Source: a virus
IMG/VR virus record: IMGVR_UViG_3300008266_000177
Location: 1-38,014 of that record
Length of the DNA: 38,014 bases
Reading direction: 5' to 3' (one strand)
Shown here: positions 1 through 38,014 of the stretch, one piece after another
Position numbering within the stretch: the stretch's first letter is position 1
How the letters are laid out: each line of letters starts with the position of its first letter
Notes under the pieces: model-generated
The model's input: the letters and a program-made list of their open reading frames with translations, nothing else
Told to the model about the DNA's origin: nothing
Databases searched by the model: none
Translations under genes and position numbers: made by a program

Positions 1-114
1 CAGTGGCGGTAAGACTTCCTTGAAGGGAGACTTGGGCAACTTCTTCTCAGGTGCTTCGTGGTGGAAGATGGCGGCAAACTCCTTGGGGATGTTCTGGAAG
101 TTCGGCGTGCTTGA
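1..114. repeat. Terminal overlap, left copy
   Basis: These bases are identical to the last 114 bases of the window. Both copies lie inside the DNA polymerase reading frame and join it seamlessly, which is expected when a circular or circularly permuted genome is linearised with a small overlap. The true unit length is therefore 37,900 bp. A packaged direct terminal repeat cutting an essential gene is unlikely. Confidence 0.95.
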
Positions 115-1182
115 CAGTCGACCGGTCCGCGTGCCAACGTTGTGGTCACCAGACGGCGACTTGATTTGGTTCCAAGTCGTGAAGATCAGGCCACCAGATG
201 CGTTGGCTGTGTTGAGCCACGGCTGCATGAAGGTGTTCAAGCAGGTGTTCAGCTGGGTGCGATACTTGAGGACCGCCAGCAGCACCTTGTCCGTGACCCC
301 TTGAAGCAAGGCTTCCTTGTTGGTCTGGAACTTGCCAGTCGGTGTCTTGGGCAGTAGGTCAGGATCAGCCTTGCCAGCATTCACCATGGCTTCAACCAAC
401 TGAGCACCTGAATCGAGGTTGATGTCTGCATCAGCCTTGAGGGTCTTGATGATCCATGCGTCGATCTTGACTCGCCAGTCGTTGTACATGGCCACGTCAT
501 CAGCCAAGCGCTTGTGGTCCATTTGCAGGCCTTGGCGCTCCATCTCAAGCAAGATGGGCATGAGCTGACGCTCGCGGTCGTAGGAGACAAGCATGCCGCG
601 ATCAACGGTCTTCTTCCAGAGCATGTTGAAAATGGCCTCAGTGCGATCCACGTCGCCGTTGGCGTACTTGCCGACGAGGTCGCCAGGTGCGTAGGCGATG
701 TAGCGACCGAAGTAGTGGTCTGAGCTCTTGGACTTGCTGATCTTGACGCCTTTGACCGGTTGGTTGGCGATGAGCCATTCACCAACAGCGTCCTGCTCGT
801 CAGCTGGCATGTTAAGCAGTCGAGTGGCAGACGGCTTCAGGCCGAGTTCCATCTGGTGCGGATCGTCGAGGAACAGCAGGAACATCGTGTCATGGATCTT
901 GTCCCACGCAGGGATGGGCAGACCAAAATGCACTTCGGCCACGTCAATGTCAAACTTGCCGTTCTGAAAGAGGACGCCGTCCTTGTGCGCCCACGCCTTC
1001 TTCAACTCGGCGGCTCCGTCTGACCAGCAACAGTTGTTGCCAGTAGGATGTCCCCAGGCGAAGTATTTGGACTTCTTGCCAGGATATTTGATGGACACGC
1101 CGACAGGCATGGGAGGGTATTTTGGTCTGCCCTCGATGCCGAATGTTTCAAAGTCAACGGTCACTGGTTTGGGTTGTTTCAT
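1..1182 (-). CDS. Family A DNA polymerase, N-terminal part (3'-5' exonuclease)
   Basis: This is the first 394 codons of a 638-aa replicative DNA polymerase. The gene runs off base 1 and continues at 37900 down to 37166, because the circular genome was opened inside it. The start ATG at 1182 overlaps the stop of the upstream gene (ATGA). The N-terminal half carries the proofreading exonuclease: Exo I VDFET (D10, E12), Exo II around QNGKFDID, and Exo III around YANGDVD. The polymerase palm begins after about residue 400. The length suits a compact phage PolA with no 5'-3' exonuclease domain. It should copy the genome with the primase-helicase, the ligase and perhaps the cysteine-rich protein at 1459-2280. 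The gene heads a tightly overlapping nuclease/helicase run. Confidence 0.95.
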   Translation of the reverse strand, partial: MKQPKPVTVDFETFGIEGRPKYPPMPVGVSIKYPGKKSKYFAWGHPTGNNCCWSDGAAELKKAWAHKDGVLFQNGKFDIDVAEVHFGLPIPAWDKIHDTMFLLFLDDPHQMELGLKPSATRLLNMPADEQDAVGEWLIANQPVKGVKISKSKSSDHYFGRYIAYAPGDLVGKYANGDVDRTEAIFNMLWKKTVDRGMLVSYDRERQLMPILLEMERQGLQMDHKRLADDVAMYNDWRVKIDAWIIKTLKADADINLDSGAQLVEAMVNAGKADPDLLPKTPTGKFQTNKEALLQGVTDKVLLAVLKYRTQLNTCLNTFMQPWLNTANASGGLIFTTWNQIKSPSGDHNVGTRTGRLSSTPNFQNIPKEFAAIFHHEAPEKKLPKSPFKEVLPPL

Positions 1183-1382
1183 GATGCGCCCAGCTCCATG
1201 CGTTCACGGTCAGCGCGGACCTTGTTCAGTCGGCTGTGGATGCGCTTGATGAACTGCTTGCGCTTGCGGCCTTTCAGCTCCTCCTTCAAGAGGGCTTGGC
1301 ACGCAGGCTCATCAGCATCGCGCAGGACGTCGTTCAGAGCCAGCCAAGACTGGAGCGCTGGGTTCGTCACTAGTTTCTTCAT
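1179..1382 (-). CDS. Small conserved-looking phage protein, 67 aa
   Basis: A 67-aa, highly charged and probably all-helical protein with a basic, arginine-rich second half (GRKRKQFIKRIHSRLNK). It overlaps the polymerase start by 4 bases, so the two are translationally coupled. A SD-like CAGGAGC lies 8-9 bases upstream of the ATG. It is the first gene after the leftward terminator at 1401-1440 and therefore starts the polymerase operon. I recognise no named family. The position suggests a replication accessory or nucleic-acid-binding role, which is inference only. Confidence 0.75.
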   Translation of the reverse strand: MKKLVTNPALQSWLALNDVLRDADEPACQALLKEELKGRKRKQFIKRIHSRLNKVRADRERMELGAS

Positions 1383-1400
1383 AATTGGTGCTCCTGAGTC

Positions 1401-1440
1401 AAAAAGGCCCGGCGGCCAAGGTTAGTTGAACACGCCGGGC
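1401..1440 (-). terminator. Rho-independent terminator upstream of the polymerase operon
   Basis: On the minus strand a perfect 8-bp GC-only stem (GCCCGGCG/CGCCGGGC; 1407-1414 with 1433-1440, 18-nt loop) is followed by TTTTT (1405-1401). It lies between the gene ending at 1459 and the small gene starting at 1382. No promoter of the TTTACA type lies between it and the polymerase gene, so it must be leaky, regulated, or bypassed by an unrecognised promoter. Confidence 0.8.
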
Positions 1441-1458
1441 AAAGGCTCCTGCAAAGGA

Positions 1459-2280
1459 TCAGTACTTGCGGGCGCCGCGCTTGGCAACAGGTTTTGCTGC
1501 AGCACGACTGCCGCGCTTCGGAGCCGGTGCGGCTTCCTCGTCGCTCGGCGTGTAAGGGAAGTCGATGGTGGACTTGACTTCCTCGTGGCGCTTCATGATG
1601 GCGCCCATCAGCTCGTCAGGCAGGTTCATGATCGGCTCGAAGACGACCTTAAACTGGCTCTTCGGATCGGGTACGACCTTGACCTTGGTCACGATGCCGA
1701 ACGGCGGGCGACGCAGAGCACCAGCCACCTGCTTGACGAAGCTGGCGTAGCCCTTGACGGACGTGACGGGCAACTTCATGAAGCCAACTGCCGTGGTCTC
1801 GTAGTGATCTTCGTCTTCGTTCAGCTCGAACTTGCCCGCTGCGTTGAACGTACCAGCCGGGATCATGCCCAGACGGCGCGTGTTGCGGCATGCCTTGCCC
1901 TTGCCGACCTCAGCAGTGCCGAATTCGTTCATGGGGCAGCCGGCGCACTGGTCGTGCTGGGCGTTGCCAGCTTCAACGACGATGGTGTGAGGTGCCATGG
2001 TCTTCTCTTCGCGAGCGAAGGCGAAGCAGGTCGGGCCTTGCGGAACGTCCGGATCGTAGCGGCCTTCGTAGAACACGTTCTCGAGGACCGAGTCCAAGAT
2101 GACGACGGCCATCTGGTTGCCGGGAAGCGGAGCATCTTGCCAAGACAGGATTCCGCCCTTGGTGCTGAAGAACTGTCCGCCGCCAGTGTTGGCTTCCATG
2201 CCTGCAGCAACTTCAGCCTGCTTGGCAAGTTCCTCATCCCATTTGACGAGGGCGGTGGTTTGGGTTTTCTTTGTAGCCAT
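1459..2280 (-). CDS. Putative ssDNA-binding or DNA-metabolism protein with Cys cluster
   Basis: A 273-aa protein. The ATG at 2280 is preferred over one two codons upstream because AAGGA is then correctly spaced. The middle contains a Cys cluster (CAGCP about 14 residues before GKGKAC), as in a zinc knuckle. The C-terminal 25 residues are a basic Ala/Pro/Lys/Arg tail (PKRGSRAAAKPVAKRG). It lies between DenV and DNA polymerase in the leftward replication arm. Placement, size, Cys cluster and apparent beta content are compatible with a phage single-stranded DNA-binding protein, but no family motif proves it. The basic tail is unlike the acidic tail of typical SSBs. Treat the function as a hypothesis. 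Confidence 0.6.
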   Translation of the reverse strand: MATKKTQTTALVKWDEELAKQAEVAAGMEANTGGGQFFSTKGGILSWQDAPLPGNQMAVVILDSVLENVFYEGRYDPDVPQGPTCFAFAREEKTMAPHTIVVEAGNAQHDQCAGCPMNEFGTAEVGKGKACRNTRRLGMIPAGTFNAAGKFELNEDEDHYETTAVGFMKLPVTSVKGYASFVKQVAGALRRPPFGIVTKVKVVPDPKSQFKVVFEPIMNLPDELMGAIMKRHEEVKSTIDFPYTPSDEEAAPAPKRGSRAAAKPVAKRGARKY

Positions 2281-2326
2281 GATCATGGTTCCTTAGTGGT
2301 TTGTGTACTAGCACTGCGCTGGTTGA

Positions 2327-2364
2327 AAAGATCAGAACCTTGAGCAGCGCCCCAAGATCCTGAT
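2327..2364 (-). terminator. Weak terminator or processing hairpin between denV and the next gene
   Basis: On the minus strand a 12-bp stem with two G-U wobbles (2331-2342 pairs with 2353-2364, 10-nt loop) is followed by CTTTTC. The short, interrupted U run suggests partial termination or RNA processing. It lies in the 89-bp gap between denV and the cysteine-rich protein gene. Confidence 0.5.
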
Positions 2365-2369
2365 TGACG

Positions 2370-2732
2370 TCAACTTTTCGGCATGCGGTCTGCAATGCGC
2401 TGGCGATTGATCAGCAGGTCGGCCTCAGTGGGCGACCAACTTTGCAACCAACCGTCAGGCACGGAAACTGCTGGGCACTCGGTATGCTGCGGGTTGTAGC
2501 CGCGGCGAATCATCTCAGCCACAAGCTGCTTGAAGCGTTGCTGGCAGTAGCTGAGACGACTGTAGAAGAACTTGACGTGACCTGCACCAAGCGTGTACGT
2601 GTCAGGAGCCGTGACGCCACCGCGCTTGGCGGCAGCTTCGGCCAGTTTGAACACACGCGGCAGCTCGCGGTACTCAGCCACCAGATGCTTCTGATGGAGC
2701 TCCTCGACTGGCACGCAGTTGATGCGGGTCAT
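2370..2732 (-). CDS. denV: Pyrimidine-dimer DNA glycosylase (T4 endonuclease V type)
   Basis: A 120-aa homologue of T4 endonuclease V (DenV), which removes UV-induced pyrimidine dimers by glycosylase/AP-lyase chemistry. The N-terminus aligns with T4 DenV without gaps over the first 29 residues: MTRIN, then AEYRELPRVF. The catalytic N-terminal Thr2 (free after Met removal) and Glu23 are both present, as is the LGAGHVKFFY segment. These fix the start at 2732, since an upstream in-frame extension would bury Thr2. It lies 2 bp after the 131-aa protein gene in the same leftward operon. It is slightly shorter than the 138-aa T4 enzyme at the C-terminus, where the WYKYYGKAIYA dimer-reading tail of T4 is missing. 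Confidence 0.95.
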   Translation of the reverse strand: MTRINCVPVEELHQKHLVAEYRELPRVFKLAEAAAKRGGVTAPDTYTLGAGHVKFFYSRLSYCQQRFKQLVAEMIRRGYNPQHTECPAVSVPDGWLQSWSPTEADLLINRQRIADRMPKS

Positions 2733-2734
2733 GA

Positions 2735-3130
2735 TCAGACCTTGTTGATGGAGACAGACACGGCGTTGAAGTGCTCCACGCCTGGAATTTCCTTGCCCGC
2801 TTCCCAACGCTCCTTGATGGCAGCGTCGGTCAGGCGCTTCTGCATGAGGTCGAAGCTGCCGGTCTTCTTCACGTATTTGTAGAAGGCGTCCCAGTCCTTG
2901 ACCTGAGGAACCTGCTTCGTCACGACAGTGACTCGGGCCAGCTTGCCAGCCACGCCAGATGCCTCTGACTTGGGCAGGTTCTCGATGATGTGGTTTTTGA
3001 GCGCAGACTCTTCCGCAGCAACGGCATCGACTGCTTTCTGCATCTCCAGCCGCTTGTTGCGCAGCTCAAACAGCTTGTCAGCGCAGGCGCCAAGCGCCTT
3101 GGGGAACTTGTATTTGATTTCGGTTGCCAT
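2735..3130 (-). CDS. Conserved-looking phage protein, helical, 131 aa
   Basis: The first gene behind promoter P3. The ATG at 3130 (MATEIKYKF) is preceded by CTGAGGAG and is preferred over an in-frame start six codons upstream. Residues 10-60 look like a helical hairpin or coiled coil (ADKLFELRNKRLEMQKAV). A small alpha/beta part follows (KLARVTVVTKQVP, WDAFYKYV, PGVEHFNAVSVSI). The layout is somewhat reminiscent of Gam-like nuclease inhibitors, but I cannot confirm that. It shares a transcript with DenV, which suggests a DNA metabolism or protection role. Confidence 0.75.
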   Translation of the reverse strand: MATEIKYKFPKALGACADKLFELRNKRLEMQKAVDAVAAEESALKNHIIENLPKSEASGVAGKLARVTVVTKQVPQVKDWDAFYKYVKKTGSFDLMQKRLTDAAIKERWEAGKEIPGVEHFNAVSVSINKV

Positions 3131-3156
3131 GTGATAACTCCTCAGCAAGTTGGTTG

Positions 3157-3173
3157 CGGTCGTTGTTTGACCG
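3157..3173 (-). other. 5'-terminal RNA hairpin of the P3 transcript
   Basis: On the minus strand CGGTC, a 7-nt loop and GACCG form a hairpin whose first base is next to the transcript start predicted from P3 (about 3174). The P4 transcript carries an equivalent hairpin in the same position with a different loop and longer stem, so structure rather than sequence is kept. Such 5' stems usually protect mRNA from 5'-dependent decay. Confidence 0.6.
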
Positions 3174-3180
3174 TGATTAG

Positions 3181-3222
3181 ATTCTAGAGTGAAATTGCCG
3201 TGCTGTAAACAGGTAATTTCAA
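3181..3222 (-). promoter_or_regulatory. Leftward sigma70-type promoter P3
   Basis: Minus strand: -35 TTTACA (3209-3204), 17-bp spacer, -10 TAGAAT (3186-3181), giving a start near 3174. TTGAAA lies 7 bp upstream of the -35 (3222-3217), in the same place as in P2 and P4. The 17-mer overlapping and following the -10 (3167-3183) is identical to the one in P4 (33921-33937). Confidence 0.85.
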
Positions 3223-3420
3223 CTAATTTGGAAGCTGTCCGCCCGTTGTGATGTCGATGACAGCAGCATCGAGAGCCTCGCGGATGGTAGGAGCCACGGC
3301 CATGCGGTCCTCATAGTGGCAAACCCAACGTTCATCCCAACCATTGGGCCCAAGTACGTCATGGCGTGAAATGCAAAGACCATACTTGCCGATGGCGTCA
3401 AGGAGCTCAGTGTCAGTCAT
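3223..3420 (-). CDS. Small protein of unknown function, 65 aa
   Basis: A 65-aa protein that overlaps the ligase stop by 4 bases (ATGA) and is the last gene before promoter P3. Its sequence (ISRHDVLG, DERWVCHYEDR, then a helix EALDAAVID) resembles short phage proteins with a beta-hairpin plus helix that occur among early genes. I recognise no defined family. The lack of separation from the ligase gene implies co-translation. Confidence 0.75.
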   Translation of the reverse strand: MTDTELLDAIGKYGLCISRHDVLGPNGWDERWVCHYEDRMAVAPTIREALDAAVIDITTGGQLPN

Positions 3421-4289
3421 GACATGTCCTTAGGGTCACGGAAGCCGAGGAACACAGGGAAGCGTGGCTTGTCTTTCACGCCCACTGGCTGAGACTTGTA
3501 CTTCACAAGCTTGCCAATCAGGTTGTCGCCATGCTTCCAGAAGTTCTCGCGCTGGGCTGCGGTGAAGCCGGTTCCAATCTCAAACTCCACGCCGGTCTTC
3601 AGATCCTTGACCATGAAGGCACCGAGCACCTGGGCTCCACGCATGCCAGACTTCTTGCTGCTCCGTTCAAGATGGCCCAGCTCATTGCGCACTGCCTCGT
3701 TGGTGTTGGTCTGCTGCTCAGTGAAGCCGATGATCTTGGCCTCGGCGTCGACGAAACGTTTCAGCTTCAGCAAAAACTCCTCACAAGCCGTGGACCTGCC
3801 TTGCTTGTACGGGCCATCGGGGCAGCGCAGCATGATGCCTTCATAGCCGAGTTCGAGATAGTCCTGTTCGTACTTCAGCAGCTCAGCTTGGTTGTTGACC
3901 GTGTGATGAGGTACGTCTTCGCACGCCATCTGCTTCTTGATCCGACGGCACGCAGTATGGAAGCGGCGGGCAAAGCCACCGTCTTCCGTGAAGTCGTCAA
4001 ACACCCAGAACGAAACATCAGGACGGCCCTCGATGCTCATGACGCCAGAGGTGGTCTGAGTGTAGACATCCTCTGCGCTGGCGTCGCCAACGATCAACTC
4101 GCCGTCGAGGCCGTTCAGCTCAGGCCGGCCAAAGAGGTGTTGCACGTGCTTGTTGGGGATCGGCTTCAACGAGCGACTCATGGCCACGCCATCGATGATG
4201 AGGCAGCGCACGCCGTCCAACTTTGGACTAAGAAGCAAAGGGTAGGTGAGACGCTGGGCATCGGTGGCCGCAGCAAGCATTGGTTTCAT
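3417..4289 (-). CDS. ATP-dependent DNA ligase
   Basis: A 290-aa minimal ATP-dependent ligase that seals nicks and Okazaki fragments. The nucleotidyltransferase motif I is SPKLDGVR with the adenylated Lys23. Further motifs are DGELIVG, FWVFDDF, YEGIMLR (motif IV) and LLKLKRF (motif V). An OB-fold domain follows (about 200-290, with AQVLGAFMVKD and GKLVKYKSQ). The size is close to short phage ligases and well below the 359 aa of T7 ligase. It is part of the leftward replication arm. Confidence 0.95.
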   Translation of the reverse strand: MKPMLAAATDAQRLTYPLLLSPKLDGVRCLIIDGVAMSRSLKPIPNKHVQHLFGRPELNGLDGELIVGDASAEDVYTQTTSGVMSIEGRPDVSFWVFDDFTEDGGFARRFHTACRRIKKQMACEDVPHHTVNNQAELLKYEQDYLELGYEGIMLRCPDGPYKQGRSTACEEFLLKLKRFVDAEAKIIGFTEQQTNTNEAVRNELGHLERSSKKSGMRGAQVLGAFMVKDLKTGVEFEIGTGFTAAQRENFWKHGDNLIGKLVKYKSQPVGVKDKPRFPVFLGFRDPKDMS

Positions 4290-4307
4290 AGTGGCACCTC
4301 GACGATG

Positions 4308-4784
4308 TCAATCTGCTTGGTCTGCTTGTCCTTGAACACTGCCAGACTGGGCGGTGCTTTGAACCCCATCACCTTGGCCAGAATGACTGGCAGTTGCTTG
4401 GGTACCAGATACGCGACCAGCTGAGTGGTCGATGGATTCCTGGGCATGACTGAACTCCTTCTTCATGTAGTATTTCAAACTGACCCGCATCGCCGCTTCA
4501 CGCAAGCGACTTGGGCTGCACAATTTCATGGCCTCGAAGCCGATAGCCAGCAGCGTCTCAAGCTCAGACCGTTCCTCATCGCCCCAGCCGATCAGTTCAG
4601 CGATGCATTCCTGCAAGCGCTTGTCCTTCAACTTCGAGGCGGCCTCAGCCAAGTACTCCAGATCCTCGCGGCTCAGGTTGCCGCGTCCACGCACGATGGC
4701 CGTCGAGCGGTTCGTGTAGTAGACCAGCAACGACTCGAAGTACTCGCGGCTGCCGACCTGCACGGCCTTGGGCTTCTTAGGCAT
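4308..4784 (-). CDS. Unknown helical protein with disordered tail, 158 aa
   Basis: The start at 4784 (MPKKPKAV) is chosen because GGAGG lies 8 bases upstream; a longer in-frame extension has no such site. Residues 15-110 look helical, with segments such as DLEYLAEAASKLKDKRLQECIAEL and a later LKYYMKKEF. The last 45 residues are a low-complexity Ser/Gln/Gly/Ala tail with almost no hydrophobic residues. The gene overlaps the mini-DnaJ by 8 bases and precedes the ligase by 18. No family recognised. Confidence 0.7.
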   Translation of the reverse strand: MPKKPKAVQVGSREYFESLLVYYTNRSTAIVRGRGNLSREDLEYLAEAASKLKDKRLQECIAELIGWGDEERSELETLLAIGFEAMKLCSPSRLREAAMRVSLKYYMKKEFSHAQESIDHSAGRVSGTQATASHSGQGDGVQSTAQSGSVQGQADQAD

Positions 4785-5055
4785 GACCTGAACCTCCACA
4801 CACCTGGCATGGCATATCGATCGAGGACCAGCCAGCTGTCTGAGTGACCTTGCCGCTGCCGTTGCAAGTCGCACAGGGCTTAGGCTGACTGGCTTCTTCC
4901 ATGGCCGCCTTGTAGGCCTTGCGGATCGTGTTGAACTCCACGGAGTTGCCTCCGCGGTCTGGGTGGTGGATCATGCAGAGCTCCCGCCATTTCGCCTTGA
5001 CCTCGTCAGGCGTCGCGGTATCAGGAAGACCCAGAGTCGCGAAAGCTTTGCTCAT
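4777..5055 (-). CDS. Mini-DnaJ: J domain plus CxxCxGxG zinc motifs
   Basis: A 92-aa protein that joins a short J domain (residues 3-53) with the DnaK-stimulating HPD tripeptide at 31-33 to two CxxCxGxG motifs (C61/C64 and C83/C86), enough for one zinc site. DnaJ has four such motifs plus substrate-binding domains, which are missing here. It probably recruits host DnaK to a phage target such as a replication complex, as lambda replication does through host DnaJ. Its start overlaps the stop of the membrane protein gene (ATGA). Confidence 0.9.
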   Translation of the reverse strand: MSKAFATLGLPDTATPDEVKAKWRELCMIHHPDRGGNSVEFNTIRKAYKAAMEEASQPKPCATCNGSGKVTQTAGWSSIDMPCQVCGGSGHA

Positions 5056-5213
5056 TTGATCAAGTCCCAGCCGATCATGAAGAAGACCCAGAGGAGCTTC
5101 AGGACGAAGCCCAGGACTGGCAGCAGGATGAACCCGATGACCAGACCAAGACCCCAGCCAAGAATCTCCTTGACCCAGTCGACCCAGGTGTAGAGGTAGC
5201 GACTACGCCTCAT
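5052..5213 (-). CDS. Small membrane protein, 53 aa
   Basis: A 53-aa protein, more than half hydrophobic, with one long or two short membrane segments (about residues 17-47: GLVIGFILLPVLGFVLKLL, then VFFMIGW). The short basic N-terminus MRRSR suggests the N-terminus stays in the cytoplasm. The start at 5213 is supported by GAGGTG 5 bases upstream and by tight overlaps with both neighbours. Upstream extension of the frame is low-complexity Arg/Ser/Pro sequence antisense to nothing useful and is rejected. The function is unknown. Its place among early genes argues against a role in lysis and for a membrane or host-takeover role. Confidence 0.75.
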   Translation of the reverse strand: MRRSRYLYTWVDWVKEILGWGLGLVIGFILLPVLGFVLKLLWVFFMIGWDLIK

Positions 5214-5460
5214 TGAGCACCTCGTCGAGCTTGTTGGCGTACCAGATGGCCTTGCGGTTGTCTTCGACCGAGCTGTCCTTCTTGCCCAGGCGCCACTGAT
5301 ACTTGATGACTTGGCCGCGCAGGAAACCGATGAACTGCTCCTTGCCCAGGGCGGCACGGATTGCATCGATGCACTCGACCCCGTTGTCGGTCTCGGCGTA
5401 GTGAGGCGGGTGGTTGACCATGTCCTTGGCAGGAGCCGGCTTAGTGATCTTGCGTTGCAT
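5203..5460 (-). CDS. DUF3310 protein (T7 gp1.7-related nucleotide kinase domain)
   Basis: An 85-aa protein. The region after residue 14 (NHPPHYAETDNGVECIDAI, then FLRGQVIKYQWRLGKKD and DNRKAIWYANKLDEVL) is the DUF3310 signature. In T7 the same domain occurs in gp1.7, a novel dGMP/dTMP kinase. Here it exists alone, without the T7 N-terminal region. The start at 5460 lies inside the end of thyX (20-base overlap); longer starts have no coding character. With ThyX just upstream it may phosphorylate dTMP or a modified dNMP, which is inference. Confidence 0.85.
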   Translation of the reverse strand: MQRKITKPAPAKDMVNHPPHYAETDNGVECIDAIRAALGKEQFIGFLRGQVIKYQWRLGKKDSSVEDNRKAIWYANKLDEVLNEA

Positions 5461-6109
5461 CGAGAATCTCCTTGATTGAGGGCATGACATGAAGCAGAGC
5501 CAGCTTGCACATGACGGCAATCTCGCGGTGCTCCTTCTGGGTACCGTTGCCGGCACGGAGTTGGATGTAATGGATCCAGCTGCGAACTGAGCCGGACATG
5601 TAGAGGCGCGATGGTGTCAGGCCTTCGGGCAGGACAGCGCGAGCAACCTCCTTGGCGATTCCCATCTTGAGGGCAGACATGTACACCTCGCTTGTAGCGT
5701 GGGCAATCTCCTCTTGCTTGTATGCCCACCACTTGCGAAGATCGTCGTCCTCGATAGCCAAGCTGTTCTGGCGGTTCGTGGTGTCCTGCATGCGGGCTTC
5801 ACGGATCACCGCGTCATCGACCACAGCAGCGTAACGCTGGCTGAACTCTTGGAAGCTGAAGGACCGATGACGGAGAATCTGACGGGCGATGTCGCGGGTC
5901 GTCTGAATCTCGATGACAGCATGGGCCATCTCGAAGGGCGACCAGTGGTGGTTGCGCACAAGGTAGTTGAGCAGACGAGGAGCCGTTTCGTGGTTGGCCT
6001 GATTGGCAGGGTTCGAGACCCGTGCGCAGTAGGCCACCAGCTCCTCGCCCGTCTGAACACCTTCCAGCTCAATCGGCTGGGTGAACGCGATCAGACGGAC
6101 TTGGTTCAT
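5441..6109 (-). CDS. thyX: Flavin-dependent thymidylate synthase ThyX
   Basis: A 222-aa ThyX that makes dTMP from dUMP using methylene-tetrahydrofolate, FAD and NADPH. The ThyX signature RHRxxSxxxxSxRY is complete (RHRSFSFQEFSQRY, residues 80-93) and the upstream TTRDIARQIL helix is typical. The C-terminal part has the substrate-binding region RSWIHYIQLR. It overlaps the 71-aa gene upstream (ATGA) and DUF3310 downstream. The genome also has a ThyA-family gene at 29916-30698, so ThyX is probably the real thymidylate synthase of this phage. Confidence 0.96.
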   Translation of the reverse strand: MNQVRLIAFTQPIELEGVQTGEELVAYCARVSNPANQANHETAPRLLNYLVRNHHWSPFEMAHAVIEIQTTRDIARQILRHRSFSFQEFSQRYAAVVDDAVIREARMQDTTNRQNSLAIEDDDLRKWWAYKQEEIAHATSEVYMSALKMGIAKEVARAVLPEGLTPSRLYMSGSVRSWIHYIQLRAGNGTQKEHREIAVMCKLALLHVMPSIKEILDATQDH

Positions 6110-6321
6110 TCTGCTGCGTCCTTTGCGTCAGTCTCGGCGCACAAGGTGTTGACGAACTCGAGCAGTTCAGCCTTCGCGACTGGGATGTCGGTCTGCTCAA
6201 TCTCGACGTCCTTCTTTTTGCAGTCGAGCTGCTCAACCAGTGCATCGCGGGTGGCGCGAGCATCGGCATTCGTGGCGGCGTAACGCTTGGCACCAGGGCT
6301 AGTGACGAGGTAGCAACGCAT
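6106..6321 (-). CDS. Unknown small protein, 71 aa
   Basis: A 71-aa acidic alpha/beta protein beginning MRCYLVTS with a helical middle (NADARATRDALVEQL) and an acidic end (TLCAETDAKDAAE). It lies between the MazG-like hydrolase (2-bp gap) and thyX (4-base overlap) in an operon of nucleotide genes. I recognise no family. It may be a small partner of its neighbours, but there is no direct evidence. Confidence 0.75.
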   Translation of the reverse strand: MRCYLVTSPGAKRYAATNADARATRDALVEQLDCKKKDVEIEQTDIPVAKAELLEFVNTLCAETDAKDAAE

Positions 6322-6323
6322 GA

Positions 6324-6680
6324 TCAGTTGCCCTCCACTTTGTCTGCACGAGCTTGGGCGGCTTCGTTGGTGTACTTCAGCCCGTTGTAGCGAACACTGA
6401 GCTTGGCGATGTTGGCTTCAAGTGTCTCTTCACGAGTGATGCCCAGGCCTTGGCGCAGACCTTCCATGTAGAACTCGAGATCGCCCAGTTCTTCGACGAC
6501 GTTTGCGCGATCGATGGGCTTGACATAGATGGCCGCTTTCTTGACGGCGTCCAGCAATTCACCGGCTTCACCGGAGACACCGACCGCCATGTGCAGAAGG
6601 TGAGCTGTCTCAGGTGTCAGACTTGCGACGATGTCTGCACCAGGTTTGGCCAATGCTTTGACCATATCTGCGTGGTTCAT
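6324..6680 (-). CDS. MazG-like nucleotide pyrophosphohydrolase
   Basis: A 118-aa all-alpha NTP pyrophosphohydrolase. The metal-binding pattern is present: ExxE at 38-41 (GEAGELLD) and ExxD at 64-67 (VEELGDLEFY). The family hydrolyses (d)NTPs to NMP and pyrophosphate, clearing unwanted nucleotides or feeding dNMPs to synthesis. ThyX lies two genes downstream. A second, different MazG-superfamily gene lies at 31090-31482. It follows a strong leftward terminator, so it needs readthrough or its own start signal. Confidence 0.9.
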   Translation of the reverse strand: MNHADMVKALAKPGADIVASLTPETAHLLHMAVGVSGEAGELLDAVKKAAIYVKPIDRANVVEELGDLEFYMEGLRQGLGITREETLEANIAKLSVRYNGLKYTNEAAQARADKVEGN

Positions 6681-6699
6681 GTGAAACTCCTTACTTACA

Positions 6700-6733
6700 T
6701 TTGAATGAAAAAGAAAGGAGACCGAAGTCTCCT
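6700..6733 (-). terminator. Strong leftward terminator with UUCG tetraloop
   Basis: On the minus strand AGGAGAC-TTCG-GTCTCCT (6733-6716) is a perfect 7-bp stem capped by the very stable UUCG tetraloop, followed by TTCTTTTTC. It lies 20 bp after the stop of the 67-aa gene and 36 bp before the MazG-like gene. Confidence 0.9.
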
Positions 6734-6752
6734 ATCCGATTGGACAGCTGGT

Positions 6753-6956
6753 TTAAGCAGCTTCCTTGATGCCGGCCACGATGCCCTTGAGGACTTCAGC
6801 CACGGCCTTCTTGACGGCCTTGTCTTCGGTTTCCTTGTTGGCTTCGATTGCGGACTTGACCACTTCGAGGTGGGCTTTCGTTGCGGCCTTGGTGGCAGCG
6901 GTTTCGGACTTGGTGACCAGGGCGGCGACCTTCGGATCTTCCAGCAATTTGCTCAT
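6753..6956 (-). CDS. Small lysine/alanine-rich helical protein, 67 aa
   Basis: A 67-aa protein of simple composition (Ala, Lys, Val, Glu) that should be a continuous amphipathic helix or helical hairpin, with heptad-like repeats (KSETAATKAATKAHLEVVKSA, then ETEDKAVKKAVAEVL). GAAGGAG lies 7 bases before the ATG. It is the only gene between promoter P2 and a UUCG-capped terminator, so it should give a short, abundant, single-gene message. The balance of Lys and Glu is not that of a strong DNA-binding histone-like protein. The function is unknown; high expression suggests a stoichiometric role such as host takeover, inhibitor or DNA coating. Confidence 0.75.
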   Translation of the reverse strand: MSKLLEDPKVAALVTKSETAATKAATKAHLEVVKSAIEANKETEDKAVKKAVAEVLKGIVAGIKEAA

Positions 6957-7012
6957 GATTCACTCCTTCAAGTGGTTGATAACGCGTTGGGAGAATTCCC
7001 TCAGCAGGTTGT

Positions 7013-7055
7013 ATTCTACAGCTCTGCTTGCGCGACTGTAAACATGTGGTTTCAA
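7013..7055 (-). promoter_or_regulatory. Leftward sigma70-type promoter P2
   Basis: Minus strand: -35 TTTACA (7042-7037), 18-bp spacer, -10 TAGAAT (7018-7013), start near 7006. TTGAAA (7055-7050) lies 7 bp upstream of the -35 as in P3 and P4 and overlaps the primase-helicase stop codon. The leader holds CTGCTGAGG and GGGAATTCTCCC, a 4-bp hairpin. Confidence 0.85.
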
Positions 7056-9154
7056 TATTTTGCGGCTTTTTGCCCGCTTTGTTTCTTCGACCAGTCTTCC
7101 AAGTGCTTCACAGCAGCTTGCGGAGCGGCTTCAGTCATCCAAAACTCGATGTTGCGCAACGCATACAAGCGGCCTTGCCCACCATCTGCCAAGCGGATCG
7201 GCTTGCCACCACAAATCTGACGGACTCCGGCTCTTGCCAGCTCGCGGCCCAGCCCGTTTGCTGTCGTACCTGTCTTGCCAGAAGGATCGTAGAACTGCAG
7301 CAGCTCTTTCGACGTGAACAGGTCCTTGTCAACCACAATCTCGCCCACCTTGAGGACGTGGTTCGGTGTGGCCAAGAGTTGACGCACCCAACCGGCCAGG
7401 TCACTCTGCACGTTGGCGATCATCCGTTCCTTGGCTGCTGTCTTGAAGGCCGGAGCCGCTGGGTTGAAGTCGCCAGTATCTCGGTTCAGCAGATAGTGGA
7501 AGACTGCCTTGCTGCCACCCGTATCTAGCCACAGGTCGTAGTTCATGTAGAACTCTTCGTCCATGGGACCAACCTGCACCTCGTGGATGAAGAAGCGGCG
7601 GTCGTCGTCTTCAAGGAAGAACGAGTCTGGGTGGTTGGCCGTGAAGAAGTAGTTGATGCAGTCAGGCACGACGTAGGTTGGTACGTACTTGCCATTGACT
7701 CGGAGCTCGCGCTGCGTGATGAGCTTCTTCAAGAAGTCGGCATCGGCCCGCTTGTTTGATCCTGTCACGTCGTCGCCCATGACGAACTGCTTGCCCTCAG
7801 CCCATTCGTTGAAGCTGTTGTGCAAGTCCATCTGGCTGATCTCGGTGAAGTTCTGCCCGTAGATCCTGCCCAGCGTGTAACCGATCAGCGACTTGCCGGT
7901 GCCGTGGCGGATACCATGCAGGACCGCTGAGCTGAACAGCTTCGTGCCCGGATGCTGTAGTGGGTAGGCACACCAGTTGAGGAACCACTCCATGGCTTGA
8001 GGCTCTGAGCCCTTGAAGATGTGAGCAACCAGTTCAAGGAACGGCGTGACGTCGTCCTCAACCGGCTCAACACCCCAGCCCGGCCAGATGTTGAACATAG
8101 GGCGAGGATCCTGGATGAAACGACCATCTCCCGGCTTGTATGTGATCTTCGTGACCTCAGTTCGCAGCGGCCACTTAAGCCATGCCGCAGCCGCTGAGAC
8201 CGCCTTGAATGAAACCGTGCCGTCTTGCTTGAGACTGCGCTCATGGTAGTTCAGGGGCGCCTGCAGATGCTCCTTGAAGGCAGATGGAGATGCTTTGAAC
8301 CGAGTGTCCTGATCAACAATGAGACCAGGGTCTTGGACGTAGACATACTTCTCATTGAGTCCCCAAAGCGGCGCGGTTAGGCCCAGCGGCTCGGCTTCAG
8401 TGAGCAACCCACGAAACATCGAGACGGCTGAGGGCCCGGCGTGCACGAGGAAGTCGTCCAGCCCGACCTTCTCGAGGCCAGGCAGCTGAGGGAGCGAGAC
8501 CAGATGCACGAAGCAACCGCGACGATGAAGCTCTTCACCAAGCTCCCGGAGCGCAGCGCACACCATGGGGTTGGTCTTGTAGTCGCTGTCGAAGCAGATA
8601 TAGACGTTGCGCTTGGCCCATTTGACGAGGTCCAGACTGGGGAGCCAATCGAGTCCAAGTTTGTGGCTGCGCCAGTTGTACACGCCACCCAGCCCGATGG
8701 TGGGGAAGCCTTCCTTGCAGGCCTTGGCGGCTTTGAGTTCGCCCTCGGTCAGAATCAGCGGCTGGTCGGTGTCATGAAGCAGACCTTCCCAGTCCTGATT
8801 GGCTGGGTAGTAGGCGACCGGAGCGGTATTGGGTTCCTGCACGTAGCGCACAGGCTTCTTGTCGGTCAGGCTGGAGAAGTCAGATGGCGTCTCCAAGTAC
8901 CTGATGCGGTAGAACGGTTTAGATCCTGGCCAGTCGCCGATAGGCTTACCGTCAGGCCCAATGTAATCGATGCGCAAGCTACAAAGCTGCTTGAATGCTT
9001 GGTGCTGAGCCGCAGTCTGTTGCTGGCCGAGGCAGTGCATACTAAGCAGCCTGGCGTCGTCGAGCGTAAGCCCGCTTGACTTGAGTTTGGTTTCCCCTAG
9101 AGAAAGTGCTTTGTGGTCGGCCGCAGGTGCGGTCTTCTTTTTTGTGGTTGCCAT
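7052..9154 (-). CDS. Primase-helicase (TOPRIM-like primase fused to SF3/D5-like helicase)
   Basis: A 700-aa replication protein. Residues about 130-240 form a TOPRIM-like/DUF3854 region with TEGELKA (E137) and the metal-binding DxD in CFDSDYK (D189, D191). Residues about 370-530 form a D5/DUF5906-type ATPase: Walker A GIRHGTGKS (414-422), Walker B FVMGDD (457-462), sensor TANH (505-508) and arginine finger DDDRRFF. One chain thus unwinds DNA and probably makes primers, as in replication proteins of several phages and plasmids. The N-terminal 12 residues are Lys/Thr-rich. It starts 4 bp after the HNH gene and ends inside promoter P2. Confidence 0.9.
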   Translation of the reverse strand: MATTKKKTAPAADHKALSLGETKLKSSGLTLDDARLLSMHCLGQQQTAAQHQAFKQLCSLRIDYIGPDGKPIGDWPGSKPFYRIRYLETPSDFSSLTDKKPVRYVQEPNTAPVAYYPANQDWEGLLHDTDQPLILTEGELKAAKACKEGFPTIGLGGVYNWRSHKLGLDWLPSLDLVKWAKRNVYICFDSDYKTNPMVCAALRELGEELHRRGCFVHLVSLPQLPGLEKVGLDDFLVHAGPSAVSMFRGLLTEAEPLGLTAPLWGLNEKYVYVQDPGLIVDQDTRFKASPSAFKEHLQAPLNYHERSLKQDGTVSFKAVSAAAAWLKWPLRTEVTKITYKPGDGRFIQDPRPMFNIWPGWGVEPVEDDVTPFLELVAHIFKGSEPQAMEWFLNWCAYPLQHPGTKLFSSAVLHGIRHGTGKSLIGYTLGRIYGQNFTEISQMDLHNSFNEWAEGKQFVMGDDVTGSNKRADADFLKKLITQRELRVNGKYVPTYVVPDCINYFFTANHPDSFFLEDDDRRFFIHEVQVGPMDEEFYMNYDLWLDTGGSKAVFHYLLNRDTGDFNPAAPAFKTAAKERMIANVQSDLAGWVRQLLATPNHVLKVGEIVVDKDLFTSKELLQFYDPSGKTGTTANGLGRELARAGVRQICGGKPIRLADGGQGRLYALRNIEFWMTEAAPQAAVKHLEDWSKKQSGQKAAKY

Positions 9155-9158
9155 CTTG

Positions 9159-9641
9159 TTACTTCGCCCCTTTGGTGAGATTGTCTTGAGCCCAAAGAGG
9201 ACGCAGATTTGAAAGCGCGTTTATAATTTTTGGGTCTGTGATGCCTTCATTAAAGAAGGAGGAAACTGATTTGATGTGGTCAATGTGCCAAGACCCTCGA
9301 TTTTGCCAACTCATTCCTGGCTCAAATTGAGACTCTATATGGTTACAAAGATCCTTTGCTGAATACCCAAGGATCTTCTTTGATGGGAAGCCCTTGGCTG
9401 TTGGCGAAACTCTACGAATAAGACCGCGCATGTTGTTGCGCAGTTTTGACAATAAATTGCCCCTATGGTATTCTCGAATTTCACTGTTCCGCTGATCACG
9501 GTATTCCGGCTCTAGCAATCGAATTCTTCGATGTTCAGAACAGCACTTTTTGCACCACGGTTGTAAGCCATCTTCCGTCCTAGCATGCTTGCTAAATTCA
9601 GCAAGTGGTTTGGTCGAAAGACATTTTGAGCATTGTTTCAT
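9159..9641 (-). CDS. HNH homing-type endonuclease with N-terminal zinc ribbon
   Basis: A 160-aa protein. An N-terminal zinc motif (C4, C7, C30, C33) is followed by a basic linker and a C-terminal HNH fold with WHIDHIKS (H119, D121, H122), NLRPLW (N145) and the closing N154-LTKGAK. Free-standing HNH genes of this form are usually mobile endonucleases in phages. The gene is visibly richer in A and T than its neighbours, which fits recent arrival. It sits between the structured P1 leader and the primase-helicase, as the first gene of the leftward arm. AAGGA lies 10 bases before the ATG. Confidence 0.92.
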   Translation of the reverse strand: MKQCSKCLSTKPLAEFSKHARTEDGLQPWCKKCCSEHRRIRLLEPEYRDQRNSEIREYHRGNLLSKLRNNMRGLIRRVSPTAKGFPSKKILGYSAKDLCNHIESQFEPGMSWQNRGSWHIDHIKSVSSFFNEGITDPKIINALSNLRPLWAQDNLTKGAK

Positions 9642-9667
9642 TGATTTGGGTCCTTAGTTGTCGTCAT

Positions 9668-9714
9668 GCCTGCCCCAGCGTGTCAGGCTAACCATTAAGC
9701 TCAGCCAAAATGGT
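9668..9714 (-). other. Two small hairpins in the P1 leader RNA
   Basis: In the leftward leader AATGGT/ACCATT (9709-9714 with 9691-9696; 6 bp, 12-nt loop) is followed by CAGGC/GCCTG (9684-9688 with 9668-9672; 5 bp, 11-nt loop). They lie between the long 12-bp stem and the HNH start codon, and may affect translation of the first gene or leader stability. Confidence 0.45.
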
Positions 9715-9717
9715 AGG

Positions 9718-9790
9718 TGTCAGTCGGGCAGTCTTTGCTGAGGAGACGACGTAGACCCACTAGAGGAGAGAACGACACGCCCGACTGACA
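9718..9790 (-). other. Perfect 12-bp inverted repeat closing the 5' end of the P1 transcript
   Basis: TGTCAGTCGGGC (9718-9729) and GCCCGACTGACA (9779-9790) are perfect complements 49 nt apart. The right arm begins exactly at the start predicted from P1 (9790/9789), so the RNA's first base would be paired. The loop does not fold into an obvious tRNA or known ribozyme. It could be an mRNA-stabilising cap, a small RNA, or a protein-binding site in DNA. Confidence 0.75.
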
Positions 9791-9796
9791 AGGCAG

Positions 9797-9825
9797 ATTG
9801 TAATCTGTAGCGAGCGGCTCGTAAA
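9797..9825 (-). promoter_or_regulatory. Leftward sigma70-type promoter P1
   Basis: Minus strand: -35 TTTACG (9825-9820), 17-bp spacer, -10 TACAAT (9802-9797), start near 9790-9789. It drives HNH, primase-helicase and probably beyond. Unlike P2-P4 it lacks the upstream TTGAAA. Confidence 0.8.
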
Positions 9826-9860
9826 CGATGGATTACCGGCGGAGTGAAAAGCTGTTATGG

Positions 9861-10070
9861 ATCAACAACTTAGGCTCAGAACTTGGCTCTCTGCGCTTCG
9901 CTACACAACAAAGCGGTCGCTACACGCTACGCCAATCTCTATTCTCTCTTCTCTCTATCTATACTTCTTCTTCTTCTTCTTCTTCTATTAAAAAGAGACT
10001 ATAGAAAGAGTAGTATCTGTAGTTTGTCTTATAAATCAACAACTTACGTTGCTACACAAGTCGCTACACA
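9861..10070. repeat. Duplicated repeat modules (12-mer plus GCTACAC iterons)
   Basis: The 12-mer ATCAACAACTTA occurs at 9861-9872 and 10035-10046. Each copy is followed by two GCTACAC elements: 9900-9906 and 9919-9925 after the first, 10051-10057 and 10063-10069 after the second. In the second module the last two form a near-tandem 12-bp repeat. The modules flank the polypyrimidine/AT-rich tract, an arrangement typical of iteron-type origins or multi-site regulator binding. Confidence 0.65.
9936..9988. repeat. Polypyrimidine tract with seven CTT repeats
   Basis: The + strand is almost purely C/T over 53 bases (A only at 9941, 9957, 9961, 9963 and 9987) and includes seven perfect CTT units at 9964-9984. 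An A-rich stretch (9988-9995) follows directly. Such tracts can form triplex or easily unwound DNA. Confidence 0.85.
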
Positions 10071-10140
10071 GGCTGCGCCATCAGAGTGAGTGTTCGCCCA
10101 TTTAGAGGGTGTACGAGGTTTCCCACATGTGTTAGAGCGG

Positions 10141-10169
10141 TTTACGCCACCAGTGAAACGGTTTACGAT
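10141..10169 (+). promoter_or_regulatory. Rightward promoter for the packaging/structural arm
   Basis: TTTACG (10141-10146), 17-bp spacer, TACGAT (10164-10169), start near 10176 and about 40 nt before the terminase small subunit ATG. CGGTTTACG occurs twice here (10138-10146 and 10159-10167), so the second copy forms the -10. The -10 is weaker than those of the leftward promoters, which suits a later-acting or activated promoter. Confidence 0.6.
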
Positions 10170-10216
10170 CCACACCATCGAGATTTCCTATCTCCAAATC
10201 TTTGTGGAGTTGAACA

Positions 10217-10585
10217 ATGGCAGGTGGTGGACGACAACCAGGTGCTGGACGGCCGAAAGGCGCACTGTCCAAGGTCACAGCAAAAGCAAAACAAGCCGCC
10301 ATGGAAACCGGATTGCTCCCACATGAGTGGTTGCTGATGGTCAGCCGTGGCGAAGGCATCAAGCACAAGCGCTGGGTCGTGAAGTACGATGCCAAGGGCA
10401 ATGAAAAGAGCCGCGAGCTCGTGGAAGAAGAGGTCTATGCTGACTTCCCCACCCGAATCGATGCTGCGAAAGCTGCTTCCCCATACTACGCACCTCGCCT
10501 CGCTGTGCAAACCGTCTCCGTCAGCGGCAACTCGGATGCTGTGGCTGAGACCCTCAAGTCGATTGCGGAGAAGCTGCCTGTATGA
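10217..10585 (+). CDS. terS: Terminase small subunit
   Basis: A 122-aa DNA-recognition subunit of the packaging motor. It has the common GRPKGALSKVT N-terminus, a helical middle and the YADFPTRIDAAKAASPYYAPRLA segment found in many small terminases. GGAG lies 9 bases before the ATG. It overlaps the large subunit by 4 bases (ATGA). It begins just right of the repeat-rich control region, which therefore may contain the packaging start site. Confidence 0.88.
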   Translation: MAGGGRQPGAGRPKGALSKVTAKAKQAAMETGLLPHEWLLMVSRGEGIKHKRWVVKYDAKGNEKSRELVEEEVYADFPTRIDAAKAASPYYAPRLAVQTVSVSGNSDAVAETLKSIAEKLPV

Positions 10586-11907
10586 TCGAGCTCGCCCATC
10601 AAAAGGACATGGAACGCTGGTACCCGCTGACTGAGCACCAGGTCCAGACCGACCTCGTCAATGACAAGGTGCGGTTCAAGGTGGTCCCAGCAGGACGCCG
10701 ATCGGGCAAGACTGAGCGAGCCAAGCGCTTCGTGGTGCGTGAGGCCATGCGGGAACCAGGACCCTACTTCGTGGCGGCACCAACTCGGGACCAAGTCAAG
10801 CGGATCTACTGGCAAGACCTCAAGCGCTTGTGCTTCACCTCCGTGCTCGGCGACCGCTCAGTCAGCGAGTCCGAGCTTCAGATCCGTCTGCCTAACGGCA
10901 GCACGATCAGCCTCATCGGCCTTGACCAGCCTCAGCGCATGGAAGGTGTGCTTTGGATCGGAGGCGTTATCGATGAGATTGCCGACGTTCGTGACGGTGC
11001 GTGGCAAGAGAACATCAGCCCAGCCCTGGACACATTCAACCCGCTGAAGCCTGACTACCGCCCATGGTGCTGGCTGATCGGTGTCCCTGACGGTTTGAAC
11101 CACTACTTCGAGATGGCCGAGTATGCTCGGTCCTCAGGCGATCCCGACTGGAAGCTGTACACGTGGAAGAGCTCAGACATCCTGCCCAAGGACGTCATCG
11201 ATGCTGCCAAGCGCCGCATGTCGCCCCGTCAGTATCGCCAGGAATATGAGGCCAGCTTTGAGACCGCGTCAGGCCGTGTCTACGAGGACTACAGCCCGGA
11301 CAACTACACCACTGAGGTCGTCAAGCCCAATGAGCAACTGATGTGGCACCACGACTTCAACTTCACGCCCATGAGCTCAGGCGTTGGTGTACGTCGTGGC
11401 AATGACTTCTACATCCTTGACGAGATTGTTCTCCAGTCAGCAGTGGCTCGGCAGTCGGCCCTTGAGTTCGTGGAGAAGTTCAAGAACCACGCCAACCGCA
11501 GCGTCATCATCTACGGTGACCCTGCAGGTCGGGCTGGCGAGAAGCATGGGCACGCCTCAGACTACACCGAGATGGAACAGGTGCTTCGTGCCAACAACTG
11601 GACCGTGACACGCAAGGTGAAGAACGCGGCGCCAGCCATCAAGGACCGGCAGAATGCCGTGCGCGCCAAGATCAAGAACGCAAAAGGCGAGGTCAGTCTG
11701 TTCGTGAACATCGAAAAGGCAAAGTACGTTCACAAAGGCTTTGCCACCGTGCAGATCAAGAAAGGCAGCACTTTCCTTGAGGAGGACAGCGAATACCAAC
11801 ACATCACGACGGCCGTTGGTTACTGCGTGGACTACGAATGGCCGATCAACTTCAAGAAGGACGTCAAGGTCGAGCCGATCGCGTCCATCAACCACTTCAA
11901 CCGATAA
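10582..11907 (+). CDS. terL: Terminase large subunit
   Basis: A 441-aa packaging ATPase/nuclease. Walker A is AGRRSGKT (37-44) and Walker B VIDE (129-132, with the catalytic Glu132). The C-terminal RNase H-like nuclease has acidic residues in HHDFN (D258) and YGDPAG (D313). The protein drives DNA into the prohead through the portal encoded next door. With the P22-type head genes, headful packaging of a circularly permuted genome is likely, in keeping with the circular assembly. Confidence 0.95.
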   Translation: MIELAHQKDMERWYPLTEHQVQTDLVNDKVRFKVVPAGRRSGKTERAKRFVVREAMREPGPYFVAAPTRDQVKRIYWQDLKRLCFTSVLGDRSVSESELQIRLPNGSTISLIGLDQPQRMEGVLWIGGVIDEIADVRDGAWQENISPALDTFNPLKPDYRPWCWLIGVPDGLNHYFEMAEYARSSGDPDWKLYTWKSSDILPKDVIDAAKRRMSPRQYRQEYEASFETASGRVYEDYSPDNYTTEVVKPNEQLMWHHDFNFTPMSSGVGVRRGNDFYILDEIVLQSAVARQSALEFVEKFKNHANRSVIIYGDPAGRAGEKHGHASDYTEMEQVLRANNWTVTRKVKNAAPAIKDRQNAVRAKIKNAKGEVSLFVNIEKAKYVHKGFATVQIKKGSTFLEEDSEYQHITTAVGYCVDYEWPINFKKDVKVEPIASINHFNR

Positions 11908-11916
11908 GGAACCACC

Positions 11917-13995
11917 ATGGCCCGACCATCCAAAGAGCAACGACTTGCTGCCATCCACCAGGAGGCGCTTGCAGAGTTTGACAACATCCAATCATCCATG
12001 CGCGATGAACGACTGCAGTGCCTCCAAGACCGGCGCTTCTACTCGATCGCAGGTGCTCAGTGGGAAGGTCCATTGGGCGAGCAGTTTGAGAACAAGCCCA
12101 AGTTCGAGGTCAACAAGATCCACTTGGCTGTCATCCGCATCATCAACGAGTACCGCAACAACCGCATCACCGTTGACTTCGTGAGCAAGGAAGGCAAGGA
12201 GTACGACAAGCTGGCTGATACGTGTGACGGTCTGTACCGCGCCGACGAGCAAGACAGTGGTGCTGAGGAAGCTTACGACAACGCTTTTGAGGAAGGCGTG
12301 GCCGGCGGCTTTGGAGCCTGGCGTCTGCGCACAGTGTACGAGAACGAAGAGGATGAAGAAGACGAGAAGCAGCGGATCCGCATTGAGCCGATCTTCGATG
12401 CTGACTCGTCTGTGTTCTTTGACCTGAACGCCAAGCGCCAAGACAAGGCTGACGCCAAGCGCTGCTTCGTCATCACGTCCATGACGCGCCAAGCCTACAA
12501 GGATGAGTGGGGCGATGACCCTGCTTCGTGGCCGAAGGAAGTCCATCAGTACGAGTTCGACTGGTTGACGCCTGACGTCGTCTTCGTGGCTGAGTACTAC
12601 CGCGTCGAGGAAACTCGCGAGACCGTCTACGTCTGGGAGACCATTGACGGTGAGGAGGAGCGCTACAAGGATGCTGACTTCGAGGCTGATGAGACCTTGG
12701 AAGAACGCTTGTTGGCAGTGGGCAGCAAGGAGGTTCGCCAGAAGAACATCAAGCGTCGCCGTGTCCGCAAGTACATTCTGTCAGGCGCCAAGATCCTCGA
12801 GGATTGTGGCTACATCGCCGGCAAGTGCATCCCCATCGTGCCCATGTACGGCAAGCGCTGGTTCGTCGACAACGTGGAACGCTGCATGGGCCATGTCCGC
12901 TTGGCCAAGGATGCTCAGCGCCTGAAGAACATGCAGCTGTCTAAGCTCGGTGAAATCAGCGCTCTGTCTTCGGTTGAGAAGCCGATCCTGACGCCTGAGC
13001 AAGTTGCTGGCCACCAGATGATGTGGGCCGACGACAACATCAAGAACTTCCCCTACCTGTTGGTCAACCCCATCACCGACGCCAATGGCAACCAAGCCAT
13101 CTCAGGTCCGATTGGTTACACCAAGCCGCCTCAGATCCCTCAGGCCTTGGCCGCTCTGCTGCAGATCACCGAACAGGATATGCAAGACCTGCTTGGCAAC
13201 CAGCAGGCCGGCGAAGAACTGCAGCCCAACGTCAGTGGCAAGGCGGTTGAGCTGATCCAGAACAAGCTTGACATGCAGACCTTCATCTACATGAGCAACA
13301 TGAGCAAGGCCGTCAAGCGCTCGGGTGAAATCTGGTTGAGCATGGCTCGTGACGTGTTGGTCGAAGAAGGCCGCAAGATGAAGTCCATTGGTCCACAGAA
13401 CGAGATGCAGTCTGTCGAGCTGGCCAAGCCTGTGGTCAACGAGAAGGGCGAGATTGAGACTGAGAACGACTTGTCTGAAGCCGAGTTCGACGTCAATGTG
13501 GATGTTGGTCCGTCGTCGTCCAGCAAGCGAGCAGCTACGGTCCGCGCCCTGACCGGCATGGCTTCCTTGACCGACGACGCTGAGACCAAGCAGGTCCTGG
13601 GCGCCATGGCCATGATGAACATGGAAGGCGAAGGTATCACTGAGGTGCGTGACTACTTCCGCAAGAAGCTGCTCCGCATGGGAGTTGTCAAGCCCACAGA
13701 GGAAGAACAGCAGACCATGGCTGAAGAACAGGCCAACCAACAGCCTGATCCGAACACCCAGTACCTGCAGGCAGCAGCCGATGAAGCGACGGCCAACGCC
13801 ACTCAGGCTCGTGCCAAGACCATCCTCACGGTGGCGCAGGCTGATGAAACTAAGGCCAAGACCATGAAGACTTTGGCTGAAGTGGACTCGTCAGAACAGC
13901 GCCAGGCCATGGAGGTCATTGAAAAGTTCGGTGGTTTGGGCCAAGTCCAACCACAAGGGGCCGAAACTGTATCACAGAACGGCATTCCACTGTAA
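11917..13995 (+). CDS. Portal protein, P22 gp1 type
   Basis: A 692-aa portal, close to the 725 aa of P22 gp1 and much longer than siphovirus portals. The start region (FYSIAGAQWEG, then VNKIHLAVIRIINEYRNNR) matches the P22 portal wing/clip layout, and the conserved VPMYGKRW and GHVRLAKDAQRLKN segments follow. The last 150 residues are Gln/Ala/Glu-rich and helical (ANATQARAKTILTVAQADETK), probably the barrel. It forms the dodecameric DNA channel. A small hairpin (CACCC/GGGTG, then AGTTTT) lies in the gap to the scaffold gene. Confidence 0.93.
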   Translation: MARPSKEQRLAAIHQEALAEFDNIQSSMRDERLQCLQDRRFYSIAGAQWEGPLGEQFENKPKFEVNKIHLAVIRIINEYRNNRITVDFVSKEGKEYDKLADTCDGLYRADEQDSGAEEAYDNAFEEGVAGGFGAWRLRTVYENEEDEEDEKQRIRIEPIFDADSSVFFDLNAKRQDKADAKRCFVITSMTRQAYKDEWGDDPASWPKEVHQYEFDWLTPDVVFVAEYYRVEETRETVYVWETIDGEEERYKDADFEADETLEERLLAVGSKEVRQKNIKRRRVRKYILSGAKILEDCGYIAGKCIPIVPMYGKRWFVDNVERCMGHVRLAKDAQRLKNMQLSKLGEISALSSVEKPILTPEQVAGHQMMWADDNIKNFPYLLVNPITDANGNQAISGPIGYTKPPQIPQALAALLQITEQDMQDLLGNQQAGEELQPNVSGKAVELIQNKLDMQTFIYMSNMSKAVKRSGEIWLSMARDVLVEEGRKMKSIGPQNEMQSVELAKPVVNEKGEIETENDLSEAEFDVNVDVGPSSSSKRAATVRALTGMASLTDDAETKQVLGAMAMMNMEGEGITEVRDYFRKKLLRMGVVKPTEEEQQTMAEEQANQQPDPNTQYLQAAADEATANATQARAKTILTVAQADETKAKTMKTLAEVDSSEQRQAMEVIEKFGGLGQVQPQGAETVSQNGIPL

Positions 13996-14060
13996 GATCT
14001 TTGTTTATGCGGTTCCCACCCAGCCGCTTTAATGGGTGAGTTTTGAATGGGGTCATTGAA

Positions 14061-14966
14061 ATGAACAAAAAGGCAGACGGTCAGGCAACGACAGATGATG
14101 AAGTGGTAACCTTGGACGACGAAACCACGGTTGTGGACGGCGAGGGCGAAGAAGGTGGTGAACAGACCACAGACGAAACCCAGTCCGATGACAACGAAGG
14201 TGAAGGCGACAAGGAAACTGCCACCGAAACTGATGACGTGGTCGTGACCATTGGTGAGGAAGCGCCGCCCACCGAGGAAGAGGCTCATGCGCCTGAATGG
14301 GTTCGTGAACTGCGCAAGACCAACCGCGAGGACAAGCGTCGCATCCGTGAGCTGGAAGAGAAGTTGAATGCAACCAAGGCCGCTGAGACCAAGCCGGCAG
14401 CCCTGGGCAAGAAACCCACTCTCGAAGACCACGACTACGACACTGAGAAGTTCGAGCAAGCACTGACAGCTTGGTACGACCGGAAACGGGAAGCCGATCA
14501 AGCTGCCGCCCAAGCCGAAGCCGCTCAGAAAGAGCAGCAGAAAGCTTGGCAGGCCAAACTGGATGCCTACGGCGCGGCGAAAACCGCACTGAAGGTCAAA
14601 GACTTCGATGACGCCGAGGCAGTAGCCCAGGACGTCTTCAACGTCACCCAGCAAGGCATCGTGCTGCAAGGAGCTGAGAACCCCGCACTGGTCATCTACG
14701 CGCTGGGCAAGAACCCGAAAAAGGCGAAGGAAATCTCGACCATCACCGACCCCGTGAAATTTGCTTTCGCGGTGGCTAAACTGGAGACTCAATTGAAAGT
14801 TACGCAACGCAAAGCAGCCACGGCACCGGAACGCACTGTCCAGGGAACTGGCAACAAGTCTGGCACCGTGGACTCAACCCTCGAGCGGCTGCGCGCTGAG
14901 GCGGCTAAGACTGGCGACTTCACCAAAGTCATCCAGTACAAGAAGTCGAAGCAAGCGGCCAAGTAA
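14061..14966 (+). CDS. Putative scaffolding protein
   Basis: A 301-aa protein with the features of a phage scaffold. The N-terminal 75 residues are very acidic (DDEVVTLDDETT, EGEEGGEQTTDE). A long charged coiled-coil-like middle follows (EWVRELRKTNREDKRRIRELEEKLN, then about 135-175 Ala/Gln/Glu). The C-terminus is basic (KKSKQAAK), as needed for binding coat protein. It sits between portal and coat, the P22 gp8 position. The ATG at 14061 is preferred over a TTG six codons upstream. Identification rests on composition and position. Confidence 0.8.
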   Translation: MNKKADGQATTDDEVVTLDDETTVVDGEGEEGGEQTTDETQSDDNEGEGDKETATETDDVVVTIGEEAPPTEEEAHAPEWVRELRKTNREDKRRIRELEEKLNATKAAETKPAALGKKPTLEDHDYDTEKFEQALTAWYDRKREADQAAAQAEAAQKEQQKAWQAKLDAYGAAKTALKVKDFDDAEAVAQDVFNVTQQGIVLQGAENPALVIYALGKNPKKAKEISTITDPVKFAFAVAKLETQLKVTQRKAATAPERTVQGTGNKSGTVDSTLERLRAEAAKTGDFTKVIQYKKSKQAAK

Positions 14967-14990
14967 ACCATTTTGAAATAGGAGCCAATC

Positions 14991-16265
14991 ATGGCAAATG
15001 CATTTTCCAAAGAAGAGCGCGTCGCGTTCGAAGACATCCTCGAAGGCTTCAACGATGCCTTGGTCCTGAGCCGCAATGTCGCGACTTACAACACCAACAG
15101 CACCGAGATGGAGCGTTCGCAGGATACCATCTGGCGTCCGATGCCCTACATCGCCAACTCGATTGACGGTGCGCCCGGTACGGACATCTCCGCGCTGTAC
15201 AAGGACATGGTCCAGCTTTCTGTGCCTGCCACTCTGGGCTTCAGCAAGACTGTGCCGTGGACCCTGAACGCCAAGGAGCTGCGTGACGCGCTGCAAGAAG
15301 GCCGTCTGGGCGACAGCGCCAAGCAAAAGCTGGCCAGCGACATCAACGTGGCACTCATGAACGTGGCGTCCGCCCAGGGCACCCTGTTCGTGAAGCGCAC
15401 GGCTGCTGCCTCTGGTTTCGACGACGTCGCCCAGTGCGAAGCCGTGTTCAACGAAATTGGCGTGCCTTCGTATGACCGCTACCTCGCTCTGAGCACGCGT
15501 GACTACAACGGCATGGCAAACAACCTGGCTGGTCGTCAGAACGTGACCGACTTGCCCAAGGAAGCTTACCGCCGCGCCTACGTCGGCATGATCGCGTCGT
15601 TCGACACCTACAAGCTGGACTACGCCAACCGCAAGACGGCTGCAGCTGGTGGTGCCGGTCTGACCATCAGCACGCTGGACGCTGCTGTCAACTACTACAT
15701 CCCCAAGGCCACGAGCACCTCCGTGGGCGGCAAGATCAACGTTGACAATCGCTACCAGACCGTGACCGTCTCCAGCACTGCTTCTGTGGCAGCTGGCGAC
15801 GCCTTCACGATCGCTGGTGTGAACAGCGTGCATGCCATCACCAAGGGTGACACTGGCCAGCTGAAGACCTTCCGTGTCATCAGCGTGACCAACGGCACGT
15901 CGATGGTCATCAGCCCACCGATCATCAGCAACCAGGTGGCCAACGATGCCTCGGCCCAGTACCAGAACTGCGTGGTGAACACCAAGTCTGCGACCTCGGC
16001 CATCGTGTTCTTGAACACCGTTGCCGGTTACCAGAACCCGTTCTGGCAGAAGGACGCGCTGGAAATCCTGCCTGGTCGCTACGCCGTCCCGTCCGATGCT
16101 GGCACTGCAGTGATGCGCGCCTCCACCGATCAGGGCATCGAGCTGGTCATGCAGAAGTTCTACGACATCAACACGATGAAGACCAAGTATCGCTTGGACA
16201 CTCTCTTCGGTGTCGTCTGCAAGCAGCCTGAAATGGCTGGCTTGATGATGTTCAGCCAAACCTAA
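14991..16265 (+). CDS. Major capsid protein, P22 coat (gp5) type
   Basis: A 424-aa coat protein, nearly the length of P22 gp5 (430 aa). The P22-family features are visible: the N-terminal ERSQDTIWRPMPYI segment, GFDDV-type and KEAYRRAYVG segments, and an inserted domain about 225-345 with GKINVDNRYQTVTVS, which matches the P22 I-domain region (KVNVDNRFATVTLS). AGGAG lies 7 bases before the ATG. A UUCG-capped terminator follows, so coat mRNA probably ends partly there, raising coat protein output. Confidence 0.94.
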   Translation: MANAFSKEERVAFEDILEGFNDALVLSRNVATYNTNSTEMERSQDTIWRPMPYIANSIDGAPGTDISALYKDMVQLSVPATLGFSKTVPWTLNAKELRDALQEGRLGDSAKQKLASDINVALMNVASAQGTLFVKRTAAASGFDDVAQCEAVFNEIGVPSYDRYLALSTRDYNGMANNLAGRQNVTDLPKEAYRRAYVGMIASFDTYKLDYANRKTAAAGGAGLTISTLDAAVNYYIPKATSTSVGGKINVDNRYQTVTVSSTASVAAGDAFTIAGVNSVHAITKGDTGQLKTFRVISVTNGTSMVISPPIISNQVANDASAQYQNCVVNTKSATSAIVFLNTVAGYQNPFWQKDALEILPGRYAVPSDAGTAVMRASTDQGIELVMQKFYDINTMKTKYRLDTLFGVVCKQPEMAGLMMFSQT

Positions 16266-16273
16266 GCTGATTG

Positions 16274-16300
16274 AGGGAAGGGGCTTCGGCCCCTTTCTTC
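16274..16300 (+). terminator. Terminator after the coat gene
   Basis: AAGGGGC-TTCG-GCCCCTT (16278-16295) is a 7-bp stem with a UUCG tetraloop that extends to 11 bp with two G-U pairs and is followed by TCTTC. It lies 10 bp after the coat stop. The poor U tract suggests partial termination or a 3' stabiliser. Confidence 0.75.
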
Positions 16301-16318
16301 AACCTTCAGGAGACTGAC

Positions 16319-16471
16319 ATGCCACTCAAGCAAGGTTACAGCAAAAAGTCCGTGTCGGAGAACATCCGCCGCGAAATGAAATCCGGCAAACCTCAGAAGC
16401 AGGCAGTCGCCATTGCTCTGAGCGTGGCAAAGAAAGCCAAAGCCACAACCAAGAAAGGTACCAAGAAATGA
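16319..16471 (+). CDS. Small basic protein of virion region, 50 aa
   Basis: A 50-aa very basic protein ([10 protein letters not shown], then [22 protein letters not shown] and a Lys/Thr tail). The [11 protein letters not shown] motif occurs in many phage and phage-like small proteins placed next to head genes; its function is not established. CAGGAG 8 bases upstream supports the ATG at 16319. An upstream in-frame start would lie in the terminator and is rejected. Its basic nature suggests DNA or RNA contact. Confidence 0.75.
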
Positions 16472-16797
16472 CTGAAGAAGTTCAAGCTGCCGACGACCAG
16501 TTCCCCACGCTCGTCTACAAAGGCCATGGCCCTCACTCCCGCGCTGGCGGCACCTACGACTACGCGGCTGCAAACGACCAAGAAGAACTCGACGCCAAGC
16601 TGGCTGATGGTTGGTTCACCACGCTGCCTGAGGCCATTGATGCTCATGACAAACCCGCCGTTGTGAAGTCTGACGACGCGCCGGCAACTCGTGCCGAACT
16701 CGAAACCAAGGCCAAAGAGCTGGGCATCCAGTTTGGCAAGAAGACGACCGACGCTGAACTTAACGCCTCGATCGCCAAAGCACTCGCCAAGGAGTAA
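16468..16797 (+). CDS. Head-region protein with HeH-like C-terminus, 109 aa
   Basis: A 109-aa acidic protein that overlaps the preceding gene by 4 bases and precedes the gp4-like gene by 2. Residues 15-60 are a small alpha/beta unit ([27 protein letters not shown]). Residues 73-108 ([29 protein letters not shown]) look like a helix-extension-helix (HeH/LEM-like) motif, common at the C-termini of phage head proteins. It could be a head completion or decoration protein; the exact role is not shown. Confidence 0.75.
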
Positions 16798-16799
16798 TC

Positions 16800-17282
16800 A
16801 TGGGCTGGACTAAGCGCCAATTCGTCACACAGGCCTTCGAGGAAATCGGGTTGGCGGCTTACGTCTTCGACCTGACTCCAGAACAGCTTGAGAGTGCACT
16901 CCGCCGACTGGACTCCATGATGGCTGCATGGAACGCCAAGGGCATCCGGCTCGGCTACCCAATTCCGTCAAGTCCACAAAACAGCGAACTTGACCAAGAG
17001 ACCAACGTGCCTGACTCGGCCAATGAGGCCATCTACCTGAACTTGGGCATCAAGCTTGCCCCTGGGTTTGGCAAGGTCGTGGCAACTGAGACCAAGGCAT
17101 CTGCCAAGATGGCTTACGACACGTTGCTGTCGCGGGCTGCCATGCCTCCTCAGCAACAGTTCCCAGGTACAATGCCTGCCGGTGCTGGCAACAAGCCATG
17201 GAGAACATATGACAATCCGTTCTTGGATAAGCCGGTGGATCCGCTGCTGGCTGGTGAAGACGGTCCAATCGAATTTAACTAA
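16800..17282 (+). CDS. Tail accessory factor, P22 gp4 type
   Basis: A 160-aa protein close to P22 gp4 (166 aa), the first tail factor to bind the portal and seal DNA in the head. Typical segments are TKRQFVTQAFEEIGL at the start, RRLDSMMAAWNAKGI, and IYLNLGIKLAPGFGK. P22 gp4 also has cell-wall hydrolase activity, but no catalytic motif can be pointed to here. It sits upstream of the gp10-like gene as in P22. Confidence 0.9.
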   Translation: MGWTKRQFVTQAFEEIGLAAYVFDLTPEQLESALRRLDSMMAAWNAKGIRLGYPIPSSPQNSELDQETNVPDSANEAIYLNLGIKLAPGFGKVVATETKASAKMAYDTLLSRAAMPPQQQFPGTMPAGAGNKPWRTYDNPFLDKPVDPLLAGEDGPIEFN

Positions 17283-17295
17283 GGAGAACTTGGCC

Positions 17296-17763
17296 ATGCC
17301 ACAAATCAATCAATTGTCCGCCTTGGACCAACTGGCAGCAGGTGACCAGTTTCCTGTCTACAGTCAATCTAATGGCGATGCCCGCAAGGTTGCGCTCAGC
17401 GTGTTGACCCAGTACATTCTGGCTCAGACGCCGGCAGCAACTGGCGTTCAGCAGTTTGAGACTCAGTACGCCGCACCGTCGTCAACTGGCTTCAATGTTC
17501 AGATCACTGACAACGGCAACAACACCCACCTGATCTTGACTCCCACTACAGGCCTTGCTGCTGGCACGATCACGCTGCCTACGTTGGCCAACTGCATGGA
17601 CAAGCAGGAAATCCTTGTCAACTGCACCCAGCAAGTCACGGCACTGACTATCAACGGCAATGGCGCCGTGTCTGTGACAGGCGACCCAACATCTCTTGGT
17701 GCTGATGACTTCTTCCGATTGAAGTTCGACATCATCACCCAAACTTGGTACCGCGTAGGTTAA
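17296..17763 (+). CDS. Predicted virion structural protein, 155 aa
   Basis: A 155-aa protein starting at ATG 17296 (MPQINQLSALDQLAAGDQFPVY) with AAGGAG 10 bases upstream; longer in-frame starts overlap gp4 and are rejected. Residues 1-45 recall N-terminal adaptor segments of phage tail proteins (DQFPVYSQSNGDARKVALS). The rest is beta-rich with many Thr, Gly and Asn (TLPTLANCMDKQEILVNC). It lies between gp4-like and gp10-like tail genes, so it is probably a small tail or head-surface component. Confidence 0.75.
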   Translation: MPQINQLSALDQLAAGDQFPVYSQSNGDARKVALSVLTQYILAQTPAATGVQQFETQYAAPSSTGFNVQITDNGNNTHLILTPTTGLAAGTITLPTLANCMDKQEILVNCTQQVTALTINGNGAVSVTGDPTSLGADDFFRLKFDIITQTWYRVG

Positions 17764-17767
17764 TCAC

Positions 17768-19168
17768 ATGCAAATCCCTGTTCTGAACGGAGTTTACACG
17801 GACGGGGTTGCGGACTTCCGCACCTCATATCCCGTGAACATGGTCCCTGTTCCAAAAGAGCAGGGAATTTCCAATGGCTACTTGCGGCCGGCAGAAGGTT
17901 TGGTTCAAGACGGTTTAGGTCCTGGAGCAAGTCGTGGCGGCATCAATTGGAATGGTATCTGCTACCGCGTCATGGGTACCAAACTTGTATCTGTCGATAG
18001 TGAAGGTGCAGTTAGAATTTTAGGCGACGTCGGCGAAGGCGGGCAGTGCACATTTGACTACTCATTTGACAGACTTGGCATCTCTTCAGGAGGCAGACTA
18101 TATTACTGGAGCGGCAGTGTCTTGTCTCAAGTTACAGATCCAGACATTGGCACAGTCACTGACTTTGTCTGGGTGGATGGTTACTTCATGACCACCGACG
18201 GCCAGAGTCTGATCGTCACTGAGCTGAACAACCCACTTGCAGTGAACCCGTTGAAGTACGGCAGCTCTGAAGTCGACCCAGACCCAGTTGTTGGCTTGGT
18301 CAAAGTGCGCAATGAGGTGTACGCCATCAACAGAAACACCATTGAAGTTTTCGACAACATTGGCGGTGACTTCTTTCCATTCCAACGTATTGATGGAGCG
18401 CAGATTCCTAAAGGGGCTCTCGGTACTTATTGCGCTTGCGTCTTCATCGACACTGTCGCATTCCTTGGTAGTGGTCGTAATGAACCACCGTCAATCTACC
18501 TTGGTGCCAATGCTTCTGCGATCAAGATCAGCACTCAGGAAATTGACGAGATTCTCCAGACTTACACTGAGGCTCAACTTGCCCAATCGATTCTTGAGTC
18601 GCGAGTCAATAAAGCCCACCAGCATCTTTGGGTGAGACTTCCTGACCAAACACTAGTCTATGACGCAGCCGCGTCTCAGACACTACAAGAACCCGTTTGG
18701 TACCATCTGACCAGCTCCATTGTTGGGTTCTCTGAGTATCTGGCTAAGGACTTGGTCTGGTGCTACAACAAGTGGTTGGTTGGACATCCATTTTCTGGCG
18801 TCGTAGGTCACCTCGACGACGCCATCTCCACCCATTTTGGTCAGGACGTCCGCTGGGAGTTCGGCACTCTTGTTGTGTACAACGAAGGGCGAGGAGCCAT
18901 CTTCCATGAACTTGAACTTGTTTGCCTGACGGGTCGTGTGGCTTTTGGTGCTGACCCAACCATCAGCACCTCGTACTCGGTTGATGGCGAGACATGGAGC
19001 CAGGACAAGACTGTCAAAGTCGGTAAACGAGGCGACAGATCTAAGCGCATCATTTGGCTTCAACAAGGTCACATGAGAAACTGGCGCGTACAGCGCTTCC
19101 GCGGTGACAGCAAATCCTTCATCTCAATTGCGCGTCTTGAAGCGCGCCTAGAACCTTTGGCGGTGTAA
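17768..19168 (+). CDS. DNA-stabilisation / tail hub protein, P22 gp10 type
   Basis: A 466-aa protein close to P22 gp10 (472 aa), a tail hub factor that holds packaged DNA in place and joins gp4 to the needle and spikes. The start (IPVLNGVY, then SYPVNMVPVPKEQGISNGYLRPAEGL) is the typical gp10 opening. Repeated beta-propeller-like stretches (YWSGSVLSQVTDP, VDGYFMTTDGQSLIV) follow. Starts 4 bp after the previous gene; the next gene begins 1 bp after its stop. Confidence 0.92.
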   Translation: MQIPVLNGVYTDGVADFRTSYPVNMVPVPKEQGISNGYLRPAEGLVQDGLGPGASRGGINWNGICYRVMGTKLVSVDSEGAVRILGDVGEGGQCTFDYSFDRLGISSGGRLYYWSGSVLSQVTDPDIGTVTDFVWVDGYFMTTDGQSLIVTELNNPLAVNPLKYGSSEVDPDPVVGLVKVRNEVYAINRNTIEVFDNIGGDFFPFQRIDGAQIPKGALGTYCACVFIDTVAFLGSGRNEPPSIYLGANASAIKISTQEIDEILQTYTEAQLAQSILESRVNKAHQHLWVRLPDQTLVYDAAASQTLQEPVWYHLTSSIVGFSEYLAKDLVWCYNKWLVGHPFSGVVGHLDDAISTHFGQDVRWEFGTLVVYNEGRGAIFHELELVCLTGRVAFGADPTISTSYSVDGETWSQDKTVKVGKRGDRSKRIIWLQQGHMRNWRVQRFRGDSKSFISIARLEARLEPLAV

Positions 19169-19169
19169 T

Positions 19170-21050
19170 ATGGCAGACCCTAGACCGCTAACCCGTGAAA
19201 CTCTGGCCAAGTTCTTGCCAGACCAGGAGTCCATCCGCAGATTTGAACGGTTGTTCTATGTTGCGGGAGACCTGACTCCTGCCGACATTGCCATGCTGAC
19301 ACGTCTTTCGCAAGAGTCTTCAATCGATGCGAATACAGCCCAAGCTTCTGCCCAGTCGGCGCTTGATCAGCTTGGCCAAATTGTCCAAGACGCAGCCATC
19401 AATGCTGGTGCCGCTGACGGCAAGGCCACTCAGGCCTTGGACTTGCTTGGTAGGATCGCCCAGTCTCTTGAGTTGTTGGCCACTGCCCCTACAGCCCGTG
19501 AGGATAACTTCATCGGCACGGATTACATCGACGTCAACACAGTTGCTCCGACTGTGGTTGGGGGTGTGCCAGGTCGCATGAAGTGGAATGATACTGACGG
19601 CACTCTTGACCTTGGTTTAAAGGGCGGAAATGTCACACTTCAAATCGGACAGGAGAATGTCCTCATTGTCAAGAATGATGAAGCAACTGCCCTCACTGAT
19701 GGCGAAGTGGTCTATGTCTCAGGAGCTTCTGGCGCCAACCTGCTTGTCAAGCGGGCTCTGGCCGATTCTGACGTAACGTCGGCAAGCACCATTGGCATCG
19801 TGACAGAGCCAATTGGCGTCAACGGTCAGGGATACATCACCACTTTTGGCCAAGTGCGCGGCCTTAACACGTCTGCCTTCAATGAAGGCGACATCTTGTA
19901 TCTGTCACCAACGGTAGCTGGTCAAATCACCAACGTGAAGCCTACTGCTCCTCAGCACATGGTGACAGTTGGGTATTGCACCAAGAAGTCTGCCGGCAAC
20001 GGCGAAATCTTCACAAAGGTTGATAATGGGTACGAGGTAGATGAACTTCACAATGTGTTGATCACTAATCCGGTCTTGGCCGGAAGTTTGCTGATCTATG
20101 ACGCAACTGTTGGAGTTTGGAAAAATGCCCGACTGACTGCTGGTACCAACGTCGCCATCACAAACGCAGACGGGTCAATCACAATTGCCGTGGCTGGCGC
20201 AGCACCCACTGGAGCGGCCGGCGGCGTCCTTAGTGGCACATACCCAAACCCAGGTTTTGATGTTGACATGGCCACACAGGCTGAACTTGATACAGCAATT
20301 GCCACGCGTGAACCAACGATCACTGCTGGAACGACTGTGCAGTATTGGCGCGGTGACAAAACTTGGCAAGACTTGTTTGCCCAAGTCAGAGCTGCAACTC
20401 TAACTGGTTTATCTACAGCCACCAATGCAGTTATCACAGCTGCTGACACTGTGCTGTCGGCGCTTGGAAAGTTGCAGAAGCAGATCAGTGATAATCTGAC
20501 GACTTTGTCAAGCCACACTGGCGCAACAGCGGCACACGGTGCGACCGGCGCGGTTGTAGGCACGACCAATACACAGACGTTGACTAACAAGACACTGACG
20601 GCGGCGGTGCTTGGTGGCACAACGGATGTTTCTGGTGGTCAATTGAAGTTTCCGTCGACTCAGTCAGCATCAACAGACCCGAACACTTTGGATGATTATG
20701 AAGAGGGGACCTGGACGCCTACCGTGTCTGCTGCCTCTGGAGCAATTACCAGTTACACGATCAATAGTGCAACCTATACCAAAATTGGGCGCCAGGTCCT
20801 ATTGAACTTTGACTACACAATCACCAACAATGGGACAGGTGGTTTGGCCACTTTTCTCAACGGCCTGCCTTTCAATGTCTCAGGAGGGGCCAACGCTTCC
20901 ATGGGGACTGCCCGTGAGGTGGCCGTAAACGGGACTCTTGGTTGTGTGTACCCGTCAGGAGTAAGCCAGTTGGTTGTAATCTCTTACAATAACGGCTACC
21001 TTGGTGGTACCAACTGGCGCATTGTCGGCTCTGTGGCTTACAACGCGTAA
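19170..21050 (+). CDS. Tail fibre-like structural protein, 626 aa
   Basis: A 626-aa protein. The N-terminal ~110 residues are helical (PDQESIRRFERLFYV, ASAQSALDQLGQIVQDAA), suggesting a trimeric coiled coil that anchors to the tail. The middle holds virion-type beta repeats (GEVVYVSGASGANLLVKRA, GDILYLSPTVAG). Then come a TNKTLT repeat-type stretch and a C-terminal domain opening with DDYEEGTWTPTVS, a common receptor-facing domain of phage tail proteins. It occupies the place of the P22 tail needle (gp26) but is much longer. It probably forms a central needle/fibre or side fibres. Confidence 0.8.
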   Translation: MADPRPLTRETLAKFLPDQESIRRFERLFYVAGDLTPADIAMLTRLSQESSIDANTAQASAQSALDQLGQIVQDAAINAGAADGKATQALDLLGRIAQSLELLATAPTAREDNFIGTDYIDVNTVAPTVVGGVPGRMKWNDTDGTLDLGLKGGNVTLQIGQENVLIVKNDEATALTDGEVVYVSGASGANLLVKRALADSDVTSASTIGIVTEPIGVNGQGYITTFGQVRGLNTSAFNEGDILYLSPTVAGQITNVKPTAPQHMVTVGYCTKKSAGNGEIFTKVDNGYEVDELHNVLITNPVLAGSLLIYDATVGVWKNARLTAGTNVAITNADGSITIAVAGAAPTGAAGGVLSGTYPNPGFDVDMATQAELDTAIATREPTITAGTTVQYWRGDKTWQDLFAQVRAATLTGLSTATNAVITAADTVLSALGKLQKQISDNLTTLSSHTGATAAHGATGAVVGTTNTQTLTNKTLTAAVLGGTTDVSGGQLKFPSTQSASTDPNTLDDYEEGTWTPTVSAASGAITSYTINSATYTKIGRQVLLNFDYTITNNGTGGLATFLNGLPFNVSGGANASMGTAREVAVNGTLGCVYPSGVSQLVVISYNNGYLGGTNWRIVGSVAYNA

Positions 21051-21074
21051 TCTTTAATTTTTTAGGAGTAAGAC

Positions 21075-21410
21075 ATGACTGTCACGGTAAAAAACATCAT
21101 CCCGCGTAAGCAGGCAGAAAATACGCAGACTACCCAATACACAGCTCAAGACTGTAAAACTATCATTGACAAGTTCACAGTCACAAATACTACTGCGGCC
21201 AACGTGCCACTCAGCGTCAATCTTGTGGCTGCAACATCAACCGCTGCCGCCAATAATTTGGTCTTGAAGACCAGGTCTATCGCCCCGAACGAGACCTACA
21301 CCTGCCCTGAGCTTGTGGGTCAGGTTCTTGAGGCTGGCGGTTTCATCTCCACACTTGCCGGCACCGCCTCGGCGCTAACTATCAGCGCTTCTGGTCGTGA
21401 AATAACCTAG
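21075..21410 (+). CDS. Small beta-rich virion protein, 111 aa
   Basis: A 111-aa Thr/Ala-rich protein with an immunoglobulin-like beta pattern (TIIDKFTVTNTTAANVPLSVNLV, then LVLKTRSIAPNETYTCPELVG and SALTISASGREI). Proteins of this type occur after tail fibre genes in podoviruses and are taken as virion decoration or fibre-associated components. TTAGGAGTAAG precedes the ATG. It is followed by a structured non-coding gap. Confidence 0.75.
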   Translation: MTVTVKNIIPRKQAENTQTTQYTAQDCKTIIDKFTVTNTTAANVPLSVNLVAATSTAAANNLVLKTRSIAPNETYTCPELVGQVLEAGGFISTLAGTASALTISASGREIT

Positions 21411-21413
21411 CGG

Positions 21414-21471
21414 TTTACAAGGTGGGTAGATGCGTGTTAGTATCTGCCCACCTGTGGTACTAGATGCCACA
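21414..21471 (+). promoter_or_regulatory. Candidate rightward promoter overlapping two hairpins
   Basis: CGGTTTACA gives a -35 (21414-21419), an 18-bp spacer and a weak -10 TAGTAT (21438-21443). Overlapping it are an 11-bp stem with one G-U pair (21421-21431 with 21442-21452) and a 5-bp stem (21453-21457 with 21467-21471). No U tract follows, so these may be terminators without Us, a processing site or an operator. The gap to the next gene is 118 bp, long for this arm. Confidence 0.4.
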
Positions 21472-21528
21472 GCAGCTGAGCCTAACGAGCAGCCAGCAGC
21501 TCATACCACCCTGAAAAGGAGAGTTTGA

Positions 21529-22395
21529 ATGCTGGCTGAAACCAAATCCCACAGTATTGTGGATCCTGCCAAGATCGATCAGGTTGAATCCCACCTCTTG
21601 GACCTGCCTCAAGTCGAGTGCCCAGTTGTCCACCACTTCGGTCCTGGTATCTACATCCGCGAAGTCACCCTGCCTGCCGGCACACTTGCCATCGGTCACG
21701 CGCAGCGGTTTGAACACCTTAACATCATGCTGACAGGCGCAGTTGCCATGGTCGGTGACGATGGTCAGACCAAAGTGCTGCGAGCACCCATGATCTTTGT
21801 GGGTAAGCCAGGACGCAAACTTGGCTACGTGCTCGAGACCTGCATCTGGCAGAACGTCTACGCCACTGACGAGCGCGACATCGACAAACTTGAATCGATG
21901 TTTCTTGACAAGAGCGCCACATGGCAAGCTCACGCCGAAGTTGCCAAGCAACTTGAGACGTACCACCGCCGCGAAGATCGCGAAGACTTTGAGCTTGTTG
22001 TTCGCCTCGCTGGTTTCACCCCAGCTTCGGTTCAAGCCCAGTCTGAAAATCCACACGATCAGATCCACATGCCCAGTGGCTTTGCTACAAAGTTCACTGT
22101 GCGCGACTCGACTATCGAGGGCAAGGGCGTCTTTCTGAGCGCCCCAGTTGATGACGGTGAAGTCATTGCACCAGCCCGCATCGACGGCATGCGCACACCT
22201 GCTGGTCGTTACACCAACCACGCCAAAAACCCCAACGCCAAGTTTATCAAGGATGAGAACGGGGACATCTGGCTTGTGGCGACTCGGCGAATTGCTGGTT
22301 GCGTTGGCGGCAGCCAAGGTGAAGAGGTCACAGTTGACTACCGCCAAGCTCTCGCCCTCTCGGGCATCAATCTAATCGAAGGAGAATCCCAATGA
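21529..22395 (+). CDS. Cupin-SET domain fusion, predicted protein methyltransferase
   Basis: A 288-aa protein with two recognisable parts. Residues about 34-110 form a cupin-like beta barrel (LPAGTLAIGHAQRFEHLNIML, then APMIFVGKPGRKLGYVLE). Residues about 187-275 form a compact SET domain: G198-KGVF, the NHS-like RYTNHAKNPN (227-236) and GEEVTVDY (264-271), the motifs that bind AdoMet and the target lysine in SET methyltransferases. The usual RFxNHSCxPN has Ala for Ser and lacks the Cys. It lies between virion and ejection genes, so the likely targets are phage structural or host proteins. AAAGGAGAG precedes the ATG; the stop overlaps the next gene. Confidence 0.85.
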   Translation: MLAETKSHSIVDPAKIDQVESHLLDLPQVECPVVHHFGPGIYIREVTLPAGTLAIGHAQRFEHLNIMLTGAVAMVGDDGQTKVLRAPMIFVGKPGRKLGYVLETCIWQNVYATDERDIDKLESMFLDKSATWQAHAEVAKQLETYHRREDREDFELVVRLAGFTPASVQAQSENPHDQIHMPSGFATKFTVRDSTIEGKGVFLSAPVDDGEVIAPARIDGMRTPAGRYTNHAKNPNAKFIKDENGDIWLVATRRIAGCVGGSQGEEVTVDYRQALALSGINLIEGESQ

Positions 22396-23036
22396 GTGGA
22401 ATCGCAACGGCCGTCGTGGCTGGATCGGTCATCACAGGTGTGATGGCCAGCAACGCACAGTCTGACGCAGCATCGGCGGCTGCTGGCGCACAAACTGCAT
22501 CAAGTCAAGCATCTATTGAGGAACAACGTCGCCAATTTGACGCGGTCCAGAAGTTGCTCTCCCCTTACGTCACCGCCGGTGAATCGGCGATCGGCGGGCA
22601 GCAAGGTCTACTGGGCCTTGCTGGACCTGCTGCTCAACGCGAGGCAATTGCCGGAATCGAGTCGTCTCCCCAGTTTCAATCAATGATGCAACAAGGCGAG
22701 AACGCCATCTTGCAAAACGCCTCGGCAACTGGCGGACTACGCGGCGGCAACGTCCAAGCCACTCTTGCTCAGTTCCGTCCGCAGTTGCTAAGCCAGTTGA
22801 TCGAATCCCAGTTCAGCAAACTTGGCACAATCTCAGGTCTTGGCCAAGCTTCTGCAGCAGGTCAAGCCGCCGCGGCACAACAGACTGGGGCCAATATCGG
22901 CAACGCCTTGACGCAACAAGGCCAGGCAGCCGCTGGTGCAGCTCTGGCGCAAGGTCAGGCCCAGGCTCAAATGTGGGGTAACATCGGCGGCACCATTGGC
23001 AATGTTGCCACGCTCAAAGCTCTTAAGGTGTTCTAA
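22392..23036 (+). CDS. DNA ejection protein, P22 gp7-like position
   Basis: A 214-aa Ala/Gln/Gly-rich protein. It begins with a hydrophobic segment (ATAVVAGSVITGVMASNAQ), followed by helices and the SPQFQSMMQQGENAILQNASATGGLRGGN stretch seen in many podovirus injection proteins, and ends with repeated AAGQAAAAQQ-type sequence. It overlaps the SET gene by 4 bases and leads a run of three large low-complexity proteins, the order gp7-gp20-gp16 of P22. It is presumably packed in the head and delivered into the cell envelope with DNA. Confidence 0.78.
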   Translation: MSGIATAVVAGSVITGVMASNAQSDAASAAAGAQTASSQASIEEQRRQFDAVQKLLSPYVTAGESAIGGQQGLLGLAGPAAQREAIAGIESSPQFQSMMQQGENAILQNASATGGLRGGNVQATLAQFRPQLLSQLIESQFSKLGTISGLGQASAAGQAAAAQQTGANIGNALTQQGQAAAGAALAQGQAQAQMWGNIGGTIGNVATLKALKVF

Positions 23037-23038
23037 TC

Positions 23039-24334
23039 ATGGCACAACCATTCAACTATATGCTCAACGTACCCGACCCGACCCAGTCGGTCATGGGTGG
23101 TGTTCAGAACGCGCTCAGCATTTCCAACATGATGTCTCAGCGCAACTTGGCGGAGCAAAAAGCTCTCGACTTGCAAAAAGCCCGAGAAACTCAGGCGCAG
23201 ATGGAGGCAGATCTTGGCACCTTGTCAAAGAACCCGACTCCGTCAGCTTTGGCCAGCATGATGGTCAAGTACCCTAGTCTGAGTGAGAACTTCAAACGCA
23301 CCTATGACGTGCTCAGCACTGAACAGAAGGACTCGCGCTTGGGGCAAGCTACTCAGGTCTACGCTGCACTCCAATCTGGCAAGCCGGAGATTGCCCAGCA
23401 GTTGCTGACTGAGCAAGCCACGGCCTACCGCAACTCAGGCCAGGAGCGTGAAGCCAAGACACTTGAGGACCTGGGCGTGCTGATCAAGACAAGCCCTGAG
23501 ACAGCCAAGACGTCGACAGGTCTCTTCTTGGCTTCTGCCATGGGACCTGACAAGTTCACAGAGACATTCACCAAGCTTCAAGGCGAGCAGCGTGAAGCTG
23601 AGTTGCAGCCGTCCAAACTTACTGAATCCCAAGCCAAGGCCCAGAAAGCCGCAGTTGAGGCCAAGTTTGCCGAATCTGGAGCCGTGCTTGACCTGCAGAA
23701 GAAAGGTTGGGACATCACGAAGATCCAGGAGGACATCAAGATCGCCAAGCAGAATGCTTCGATCGCAGCCCTCAATGCTCAGATCGCGCGTGAGGGTAAC
23801 CAGATCAAACGTGAGGAGAACCAACTCAAGTTGCAGGACATGGTCCAGAAGCGTGACGAGGCGGTGCGAGCTAAAGCAGCCGACCTTGAGTCTGCTCGCA
23901 CGAACATGGACAACATGCTCAACACGGCCGACCGCATCCTGAAGACTCCTATTGGTGTGATTGGTTCAGCTGCTGGTCCGGTGTCATCGCGCATGCCCAC
24001 ACTCAGCCAGGACACGGCCGACTTCGAGGCTTTAGTTGAGACGCTTGGGTCACAGTCGTTCATGGCCCAGATACCCAACATCAAAGGCATGGGCGCACTG
24101 TCCAACGCCGAAGGCGAAAAGCTTCAGGCTGCCTTGCAGAATTTCAGCTTGAAGCAGTCTCCTGAGCGGTTGCTTGAAAACGTGCGCGAGGCACAGCGCT
24201 TGGTCATGAAGGCGCGGAAGAACATGACTGCTCGAGCAGGTTTGCCTGAGACCATTCCAGACACGCCTGCCGTGAGCACGTCTGGTGGTGACATCGATGC
24301 ACTCGTGAAGAAGTACACACAAGGAGCCCGCTAA
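23039..24334 (+). CDS. DNA ejection protein, P22 gp20-like position
   Basis: A 431-aa largely helical protein. Residues about 190-300 form a long Gln/Lys/Glu/Ala-rich coiled-coil region (IKIAKQNASIAALNAQIAREG). A globular end follows, with ALVETLGSQSFMAQIPNIKGMGALSNAEG. It starts 2 bp after the gp7-like gene and its stop codon overlaps the start of the gp16-like gene by one base. Composition and position suggest the second ejection protein, which joins the channel across periplasm and inner membrane. Confidence 0.72.
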   Translation: MAQPFNYMLNVPDPTQSVMGGVQNALSISNMMSQRNLAEQKALDLQKARETQAQMEADLGTLSKNPTPSALASMMVKYPSLSENFKRTYDVLSTEQKDSRLGQATQVYAALQSGKPEIAQQLLTEQATAYRNSGQEREAKTLEDLGVLIKTSPETAKTSTGLFLASAMGPDKFTETFTKLQGEQREAELQPSKLTESQAKAQKAAVEAKFAESGAVLDLQKKGWDITKIQEDIKIAKQNASIAALNAQIAREGNQIKREENQLKLQDMVQKRDEAVRAKAADLESARTNMDNMLNTADRILKTPIGVIGSAAGPVSSRMPTLSQDTADFEALVETLGSQSFMAQIPNIKGMGALSNAEGEKLQAALQNFSLKQSPERLLENVREAQRLVMKARKNMTARAGLPETIPDTPAVSTSGGDIDALVKKYTQGAR

Positions 24335-26229
24335 TGGCAACACTCCAAGAACTTGAGCTAGCCTTGGTCAACGCCGACAAGGCGGGTGACCTCGATGCTG
24401 CTCGGCGCTTGGCTGCCGTGCTTGTCAAGGCTCGCCAAGATATCACAAATCAGATCCCAGACACAACTGTGCCCGGGACGACTCCTGAGTACGTTGAACC
24501 GTCTGTTGGTGAAAAGATCGTCGGCGCGGGCGAAGCTGCTTTGACTCTTGCCACAGGCGCAACAGGCGGAACCGTAGGCATGATTGGTGGTACGCTGAAA
24601 GGTCTTGCTGAGCAGATCTTGTCTGGCCAGTTTGGCAGCCGAGAGGCCGCAAACCTGGTTGAGAAGTCAGCCATGCAGGGAGCTCAGGCATTGACCTACG
24701 CGCCTCGCACTCAGTCAGGTCAAGAGCAAGTACAGGCTGTTGGCGAAGTGCTCCAGAACGTCCCTCCTGTCATTCCAGTCATTGGTCCAATTGGTGCTGT
24801 TTCTACCAGCACTAGGATGGCTGCACCAGTTGCTGCCGCGGCTGCCGGTCGTGTTGTGGCTCCTGTCGTTGCTGCCACCAAACGGGCAGGACAGTCTGTG
24901 GCGAAAGTCACTGAGCCAATCCGCGAGATGATACCTGGCACAACCAAGAAACCTACTCCCGGCACCCCTGGTTCTGGCGGAGCTGCGGGCGTTGACTTGG
25001 CCACGTTGCGCCAAGCCAAGGCTGAGGAACTTCCTGTGCCTATCAAACTGACTGAAGGTCAGAAGACACGCCAGTTCGAGCAACAACGGTTTGAGCGTGA
25101 AACGGCTAAGCTGCCTGAAGTAGGTGCGCCCATTCGTGAGCGCTTTGCCACTCAGAACAAGCAGCTCCAACAAAACCTTGAGACCTTCATTGACATGACT
25201 GGAGCTGAGGCACCTGACCTGCGTTCCATTGGCCTGACAGTAGACAAGGCACTTCGTGACCGAGCTGCTCGTGACAAGACGCGCATCCGCACCTTGTACA
25301 AGGAGGCTGAGAAGGCCGGCGAGATGGAAGCCCCGGTCAAACTCGACACTGTGGTTCAACATCTGGTTGACAACGCGCCTGAGGCTGAGGTGGCCAACGT
25401 CCTCAAGGCAACTCGAGCCAAGGCGTTGCAACTTGGCGTGGCTACCGAGGCGCCTGACGGTACATTGATCGCCCAACCTGTTTCGTTGAAGACGGCCGAA
25501 CTGTTTCGTCGATCAATCGGCGGCGCCACCAACGCTGAGCCGACCAACATCATGCAGGCTTCAACAATGCGTGGACTGATCGACGCCTCGACTGAAGGTC
25601 TGGGCGGTAACATGTACAAGCAGGCTCGTGCTGCTCGTGCACGTTTTGCCAACGACTACGAGAATATCGGTCTGGTGAAAAATCTGCTTGGCCAGAAGCG
25701 CGGTTCAAATGATCGGTCCATTGCCATGGAAGACGTACTCCGTCGCTCGGTTATTGACCCGTCAACGTCGCTTGACACCGTGCGCCAAGTCCGTCGCCTG
25801 CTTCAGACCGAAGGTCCAAATGGCCAACAAGCTTGGAAAGAACTCCAAGGCGGCACGCTCAAATTCTTGCGTGACGAGGCCACCAAGGGAGTGAGTCGTG
25901 ACGAACTTGGTAATGCCATCTTATCTCCACAACAACTTGACAGAGTCATCAGCCAACTCGACAAGTCTGGAAAACTTGACTTTGTCTTTGGTAAGAAGGG
26001 CGCAGAGCAACTTCGCACTATCAATGACGTAGCCAAAGATGTTCTGACCGCGCCTCCTGGCTCGGTGAACACAAGCAACACGGCCAGTGTGCTAGCAGGT
26101 ATGATGGACATAGCCATCAGCGGCACGGCAGGTGTCCCAGCCCCCATCATGACAAGTTTTCGTCTGATGACCAAAGGCATCAAAGATGCAAAAACCCGTG
26201 CTAAGGTCCGCAAGGCTCTTGGCGAGTAA
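24334..26229 (+). CDS. DNA ejection protein, P22 gp16-like position
   Basis: A 631-aa protein. Two Gly/Ala/Val-rich hydrophobic regions near the N-terminus (about 62-92, GEAALTLATGATGGTVGMIGG; and 145-190, PPVIPVIGPIGAVST) could insert into membranes. The rest is soluble, helical and charged. No lytic transglycosylase or peptidase motif is visible, so wall opening during entry must be done elsewhere, possibly by the gp4-like protein. It is the last of the three ejection-type genes and is followed by the tailspike gene. Confidence 0.72.
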   Translation: MATLQELELALVNADKAGDLDAARRLAAVLVKARQDITNQIPDTTVPGTTPEYVEPSVGEKIVGAGEAALTLATGATGGTVGMIGGTLKGLAEQILSGQFGSREAANLVEKSAMQGAQALTYAPRTQSGQEQVQAVGEVLQNVPPVIPVIGPIGAVSTSTRMAAPVAAAAAGRVVAPVVAATKRAGQSVAKVTEPIREMIPGTTKKPTPGTPGSGGAAGVDLATLRQAKAEELPVPIKLTEGQKTRQFEQQRFERETAKLPEVGAPIRERFATQNKQLQQNLETFIDMTGAEAPDLRSIGLTVDKALRDRAARDKTRIRTLYKEAEKAGEMEAPVKLDTVVQHLVDNAPEAEVANVLKATRAKALQLGVATEAPDGTLIAQPVSLKTAELFRRSIGGATNAEPTNIMQASTMRGLIDASTEGLGGNMYKQARAARARFANDYENIGLVKNLLGQKRGSNDRSIAMEDVLRRSVIDPSTSLDTVRQVRRLLQTEGPNGQQAWKELQGGTLKFLRDEATKGVSRDELGNAILSPQQLDRVISQLDKSGKLDFVFGKKGAEQLRTINDVAKDVLTAPPGSVNTSNTASVLAGMMDIAISGTAGVPAPIMTSFRLMTKGIKDAKTRAKVRKALGE

Positions 26230-26246
26230 CTTCAAAGGAGAACCAA

Positions 26247-28217
26247 ATGTCGAATGCTTATTCTGTTACACCGCCCTATCCGATCTTTACGGATGTTGAT
26301 GGCAACCCGCTAGAAGACGGTTTTATCTACATCGGGCAGGCCAACATGAACCCAGAAGTTGCGCCAGTGCCAATCTATTGGGACGCTGAAGGAACTATCC
26401 CAGCTGTTCAACCTGTGCGAACAAGCGGAGGCTATCCTGTGCGCAATGGTACCCCATCGAGAATTTACACTGGCCAAGTGTACTCGATAACTGTCCGAAA
26501 CAAAAATGGGTCGTTCATCTATTCGTCCCCATACGCGACAGACTCGTTTGACTCGTCGTTTATCAGATACGTGGCTGGCGGTGTTGGAGCCGCAGACCAA
26601 ACTGTCCAAATCAAACTTCAAGAGAGTGTCAGCGTCAAAGATTTTGGCGGTGTCGGAGATGGTTCAACTAGTGACCAAGTTGCTGTGGTCAACACAATTG
26701 CTTCTGGTGCAAAAGAAGTTACTGTGAACGACAATCTGAAGTTTCTTGTCACCTCGTTTTCAAACAACATGGGCGTCGAACTTAAAGGTAAGGGCGCTAT
26801 CGTCAAGGCCATTACAGGAGGCCTCCAGCAATTGAACACGTACGCAGACAAAGACAAATACATCTTTGGGCGCGAGTACATGGCCGCCTTCCACAATTTG
26901 CTTATAGGCCAGATGGCCACACCAGGTCGCAAGCCAATTATGGTGTTTTCTGGAGACTCAACCACCGCTGGAGTGGGTGTGAGTTCTGACTACACAATTA
27001 ATGAGTTGCTCAAGACTGCTGGCGAGGTTTCAGGTCTCCAGACTCCCTACGGTCTTAGTTCTATTAACAGAGGTCAATCTGGCGCAAACACCGCACAATG
27101 GGTGACTTCGTATTTGGCAGGTGACCTTGCAGCAAATCCTGATCTTCTGGTGTTGCGTTGGGGCATCAACGATCCTGGATGGCTCCAAAATGGAACCACT
27201 CCCCCATTGGACGCCGGACAATCGTACCCAGGGCGCAGGACTCCTGCAGACTTCATTGCATCGCTGCGTCAAGGACTGACTACGATTCGCGCAAGCAGGG
27301 GAGTTGGCAGCCTGTCGATCCTTCTGATGTCTCCGAATTCGACTTCTGACACACCAAACGCTCGTGATGAGTTGTACTACGAAGCAATCGCGGCTGGAAT
27401 TAAACAAGCGGCCAGAGACTTCCTGTGTACGTTCATTGACACCTACGCTCTGCTCAAAGACTCTCGTCCTGCGGCAACCATTTGGATGGATGACCCGTTT
27501 GGTGACGGGCGAGGAATTCACCCCTTGAACGTAATGAATTCGTGGATTGCTGGAGTGATGTCTGACGTCGTTTTTCCGACTGGGCTGCGTCAAAAGATTG
27601 GGCGCGCAAATGTTCGCTCAACTGGTGGTGCTGAAGATGTTGGTGACGCTTCTAGACTTCCAACCTACTACAACTACGGTATCACGATAAGCCGGGCGAC
27701 TGCTGGTTTTCCGCTGAACGGCATGGTTACTACTACACGTGGTTCAGACGAAATTGTGACGCAGGTCAATGTTGGGTATCGGGACGCAGACCTTGGTCTT
27801 TCGTACGTAAGGGTCGGTCGTTCGGCCATCCTTGATGGCCTGCCAATAGCGTGGGGCAGTTGGGTTCGCACAGGTTCGGCTTCTGCACAAGTTGCCGCGG
27901 CAACTGGATACACGAATCCTGGAGCCGGCGGTATGCGCGTTGCAACTAGCGGTTCACAAGTCTGCATCGAAGGCTATTTGACAATGAACACCCCGGGAAT
28001 TATTGGCGCGGGAACAACGATTGGAACTGTGCCTGTTGGTTACCGCCCAATTGTTGATGCCTTTTATACAAGCGGAGCAGTTGTGTACAACGGAACTGTT
28101 TTTGCCGGGGCCTTGGTCCGCATCCAAAGTAACGGCGACATCGTTGTTGTGAATGCAACAGGCATTAACGGCAACCGTGTCTATTTGAATGGCGCTTGGT
28201 CATTGACAACTCAATAA
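26247..28217 (+). CDS. Tailspike: P22 head-binding domain plus SGNH esterase domain
   Basis: A 656-aa receptor-binding protein. Residues 1-105 match the P22 tailspike head-binding domain (PYPIFTDVDGNPLEDGFIYIG, later PVRTSGGYPV and RIYTGQVYS). Residues 129-145 (SVKDFGGVGDGSTSD) are the usual opening of a right-handed beta-helix. Instead of a long helix, residues about 228-440 form an SGNH/GDSL hydrolase: FSGDSTT (Ser238), NRGQSG (Gly276), RWGIND (Asn308) and DGRGIHPL (His425, with Asp420 four residues apart rather than the usual two). It probably deacetylates or de-esterifies host surface polysaccharide. The C-terminal 200 residues are beta-rich and may trimerise. Confidence 0.9.
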   Translation: MSNAYSVTPPYPIFTDVDGNPLEDGFIYIGQANMNPEVAPVPIYWDAEGTIPAVQPVRTSGGYPVRNGTPSRIYTGQVYSITVRNKNGSFIYSSPYATDSFDSSFIRYVAGGVGAADQTVQIKLQESVSVKDFGGVGDGSTSDQVAVVNTIASGAKEVTVNDNLKFLVTSFSNNMGVELKGKGAIVKAITGGLQQLNTYADKDKYIFGREYMAAFHNLLIGQMATPGRKPIMVFSGDSTTAGVGVSSDYTINELLKTAGEVSGLQTPYGLSSINRGQSGANTAQWVTSYLAGDLAANPDLLVLRWGINDPGWLQNGTTPPLDAGQSYPGRRTPADFIASLRQGLTTIRASRGVGSLSILLMSPNSTSDTPNARDELYYEAIAAGIKQAARDFLCTFIDTYALLKDSRPAATIWMDDPFGDGRGIHPLNVMNSWIAGVMSDVVFPTGLRQKIGRANVRSTGGAEDVGDASRLPTYYNYGITISRATAGFPLNGMVTTTRGSDEIVTQVNVGYRDADLGLSYVRVGRSAILDGLPIAWGSWVRTGSASAQVAAATGYTNPGAGGMRVATSGSQVCIEGYLTMNTPGIIGAGTTIGTVPVGYRPIVDAFYTSGAVVYNGTVFAGALVRIQSNGDIVVVNATGINGNRVYLNGAWSLTTQ

Positions 28218-28255
28218 CTACGGGACCCGCTATGTTGAACGCAGGAGTATGACCT

Positions 28256-28510
28256 ATGGACCAAACATTCATCAACTGGTTGCTCGGAGGTTTTGGGGCT
28301 TTGATCGGGTTCCTTCTCAACGCAGTTTGGCAGGCCGTCAAGGACCTGCAGGCGGCGGACAAGGAGCTCGCAAAAAAGGTCTCTGAGATTGAGGTCTTGG
28401 TGGCAGGTGCTTATGTCAAGAAGGACGAATTCGCCACTTCTGTCACGGCACTGTTTGCCAAGCTTGATCGCATTGAGGACAAGATTGACAAGAAGGCGGA
28501 CAAAGAATGA
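28256..28510 (+). CDS. Membrane-anchored coiled-coil protein, probably lysis-related
   Basis: An 84-aa protein with one N-terminal membrane segment (residues 6-26, NWLLGGFGALIGFLLNAV) followed by a charged coiled-coil tail (LAKKVSEIEVLV, LDRIEDKIDKKADKE). Genes of this form commonly precede endolysins and are annotated as holin-like or lysis-associated. It overlaps the endolysin by 4 bases. Since a 3TM holin lies downstream, this one may be an antiholin or holin partner. I see no lipobox, so it is not an obvious o-spanin. Confidence 0.8.
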   Translation: MDQTFINWLLGGFGALIGFLLNAVWQAVKDLQAADKELAKKVSEIEVLVAGAYVKKDEFATSVTALFAKLDRIEDKIDKKADKE

Positions 28511-28890
28511 CCTACACCCTCAGCAAAAAGTCGCGAGACCGCCTTGCTGGGGTCCACCCGGACCTCGTCAAGGTTGTTGAGCGCGCCATTGAAATCACTG
28601 AGATTGACTTCGCGGTGCTCGAAGGTGTTCGCTCTAAGACTCGCCAAGAGCAGCTCGTCAAGGCAGGTGCCAGTCAGACCATGAGGTCTCGCCACTTGAC
28701 TGGGCACGCTGTCGATCTTGGTGCTTACGTGGCCGGCTCAGTGCGCTGGGACTGGCCTCTGTACCACAAGCTTGCTGTTGCCGTCAAGCAGGCTGCCGCC
28801 GAGTTGCAGATCCCCATTGAGTGGGGTGGTGACTGGACGACATTCAAAGACGGTCCACATTGGCAATTGCCTTGGAAGGAGTATCCATAA
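28507..28890 (+). CDS. Endolysin, M15 family peptidase
   Basis: A 127-aa zinc peptidase that cuts the peptide bridges of peptidoglycan (L-alanyl-D-glutamate or D-Ala carboxypeptidase type). The metal motif is SRHLTGHAVD (61-70; ligands H63, D70), followed by the WGGDWTTFKDGPHWQ segment with catalytic D115 and ligand H118. No signal peptide is present, so it needs the holin for export. The stop overlaps the next ATG (TAATG). Confidence 0.95.
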   Translation: MTYTLSKKSRDRLAGVHPDLVKVVERAIEITEIDFAVLEGVRSKTRQEQLVKAGASQTMRSRHLTGHAVDLGAYVAGSVRWDWPLYHKLAVAVKQAAAELQIPIEWGGDWTTFKDGPHWQLPWKEYP

Positions 28891-29309
28891 TGGACCCAAT
28901 CACCCTCAGCGGCATTTTCAGCATTGGCACCAAGCTCATTGACAAGATCTTCCCAGACCCTGAGCAAAAGGCCAAAGCCCAACTGGAGTTGCTCAAGCTC
29001 CAACAGTCTGGTGACCTGGATGAGATGAAGACCCAGCTCAGTGCCATCATTGCTGAAGCGCAGTCCACAGATCCATGGACCAGCCGCGCACGCCCATCGT
29101 TCTTGTATGTGGTCTACGTGCTACTGCTGTGGAGCATCCCCATGGGAGTCCTGACCATCTTCAAGCCGGAAGCTGCTGCTGCCTTCACAGCCGGTTTCAA
29201 GGCCTGGATGCTGGCCATTCCTGAGCCAGTGCTGACCCTCTTTGGCGTCGTGATGACTGGCTACGTCGCAGGACGCTCCTGGGAGAAGGTTCGAGGCGCC
29301 ACGAAGTAG
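28890..29309 (+). CDS. Holin, 3TM family
   Basis: A 139-aa protein whose N-terminal half is a charged amphipathic region (LIDKIFPDPEQKAKAQLELL). The typical STDPWTSRARPSFLYV motif follows, then two clear membrane helices (LYVVYVLLLWSIPMGVLTIF and EPVLTLFGVVMTGYVAG) with a possible third around AAAAFTAGFKAW. This matches the Holin_3TMs group found in phages and gene-transfer agents. It is the last rightward gene and ends 35 bp before the convergent terminator. Confidence 0.9.
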   Translation: MDPITLSGIFSIGTKLIDKIFPDPEQKAKAQLELLKLQQSGDLDEMKTQLSAIIAEAQSTDPWTSRARPSFLYVVYVLLLWSIPMGVLTIFKPEAAAAFTAGFKAWMLAIPEPVLTLFGVVMTGYVAGRSWEKVRGATK

Positions 29310-29344
29310 CAGGGACTTACAGGAACCATGCAGGATTGAAAAGA

Positions 29345-29380
29345 AAGGCCTAGTCCAGTACTTACTACTGGCTAGGCCTT
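29345..29380. terminator. Bidirectional terminator between converging arms
   Basis: AAGGCCTAG/CTAGGCCTT (29345-29353 with 29372-29380) stacks on CCAGTA/TACTGG (29355-29360 with 29366-29371), giving a 15-bp perfect stem interrupted by one bulged T and closed by a 5-nt loop. It lies in the 110-bp gap between the holin and dCMP deaminase genes. T-rich sequence follows rightward (TTAGTTGTTTCCC) and TTTCTT follows on the minus strand, so it can stop both arms. Confidence 0.93.
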
Positions 29381-29419
29381 AGTTGTTTCCCTCGGGTCAT
29401 TCCTGAGGGCCAAGTTTGA

Positions 29420-29914
29420 TCAAAGTTCCACAAGAAGTTGTTCCCAAGCCCTCCCGGCGCCAGTCCACAAGTCTTTGGCTGCCGAGTGAGGGTATTCCTC
29501 CACATAGACAATCCGCTGGCAGCTTGTGTTCAGCAACAGTTTGCAGCAGGTCATGCATGGGCTGGCCGTCACGTAGGCTGTGTGGATGGCATACATATCT
29601 CGGCACTGGAGCAAAGCATTTTGCTCGGCGTGGATTGCTTGGCAGCCATCTAGGTTTGTGCCACTTGGCGCCTTGGCTCCTGAGCACGCATGGGGGAAGA
29701 CCTCAACCACATAGGTGTTGTGACCATCGTCGTCTGTCACGACATCCATGTGGTTGCAGTGAGGAAGTCCAGCCGCGACGCCGTTGTACCCTGTTGAGAG
29801 CACATGGCCACGGGCATTCAGCAAGACACAACCCACGGCACGTCGGCAGCAGGTCGTTCTCTGAGCGGTCAGCAAGGCCAACTTGAGGGCCCATTCGTCG
29901 CGGCTGAGTCTCAT
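29420..29914 (-). CDS. dCMP deaminase
   Basis: A 164-aa zinc deaminase converting dCMP to dUMP, the substrate of thymidylate synthase. The catalytic HAE is H95-A96-E97 and the second zinc motif SPCMTC supplies C120 and C123. A Cys/His-rich insertion precedes them (PHCNH, FPHACSG), as in the allosteric T4-type enzyme with its extra zinc. The start at 29914 has GGGAG 7 bases upstream and lies 1 base after the ThyA-family stop. It ends the leftward arm just before the terminator. With ThyX it forms a dCMP to dTMP route. Confidence 0.94.
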   Translation of the reverse strand: MRLSRDEWALKLALLTAQRTTCCRRAVGCVLLNARGHVLSTGYNGVAAGLPHCNHMDVVTDDDGHNTYVVEVFPHACSGAKAPSGTNLDGCQAIHAEQNALLQCRDMYAIHTAYVTASPCMTCCKLLLNTSCQRIVYVEEYPHSAAKDLWTGAGRAWEQLLVEL

Positions 29915-29915
29915 C

Positions 29916-30698
29916 TCAGTTCTCCCACCAGCGAAGGTCGTCACCAGCCTTGGTCTCGCGCAAAGCGGCCAAGGTCTTCATCAAATGCTGAGCATCATTC
30001 CAGAGCAGGATGTCTGTCTCAGGTTGCTCGAGGACCTCACTGGCCAAGCACAACTTGGCATCTGCCCAGTTGGTCTCATACAGGTGGCTTGAAGCTGCCG
30101 TCAAGAAGAGGCGGCCAGGCTTTACGGCATTGTCAAACTTCCGATGCTCATTCAACAGACCACAGACCAGATGGGCCAGCATGCTGAAGTTGAAGACATC
30201 GTATGGCACACCAAGCCAGACATCGCTTGATCGCATGAACACATGGGCATTGAGTTTGCCGCTGCGCATGCTAAAAAAGATGGCCACAGTGCACGGTACG
30301 TCCTTGGTCTGGGGTGGGCACTCGCGCCAAATTGTCAGACCAGCTTGACGGCTGTCTTCATCTGCCAGCAACTTCTCAACGATGTAAGGCAGCTGAGCCA
30401 CAATCTTGGGGCCGTAGGCACCGAAGAAGCGTTCGCCATCGTCGCTGAAGTCTTTGATGCGGCTGTTGTACGGAGCAATTGTCTCAACGCGGTCGTCACC
30501 AGACAAGATCCAGTAAGCCTCAGCCGCCATGAACTTGTAGCTCAGACTGCGATCAGGCACGCGAAGCACTGGACGGCGCATGTCAACCACCATGGTGCGT
30601 TGTGGAATCTCACGGGTCATCTTGCCGCGTGGAGCCACTGGGTCGCCATTGGTCAAGATGTCATTGAGAGCATCAAGCCAGGTTTTTGAGAAGTCCAT
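29916..30698 (-). CDS. ThyA-family enzyme, candidate dCMP hydroxymethylase/methylase
   Basis: A 260-aa ThyA-fold protein. The catalytic Cys136 (DVPCTV), Glu60 (AAEAYW), the phosphate-binding region MRSSDVWLG (R156, D159) and HLY (H205, Y207) are kept. The position of E. coli Asn177, 31 residues after the catalytic Cys in both, is Asp167 (LGVPYDVFN). In known enzymes Asn here selects dUMP, while Asp is found in T4 dCMP hydroxymethylase and converts Lactobacillus ThyA into a dCMP methylase. The PPCH motif is PCT and the usual IWDEW tryptophan region is replaced by IAPYNSRIKDFS. It is therefore more likely to act on dCMP than to duplicate ThyX. This inference needs biochemistry. Confidence 0.85.
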   Translation of the reverse strand: MDFSKTWLDALNDILTNGDPVAPRGKMTREIPQRTMVVDMRRPVLRVPDRSLSYKFMAAEAYWILSGDDRVETIAPYNSRIKDFSDDGERFFGAYGPKIVAQLPYIVEKLLADEDSRQAGLTIWRECPPQTKDVPCTVAIFFSMRSGKLNAHVFMRSSDVWLGVPYDVFNFSMLAHLVCGLLNEHRKFDNAVKPGRLFLTAASSHLYETNWADAKLCLASEVLEQPETDILLWNDAQHLMKTLAALRETKAGDDLRWWEN

Positions 30699-30700
30699 GG

Positions 30701-31072
30701 TCAGTCCTTTGAGTAGGCGCCAGCAAAGAAGCCAGCGTAGTTGATGATGTCCAACGCCGTATCGCGCAAGCCTTCAAAGTTTGCGTCTTGGCCACGCATC
30801 TCTTTGAGGACCAGCGAGTTGAAGCGCTGAGACTTGGTGTGAAGCATCTGAGCGTAGCTTACTGCACCGAATGGGAAGTACGACGAACGGTCGATCTTGT
30901 GCGGATCCATGTCCGCCGCGCCTTGGTTGTAGTCTTGGCTCTTGCGGACACAGAGCAAAGCAGCTTCAGCCAAAGCACCGGGGTGTCCACCGCGAGATTG
31001 GAGTTCTTCCAACAATTCCACAGTTGAGCATTCGGCCAGTTGAGTGGCAGGCAGCAAAGACTTGGTTTTCAT
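30701..31072 (-). CDS. DUF1599/Nmad1-like protein, nucleotide modification associated
   Basis: A 123-aa mostly helical protein starting at 31072 (AAAGGA 7 bases upstream). The VRKSQDYNQGA stretch, the TKSQRFNSLVL helix and the closing LRDTALDIINYAGFF follow the pattern of DUF1599, named nucleotide modification associated domain 1 because of its gene neighbourhoods in phages. The biochemical activity of this family is not established. It lies 2 bp upstream of the ThyA-family gene, which suggests joint function in making or handling an unusual nucleotide. Family call is moderate. Confidence 0.65.
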   Translation of the reverse strand: MKTKSLLPATQLAECSTVELLEELQSRGGHPGALAEAALLCVRKSQDYNQGAADMDPHKIDRSSYFPFGAVSYAQMLHTKSQRFNSLVLKEMRGQDANFEGLRDTALDIINYAGFFAGAYSKD

Positions 31073-31089
31073 ATCAGTTCCTTTACGAG

Positions 31090-31482
31090 TTACCATGACA
31101 AAATTTCCTTTAAGCGATATTCAGGACCTACCCAGCCTTCCGGCTTCTTGACGTCGAACGCGCTGCCGCGCTTTGAGTCTTCAGCCTTGGCCACACGGAC
31201 CTTGGCCATATTAGCAGAATGAACTGCGTGCATGCCGGCGTGCCACTGAGCAGCATCAATGCCAGCAAAGAGTGCTGTGCCGTAGGCCACATAAGCCAGA
31301 TCGAGCAAAGCATCGAAGGCGCCAACCTTGTCACCAGTAGCCAAAGCCTCTTTGAGCTCATCGAGTTCCTCTTGGAGAAACTTGACGCGAAACTCCTGCG
31401 CAGCAGGGTCCTGCATGAGTTTGTCTTCGTTGCCCAAAGGCAAACCAAACTTCTCATGGAATTCAGCGACATTTCCAATCAT
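31090..31482 (-). CDS. Second MazG/HisE-superfamily nucleotide pyrophosphohydrolase
   Basis: A 130-aa all-alpha protein of the MazG/PRA-PH superfamily. FLQEELDELKEAL (35-47) holds the first acidic motif (E39, E42) and DALLDLAYVAYG (57-68) the second. It belongs to the phage subgroup usually annotated as PRA-PH-like or HisE-like, which has no histidine pathway role in phages and probably hydrolyses a dNTP. Next to the Nmad1-like and ThyA-family genes it could act as a dCTPase, as T4 gp56 does with an unrelated fold. Its sequence is clearly distinct from the MazG-like protein at 6324-6680. Confidence 0.85.
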   Translation of the reverse strand: MIGNVAEFHEKFGLPLGNEDKLMQDPAAQEFRVKFLQEELDELKEALATGDKVGAFDALLDLAYVAYGTALFAGIDAAQWHAGMHAVHSANMAKVRVAKAEDSKRGSAFDVKKPEGWVGPEYRLKEILSW

Positions 31483-32300
31483 CAGAACGGCGCTCCTTTC
31501 GTGGCCTTGCGAGCAACTGGCTTTACGGGCTTGCCATCAGCCGCTTTGCGGCACACCCACAGGTTGTTGCGAGCGTGATCCTCATGCAACGGGCCAAAGA
31601 TGTTGCTGATGGCGTCGTTGTCGAAGTACTGTTCCAACGCCTTGCGAACTTCCAGTACAGCTGCCTTGCTGCAGCCAGTGGGGTCAACCTTGCCGATGTG
31701 CTTGATGTCCATGAATGTGCCAAAGCGGCGCTCGATGACGTAGCCAGCTTTCTCGATGGCGGCCTGCAGCTCAGGCACTTTGTACTCATGGATGTGGTTC
31801 TTGGCATGGCGCACGCCGTCATAGACTGGAGTCGAGAGCAGCAACACGCCGCCCGGCTTAGTGGCTGCAAACATGGCCTTGAGTAGGTTGGCCCCATGCT
31901 CGACCTTCATGTGCTCAATGACTTCGTAGTTGACGACGACGTCAAAGCCCTCAGGACGCGCCTTCAGGAGTTCTTTGTAGCGCTCGACGAAGTTGAACTC
32001 GCCCAGGAACTGGAGGCGCTGGCTATTAGACGGCTTCAACTTATTGAGGTCCACGCCAGTGTAGTGGTTGACATGAGCAGCTGCACCGCCTGTGAGAATC
32101 TTGCTGAGCGGTTTGTCTTCGCCGCAGCCGACTTCGAGGACGTTGTGCTTGGCCGTGATGAAGCGACGTGCAAAGCTCCAGCGCCAAAAGTGGGCGGAGT
32201 AGTCGCGGTGCAGAGTGCGGCCGTGACCCGCTTCGTGCAGTTGAGTAGTGTCGTAGTCGCGGGCGTCGCGAGAGACTTCTTTAGTGCTTGCTTTTGGCAT
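31482..32300 (-). CDS. SAM-dependent methyltransferase (class I)
   Basis: A 272-aa class I methyltransferase. Motif I is VLEVGCGEDKP (54-64), the acidic end of strand 2 is YTGVDLN, and motif IV is VVNYEVIEHM, followed by GGVLLLSTPVY. The lack of DPPY or NPPY argues against an amino-methylating DNA methyltransferase, and the family resembles small-molecule or sugar O/C-methyltransferases. It adjoins the MazG-like gene and may modify a nucleotide, a base adduct or a surface molecule. The C-terminal tail is basic (KPVKPVARKATKGAPF). Confidence 0.85.
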   Translation of the reverse strand: MPKASTKEVSRDARDYDTTQLHEAGHGRTLHRDYSAHFWRWSFARRFITAKHNVLEVGCGEDKPLSKILTGGAAAHVNHYTGVDLNKLKPSNSQRLQFLGEFNFVERYKELLKARPEGFDVVVNYEVIEHMKVEHGANLLKAMFAATKPGGVLLLSTPVYDGVRHAKNHIHEYKVPELQAAIEKAGYVIERRFGTFMDIKHIGKVDPTGCSKAAVLEVRKALEQYFDNDAISNIFGPLHEDHARNNLWVCRKAADGKPVKPVARKATKGAPF

Positions 32301-32333
32301 GATAGTTCCTTTGCGTTTGATGGATGCCGGTGT

Positions 32334-32357
32334 GAGGCGACTTGTCGGCGTCGCCTC
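32334..32357 (-). other. Intergenic hairpin without U tract
   Basis: GAGGCGAC (32334-32341) and GTCGCCTC (32350-32357) form a perfect 8-bp stem with an 8-nt loop in the 66-bp gap between the 218-aa protein gene and the methyltransferase gene. No U tract follows on either strand. It could be a message-processing or stabilising element, setting different levels for the genes on each side. Confidence 0.6.
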
Positions 32358-32366
32358 GAGGCCGTG

Positions 32367-33023
32367 TTACTTTGCCACCTTGGCTTCGGGCGGATTGGCG
32401 CCTTGCTTCTTCAGGTGGTTGCGATACCATTTGACGTAGCCACGCTTCTTTTCGTCCAGACCGAACTCGGTTTGAACCTTCTCAAAGATTTGGTCGTCGG
32501 TCAACTTGCCAGCCATGATCAAATCTTGAAACATCTGAGCAGCCGAGGGTTTCTTCTCCCCAGCCTTGGCGGGCTTTGACACTGGCTTCTTCACCGCCGG
32601 ATCAACAGCTCGGCGACCGGCTTTAACCTCGGTCGTCTTTGCTGCCGGCTTCTTGGCGGCGGGTTTTGCTGCTTTGGTGGCAGCCGGCTTCTCAGCCGTG
32701 GTTTGCTTTTTGGCGGTAGCCATTTCGAGCTCCTGTTTGCTTACGTTGATGACTTGGCCAAGATATTCCATGGCCTCCTTTGTCGCCCCGAGGGTCTGGC
32801 TGTAGTTCACAAAGAGCTGACATGCCTTCTCAACAGGGTATCCTTCCATCGGCGTGAACCGCTGGTCGAATGAATCCGCCGACGTCGAATGGACCTCAAG
32901 GCCCAAAATGATGTCTAGCGGAATGAACTTGACAAGACCTGCACTGCGCTCAACTTGAATGCAGGTGCGTCTGTTGTGGTCGTGGCACGGCATGACCGCC
33001 GGTGCTTGCTTCTTAGTTGCCAT
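32367..33023 (-). CDS. Two-part protein with internal start; basic linker and C-terminal domain
   Basis: A 218-aa protein. The start at 33023 has TGGAGA 9 bases upstream. Residues 1-100 are a small folded part (PCHDHNRRTC, LVKFIPLDIILGLEV, FTPMEGYPVEKACQLF). Exactly at residue 101 an in-frame ATG (32723) follows AGGAG by 6 bases, so a 118-aa C-terminal product is probably also made. That product has a Lys/Ala/Pro linker of histone-tail type (AAKPAAKKPAAK) and a C-terminal helical domain (DLIMAGKLTDDQIFEKV, then YVKWYRNHLKKQG) that is paralogous to the end of the protein at 33458-33877. It resembles two genes fused by stop loss. DNA or RNA binding is suggested by charge only. Confidence 0.75.
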   Translation of the reverse strand: MATKKQAPAVMPCHDHNRRTCIQVERSAGLVKFIPLDIILGLEVHSTSADSFDQRFTPMEGYPVEKACQLFVNYSQTLGATKEAMEYLGQVINVSKQELEMATAKKQTTAEKPAATKAAKPAAKKPAAKTTEVKAGRRAVDPAVKKPVSKPAKAGEKKPSAAQMFQDLIMAGKLTDDQIFEKVQTEFGLDEKKRGYVKWYRNHLKKQGANPPEAKVAK

Positions 33024-33258
33024 TCTTTTTATCTCCAGAAAGTTGATCAGCGATGACGGACAATTCAAGAAGGCCTTGCATCAAGACCTTGGCTTCAGGC
33101 CAGTACTGTGGTCCATAGACCTGCCAGTGAAGCTGAACTGTGCCGTTCTTCTTGCTCACGAGAGCACGCCTACCGCCGTCGATGTACAGCTGGAAGCGAA
33201 TCTCCTCGTGCGTGCTCTCGTCAATAATCTCGATGGTGTCCGGGTTGCTGATGGTCAT
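33013..33258 (-). CDS. Unknown small protein, 81 aa
   Basis: An 81-aa alpha/beta protein starting at 33258, where the ATG overlaps the stop of the upstream gene (ATGA) and GGGG lies 7 bases upstream. The first 45 residues are beta-rich (TIEIIDESTHEEIRFQLYI, then GTVQLHWQVYG). A helix follows (EAKVLMQGLLELSVIADQL). The end overlaps the start of the 218-aa gene by 11 bases. I do not recognise a family. Confidence 0.7.
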   Translation of the reverse strand: MTISNPDTIEIIDESTHEEIRFQLYIDGGRRALVSKKNGTVQLHWQVYGPQYWPEAKVLMQGLLELSVIADQLSGDKKNGN

Positions 33259-33455
33259 TTGCATTCCCCATCGTACGGAGGCCAACCAGTGCGGTTGTTG
33301 GCTAGCACACCGGCTTTTGCTTCGGCTTTCCAAGTGGCAACCATGGAGCAGTAGTTCTCGTGCTGGGCATCAGCGTCCTCAGCATCGAAGTGGCCAACAA
33401 CACCAACCAAGATGAGAAGAGCGGCGGCCAAAGCCGCCTTGTTCAGCGCACTCAT
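33255..33455 (-). CDS. Small exported or membrane-anchored protein, 66 aa
   Basis: A 66-aa protein with an N-terminal signal-like helix (residues 5-22, NKAALAAALLILVGVVGHF). A short outer region follows with two Cys (C36, C65) around ATWKAEAKAGV and GWPPYDGEC, perhaps a disulfide in the periplasm. If cleaved, the ADAQ region is a possible site. It lies among early genes rather than in the lysis block, which suggests action on the envelope during infection, such as superinfection exclusion; that is speculation. The ATG at 33455 has CAAGGAAG about 6 bases upstream. Confidence 0.7.
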   Translation of the reverse strand: MSALNKAALAAALLILVGVVGHFDAEDADAQHENYCSMVATWKAEAKAGVLANNRTGWPPYDGECK

Positions 33456-33457
33456 GA

Positions 33458-33877
33458 TCAAGCTTCCTTGGGCAGGAGACCAGTGCGCTTCATCTCGCAA
33501 CGATACCAAGTAGGGTAGTGCTTCTTGGAATCATCAAGGTTGAACTGCTGCTTCAGTGCTTCCCAGACTTCTTGGTTAGTCTTGCCAGACAGGATCAACT
33601 CACGCGCCGTGGCAGAGATGCCCATCTTCTTCGGCTTGACTTCGACAACCGGGTCGGCAGCGCGACGACCTGCCTTAACAACCTTGGCCTTAGGTTCGGC
33701 AGCGGCAACTGGCTTGGGGTTCTTCAAAGACTCAAGATGGGCGGCAGCTGCGCCGAGCTTGCACTCGAACTTGTCGCCAACCTTCGTGATGAAGAGGTTG
33801 TAGTCGCGAGCCTGAAGGCCGAGCTTACGCAGGGCTGAAGTGGCAGAGTCGCGGGCGGTGTAGGTCTTGGTCGTCAT
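33458..33877 (-). CDS. Early protein with WYR-type C-terminal domain, 139 aa
   Basis: The first gene behind promoter P4; the ATG at 33877 (MTTKTYTARD) follows GCTGAGGA. Residues 1-60 are a small folded part (ATSALRKLGLQARDYNLFI, FECKLGAAAAHLESL). A KAGRRAADP linker follows, then a C-terminal helical domain (ARELILSGKTNQEVWEALKQQF, then HYPTWYRCEMKRTG). The linker and C-terminal domain are paralogous to the end of the 218-aa protein at 32367-33023. The helical end looks like a short DNA-binding or docking domain. Function unknown. Confidence 0.8.
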   Translation of the reverse strand: MTTKTYTARDSATSALRKLGLQARDYNLFITKVGDKFECKLGAAAAHLESLKNPKPVAAAEPKAKVVKAGRRAADPVVEVKPKKMGISATARELILSGKTNQEVWEALKQQFNLDDSKKHYPTWYRCEMKRTGLLPKEA

Positions 33878-33902
33878 GGTAGGGTCCTCAGCAAGGTTTG
33901 TT

Positions 33903-33927
33903 CGGTCAAGCACCATTGCGTTGACCG
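33903..33927 (-). other. 5'-terminal RNA hairpin of the P4 transcript
   Basis: CGGTCAA (minus strand, 33927-33921) pairs with TTGACCG (33909-33903): 7 bp with an 11-nt loop, starting next to the P4 transcript start (about 33928). It matches the placement of the P3 hairpin but has a longer stem and an unrelated loop. Confidence 0.65.
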
Positions 33928-33934
33928 TGATTAG

Positions 33935-33976
33935 ATTTTAGTGTGCCACGATGGGCTTGTAAACACCTATTTTCAA
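33935..33976 (-). promoter_or_regulatory. Leftward sigma70-type promoter P4
   Basis: Minus strand: -35 TTTACA (33963-33958), 17-bp spacer, -10 TAAAAT (33940-33935), start near 33928. TTGAAA (33976-33971) lies 7 bp upstream as in P2 and P3. It sits directly after the helicase stop and drives the operon ending with dCMP deaminase. Confidence 0.85.
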
Positions 33977-33977
33977 A

Positions 33978-35447
33978 TTATTTGCGCAATTTTTTGAGCG
34001 CGTCGAACAAAGCATTCTGCCCACGTCGCTTCGACTTCACAGCGGCCAACACCACTTCATCGACCGTCCCACGGGCCATGATGTGGTGCACAAAGACCTT
34101 TTTGCTCTTGTTGCCCTGACGAAGCACTCGGCGGATGAACTGGTCATAGAGCTCGTAGTCCCATGTGAGTGAATGCCAGCAGACGTGGTTGCCCATCTCC
34201 TGCAGGTTCAACCCGTGGGCCATGGCTTGAGGGTGGCCGAGCAACACAGGCAGCTTGCCAGCATTCCAAAGGTGCTCAAGCTCAGCTGACCGCTTGGCCG
34301 ACACGCCGCCACCGATGTACGGAACATCCTGGCCAAGCTTCTCACGCAACCGATCGAGGTCGTGCTCGAAGTCGTAGGCCACCAGAAGCGGGCTGCCTTG
34401 TAGCTCATCGATTAGATCAGCCAGTGCATCGACCTTCTCAGTGTGCAGGTTTACCCACTCACGCTTGGACTTGGGCAACTTGACTAAGGCCTGCACCTCG
34501 GGGTCAAGGTAGATGCCGCCATTGGCCACCTGACGACACTTCATGGAGGCGGCTGCAGCTGTTGACGCAACAATGATCTTGGCATCAAGCTTGGCAATCA
34601 GGTCCTCCTCCAACTGGTTGTACATGGTCATCACGTCAGATGGCAGGTCGATGCGGATGTTGTTCTCAATCAGCGCCGGCATGTCAAGGTAGTCGTCGGC
34701 GGCCATGCGCAAAGCAAGTGGACTGATGCGCTCATAGATCTCGTCCTCAGCACCTTCGCGGATGTTCCAACTAAAGCCGTCGTGGCTCGGCACAAAGTAC
34801 TTCATGCGGTAGTGGCTGATGTAGGGACCCAGCGTCCGTCCTTGGTCGAGGATGTAGCACTGGCCAAACAGATCGAGCAGGCCATTGGAGGCCGGTGAAC
34901 CAGTCAGGCCCCAGCGGCGACGGAAGGTGTTGAGCACCAGCTTCAGACCCTTGAAGCGGTTAGTGTTGGTGTGCTTGAACTTGGACAGCTCATCGACGAC
35001 CAACGTGTCGAAGCCCAAGTTCTTGAAGCGACGCAGATCGACTTCGACCTTGGTCTTGCCCTGCGCAGTCTTGGTCTTCTTGGCTTGCAGGAGCCAATCG
35101 AGACCCTCAGGGTTGATGACGTAGACGTCGGCATCAGACTTCAACGCCTCTTCCTTCTTGGCGCCATGCAGCACTGCCACCTTGAGTCCGCCGAAGTCAG
35201 TCCACTTGTTGACCTCCTTGGGCCATACGCTGTAGCAGACGCGCAATGGGGCGATGAGCAGGACCTTGTCCAGCAGTTTCTTCTGCTTGAGCAGCTTGAT
35301 GGCAGCCAGCGTGATGCTAGTCTTCCCCAGCCCTGGATCTAAGAACAGCGCAGATGCTGCGTGCTCGAGCAAGAATTTGACGGCCTTCTTTTGATAGGCG
35401 TGTGGCTGCCACGGCTTCGATGACGGCGGAAAAAGCTCTGATTGCAT
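33978..35447 (-). CDS. SNF2-type superfamily 2 helicase
   Basis: A 489-aa SF2 ATPase of the SNF2/DEAD-like phage group. Motif I is DPGLGKT (37-43), motif II DELS (152-155), motif III LTGSPASNG (181-189), and motif VI lies in DQFIRRVLRQGN near residue 440. The N-terminal WQPHAYQKKAV provides the Q-type motif, so a start far downstream of 35447 is not possible. The first 131 bases overlap the end of the VRR-NUC gene in another frame. Pairing of this helicase with a VRR-NUC nuclease is common in phages and suggests joint work on recombination or fork DNA. Confidence 0.94.
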   Translation of the reverse strand: MQSELFPPSSKPWQPHAYQKKAVKFLLEHAASALFLDPGLGKTSITLAAIKLLKQKKLLDKVLLIAPLRVCYSVWPKEVNKWTDFGGLKVAVLHGAKKEEALKSDADVYVINPEGLDWLLQAKKTKTAQGKTKVEVDLRRFKNLGFDTLVVDELSKFKHTNTNRFKGLKLVLNTFRRRWGLTGSPASNGLLDLFGQCYILDQGRTLGPYISHYRMKYFVPSHDGFSWNIREGAEDEIYERISPLALRMAADDYLDMPALIENNIRIDLPSDVMTMYNQLEEDLIAKLDAKIIVASTAAAASMKCRQVANGGIYLDPEVQALVKLPKSKREWVNLHTEKVDALADLIDELQGSPLLVAYDFEHDLDRLREKLGQDVPYIGGGVSAKRSAELEHLWNAGKLPVLLGHPQAMAHGLNLQEMGNHVCWHSLTWDYELYDQFIRRVLRQGNKSKKVFVHHIMARGTVDEVVLAAVKSKRRGQNALFDALKKLRK

Positions 35448-35685
35448 TGTCGTGTACCTCTACTTGGTAGCCCAACTGCTTGAGCTGGGCGTGGATGTAT
35501 TCTTGTTTTGGTTCAGGCTCTTCGCCCGGCCGCTTAAACTCAATCAACAACGGACGACCACCGGGAATCCAGAAAATTCTGTCTGGGTACCCTGTGTCGC
35601 CCGGCGTCACGAGTTTGGAGCCGATGATCCCGAGGTGTTTCCACGCCAGGTCAACGGCATCACGTTCGATCTTTGATTCTCTCAT
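35317..35685 (-). CDS. VRR-NUC domain nuclease
   Basis: A 122-aa nuclease of the VRR-NUC group (PD-(D/E)XK fold, related to Holliday-junction resolvases and FAN1). Catalytic residues are D35 (GYPDRIF), E49 and K51 (LIEFKRPG) and Q61 (EPKQ). It probably cuts branched or flap DNA. The C-terminal 43 codons overlap the helicase N-terminus, an unusually long overlap, and the tail there is Arg/Ala-rich (ARARSICAVLRSRAG). The start overlaps the TraR-like stop by 4 bases. Confidence 0.93.
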   Translation of the reverse strand: MRESKIERDAVDLAWKHLGIIGSKLVTPGDTGYPDRIFWIPGGRPLLIEFKRPGEEPEPKQEYIHAQLKQLGYQVEVHDNAIRAFSAVIEAVAATRLSKEGRQILARARSICAVLRSRAGED

Positions 35686-35870
35686 GGAAGCTTGTGAAGG
35701 TCACGGCAAGGAGCGCAGACACCGTTTACCAGGCGTCCTGACCACTCGCCGCAAAGATCACAATCACCTGGTCGGCCAACTGGTATCTTGGCCGCTTCTT
35801 CACGGGTCTTCTTGATCATCGCTTCGTCCCATGGAGCGTCGCGATCTAGTTGGCGATCGACCTCATCCAT
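35682..35870 (-). CDS. TraR/DksA-like zinc finger protein
   Basis: A 62-aa protein. The acidic N-terminal helix begins MDEVDRQLDRD and a zinc finger follows with C37, C40, C52 and C55 (CDLC, 11 residues, CAPC). Phage TraR/DksA-like proteins of this size bind the secondary channel of host RNA polymerase and change promoter choice without ppGpp. Their finger spacing is usually about 17 residues, so this one is shortened. The start at 35870 gives a TGATG overlap with the exonuclease stop. Confidence 0.75.
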   Translation of the reverse strand: MDEVDRQLDRDAPWDEAMIKKTREEAAKIPVGRPGDCDLCGEWSGRLVNGVCAPCRDLHKLP

Positions 35871-36418
35871 CACTTAGCTCCACGCAGATGTTGGAGGACC
35901 TTGATGGCGTGCATCGCCTGAGTCTTGGCATCATCCAGTGCGTTGTGGTAGGTGCCGGTGCGATCGACCTTGATCGACGGCGCCATGCCCTTGAGGGTCC
36001 GAAAGCAGCGGTTGTTCCAGAACTCCCAGCCCGCCGTCAGGTTGGTGGCCGCGTAGCAGTTGATGAGGATCGCGTTGTCAAAGTCCGAACCGTTACCCCA
36101 GACACGGACGGCCTTGGGACCGAACTGCGCGAGGTACTCGTTGAAGCCGAGCAATGCCTTGTCTAACGCCTTGTTGCCACGGGCGGCTCGTGCCTGCTTG
36201 AGGACCTTCTGTGCCTCAGGGTTCTGCTTCTCCCACCAAGCCACGGTGTCCGGGTCGGTATGCAACCCAGCCGCTTCACAGCTTGCCACCTTGACGATCG
36301 TGTACAGCTCAGGACCCAACTTGCCGGTCTCGGCATCGAAGGCCACAGCGCCAATGGACAGGATGGAGCAGTCGGCACGGCGGCCCAAAGTCTCGAGGTC
36401 AACCATTACGTCTTTCAT
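35870..36418 (-). CDS. DnaQ/RNase T-like 3'-5' exonuclease
   Basis: A 182-aa DEDDh exonuclease. The motifs are VDLET (D7, E9), NGSDFDN (D114) and HNALDDA (H158, D163). The SILSIGAVAFD and GLHTDPDTVAWWEKQNPEA segments match the phage/ExoVIII-like RNase T group. The start at 36418 has AAGGAG 6 bases upstream; a longer frame overlaps the Cas4-like gene and is rejected. It could trim DNA ends in recombination, degrade host DNA or process RNA; the polymerase has its own proofreading domain. Confidence 0.92.
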   Translation of the reverse strand: MKDVMVDLETLGRRADCSILSIGAVAFDAETGKLGPELYTIVKVASCEAAGLHTDPDTVAWWEKQNPEAQKVLKQARAARGNKALDKALLGFNEYLAQFGPKAVRVWGNGSDFDNAILINCYAATNLTAGWEFWNNRCFRTLKGMAPSIKVDRTGTYHNALDDAKTQAMHAIKVLQHLRGAK

Positions 36419-36428
36419 GTCATTCTCC

Positions 36429-37166
36429 TTAGTATTTGCACTGGCCGCCACCGGCCGCTTTGTTGGATGCGCGGTAGAAGCACCACCGACACTTGTCATT
36501 GGGGCGAGGAGCGAACTGCTTGTCGTTCAACATCGCCTTGGTCCGCTTCTCCCACAACTTCTTGAGTTTGGGGATGTCGGCTCGGGTGTACACCAGTGGC
36601 TTATCAGCCTCTGGGTACGTGATGCCGAGGTCCAAGTAGGCCAGCCGAGGCTTGACCTGCTGGATGTGCTCGTGCAGCAACAGAGCGGCCAGGGCGTAGA
36701 GCTCCAGCTGCTCAACGTAGTCCTCATTCATCTCGACGCGGAACTTACCAGTCTTCCAGTCCGTGATGATGAGGGTCTCGTCGTCCTCATGGTGGGCGCA
36801 GTCCAGCTTGATACGCAGCCAGCAGTTGATCCAATCGTCCCACTGAGTCTCATCCCAGTCCTTGGTGAAGGACCAGTTGTCTTCGACCACCATGCCGTTG
36901 ATTTTCTTCTTGTACTGGGCGCGCAGCTTCTTGATCTCGTCACCGAACAACTTGAGCTCTGGCGGCAGCGCGCGTCCTTCGCCCTTGATGTACTTCTCAG
37001 CCAGTTTGTGAATGGCATCGCCACGCTGCATGGCTTCGTTGCCGGGCTCACGGATGCGATCAATGGCACTCAACTTGAGCTTCAGCGGGCACTGCTTGTA
37101 GGTGCTGTAGCGGCTGAAGGACCAGCTTGTCACCTGCTTGATTGGGATCACTTTCTTGGTTGCCAT
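36429..37166 (-). CDS. Cas4/RecB-like PD-(D/E)XK nuclease with Fe-S cysteines
   Basis: A 245-aa nuclease. Features in order: WSFSRYSTYKQCP with C26, RGDAIHKLAEKY with H53, IITDWKTGK with D136 and K138, VEQLELYAL with Q153, and a C-terminal CRWC (C226, C229) with C243. One N-terminal and three C-terminal Cys are the set that holds a 4Fe-4S cluster in Cas4 and AddB-type exonucleases. It probably resects DNA ends in recombination. No Cas1/Cas2 or CRISPR array exists here, so a role in CRISPR adaptation is not implied. The start overlaps the polymerase stop (TGATG). Confidence 0.93.
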   Translation of the reverse strand: MATKKVIPIKQVTSWSFSRYSTYKQCPLKLKLSAIDRIREPGNEAMQRGDAIHKLAEKYIKGEGRALPPELKLFGDEIKKLRAQYKKKINGMVVEDNWSFTKDWDETQWDDWINCWLRIKLDCAHHEDDETLIITDWKTGKFRVEMNEDYVEQLELYALAALLLHEHIQQVKPRLAYLDLGITYPEADKPLVYTRADIPKLKKLWEKRTKAMLNDKQFAPRPNDKCRWCFYRASNKAAGGGQCKY

Positions 37167-38014
37167 CACAGCACCTTGCCTTTCTTGTCGTAGTCCTGGA
37201 GTTCATCCCAGTTGGTTGAGGAGATTGCCCCCTCACTTAGAATGGGAACGTCGAACTCTACGCTCTCCATGCATTTGCGCAGCACTTCCATCTCAGGCTT
37301 CAGGATCTTTTTCGGCACGCTGACCGTGACCTGGTCATGCACGTTGAGGACGATCTTGGCATCAGGATGCTTGGCCGCGTGATAGCGAATGATCGCCTCC
37401 TTGGTGCAGTCAGCAGCCGAACCCTGAATGAGCACGTTGACCAGCTTGTAGTCAAACTCACGAATGCGGCCATCAATGAGCTTCGGCTCCTCGCAGTAGT
37501 ACTCACGGCCACCCCAGGTGCGGATGGGTTCCTTGTTCTTGGCCCGCAGCTTCATGTCGCTGTACATCTGCTTGAGCCCAGGGTAGAGCATCAGAATGGC
37601 CTTCTTCAACTCGCTGGACTCCTCAACCGTCATGCCATTGCGCTCAGCCAGCTTGCCGACGCCCATGCCGTAGATCAGGCCGAGGTTGGTGTTCTTCACT
37701 GGCTTGCGGTCGTAGAACTTGCCCATCTTCTCGAGCTCTGCCTTGGCATAGTCGTGGAAGTCGATCCAAGGGTTCTCGACGTACTTGTCCATCAGAGCTC
37801 CACCGTCGAAGTGGGCCAAGATGCGAGGTTCTTGCTGCGAGTAATCTCGGTCGATGAAGATCTCTCCTTTAAACGGCGTGATGTAGCTGCGCACCTTGGG
37901 CAGTGGCGGTAAGACTTCCTTGAAGGGAGACTTGGGCAACTTCTTCTCAGGTGCTTCGTGGTGGAAGATGGCGGCAAACTCCTTGGGGATGTTCTGGAAG
38001 TTCGGCGTGCTTGA
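37166..38014 (-). CDS. Family A DNA polymerase, C-terminal part (polymerase domain)
   Basis: This is the end of the polymerase gene that begins at 1182; bases 37901-38014 repeat bases 1-114. Numbering by the 638-aa full protein: motif A is DYSQQEPR (D413), motif B has R459, K463, L467 and Y471 in the RKPVKNTNLGLIYG helix, and motif C is VHDQ (H582, D583, Q584). The catalytic Asp pair D413/D583 and the nucleotide-binding Arg/Lys/Tyr are intact. The position of E. coli Phe762 is Leu467, and the Glu after the motif C Asp is Gln. The frame has no start here because it enters from the circular junction. Confidence 0.95.
   Translation of the reverse strand, partial: SSTPNFQNIPKEFAAIFHHEAPEKKLPKSPFKEVLPPLPKVRSYITPFKGEIFIDRDYSQQEPRILAHFDGGALMDKYVENPWIDFHDYAKAELEKMGKFYDRKPVKNTNLGLIYGMGVGKLAERNGMTVEESSELKKAILMLYPGLKQMYSDMKLRAKNKEPIRTWGGREYYCEEPKLIDGRIREFDYKLVNVLIQGSAADCTKEAIIRYHAAKHPDAKIVLNVHDQVTVSVPKKILKPEMEVLRKCMESVEFDVPILSEGAISSTNWDELQDYDKKGKVL
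37901..38014. repeat. Terminal overlap, right copy
   Basis: Identical to bases 1-114; the redundancy left by opening a circular or circularly permuted genome inside the DNA polymerase gene. Confidence 0.95.

Follow-up and report, generated by a model that had tools for sequence, protein, structure and literature searches.

In bacteriophage T4 the hydroxymethylase gp42 acts on dCMP, and a phage kinase raises the resulting hydroxymethyl-dCMP to the triphosphate. An aspartate three residues ahead of the catalytic cysteine of gp42 (T4 Asp145; here Asp-3) was proposed as a signature of hydroxymethylation (PMC6400193), and the MetaGPA data indicate that an aspartate at the position of E. coli ThyA Asn177 (here Asp177) separates the thymidylate synthase (TS) homologues of cytosine-modified contigs from those of unmodified contigs (PMC8670742). 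Asp-3 is common to T4 gp42, to MilA of the mildiomycin pathway, and to SPO1 gp29, a dUMP hydroxymethylase, which retains Asn177 as expected for an enzyme of dUMP. The XP12-like phages AXL1, DLP4, YB23, PaMx28 and QDWS359, in turn, combine Asp177 with an asparagine at the -3 position (Asn-3). XP12 DNA contains 5-methylcytosine, and the AXL1 authors suspect the same in AXL1; the association of Asn-3 with methylases is derived from relatives of XP12 and not from XP12 itself.

Two described phages, Stenotrophomonas phage AXL3 and Pseudoxanthomonas phage PW916, encode homologues 56-58% identical to the protein at issue here (56% for AXL3 gp28), with the same residues. AXL3 DNA resists 35 of 37 restriction enzymes, being cut just by two with A/T-only sites; its authors ascribed the formation of dTMP to both this gene and thyX and did not commit themselves on the modification (PMC7504290). 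Here we analyse a phage genome which likewise encodes ThyX and a ThyA-superfamily protein, the latter probably a dCMP hydroxymethylase feeding cytosine replacement in phage DNA, with both the product and the final base being predictions.

The genome and its ThyX

The window, by which we mean the whole stretch of DNA analysed, comprises 38,014 bases. Because positions 1..114 are identical to 37901-38014, the record is a circular or complete phage genome with a direct terminal repeat of 114 bases and ~37.9 kb of unique sequence, in agreement with the size quoted in an earlier note on this DNA. The structural genes are P22-like, and the junction of the two ends is crossed by a DNA polymerase I gene. 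Within the structural region the protein encoded at 21529-22395 is tail-fibre-like in its N-terminal part and carries a SET domain at its C-terminus (PF00856, 24.3 bits, slightly above cut-off), an odd domain for this place. The product of 2370-2807 is homologous to pyrimidine-dimer glycosylases of the T4 endonuclease V family (PHROG 1183).

The thyX gene (5441..6109, reverse strand) encodes a flavin-dependent thymidylate synthase of 222 aa, complete with its motif, as the earlier note had it: the protein passes the curated TIGR02170 cut-off (150.5 against 87.9 bits), matches PF02511 with 134.9 bits, finds ThyX structures as its top PDB matches (1e-69) and carries the RHRx7SxRY motif at residue 80 (RHRSFSFQEFSQRY). 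By these features the gene is an ordinary ThyX, predicted to form dTMP in an FAD-dependent reaction. Nearby on the same strand lies a second MazG-like pyrophosphatase (6324..6680, 118 aa; PHROG 229, 1e-39). The ThyX of AXL3 (gp50; 19668-20516 in record L082) is too diverged to be found with the window ThyX as query, and its motif is THRx7S, not RHRx7S, so that its activity is uncertain. Both TS-type genes described for the window exist. The 24 kb said to separate them is correct on the linear record, but across the circle junction they are only ~12.8 kb apart, within one leftward replication and nucleotide module.

The ThyA-like protein and its substrate

The product of the ThyA-like gene (29916..30698, reverse strand; 260 aa) scores 78.9 bits against PF00303 but falls far under all NCBIfam thymidylate synthase cut-offs, the best score being 61.6 bits against cut-offs of 108 to 427. 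All TS catalytic residues are retained, including the cysteine and Glu58 in a TS-superfamily fold. In the substrate loop, GVPYDVF takes the place of the GLPFNIA of E. coli ThyA, such that Asn177 is replaced by Asp, which bears out the changed substrate residue of the earlier note. All 77 aligned relatives from IMG/VR share this aspartate with the window, and in each of them Asp-3, the cysteine, Glu58, Tyr94, Asp169, His207 and Tyr209 are likewise invariant. Asp-3 lies in the sequence KDVPC, and position 147 is Thr. The best PDB match is the CMP 5-hydroxymethylase MilA (IDVAC, with Asp in common), which is thus the closest solved structure by sequence and shares both Asp-3 and the aspartate at the cytosine position, but differs in acting on ribo-CMP in antibiotic synthesis.

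The likeness to T4 gp42 extends to the TS fold, the catalytic Cys and Glu, the aspartate at the cytosine position (T4 Asp179), Asp-3, the Thr after the Cys, the lack of a TS-like C-terminal tail, and the fact that each genome also encodes a thymidylate synthase (td in T4, ThyX in the window). The two proteins nevertheless have very low identity and lie on separate branches, the ThyA-like protein being distant from gp42 in the tree and not grouping with it; because of the long branches we distrust its placement relative to T4 gp42 and SPO1 gp29. In addition, the position of T4 Ser94 (Ser or Thr two residues before the active-site Tyr) is Gly in the window. Since it is Ala in SPO1 gp29, a known hydroxymethylase, this feature is not universal, but for the same position we say only that the protein probably works like gp42, and claim no membership in the gp42 group. 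Loss of Trp83 together with the missing TS C-terminal tail was considered as a marker of hydroxymethylation and ruled out, both being found in the methylase-type AXL1. Avoidance of palindromes, which might have hinted at protected DNA, was uninformative in the window, most tetramers being near expectation.

Taken together, Asp177, Asp-3, the match to MilA and the AXL3 restriction pattern argue for a dCMP hydroxymethylase and against a dTMP synthase. A rather unlikely alternative is that the enzyme is a dCMP methylase of the XP12 type, making 5-methyl-dCMP and hence 5-methylcytosine in phage DNA. The exchange of Asn177 for Asp alone turns laboratory thymidylate synthases to dCMP methylation, according to work cited in PMC8670742. 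AXL1, which is close to XP12, has Asp177, a fusion of MazG to an ORF131-like domain and no kinase, an arrangement resembling the window's cassette (below), and its restriction pattern is similar to that of AXL3. The residue at -3, however, is Asn in AXL1 and its four relatives, as against Asp in the window, in all 77 relatives and in known hydroxymethylases, and kinase-type relatives more than 90% identical have the same active site. Folate chemistry points in the same direction. A dCMP methylase yields dihydrofolate, while ThyX and hydroxymethylases both leave tetrahydrofolate unoxidised, so that a phage lacking dihydrofolate reductase (DHFR) fits the latter pair, whereas a methylase would call for DHFR. 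AXL1 has one; a search of 40 records of the lineage (the window and 39 others) found none, in a search by which even the functional AXL1 copy was detected weakly. Asp-3 and the lack of DHFR thus favour hydroxymethylation. The XP12-like dCMP methylases (AXL1 gp63, DLP4, PaMx28) share with the window Asp177, dCMP deaminase and MazG neighbours and, in the MazG fusion, the ORF131-like domain, but are accompanied by no ThyX and no detected methyltransferase of the window's family.

Very improbable is an additional dTMP synthase, or a backup enzyme acting on dUMP and dCMP alike, as implied by the annotation of the AXL3 copy as a thymidylate synthase and compatible with the retained catalytic residues; against it stand Asp177 throughout the relatives, the score far below every curated TS cut-off, the supply of dTMP by ThyX, and a genome with a 127-base repeat (G024) which keeps the ThyA-like gene alongside a canonical ThyA (391 bits). 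An SPO1-type dUMP hydroxymethylase, making 5-hydroxymethyl-dUMP as the start of thymine hypermodification, is the least probable reading, for although Asp-3 is shared with SPO1 gp29 and the PW916 copy is annotated as a deoxyuridylate hydroxymethyltransferase, SPO1 gp29 has Asn at 177, and AXL3 DNA is open to the enzymes with A/T-only sites and resists those with G/C sites, the reverse of what a change in thymine would give.

Co-occurrence with ThyX

The earlier note argued that a phage rarely affords two thymidylate synthases, and that the division of labour with ThyX itself supports a different function of the ThyA-like protein. The rarity is overstated, since T4 has both td and gene 42, and ThyX accompanies the ThyA-like gene in 20 of 82 records (18/50 and 2/32, the two sets comprising carriers of this gene or of its AXL1 relative). 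Nor does the division of labour hold as support, as most relatives lack ThyX. The survey of relatives which the note proposed yielded six apparently complete genomes in which the Asp variant is the only PF00303 gene and ThyX is lacking: MW202621, which is circular and complete, and five IMG/VR genomes (G019, G026, G028, G030, G060) whose terminal repeats measure 99 to 141 bases. Relatives of this kind are what the note itself had named as evidence against its argument. We have accordingly dropped co-occurrence as evidence for the function of the ThyA-like protein. Phages can use the host thymidylate synthase, so that the presence or absence of ThyX says little on the Asp variant. ThyX is common only among the closest relatives of the window and, since the other copies (AXL3, L042, L058) belong to diverged lineages, looks to have been acquired separately. 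That the ThyA-like protein is something other than a dTMP synthase is nonetheless well supported, namely by its residues, its relatives and its neighbours.

Organisation of the cassette

The ThyA-like gene belongs to a conserved cassette with the order methyltransferase, MazG, a variable slot, hydroxymethylase and dCMP deaminase, the slot holding either a fusion of a thymidylate-kinase-like with a uracil-DNA glycosylase (UDG)-like domain or a DUF1599-like protein. In the window these genes, all on the reverse strand, overlap or abut, an operon order that is directly observed. The dCMP deaminase gene (29420..29944, 174 aa; PF00383, 67.2 bits; PHROG 174) overlaps the hydroxymethylase gene. On its other side lie ORF131 (30701..31096), a DUF1599-like protein (nucleotide modification associated domain 1) below the family cut-off (PF07659, 14.6 bits against 25; PHROG 18404), a MazG/PRA-PH-like nucleotide pyrophosphohydrolase (31090..31482, 130 aa; PF01503, 46.3 bits; PHROG 671), which is a candidate dCTP pyrophosphatase, and a SAM-dependent methyltransferase of the UbiG/Hen1-like kind (31482..32300, 272 aa; Methyltransf_23, 50.2 bits). 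Beyond the cassette, 32367-33068 and 33458-33916 encode neighbouring proteins with a common C-terminal domain (PHROG 17205), an apparent duplication.

Of 67 hydroxymethylase loci with enough flank, 63 have the methyltransferase, which falls into two diverged subfamilies. In an alignment of 72 homologues E126xxE129H130 and N168H169xxE172 are invariant or nearly so, an ExxEH...NHxxE pattern which we take to be that of metal-dependent O-methyltransferases of the UbiG/Hen1 type; comparison of the protein with solved structures gave no match.

The slot between MazG and the hydroxymethylase holds either ORF131 or a protein of ~310 residues, the first half of which is thymidylate-kinase-like and the second UDG-like (model pLDDT 91, the kinase half backed by Foldseek); HTVC200P and MW202510 have the slot kinase without the UDG half. 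Counted without AXL1 and the window's duplicate, the kinase occupies 61 loci and ORF131 20, with both in none. The exclusion is genome-wide, no kinase being found in the 19 ORF131-type records (positive controls 11/11) and no ORF131 in the 36 kinase-type records (positive controls 7/7). On the hydroxymethylase tree the slot has switched state at least 11 times. Between the window and L005 the flanks are 86-87% identical on either side of unrelated blocks of 0.42 and 0.94 kb, a clean replacement, and exchange is seen among the window, L005, L011, L013, L014, L021 and others, even where the hydroxymethylases are ~95% identical. As MazG and an ORF131-like domain form one protein in AXL1, ORF131 may work with MazG on nucleotides. 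Its model (pLDDT 69.6) matches helical structures weakly, MazG 1vmg (Z 6.4) among them, and a Foldseek search with this weak model returned no match at E below 1.

AXL3 and PW916 share with the window the order of dCMP deaminase, hydroxymethylase, MazG and methyltransferase, as well as ThyX in the same leftward module. They differ in carrying the kinase-UDG fusion where the window has ORF131 (in AXL3: dCMP deaminase, ThyA-like gene, kinase, MazG, methyltransferase, with ThyX 14 kb from the ThyA-like gene), in their very diverged ThyX, and in phage type, AXL3 being a siphovirus of 47.5 kb. The MetaGPA cytosine-modification cluster of the Xp15 type shares the Asp177 TS homologue, MazG and dCMP deaminase, but has a 5hmC carbamoyltransferase, which the window lacks, having the methyltransferase in its cassette instead. 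Also by difference from T4, the window has no glucosyltransferase, and no recognisable T4-type dCTPase or dNMP kinase was found in it.

A putative pathway

From T4 and its relatives we infer the substrate, product, incorporation and protective effect as follows. ThyX would make dTMP from dUMP, with dUMP supplied by the dCMP deaminase, while one or more of the neighbouring MazG-type enzymes would probably cut dCTP to dCMP, both removing the normal dCTP and feeding the hydroxymethylase. The latter would use dCMP rather than dUMP, Asp177 holding the cytosine; the catalytic cysteine would attack C6, the one-carbon unit would come from methylene-tetrahydrofolate, and Asp-3 would position the water adding to the exocyclic methylene, giving 5-hydroxymethyl-dCMP. 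This nucleotide would then be raised to the triphosphate and replace cytosine in the phage DNA, which would thereby be shielded from restriction. A Walker A scan and a profile search, with positive controls, found no kinase homologue in the window, and in such a genome the modified nucleotide would be phosphorylated by an enzyme of the host, unless ORF131 opens a different route.

A more speculative and on balance doubtful proposal is that the methyltransferase caps the hydroxymethyl group, the phage DNA then having a methylated cytosine or some other new derivative rather than glucosyl- or carbamoyl-hmC. In the same proposal the two occupants of the slot, the kinase-UDG fusion and the DUF1599-like protein, would act as interchangeable alleles for two versions of the pathway, swapped between phages to escape modification-dependent restriction. 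The literature searched contained nothing on ThyX together with hmC, nor on methoxymethyl-cytosine in phages, and no described role in the hmC pathway for the cassette methyltransferase or the either/or slot.

Implications

The window, then, combines an ordinary ThyX with what is very probably a dCMP hydroxymethylase. The enzyme type is already known, as in phage T4; the cassette around it is a less familiar variant, with its methyltransferase and its either/or slot. The gene annotated as a thymidylate synthase in AXL3, and under another name in PW916, would be reassigned to cytosine hydroxymethylation, and since AXL3 is a cultured phage, the final base is directly measurable there. Many phage contigs from the environment, about 36 to 72 kb in length, have the cassette, and the residue rule, Asp177 with either Asp or Asn at -3, would sort the TS homologues of phages into hydroxymethylases and methylases.

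Follow-up and report, generated by a model that had tools for sequence, protein, structure and literature searches.

The 38,014-nt viral DNA analysed here (the window) encodes a cupin-SET fusion protein directly upstream of its first ejection ("pilot") protein, and comparison with relatives suggests that the two products work together, as the pilot starts differently according to whether a SET domain is present. We consider the chances about even that the fusion is a dedicated pilot partner whose SET domain likely methylates the ejection machinery during assembly. The 288-aa open reading frame runs on the plus strand from an ATG at 21529 to a TGA at 22393-22395, exactly the span (21529-22395) for which such a fusion was originally predicted, and an AGGAG-like stretch lies immediately 5′ of its ATG. 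Its stop overlaps, via ATGA, the start of the P22 gp7-like pilot gene (22392-23036, plus strand; Pfam PF25688, E 3.3e-11; PHROG 598), which is followed by the gene for a P22 gp20-like second ejection protein (23039-24334, plus strand; PHROG 2534, E 5e-32). Two genes (19170-21050 and 21075-21410) separate the fusion gene from a P22 gp10-like head-closure gene further upstream (17768-19168). The predicted placement between a virion protein and the first ejection protein thus holds.

The AlphaFold model of the protein, built from 25 sequences (pLDDT 87.8, pTM 0.81), matches both the SET and the cupin fold, which structure prediction had been proposed to confirm; the single sequence, compared with solved chains, gave no match. 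The plus-strand gene encodes a jelly-roll cupin domain (approximately residues 17-131; 21577-21921), seen in the model and by homology to lone-cupin podophage proteins, a helical linker (approximately residues 132-185; 21922-22083) and a mini-SET domain that lacks SET-I (approximately residues 186-276; 22084-22356). Pfam PF00856 (SET) scores 24.3 bits (E 4.5e-5) over residues 214-271, where the cut-off is 22.4, a match that spans just profile positions 62-104 of 105, and a profile of 23 SET halves matches MLL2, MLL1, EZH2 and PBCV-1 vSET with E values from 9e-10 for MLL2/MLL1 to 1e-4 for vSET. The best solved SET match to the model is the MLL1 SET domain (Z 10.8, 2.0 Å over 81 residues; model residues 181-272), and vSET gives Z 9.9.

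The core motifs NHAKNPN and GEEVTVDY, picked out at the start, are almost invariant among the 130 SET-bearing relatives listed. Motif I (G198-K-G200; 22120-22128, plus strand) keeps G200 in 130/130 and G198 in 128/130 ORFs; motif III (N230-H-A-K-N-P-N236; 22216-22236, plus strand) keeps N230 and H231 each in 129/130 (one gap), P235 in 120/130 and N236 in 128-130/130; and in motif IV (G264-E-E-V-T-V-D-Y271; 22318-22341, plus strand) E266, T268 and Y271 occur in all 126 ORFs having letters there, all counts being among the matches listed. Y271 aligns to the second tyrosine of the MLL1 "YDY", a position that we take to be that of the expected catalytic tyrosine of SET. In 127 of these 130 listed ORFs, 30 residues separate GxG from NH, against 64 in MLL1, and SET-I is therefore gone. 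Residue 216, which a gap-free extension of the MLL profile alignment would place at the motif-II tyrosine, is alanine within a conserved PAR in 122/130 of the matches listed. The absent SET-I and this alanine together imply that the lysine channel is altered.

The window domain thus resembles PBCV-1 vSET and the MLL1/KMT2A SET domain in fold and in motifs I, III and IV, but differs from both in having no SET-I, an alanine for the motif-II tyrosine and a fused cupin. A SET-class lysine methyltransferase would carry the motif-II tyrosine and SET-I for its channel and peptide groove, and neither is found here; we class the domain as a SET fold and do not assign it to the lysine methyltransferases. 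Of the original prediction of a lysine methyltransferase, the SET fold is supported and the lysine activity is not. Purifying selection acts on both halves (median dN/dS 0.024 for the cupin and 0.075 for SET, in 14 close relatives), and motif retention with low dN/dS fits a domain that is functional and probably catalytic, its substrate groove being unusual. We regard it as probably SAM-dependent and active. The loss of SET-I and of the motif-II tyrosine would also suit a binding-only chaperone that docks on the pilot N-terminus, with AdoMet perhaps as a structural ligand and no catalysis. The degenerate metal motif of the cupin half and the lack of a conserved lysine target in the pilot, both described below, point the same way; pure docking, however, would need none of Y271, N230, H231 and GxG, near-invariant over the 130 divergent ORFs listed, and we think this reading rather unlikely.

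In the N-terminal half a jelly-roll barrel is present, as the model matches solved structures of the cupin fold, among them ppnP (Z 9.9, 83 residues; model residues 28-112). A Pfam scan of the window protein found no cupin family match, and a lone-cupin relative matches Cupin_2 at E 6.9e-5, under the cut-off of that family. If the cupin metal motif is, as we presume, HxH...E...H, it is degenerate here: H57 and H63 are kept, with Gln 59 and Trp 107 where that motif has His, and the window cupin is probably not a metal enzyme. Relatives of the domain include lone-cupin proteins of podophages that carry the annotation "short tail fiber" (PHROG 12032), as well as Bbp23 of BPP-1. PHROG 34170 ("unknown function") matches residues 13-284, i.e. 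the full length, at E 5e-92, and two PHROGs with "tail fiber" names match just the cupin half. The names of PHROGs 12032 and 24280, and those in GenBank, would make cupin-SET an adhesin or a short tail fibre that binds the receptor, a reading that we hold to be very improbable: to our knowledge the SET domain is no part of any adhesin, the gene position tracks the pilot and not tail fibre genes, and the support consists of names only, with no experiment found behind them. In the accessible part of the VvAW1 genome paper, the VvAW1 gene is listed as a hypothetical PHA00672 protein.

A survey of homologues, suggested with the original prediction, places the gene consistently. Each locus search took the best 80 loci, and among the matches listed are 258 unique cupins, 130 SET-bearing and 128 SET-less; at least six of the latter reach the contig end (L171, L230, L262, L257, L261 and L052) and yield no pilot count, and the L171 cupin is identical to a SET-bearing one. 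Among IMG/VR entries and named phages, SET accompanies the cupin in Rhodoferax phage P26218, phage zth2-2, spring-water contigs and Pseudoalteromonas phage PH1, and is lacking in Vibrio, Thalassomonas, Shewanella, Dickeya, Sphaerotilus and Bordetella phages. In 11 of 12 inspected records the next gene encodes an ejection or ejection-type protein, the exception being Alteromonas phage R8W. A pilot-type start lies at most 60 nt from the cupin ORF stop in 125/130 SET-bearing and 116/128 SET-less loci among the matches listed, mostly overlapping it, and the commonest overlaps in SET-bearing loci are 4 or 13 nt. Whether the gene order is T7-like, BPP-1-like or P22-like, the cupin is directly 5′ of the pilot with or without SET. 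In a carefully built cupin tree (95 rows), SET status has to change seven times, at least six of the changes being forced by starred branches, and on this tree SET has been gained or lost several times on one cupin. Paraburkholderia contig NZ_SCRP01000034 has two cupin-SET genes that differ from each other and lie some 83 kb apart (L431, 6001-6846, and L435, 6001-6768), probably in two prophages.

The pilot of the window begins MSGIATAV (22392-22415, plus strand), and residues 3 and 6 of this start track SET. SET-bearing phages mostly have pilots starting MS[GA][IV]AT, and SET-less ones MSW, MTW, MSF, MSV or MWV. Pilot residue 3 is Gly, Ala or Ser in 121/125 SET-bearing vs 7/116 SET-less loci among the matches listed, counts that still include the misread starts L045, L063, L268 and L270, and the contrast gives a Fisher p of 4e-54 that ignores relatedness. 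The pair tests on trees omit these four loci and L083, and the column and codon analyses omit L171 as well. On the pilot tree (FastTree, 236 rows, pilot bodies minus the first 12 residues), supported branches carry 10 independent pairs, of which a mean of 8.5 have the small residue with SET and 0.0 go against it (median p 0.004, range 0.004-0.125). The cupin tree has just four supported independent pairs, 3.2 for and 0.1 against, too few to test. Among 181 alignable pilot columns, residue 3 is the most informative on SET (0.54 bits), followed by residue 6 (0.35 bits). Status switches on the cupin tree show the same pattern: L240 (SET, MSGVAT) stands beside L234 (none, MSVVAA), L316 (SET, MSALIG) amid MSW/MSF relatives, and L158 (none, MSYVAL) beside L107 (SET, MSAIAV). 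Further changes of status fall in the L055/L255/L256/L258 group and at L339. A hold-out set of bacterial genome contigs, searched after the pattern had been noticed, gave 12 loci, among them a near relative of the window (L428); 10 are fused with a pilot-type ORF next, and in 10/10 of these pilot residue 3 is G, A or S.

The rule has exceptions. One fused locus (L048) has a pilot starting MSFVVS, and seven SET-less loci have a small residue 3 (L239, L260, L300, L296, L301, L309 and BPP-1, L054). In L339 (3620-4426) the fusion is reversed, with linker-SET N-terminal to the cupin, and the pilot starts MAFGIS; this arrangement probably arose separately. In a Comamonadaceae contig (L438, 6004-6468) linker-SET forms a separate gene, and a 95-aa ORF stands between it and a downstream pilot-like ORF with the start MSLGIS; a linker-like stretch precedes SET in both arrangements. 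In Paraburkholderia ferrariae (L439, 6390-7112) SET and cupin are two genes with no pilot next and with primase- and terminase-like genes near.

Because L339 and L438, in which SET does not adjoin the pilot start, lack the small residue, co-inheritance is a serious rival: the SET end and the first pilot codons may have travelled as one recombination block, and SET may act elsewhere. SET sits physically between cupin and pilot start, and the independent pairs on the cupin tree are few, as hitch-hiking would have it. SET-bearing loci nevertheless use every Gly and every Ala codon (four each) for the small residue at pilot codon 3, and where the overlap is at most 4 nt this residue is present in 79/81 SET-bearing vs 7/65 SET-less loci among the matches listed, which together argue that the residue class, and not merely a DNA stretch, is kept. 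The association also peaks at residues 3 and 6 of the 181 columns, and the SET loss at L158 and the separate gains at L240 and L316 switch the pilot start too, as block replacement could also do. On this evidence we rate hitch-hiking somewhat below even.

A lysine target is hard to find in the pilot. A column-wise search of SET-bearing pilots among the matches listed found no conserved lysine column (best 38/112), the first lysine never falls before residue 20, and 3/123 of the listed SET-bearing pilots have no lysine in the first 230 residues. With no conserved lysine, and none before residue 20, it is unlikely that the pilot N-terminus undergoes plain lysine methylation. Methylation could instead fall on the alpha-amine, on a scattered lysine or on a different protein, or not take place at all. 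Lysine is the usual substrate of SET enzymes, and pilots in SET-bearing loci contain 2.3% lysine, as against 33 lysines in the gp20-like protein of the window; the domain could thus methylate another protein (the second or third ejection protein, the capsid or a host protein), with pilot adjacency reflecting late-gene clustering. Against such a substrate stands the fact that almost every lineage, T7-like, BPP-1-like and P22-like orders included, couples the gene directly to the pilot, and we would not expect this reading to be the right one. Among the targets named in the original prediction, comparative evidence favours the ejection proteins, and nothing specific supports the capsid or a host protein.

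A more specific proposal, which we regard as a long shot, is that the mini-SET methylates the alpha-amino group of the pilot Ser-Gly/Ala end after Met removal. The small second residue would then be required for entry into the active site, the absent SET-I would open the groove to the chain end, and SET-less phages would anchor with a bulky residue (Trp, Phe or Val) instead. The modification would tune entry of the leading segment of the pilot into the host membrane as DNA ejection begins, and SET would have a role in virion assembly, one that we have not met in the literature seen. The Rubisco small subunit is reportedly methylated at its N-terminus by a known SET enzyme. It was set aside as a precedent, as the accessible part of PMC3991674 describes the enzyme as not identified.

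From the observed fold, motifs, gene coupling and association with the pilot start, we infer AdoMet binding, catalysis, substrate and timing as follows for the dedicated-partner reading favoured at the outset. The cupin barrel, which many unrelated podophages produce immediately before the pilot, would be the ancestral part, an assembly or docking protein, and this part would most likely bind the freshly made pilot, because its gene is coupled to the pilot gene across lineages. The C-terminal mini-SET would be an add-on, gained or lost several times; given its retained motifs it would bind S-adenosylmethionine and, during virion assembly, most likely methylate some part of the ejection machinery. 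According to the accessible part of PMC11784390, T7 gp14 spans the outer membrane following ejection. The finding bears on how podophage ejection proteins stay soluble, get loaded and insert into membranes: it would indicate that the pilot N-terminus undergoes a covalent or chaperone-like step, one absent from the ejection literature compared, and would give SET domains a job in virus-particle building.

The closest named relative is gp30 of Rhodoferax phage P26218 (AKA60333.1, PHROG 34170), which has the same full-length cupin-SET at 53% identity, likewise between gp10-like and gp7-like genes; a search of the accessible text of the P26218 genome paper finds no mention of SET or cupin. No study of a phage cupin-SET protein was found in the open-licence literature. 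Phage SET domains, the PHROG 34170 cluster and single members, one named after the PBCV-1 methyltransferase structure, are already in databases; new here are a minimal SET that lacks SET-I, the finding that one cupin has acquired and lost it repeatedly, and the connection between its presence and the first residues of the pilot. The lone cupins of PHROG 12032 (BPP-1 Bbp23 and those of Vibrio, Shewanella and Thalassomonas phages) share with the window a homologous cupin directly 5′ of the pilot, but are without SET, and their pilots mostly start MSW, MSF or MSV.

P22 gp14 and T7 gp13 are likewise encoded immediately before the first ejection protein, but belong to other Pfam families (DUF2824 and Phage_T7_Gp13, PF11090); scanned for both, the window protein gave no match, and no sequence relation to either was found. 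We presume that P22 gp14 and T7 gp13 may be GNAT-like; Pfam, PDB and NCBIfam yielded nothing useful on this link, and a structure model of P22 gp14 was unusable (pLDDT 41.9). In BPP-1 (L054, 8480-9399) a GNAT gene, Bbp24 (Pfam E 6.5e-7), overlaps lone cupin Bbp23, which is followed by pilot-like Bbp22. Pairing of the lone cupin with an acetyltransferase is not a rule: none of 56 proteins upstream of the cupin, a diversity pick from 109 SET-less cupin ORFs that does not include BPP-1, matches the GNAT model, and one matches the T7 gp13 family. Separately, two of these 56 match SLT (lytic transglycosylase), and at L176 (4360-4875) a lytic transglycosylase upstream of a SET-less cupin is read from place and sequence.

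The intergenic leader before the fusion gene (21411-21528, plus strand) contains two hairpins (21420-21453 and 21454-21470) that are kept in relatives. Its fold has a z score of -4.15, with 0/200 shuffles equally stable, and it is 94% conserved across 15 sequences, with three base pairs in which both sides have changed; about 30 nt 3′ of the hairpins are invariant in the 15 sequences compared. An Rfam search of the leader gave a sole match, below its gathering score. The hairpins of the predicted promoter-like/hairpin region are thus well supported, and its promoter-like match is weak (9/12 positions; 3 in the region vs 1.0 expected). The 111-aa gene just upstream (21075-21410) has relatives immediately 5′ of the cupin in 89/227 loci among the matches listed (60 SET-bearing, 29 SET-less), and a 295-aa open frame on the minus strand (21460-22347), opposite the cupin-SET gene, is taken as a codon-usage shadow. 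Elsewhere in the window, the tail protein at 26247-28217 combines a P22-type head-binding start, just under the cut-off, with a GDSL lipase/esterase domain (E 3.2e-14) and is perhaps a deacetylating tailspike.

Follow-up and report, generated by a model that had tools for sequence, protein, structure and literature searches.

The systems closest to the locus described here are found in phages, and one in mildiomycin synthesis. Phage T4 combines a dCMP hydroxymethylase (gp42), a dCTPase (gp56), a dCMP deaminase (cd) and a kinase (gp1). The Pamexvirus/Xp12 5-methylcytosine (5mC) cluster, represented by the phages AXL1, DLP4 and PaMx28, contains MazG and DUF1599-like domains, which are fused there, a thymidylate synthase (TS) family enzyme with Asp at position 177 (E. 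coli ThyA numbering) and a deaminase. Xanthomonas phage Xp15 and the MetaGPA 5-carbamoyloxymethylcytosine clusters have MazG, a TS-family enzyme with two diagnostic Asp residues, a deaminase and ThyX, and they place a tailoring-type gene, a NodU-type carbamoyltransferase, just upstream of MazG. In addition, the MetaGPA survey found that PF00303 proteins with Asp177, PRA-PH proteins and dCMP deaminases occur linked on phage contigs whose cytosine is physically modified (PMC8670742). Finally, the CMP hydroxymethylase MilA of mildiomycin synthesis carries the same Asp/Asp pair.

For one cultured phage, Stenotrophomonas phage AXL3, restriction data are available. Only 2 of 37 enzymes cut its DNA, namely TasI and Tru1I, both of which have A/T-only sites, and all tested enzymes with G or C in the site fail, including KpnI and Eam1105I (PMC7504290).

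Gene content of the operon

The window (38,014 nt, IMG/VR record IMGVR_UViG_3300008266_000177) contains a five-gene operon on the minus strand, whose ORF limits agree with the original prediction and whose neighbouring genes are joined by start/stop overlaps or a 2-nt gap (Table 1). A dCMP deaminase, a MazG-superfamily hydrolase and a SAM methyltransferase had been named as neighbours of the ThyA-like gene, together with a separate ThyX, and all four were recovered by Pfam profiles. The translated deaminase shows the HAE and PCxxC zinc motifs. The operon hydrolase, with dCTP as its predicted substrate, scores 46.3 bits against a PF01503 cut-off of 21.3 and belongs to a different PHROG family than the MazG-like protein adjoining ThyX.

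Table 1. Genes of the operon and related genes elsewhere in the window
Feature	Coordinates	Strand	Evidence
dCMP deaminase	29420..29944	-	PF00383 E 1.3e-18; phrog_174 dCMP deaminase 8e-37
TS-superfamily protein, predicted dCMP hydroxymethylase	29916..30698	-	PF00303 E 4.6e-22; Cys136, Asp167, Asp133, Tyr95
DUF1599/Nmad1-like small protein	30701..31096	-	sub-threshold PF07659; Pamexvirus MazG-fusion homology
MazG/PRA-PH nucleotide pyrophosphohydrolase, predicted dCTPase	31090..31482	-	PF01503 E 5.7e-12, above cut-off; phrog_671 2.1e-25
Class I SAM methyltransferase of a phage-specific family at HEN1/UbiG grade	31482..32300	-	PF13489 (Methyltransf_23) E 3.1e-13
ThyX (flavin-dependent thymidylate synthase)	5441..6109	-	PF02511 E 3.8e-39; phrog_85 3e-64
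Second MazG-like pyrophosphatase, adjoins ThyX	6324..6680	-	PF03819 5.3e-05; phrog_229 1e-39

The DUF1599/Nmad1 label given earlier to the small protein holds in part: its match to PF07659 stays below the threshold (14.6 bits, cut-off 25, E 0.042), but homology links the protein to the C-terminal domain of the MazG-DUF1599 fusion known from Pamexvirus. Weak PF07659 matches were obtained for 12 of 16 members, and the AlphaFold model of the protein is poor (pLDDT 52).

Orthologous operons with the same gene order, and with ThyX elsewhere in the genome, are present in AXL3 and in Pseudoxanthomonas phage PW916 (methyltransferase 73–74% and TS 56–58% identical, the AXL3 TS being at 56%). They differ from the window in that a fusion of a kinase with a second domain fills the slot of the DUF1599-like gene; this non-homologous fusion, found in some of the relatives, never co-occurs with the DUF1599-like gene. 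The second domain had been suspected by eye to be UDG-like, which no PDB sequence match backs. In the window no nucleotide kinase was recognised, an absence that means little in a fragment.

Diagnostic residues and the proposed pathway

The ThyA-like protein is a member of the thymidylate synthase superfamily (PF00303, 78.9 bits against a curated cut-off of 24.3). In our alignment A2, Cys136 falls on Cys146 of E. coli ThyA, an invariant column, and, as originally noticed, Asp167 stands where ThyA has Asn177, with a spacing of 31 residues from the catalytic Cys in both proteins. A second aspartate, Asp133, lies three residues N-terminal of Cys136 (position -3) and is the counterpart of D145 of T4 gp42, where it is paired with Asp179, and of Leu143 of ThyA. 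The canonical ThyA combination of Asn177 and Leu143 is therefore absent. All 27 ThyA-family proteins examined from Pseudomonadota genomes have Asn in the 177 column and Leu or Gly at -3, and all relatives with the operon have Asp in the 177 column; judged by these sequences, the Asp is not there by chance.

The pair of residues at -3 and 177 reads Leu/Asn in E. coli ThyA, Asn/Asp in the Pamexvirus members AXL1 and PaMx28 and in JWX, Asp/Asn in the dUMP hydroxymethylase gp29 of SPO1 and Asp/Asp in T4 gp42 and Xp15. This two-residue rule separates the four known outcomes of the TS family that are represented, namely T, 5mC, 5hmU and 5hmC. The T4 mutant D145N loses the product, and Asp at -3 has been proposed as a hydroxymethylase signature (PMC6400193).

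As in T4 gp42, a ThyA-type C-terminal tail is lacking, yet the two proteins are only 22% identical. The T4 dCMP hydroxymethylase (T4dCH) signature also asks for Ser or Thr at the second position N-terminal of the active-site Tyr (Ser94 in T4), a stretch that reads Gly93-Ala94-Tyr95 in the window protein. This Gly weakens strict T4dCH membership but not the functional assignment, because the T4 mutant S94A retained about 25% activity (PMC6400193) and SPO1 gp29 has Ala at the same position. The protein is thus predicted to be a functional dCMP hydroxymethylase, and strict T4-type membership is not claimed; T4 sits on a very long branch of the TS tree, which makes the placement relative to it uninformative. 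The best PDB sequence match is MilA (9.7e-18), whose Lys133 and Ala176 are replaced by R117 and S157; of the two states defined on MilA (PMC5175136) this is the one that prefers dCMP, and it predicts dCMP rather than CMP as the substrate.

We consider it quite probable that the operon encodes a cytosine hydroxymethylation pathway at the deoxynucleotide level, in which 5hmC would fully replace C and the methyltransferase possibly acts as a tailoring enzyme. The genes, the residues and their conserved linkage are read from the sequence itself; the product, the MazG substrate and the steps below are deduced from them. The PRA-PH/MazG protein would convert dCTP to dCMP, and the TS-family enzyme would put a hydroxymethyl group on C5 of dCMP using methylene-tetrahydrofolate and water; the product would be phosphorylated by a phage or host kinase, and the polymerase would then insert 5hmC for C. 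The dCMP deaminase, presumably by feeding dUMP to ThyX, would account together with the latter for dTMP. The SAM methyltransferase may tailor the hydroxyl group. Because hydroxymethylation would release THF, a DHFR would not be needed.

The logic, including the dCMP deaminase, is that of T4, with a PRA-PH hydrolase instead of gp56, ThyX instead of td and an additional SAM methyltransferase; in contrast to T4, no glucosyltransferase was recognised in the window. All tests run are consistent with the cytosine-modification reading put forward at the outset (TS-family enzyme, MazG-like dCTPase, ThyX for dTMP). That reading had allowed for either a hydroxymethyl or a methyl product; Asp133 and the missing ThyA tail favour the former and speak against the latter.

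The methyltransferase and a possible tailoring position

The methyltransferase gene is the first of the operon and overlaps the MazG gene. Its product has the class I SAM fold and the ExxEH motif of the HEN1/UbiG enzymes (E126, E129 and H130 are invariant in 31 sequences) and gives profile matches of about 1e-8 to HEN1/UbiG structures. The curated equivalog cut-offs are not reached, with 33.4 against 103 bits for UbiG and 30.8 against 340 for bacterial Hen1. CmoA is absent from the profile matches, and a CmoA/CmoX (carboxymethylcytosine) reading, prompted by PMC12783734, was dropped.

The gene represents a phage family that is nearly confined to the setting of an Asp/Asp synthase. The synthase is present at 73 of 81 viral methyltransferase loci, with Asp/Asp in every case, and relatives in prokaryotes amount to 6 contigs among 84,980 genomes, 4 of which have the same synthase adjoining. 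Only the methyltransferase-seeded scans are taken as unbiased, since a KDVPCT-like pattern was one of the two seeds of the TS-profile viral scan, where Asp at -3 is partly due to selection.

In several relatives that lack the gene, the locus contains a carbamoyltransferase, a PLP-enzyme module or a C5-MTase-like gene; Xp15 and the MetaGPA clusters, with a TS only about 30% identical, have the NodU-type carbamoyltransferase instead of the SAM methyltransferase. The loci outline a large uncultured phage group that swaps candidate tailoring genes next to an unchanging core; these genes include a methyltransferase for which no role with hydroxymethylpyrimidines was found in the literature searched.

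It is conceivable, with somewhat less than an even chance, that the hydroxymethylase is correctly assigned and the methyltransferase is unrelated to the base, acting for example on RNA, protein or a small molecule, while the DNA would contain 5hmC as such, or a derivative for which genes beyond the fragment are responsible. The catalytic range of class I methyltransferases is wide, Foldseek searches with the AlphaFold model (pLDDT 87.9) returned only generic class I or small-molecule methyltransferases (TM about 0.5), and one locus (L095) as well as several fragments carry the synthase cassette with neither the gene nor a recognised alternative. The position in the operon, the near restriction to phages, the constant Asp/Asp synthase and the alternative genes at the locus argue against it. 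This explanation contests the tailoring step only and is compatible with the hydroxymethylation core.

That the methyltransferase modifies the base at all is, on this evidence, slightly favoured. As it resembles the metal-dependent O-methyltransferases HEN1/UbiG, 5-methoxymethylcytosine is a testable but unproven candidate for a new base. O-methylation of the hydroxyl of 5hmC, at the dNMP or DNA level, to give 5-(methoxymethyl)cytosine in these phages is a tentative and rather unlikely proposal; this compound was not found as a DNA base in the literature searched. If true, the tailoring position beside a conserved hydroxymethylation core would be swappable, with this as one of its chemistries.

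Other possible products of the synthase and the resistance of AXL3 DNA

A dCMP methylase of the Xp12 type, which would make 5-methyl-dCMP like the Asn-to-Asp mutant of Lactobacillus ThyA, seems improbable to us. In ThyA, the change to Asp at 177 is alone enough to give dCMP methylase activity (Liu and Santi 1992, as cited in PMC8670742), and Pamexvirus, to which the 5mC phage Xp12 is related, has MazG and the DUF1599-like domain in common with the window. However, the Pamexvirus enzymes have Asn at -3, a ThyA-like C-terminal tail and an adjoining DHFR, a state that the window protein does not show. AXL1 and PaMx28, taken to represent Xp12, possess DHFR and no ThyX was found in them, whereas the window, AXL3, PW916 and Xp15 all have ThyX. 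No DHFR was found in the window, where fragment status makes the absence weak, in ctUtU524, or in AXL3 and PW916, the complete relatives checked; as none was detected in JWX (Asn/Asp) either, absence of DHFR alone does not exclude a methylase. KpnI and AhdI, an isoschizomer of Eam1105I, fully cut the 5mC DNA of Xp12. On AXL1 DNA, KpnI and Eam1105I cut in part, whereas both fail on AXL3 DNA, of which a 24.8 kb part contains 11 KpnI and 6 Eam1105I sites.

A dUMP hydroxymethylase making 5hmU would agree with the GenBank label of the PW916 protein (deoxyuridylate hydroxymethyltransferase) and with the Asp at -3 shared with SPO1 gp29, but is very improbable, as the base-selecting residue is Asp where gp29 has Asn and as the A/T-only enzymes TasI and Tru1I cut AXL3 DNA. 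The ordinary thymidylate pathway of deaminase, thymidylate synthase and kinase, as in the published annotation of AXL3 (PMC7504290) and PW916 (PMC9414467), is hardly tenable with Asp at both the Asn177 and Leu143 positions, with ThyX also present and with a G/C-specific resistance for which dTMP synthesis does not account.

In place of that annotation, the hydroxymethylation pathway offers an explanation for the so far unexplained resistance of AXL3 DNA. No nucleoside chemistry or LC-MS for phages with this operon was found in the literature; AXL3 is a cultured phage, which makes the pathway directly testable.

Signature residues and predicted product of the synthase

In the thymidylate-synthase-family protein (TS) of the window, 31 residues separate Cys136 from Asp167, matching the Cys146-Asn177 interval of E. 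coli ThyA. Both columns align and Asn occupies the 177 column in 27 of 27 PF00303 control proteins from Pseudomonadota genomes, which confirms the original observation of an Asp 31 residues after the catalytic Cys in place of Asn177. Three residues before the Cys (position -3) the same controls carry Leu (23) or Gly (4); the window TS has Asp at both positions (Asp133, Asp167). According to the ternary structure solved for T4 dCMP hydroxymethylase, the Asp three upstream of Cys activates water and marks hydroxymethylases, and the D145N mutant is dead (PMC6400193).

Scored at -3/177, enzymes of known or strongly inferred chemistry sort as expected: E. coli ThyA is Leu/Asn (T), SPO1 gp29 Asp/Asn (5hmU), T4 gp42 Asp/Asp (5hmC) and the Pamexvirus enzymes of AXL1 and PaMx28 Asn/Asp, the AXL1 relative Xp12 having 5mC at 100% (PMC7653180, PMC9206674). 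In addition, the ThyA C-terminal tail is kept by the Pamexvirus enzymes but absent from the window TS. The reading as a cytosine-modification cluster was right in substance, and its methyl-or-hydroxymethyl alternative can be narrowed to 5-hydroxymethyl-dCMP as the predicted product.

Arg117 and Ser157 correspond to the dCMP-preferring and not the CMP-preferring state as defined in the MilA study (PMC5175136). In the alignment, the Ser two before Tyr typical of T4dCH is Gly in the window TS; however, T4 S94A retains about 25% activity (PMC6400193) and SPO1 gp29 has Ala at this position. The functional claim is therefore kept, while strict T4dCH membership is not claimed.

DHFR restores folate only where the product is methyl. 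It was found in AXL1, PaMx28 and T4, the last of which also has a thymidylate synthase, and not in the window fragment or the complete relatives AXL3, PW916 and ctUtU524. As DHFR was not found in JWX either, this point is supportive only.

Operon structure and the named phages AXL3 and PW916

Five tightly packed genes lie on the minus strand of the 38,014-base IMG/VR virus fragment, neighbours overlapping except for one pair with a 2-nt gap. For four of the five genes, Pfam and PHROGs back the assignment with matches that clear the cut-off by a good margin. Among the neighbours originally proposed, deaminase, MazG and methyltransferase stand, whereas the DUF1599 match is sub-threshold, the protein being clearly homologous to the C-terminal domain of the Pamexvirus MazG fusion. 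The separate ThyX is indeed present, at the opposite end of the fragment together with a second MazG.

Features of the window and of related loci
Feature	Position	Strand	Remark
SAM methyltransferase	32300-31482	minus	
PRA-PH/MazG hydrolase	31482-31090	minus	
Small DUF1599-like protein	31096-30701	minus	
Thymidylate-synthase-family protein	30698-29916	minus	
dCMP deaminase	29944-29420	minus	
Second MazG	6324-6680		Adjoins ThyX; phrog_229, other PHROG family than cassette hydrolase
Two proteins	32367-33068, 33458-33916		Common C-terminal domain, ~50 aa (phrog_17205, function unknown)
AXL3 gp27-gp31 (locus L004)	9644-13678		Published as thymidylate synthesis
Viral locus L095	3734-4540		Asp/Asp TS

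The cassette is real and conserved, its gene order recurring in AXL3 and PW916. Of 37 enzymes tried on AXL3 DNA, only two cut it, and their sites consist of A/T alone; the authors of that study regarded the modification as unknown and the cluster as thymidylate synthesis, and KpnI and Eam1105I are among the enzymes that failed (PMC7504290), with at least 11 and at least 6 sites, respectively, in 24.8 kb of AXL3 sequence. Since Xp12 5mC DNA is fully cut by KpnI and AhdI (an Eam1105I isoschizomer), and AXL1 DNA partially by KpnI and Eam1105I, the AXL3 pattern speaks against plain 5mC; the base may be plain 5hmC or a derivative. For AXL3 gp27-gp31, cytosine hydroxymethylation is the better reading of the cluster. 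The PW916 enzyme is labelled deoxyuridylate hydroxymethyltransferase, yet its residue is Asp.

Between MazG and TS (window; L015-L061) lies either a DUF1599-like gene or a thymidylate-kinase-like/second-domain fusion, never both. These alternatives are non-homologous, 12 switches were counted on the TS tree, and the window's nearest relatives differ in the slot gene while their TS are ~94% identical.

Linkage and possible role of the methyltransferase

The core, a predicted hydroxymethylation pathway, is a variant within a known kind, and the methyltransferase is the interesting part. A scan seeded with it alone gave 47 viral loci and a second scan 34 more. TS is present on the locus or record in 73 of these 81, with Asp at -3 and 177 in all 73, which include near-identical contigs and are therefore not 73 independent events. 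The eight others (L030, L054, L150, L152, L160, L170, L172, L174) are on records of 5-39 kb; on three of these, of 39.5, 38.1 and 24.0 kb, the absence of TS is noteworthy given their length. Methyltransferase relatives are rare in the 84,980 prokaryote genomes, being confined to 6 contigs, 4 of which also have the Asp/Asp synthase. Identity of the window methyltransferase to those of AXL3, PW916 and ctUtU524 is 73-76%, above that of TS.

TS relatives without the methyltransferase often have other genes at the locus: in Xp15 a carbamoyltransferase, at 6 loci a PLP-dependent enzyme within a three-gene module, and at 4 loci a C5-MTase-like gene. The methyltransferase occurs with carbamoyltransferase or PLP module in 0 of 75 rows, and with a C5-MTase-like gene in 4 of 75 plus several distant loci. 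An enzyme belonging to carbamoyltransferase clusters is proven to carbamoylate 5hmC (PMC8670742), which makes a base-tailoring role of the methyltransferase plausible. By profile the methyltransferase is closest to the O-methyltransferases HEN1 and UbiG, and 31 diverse members share E126, E129, H130 and H169 without exception. The HEN1 metal site consists of ExxEH and a distal His. These likenesses suggest, as a leading though rather doubtful guess, that the enzyme might O-methylate the hydroxyl of 5hmC.

The conserved PLP module (L090, L096, L100, L101, L102, L103; all Asp/Asp TS loci) consists of the PLP-dependent enzyme, a PALP match that stays below cut-off, together with a phrog_13881 protein and an unknown ~400-aa protein; these are possible cytosine hypermodification genes. 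At L151, L153, L154, L155, L158, L168 and L180 the methyltransferase is near, often adjoining, a C5-cytosine-methyltransferase-like gene upstream of the Asp/Asp synthase, an oddity should C5 carry a hydroxymethyl group already (cf. the carboxymethyltransferase CmoX, PMC12783734). L095 has no methyltransferase and no recognised substitute for it; the position upstream of MazG is taken there by an uncharacterised ~269-aa protein.
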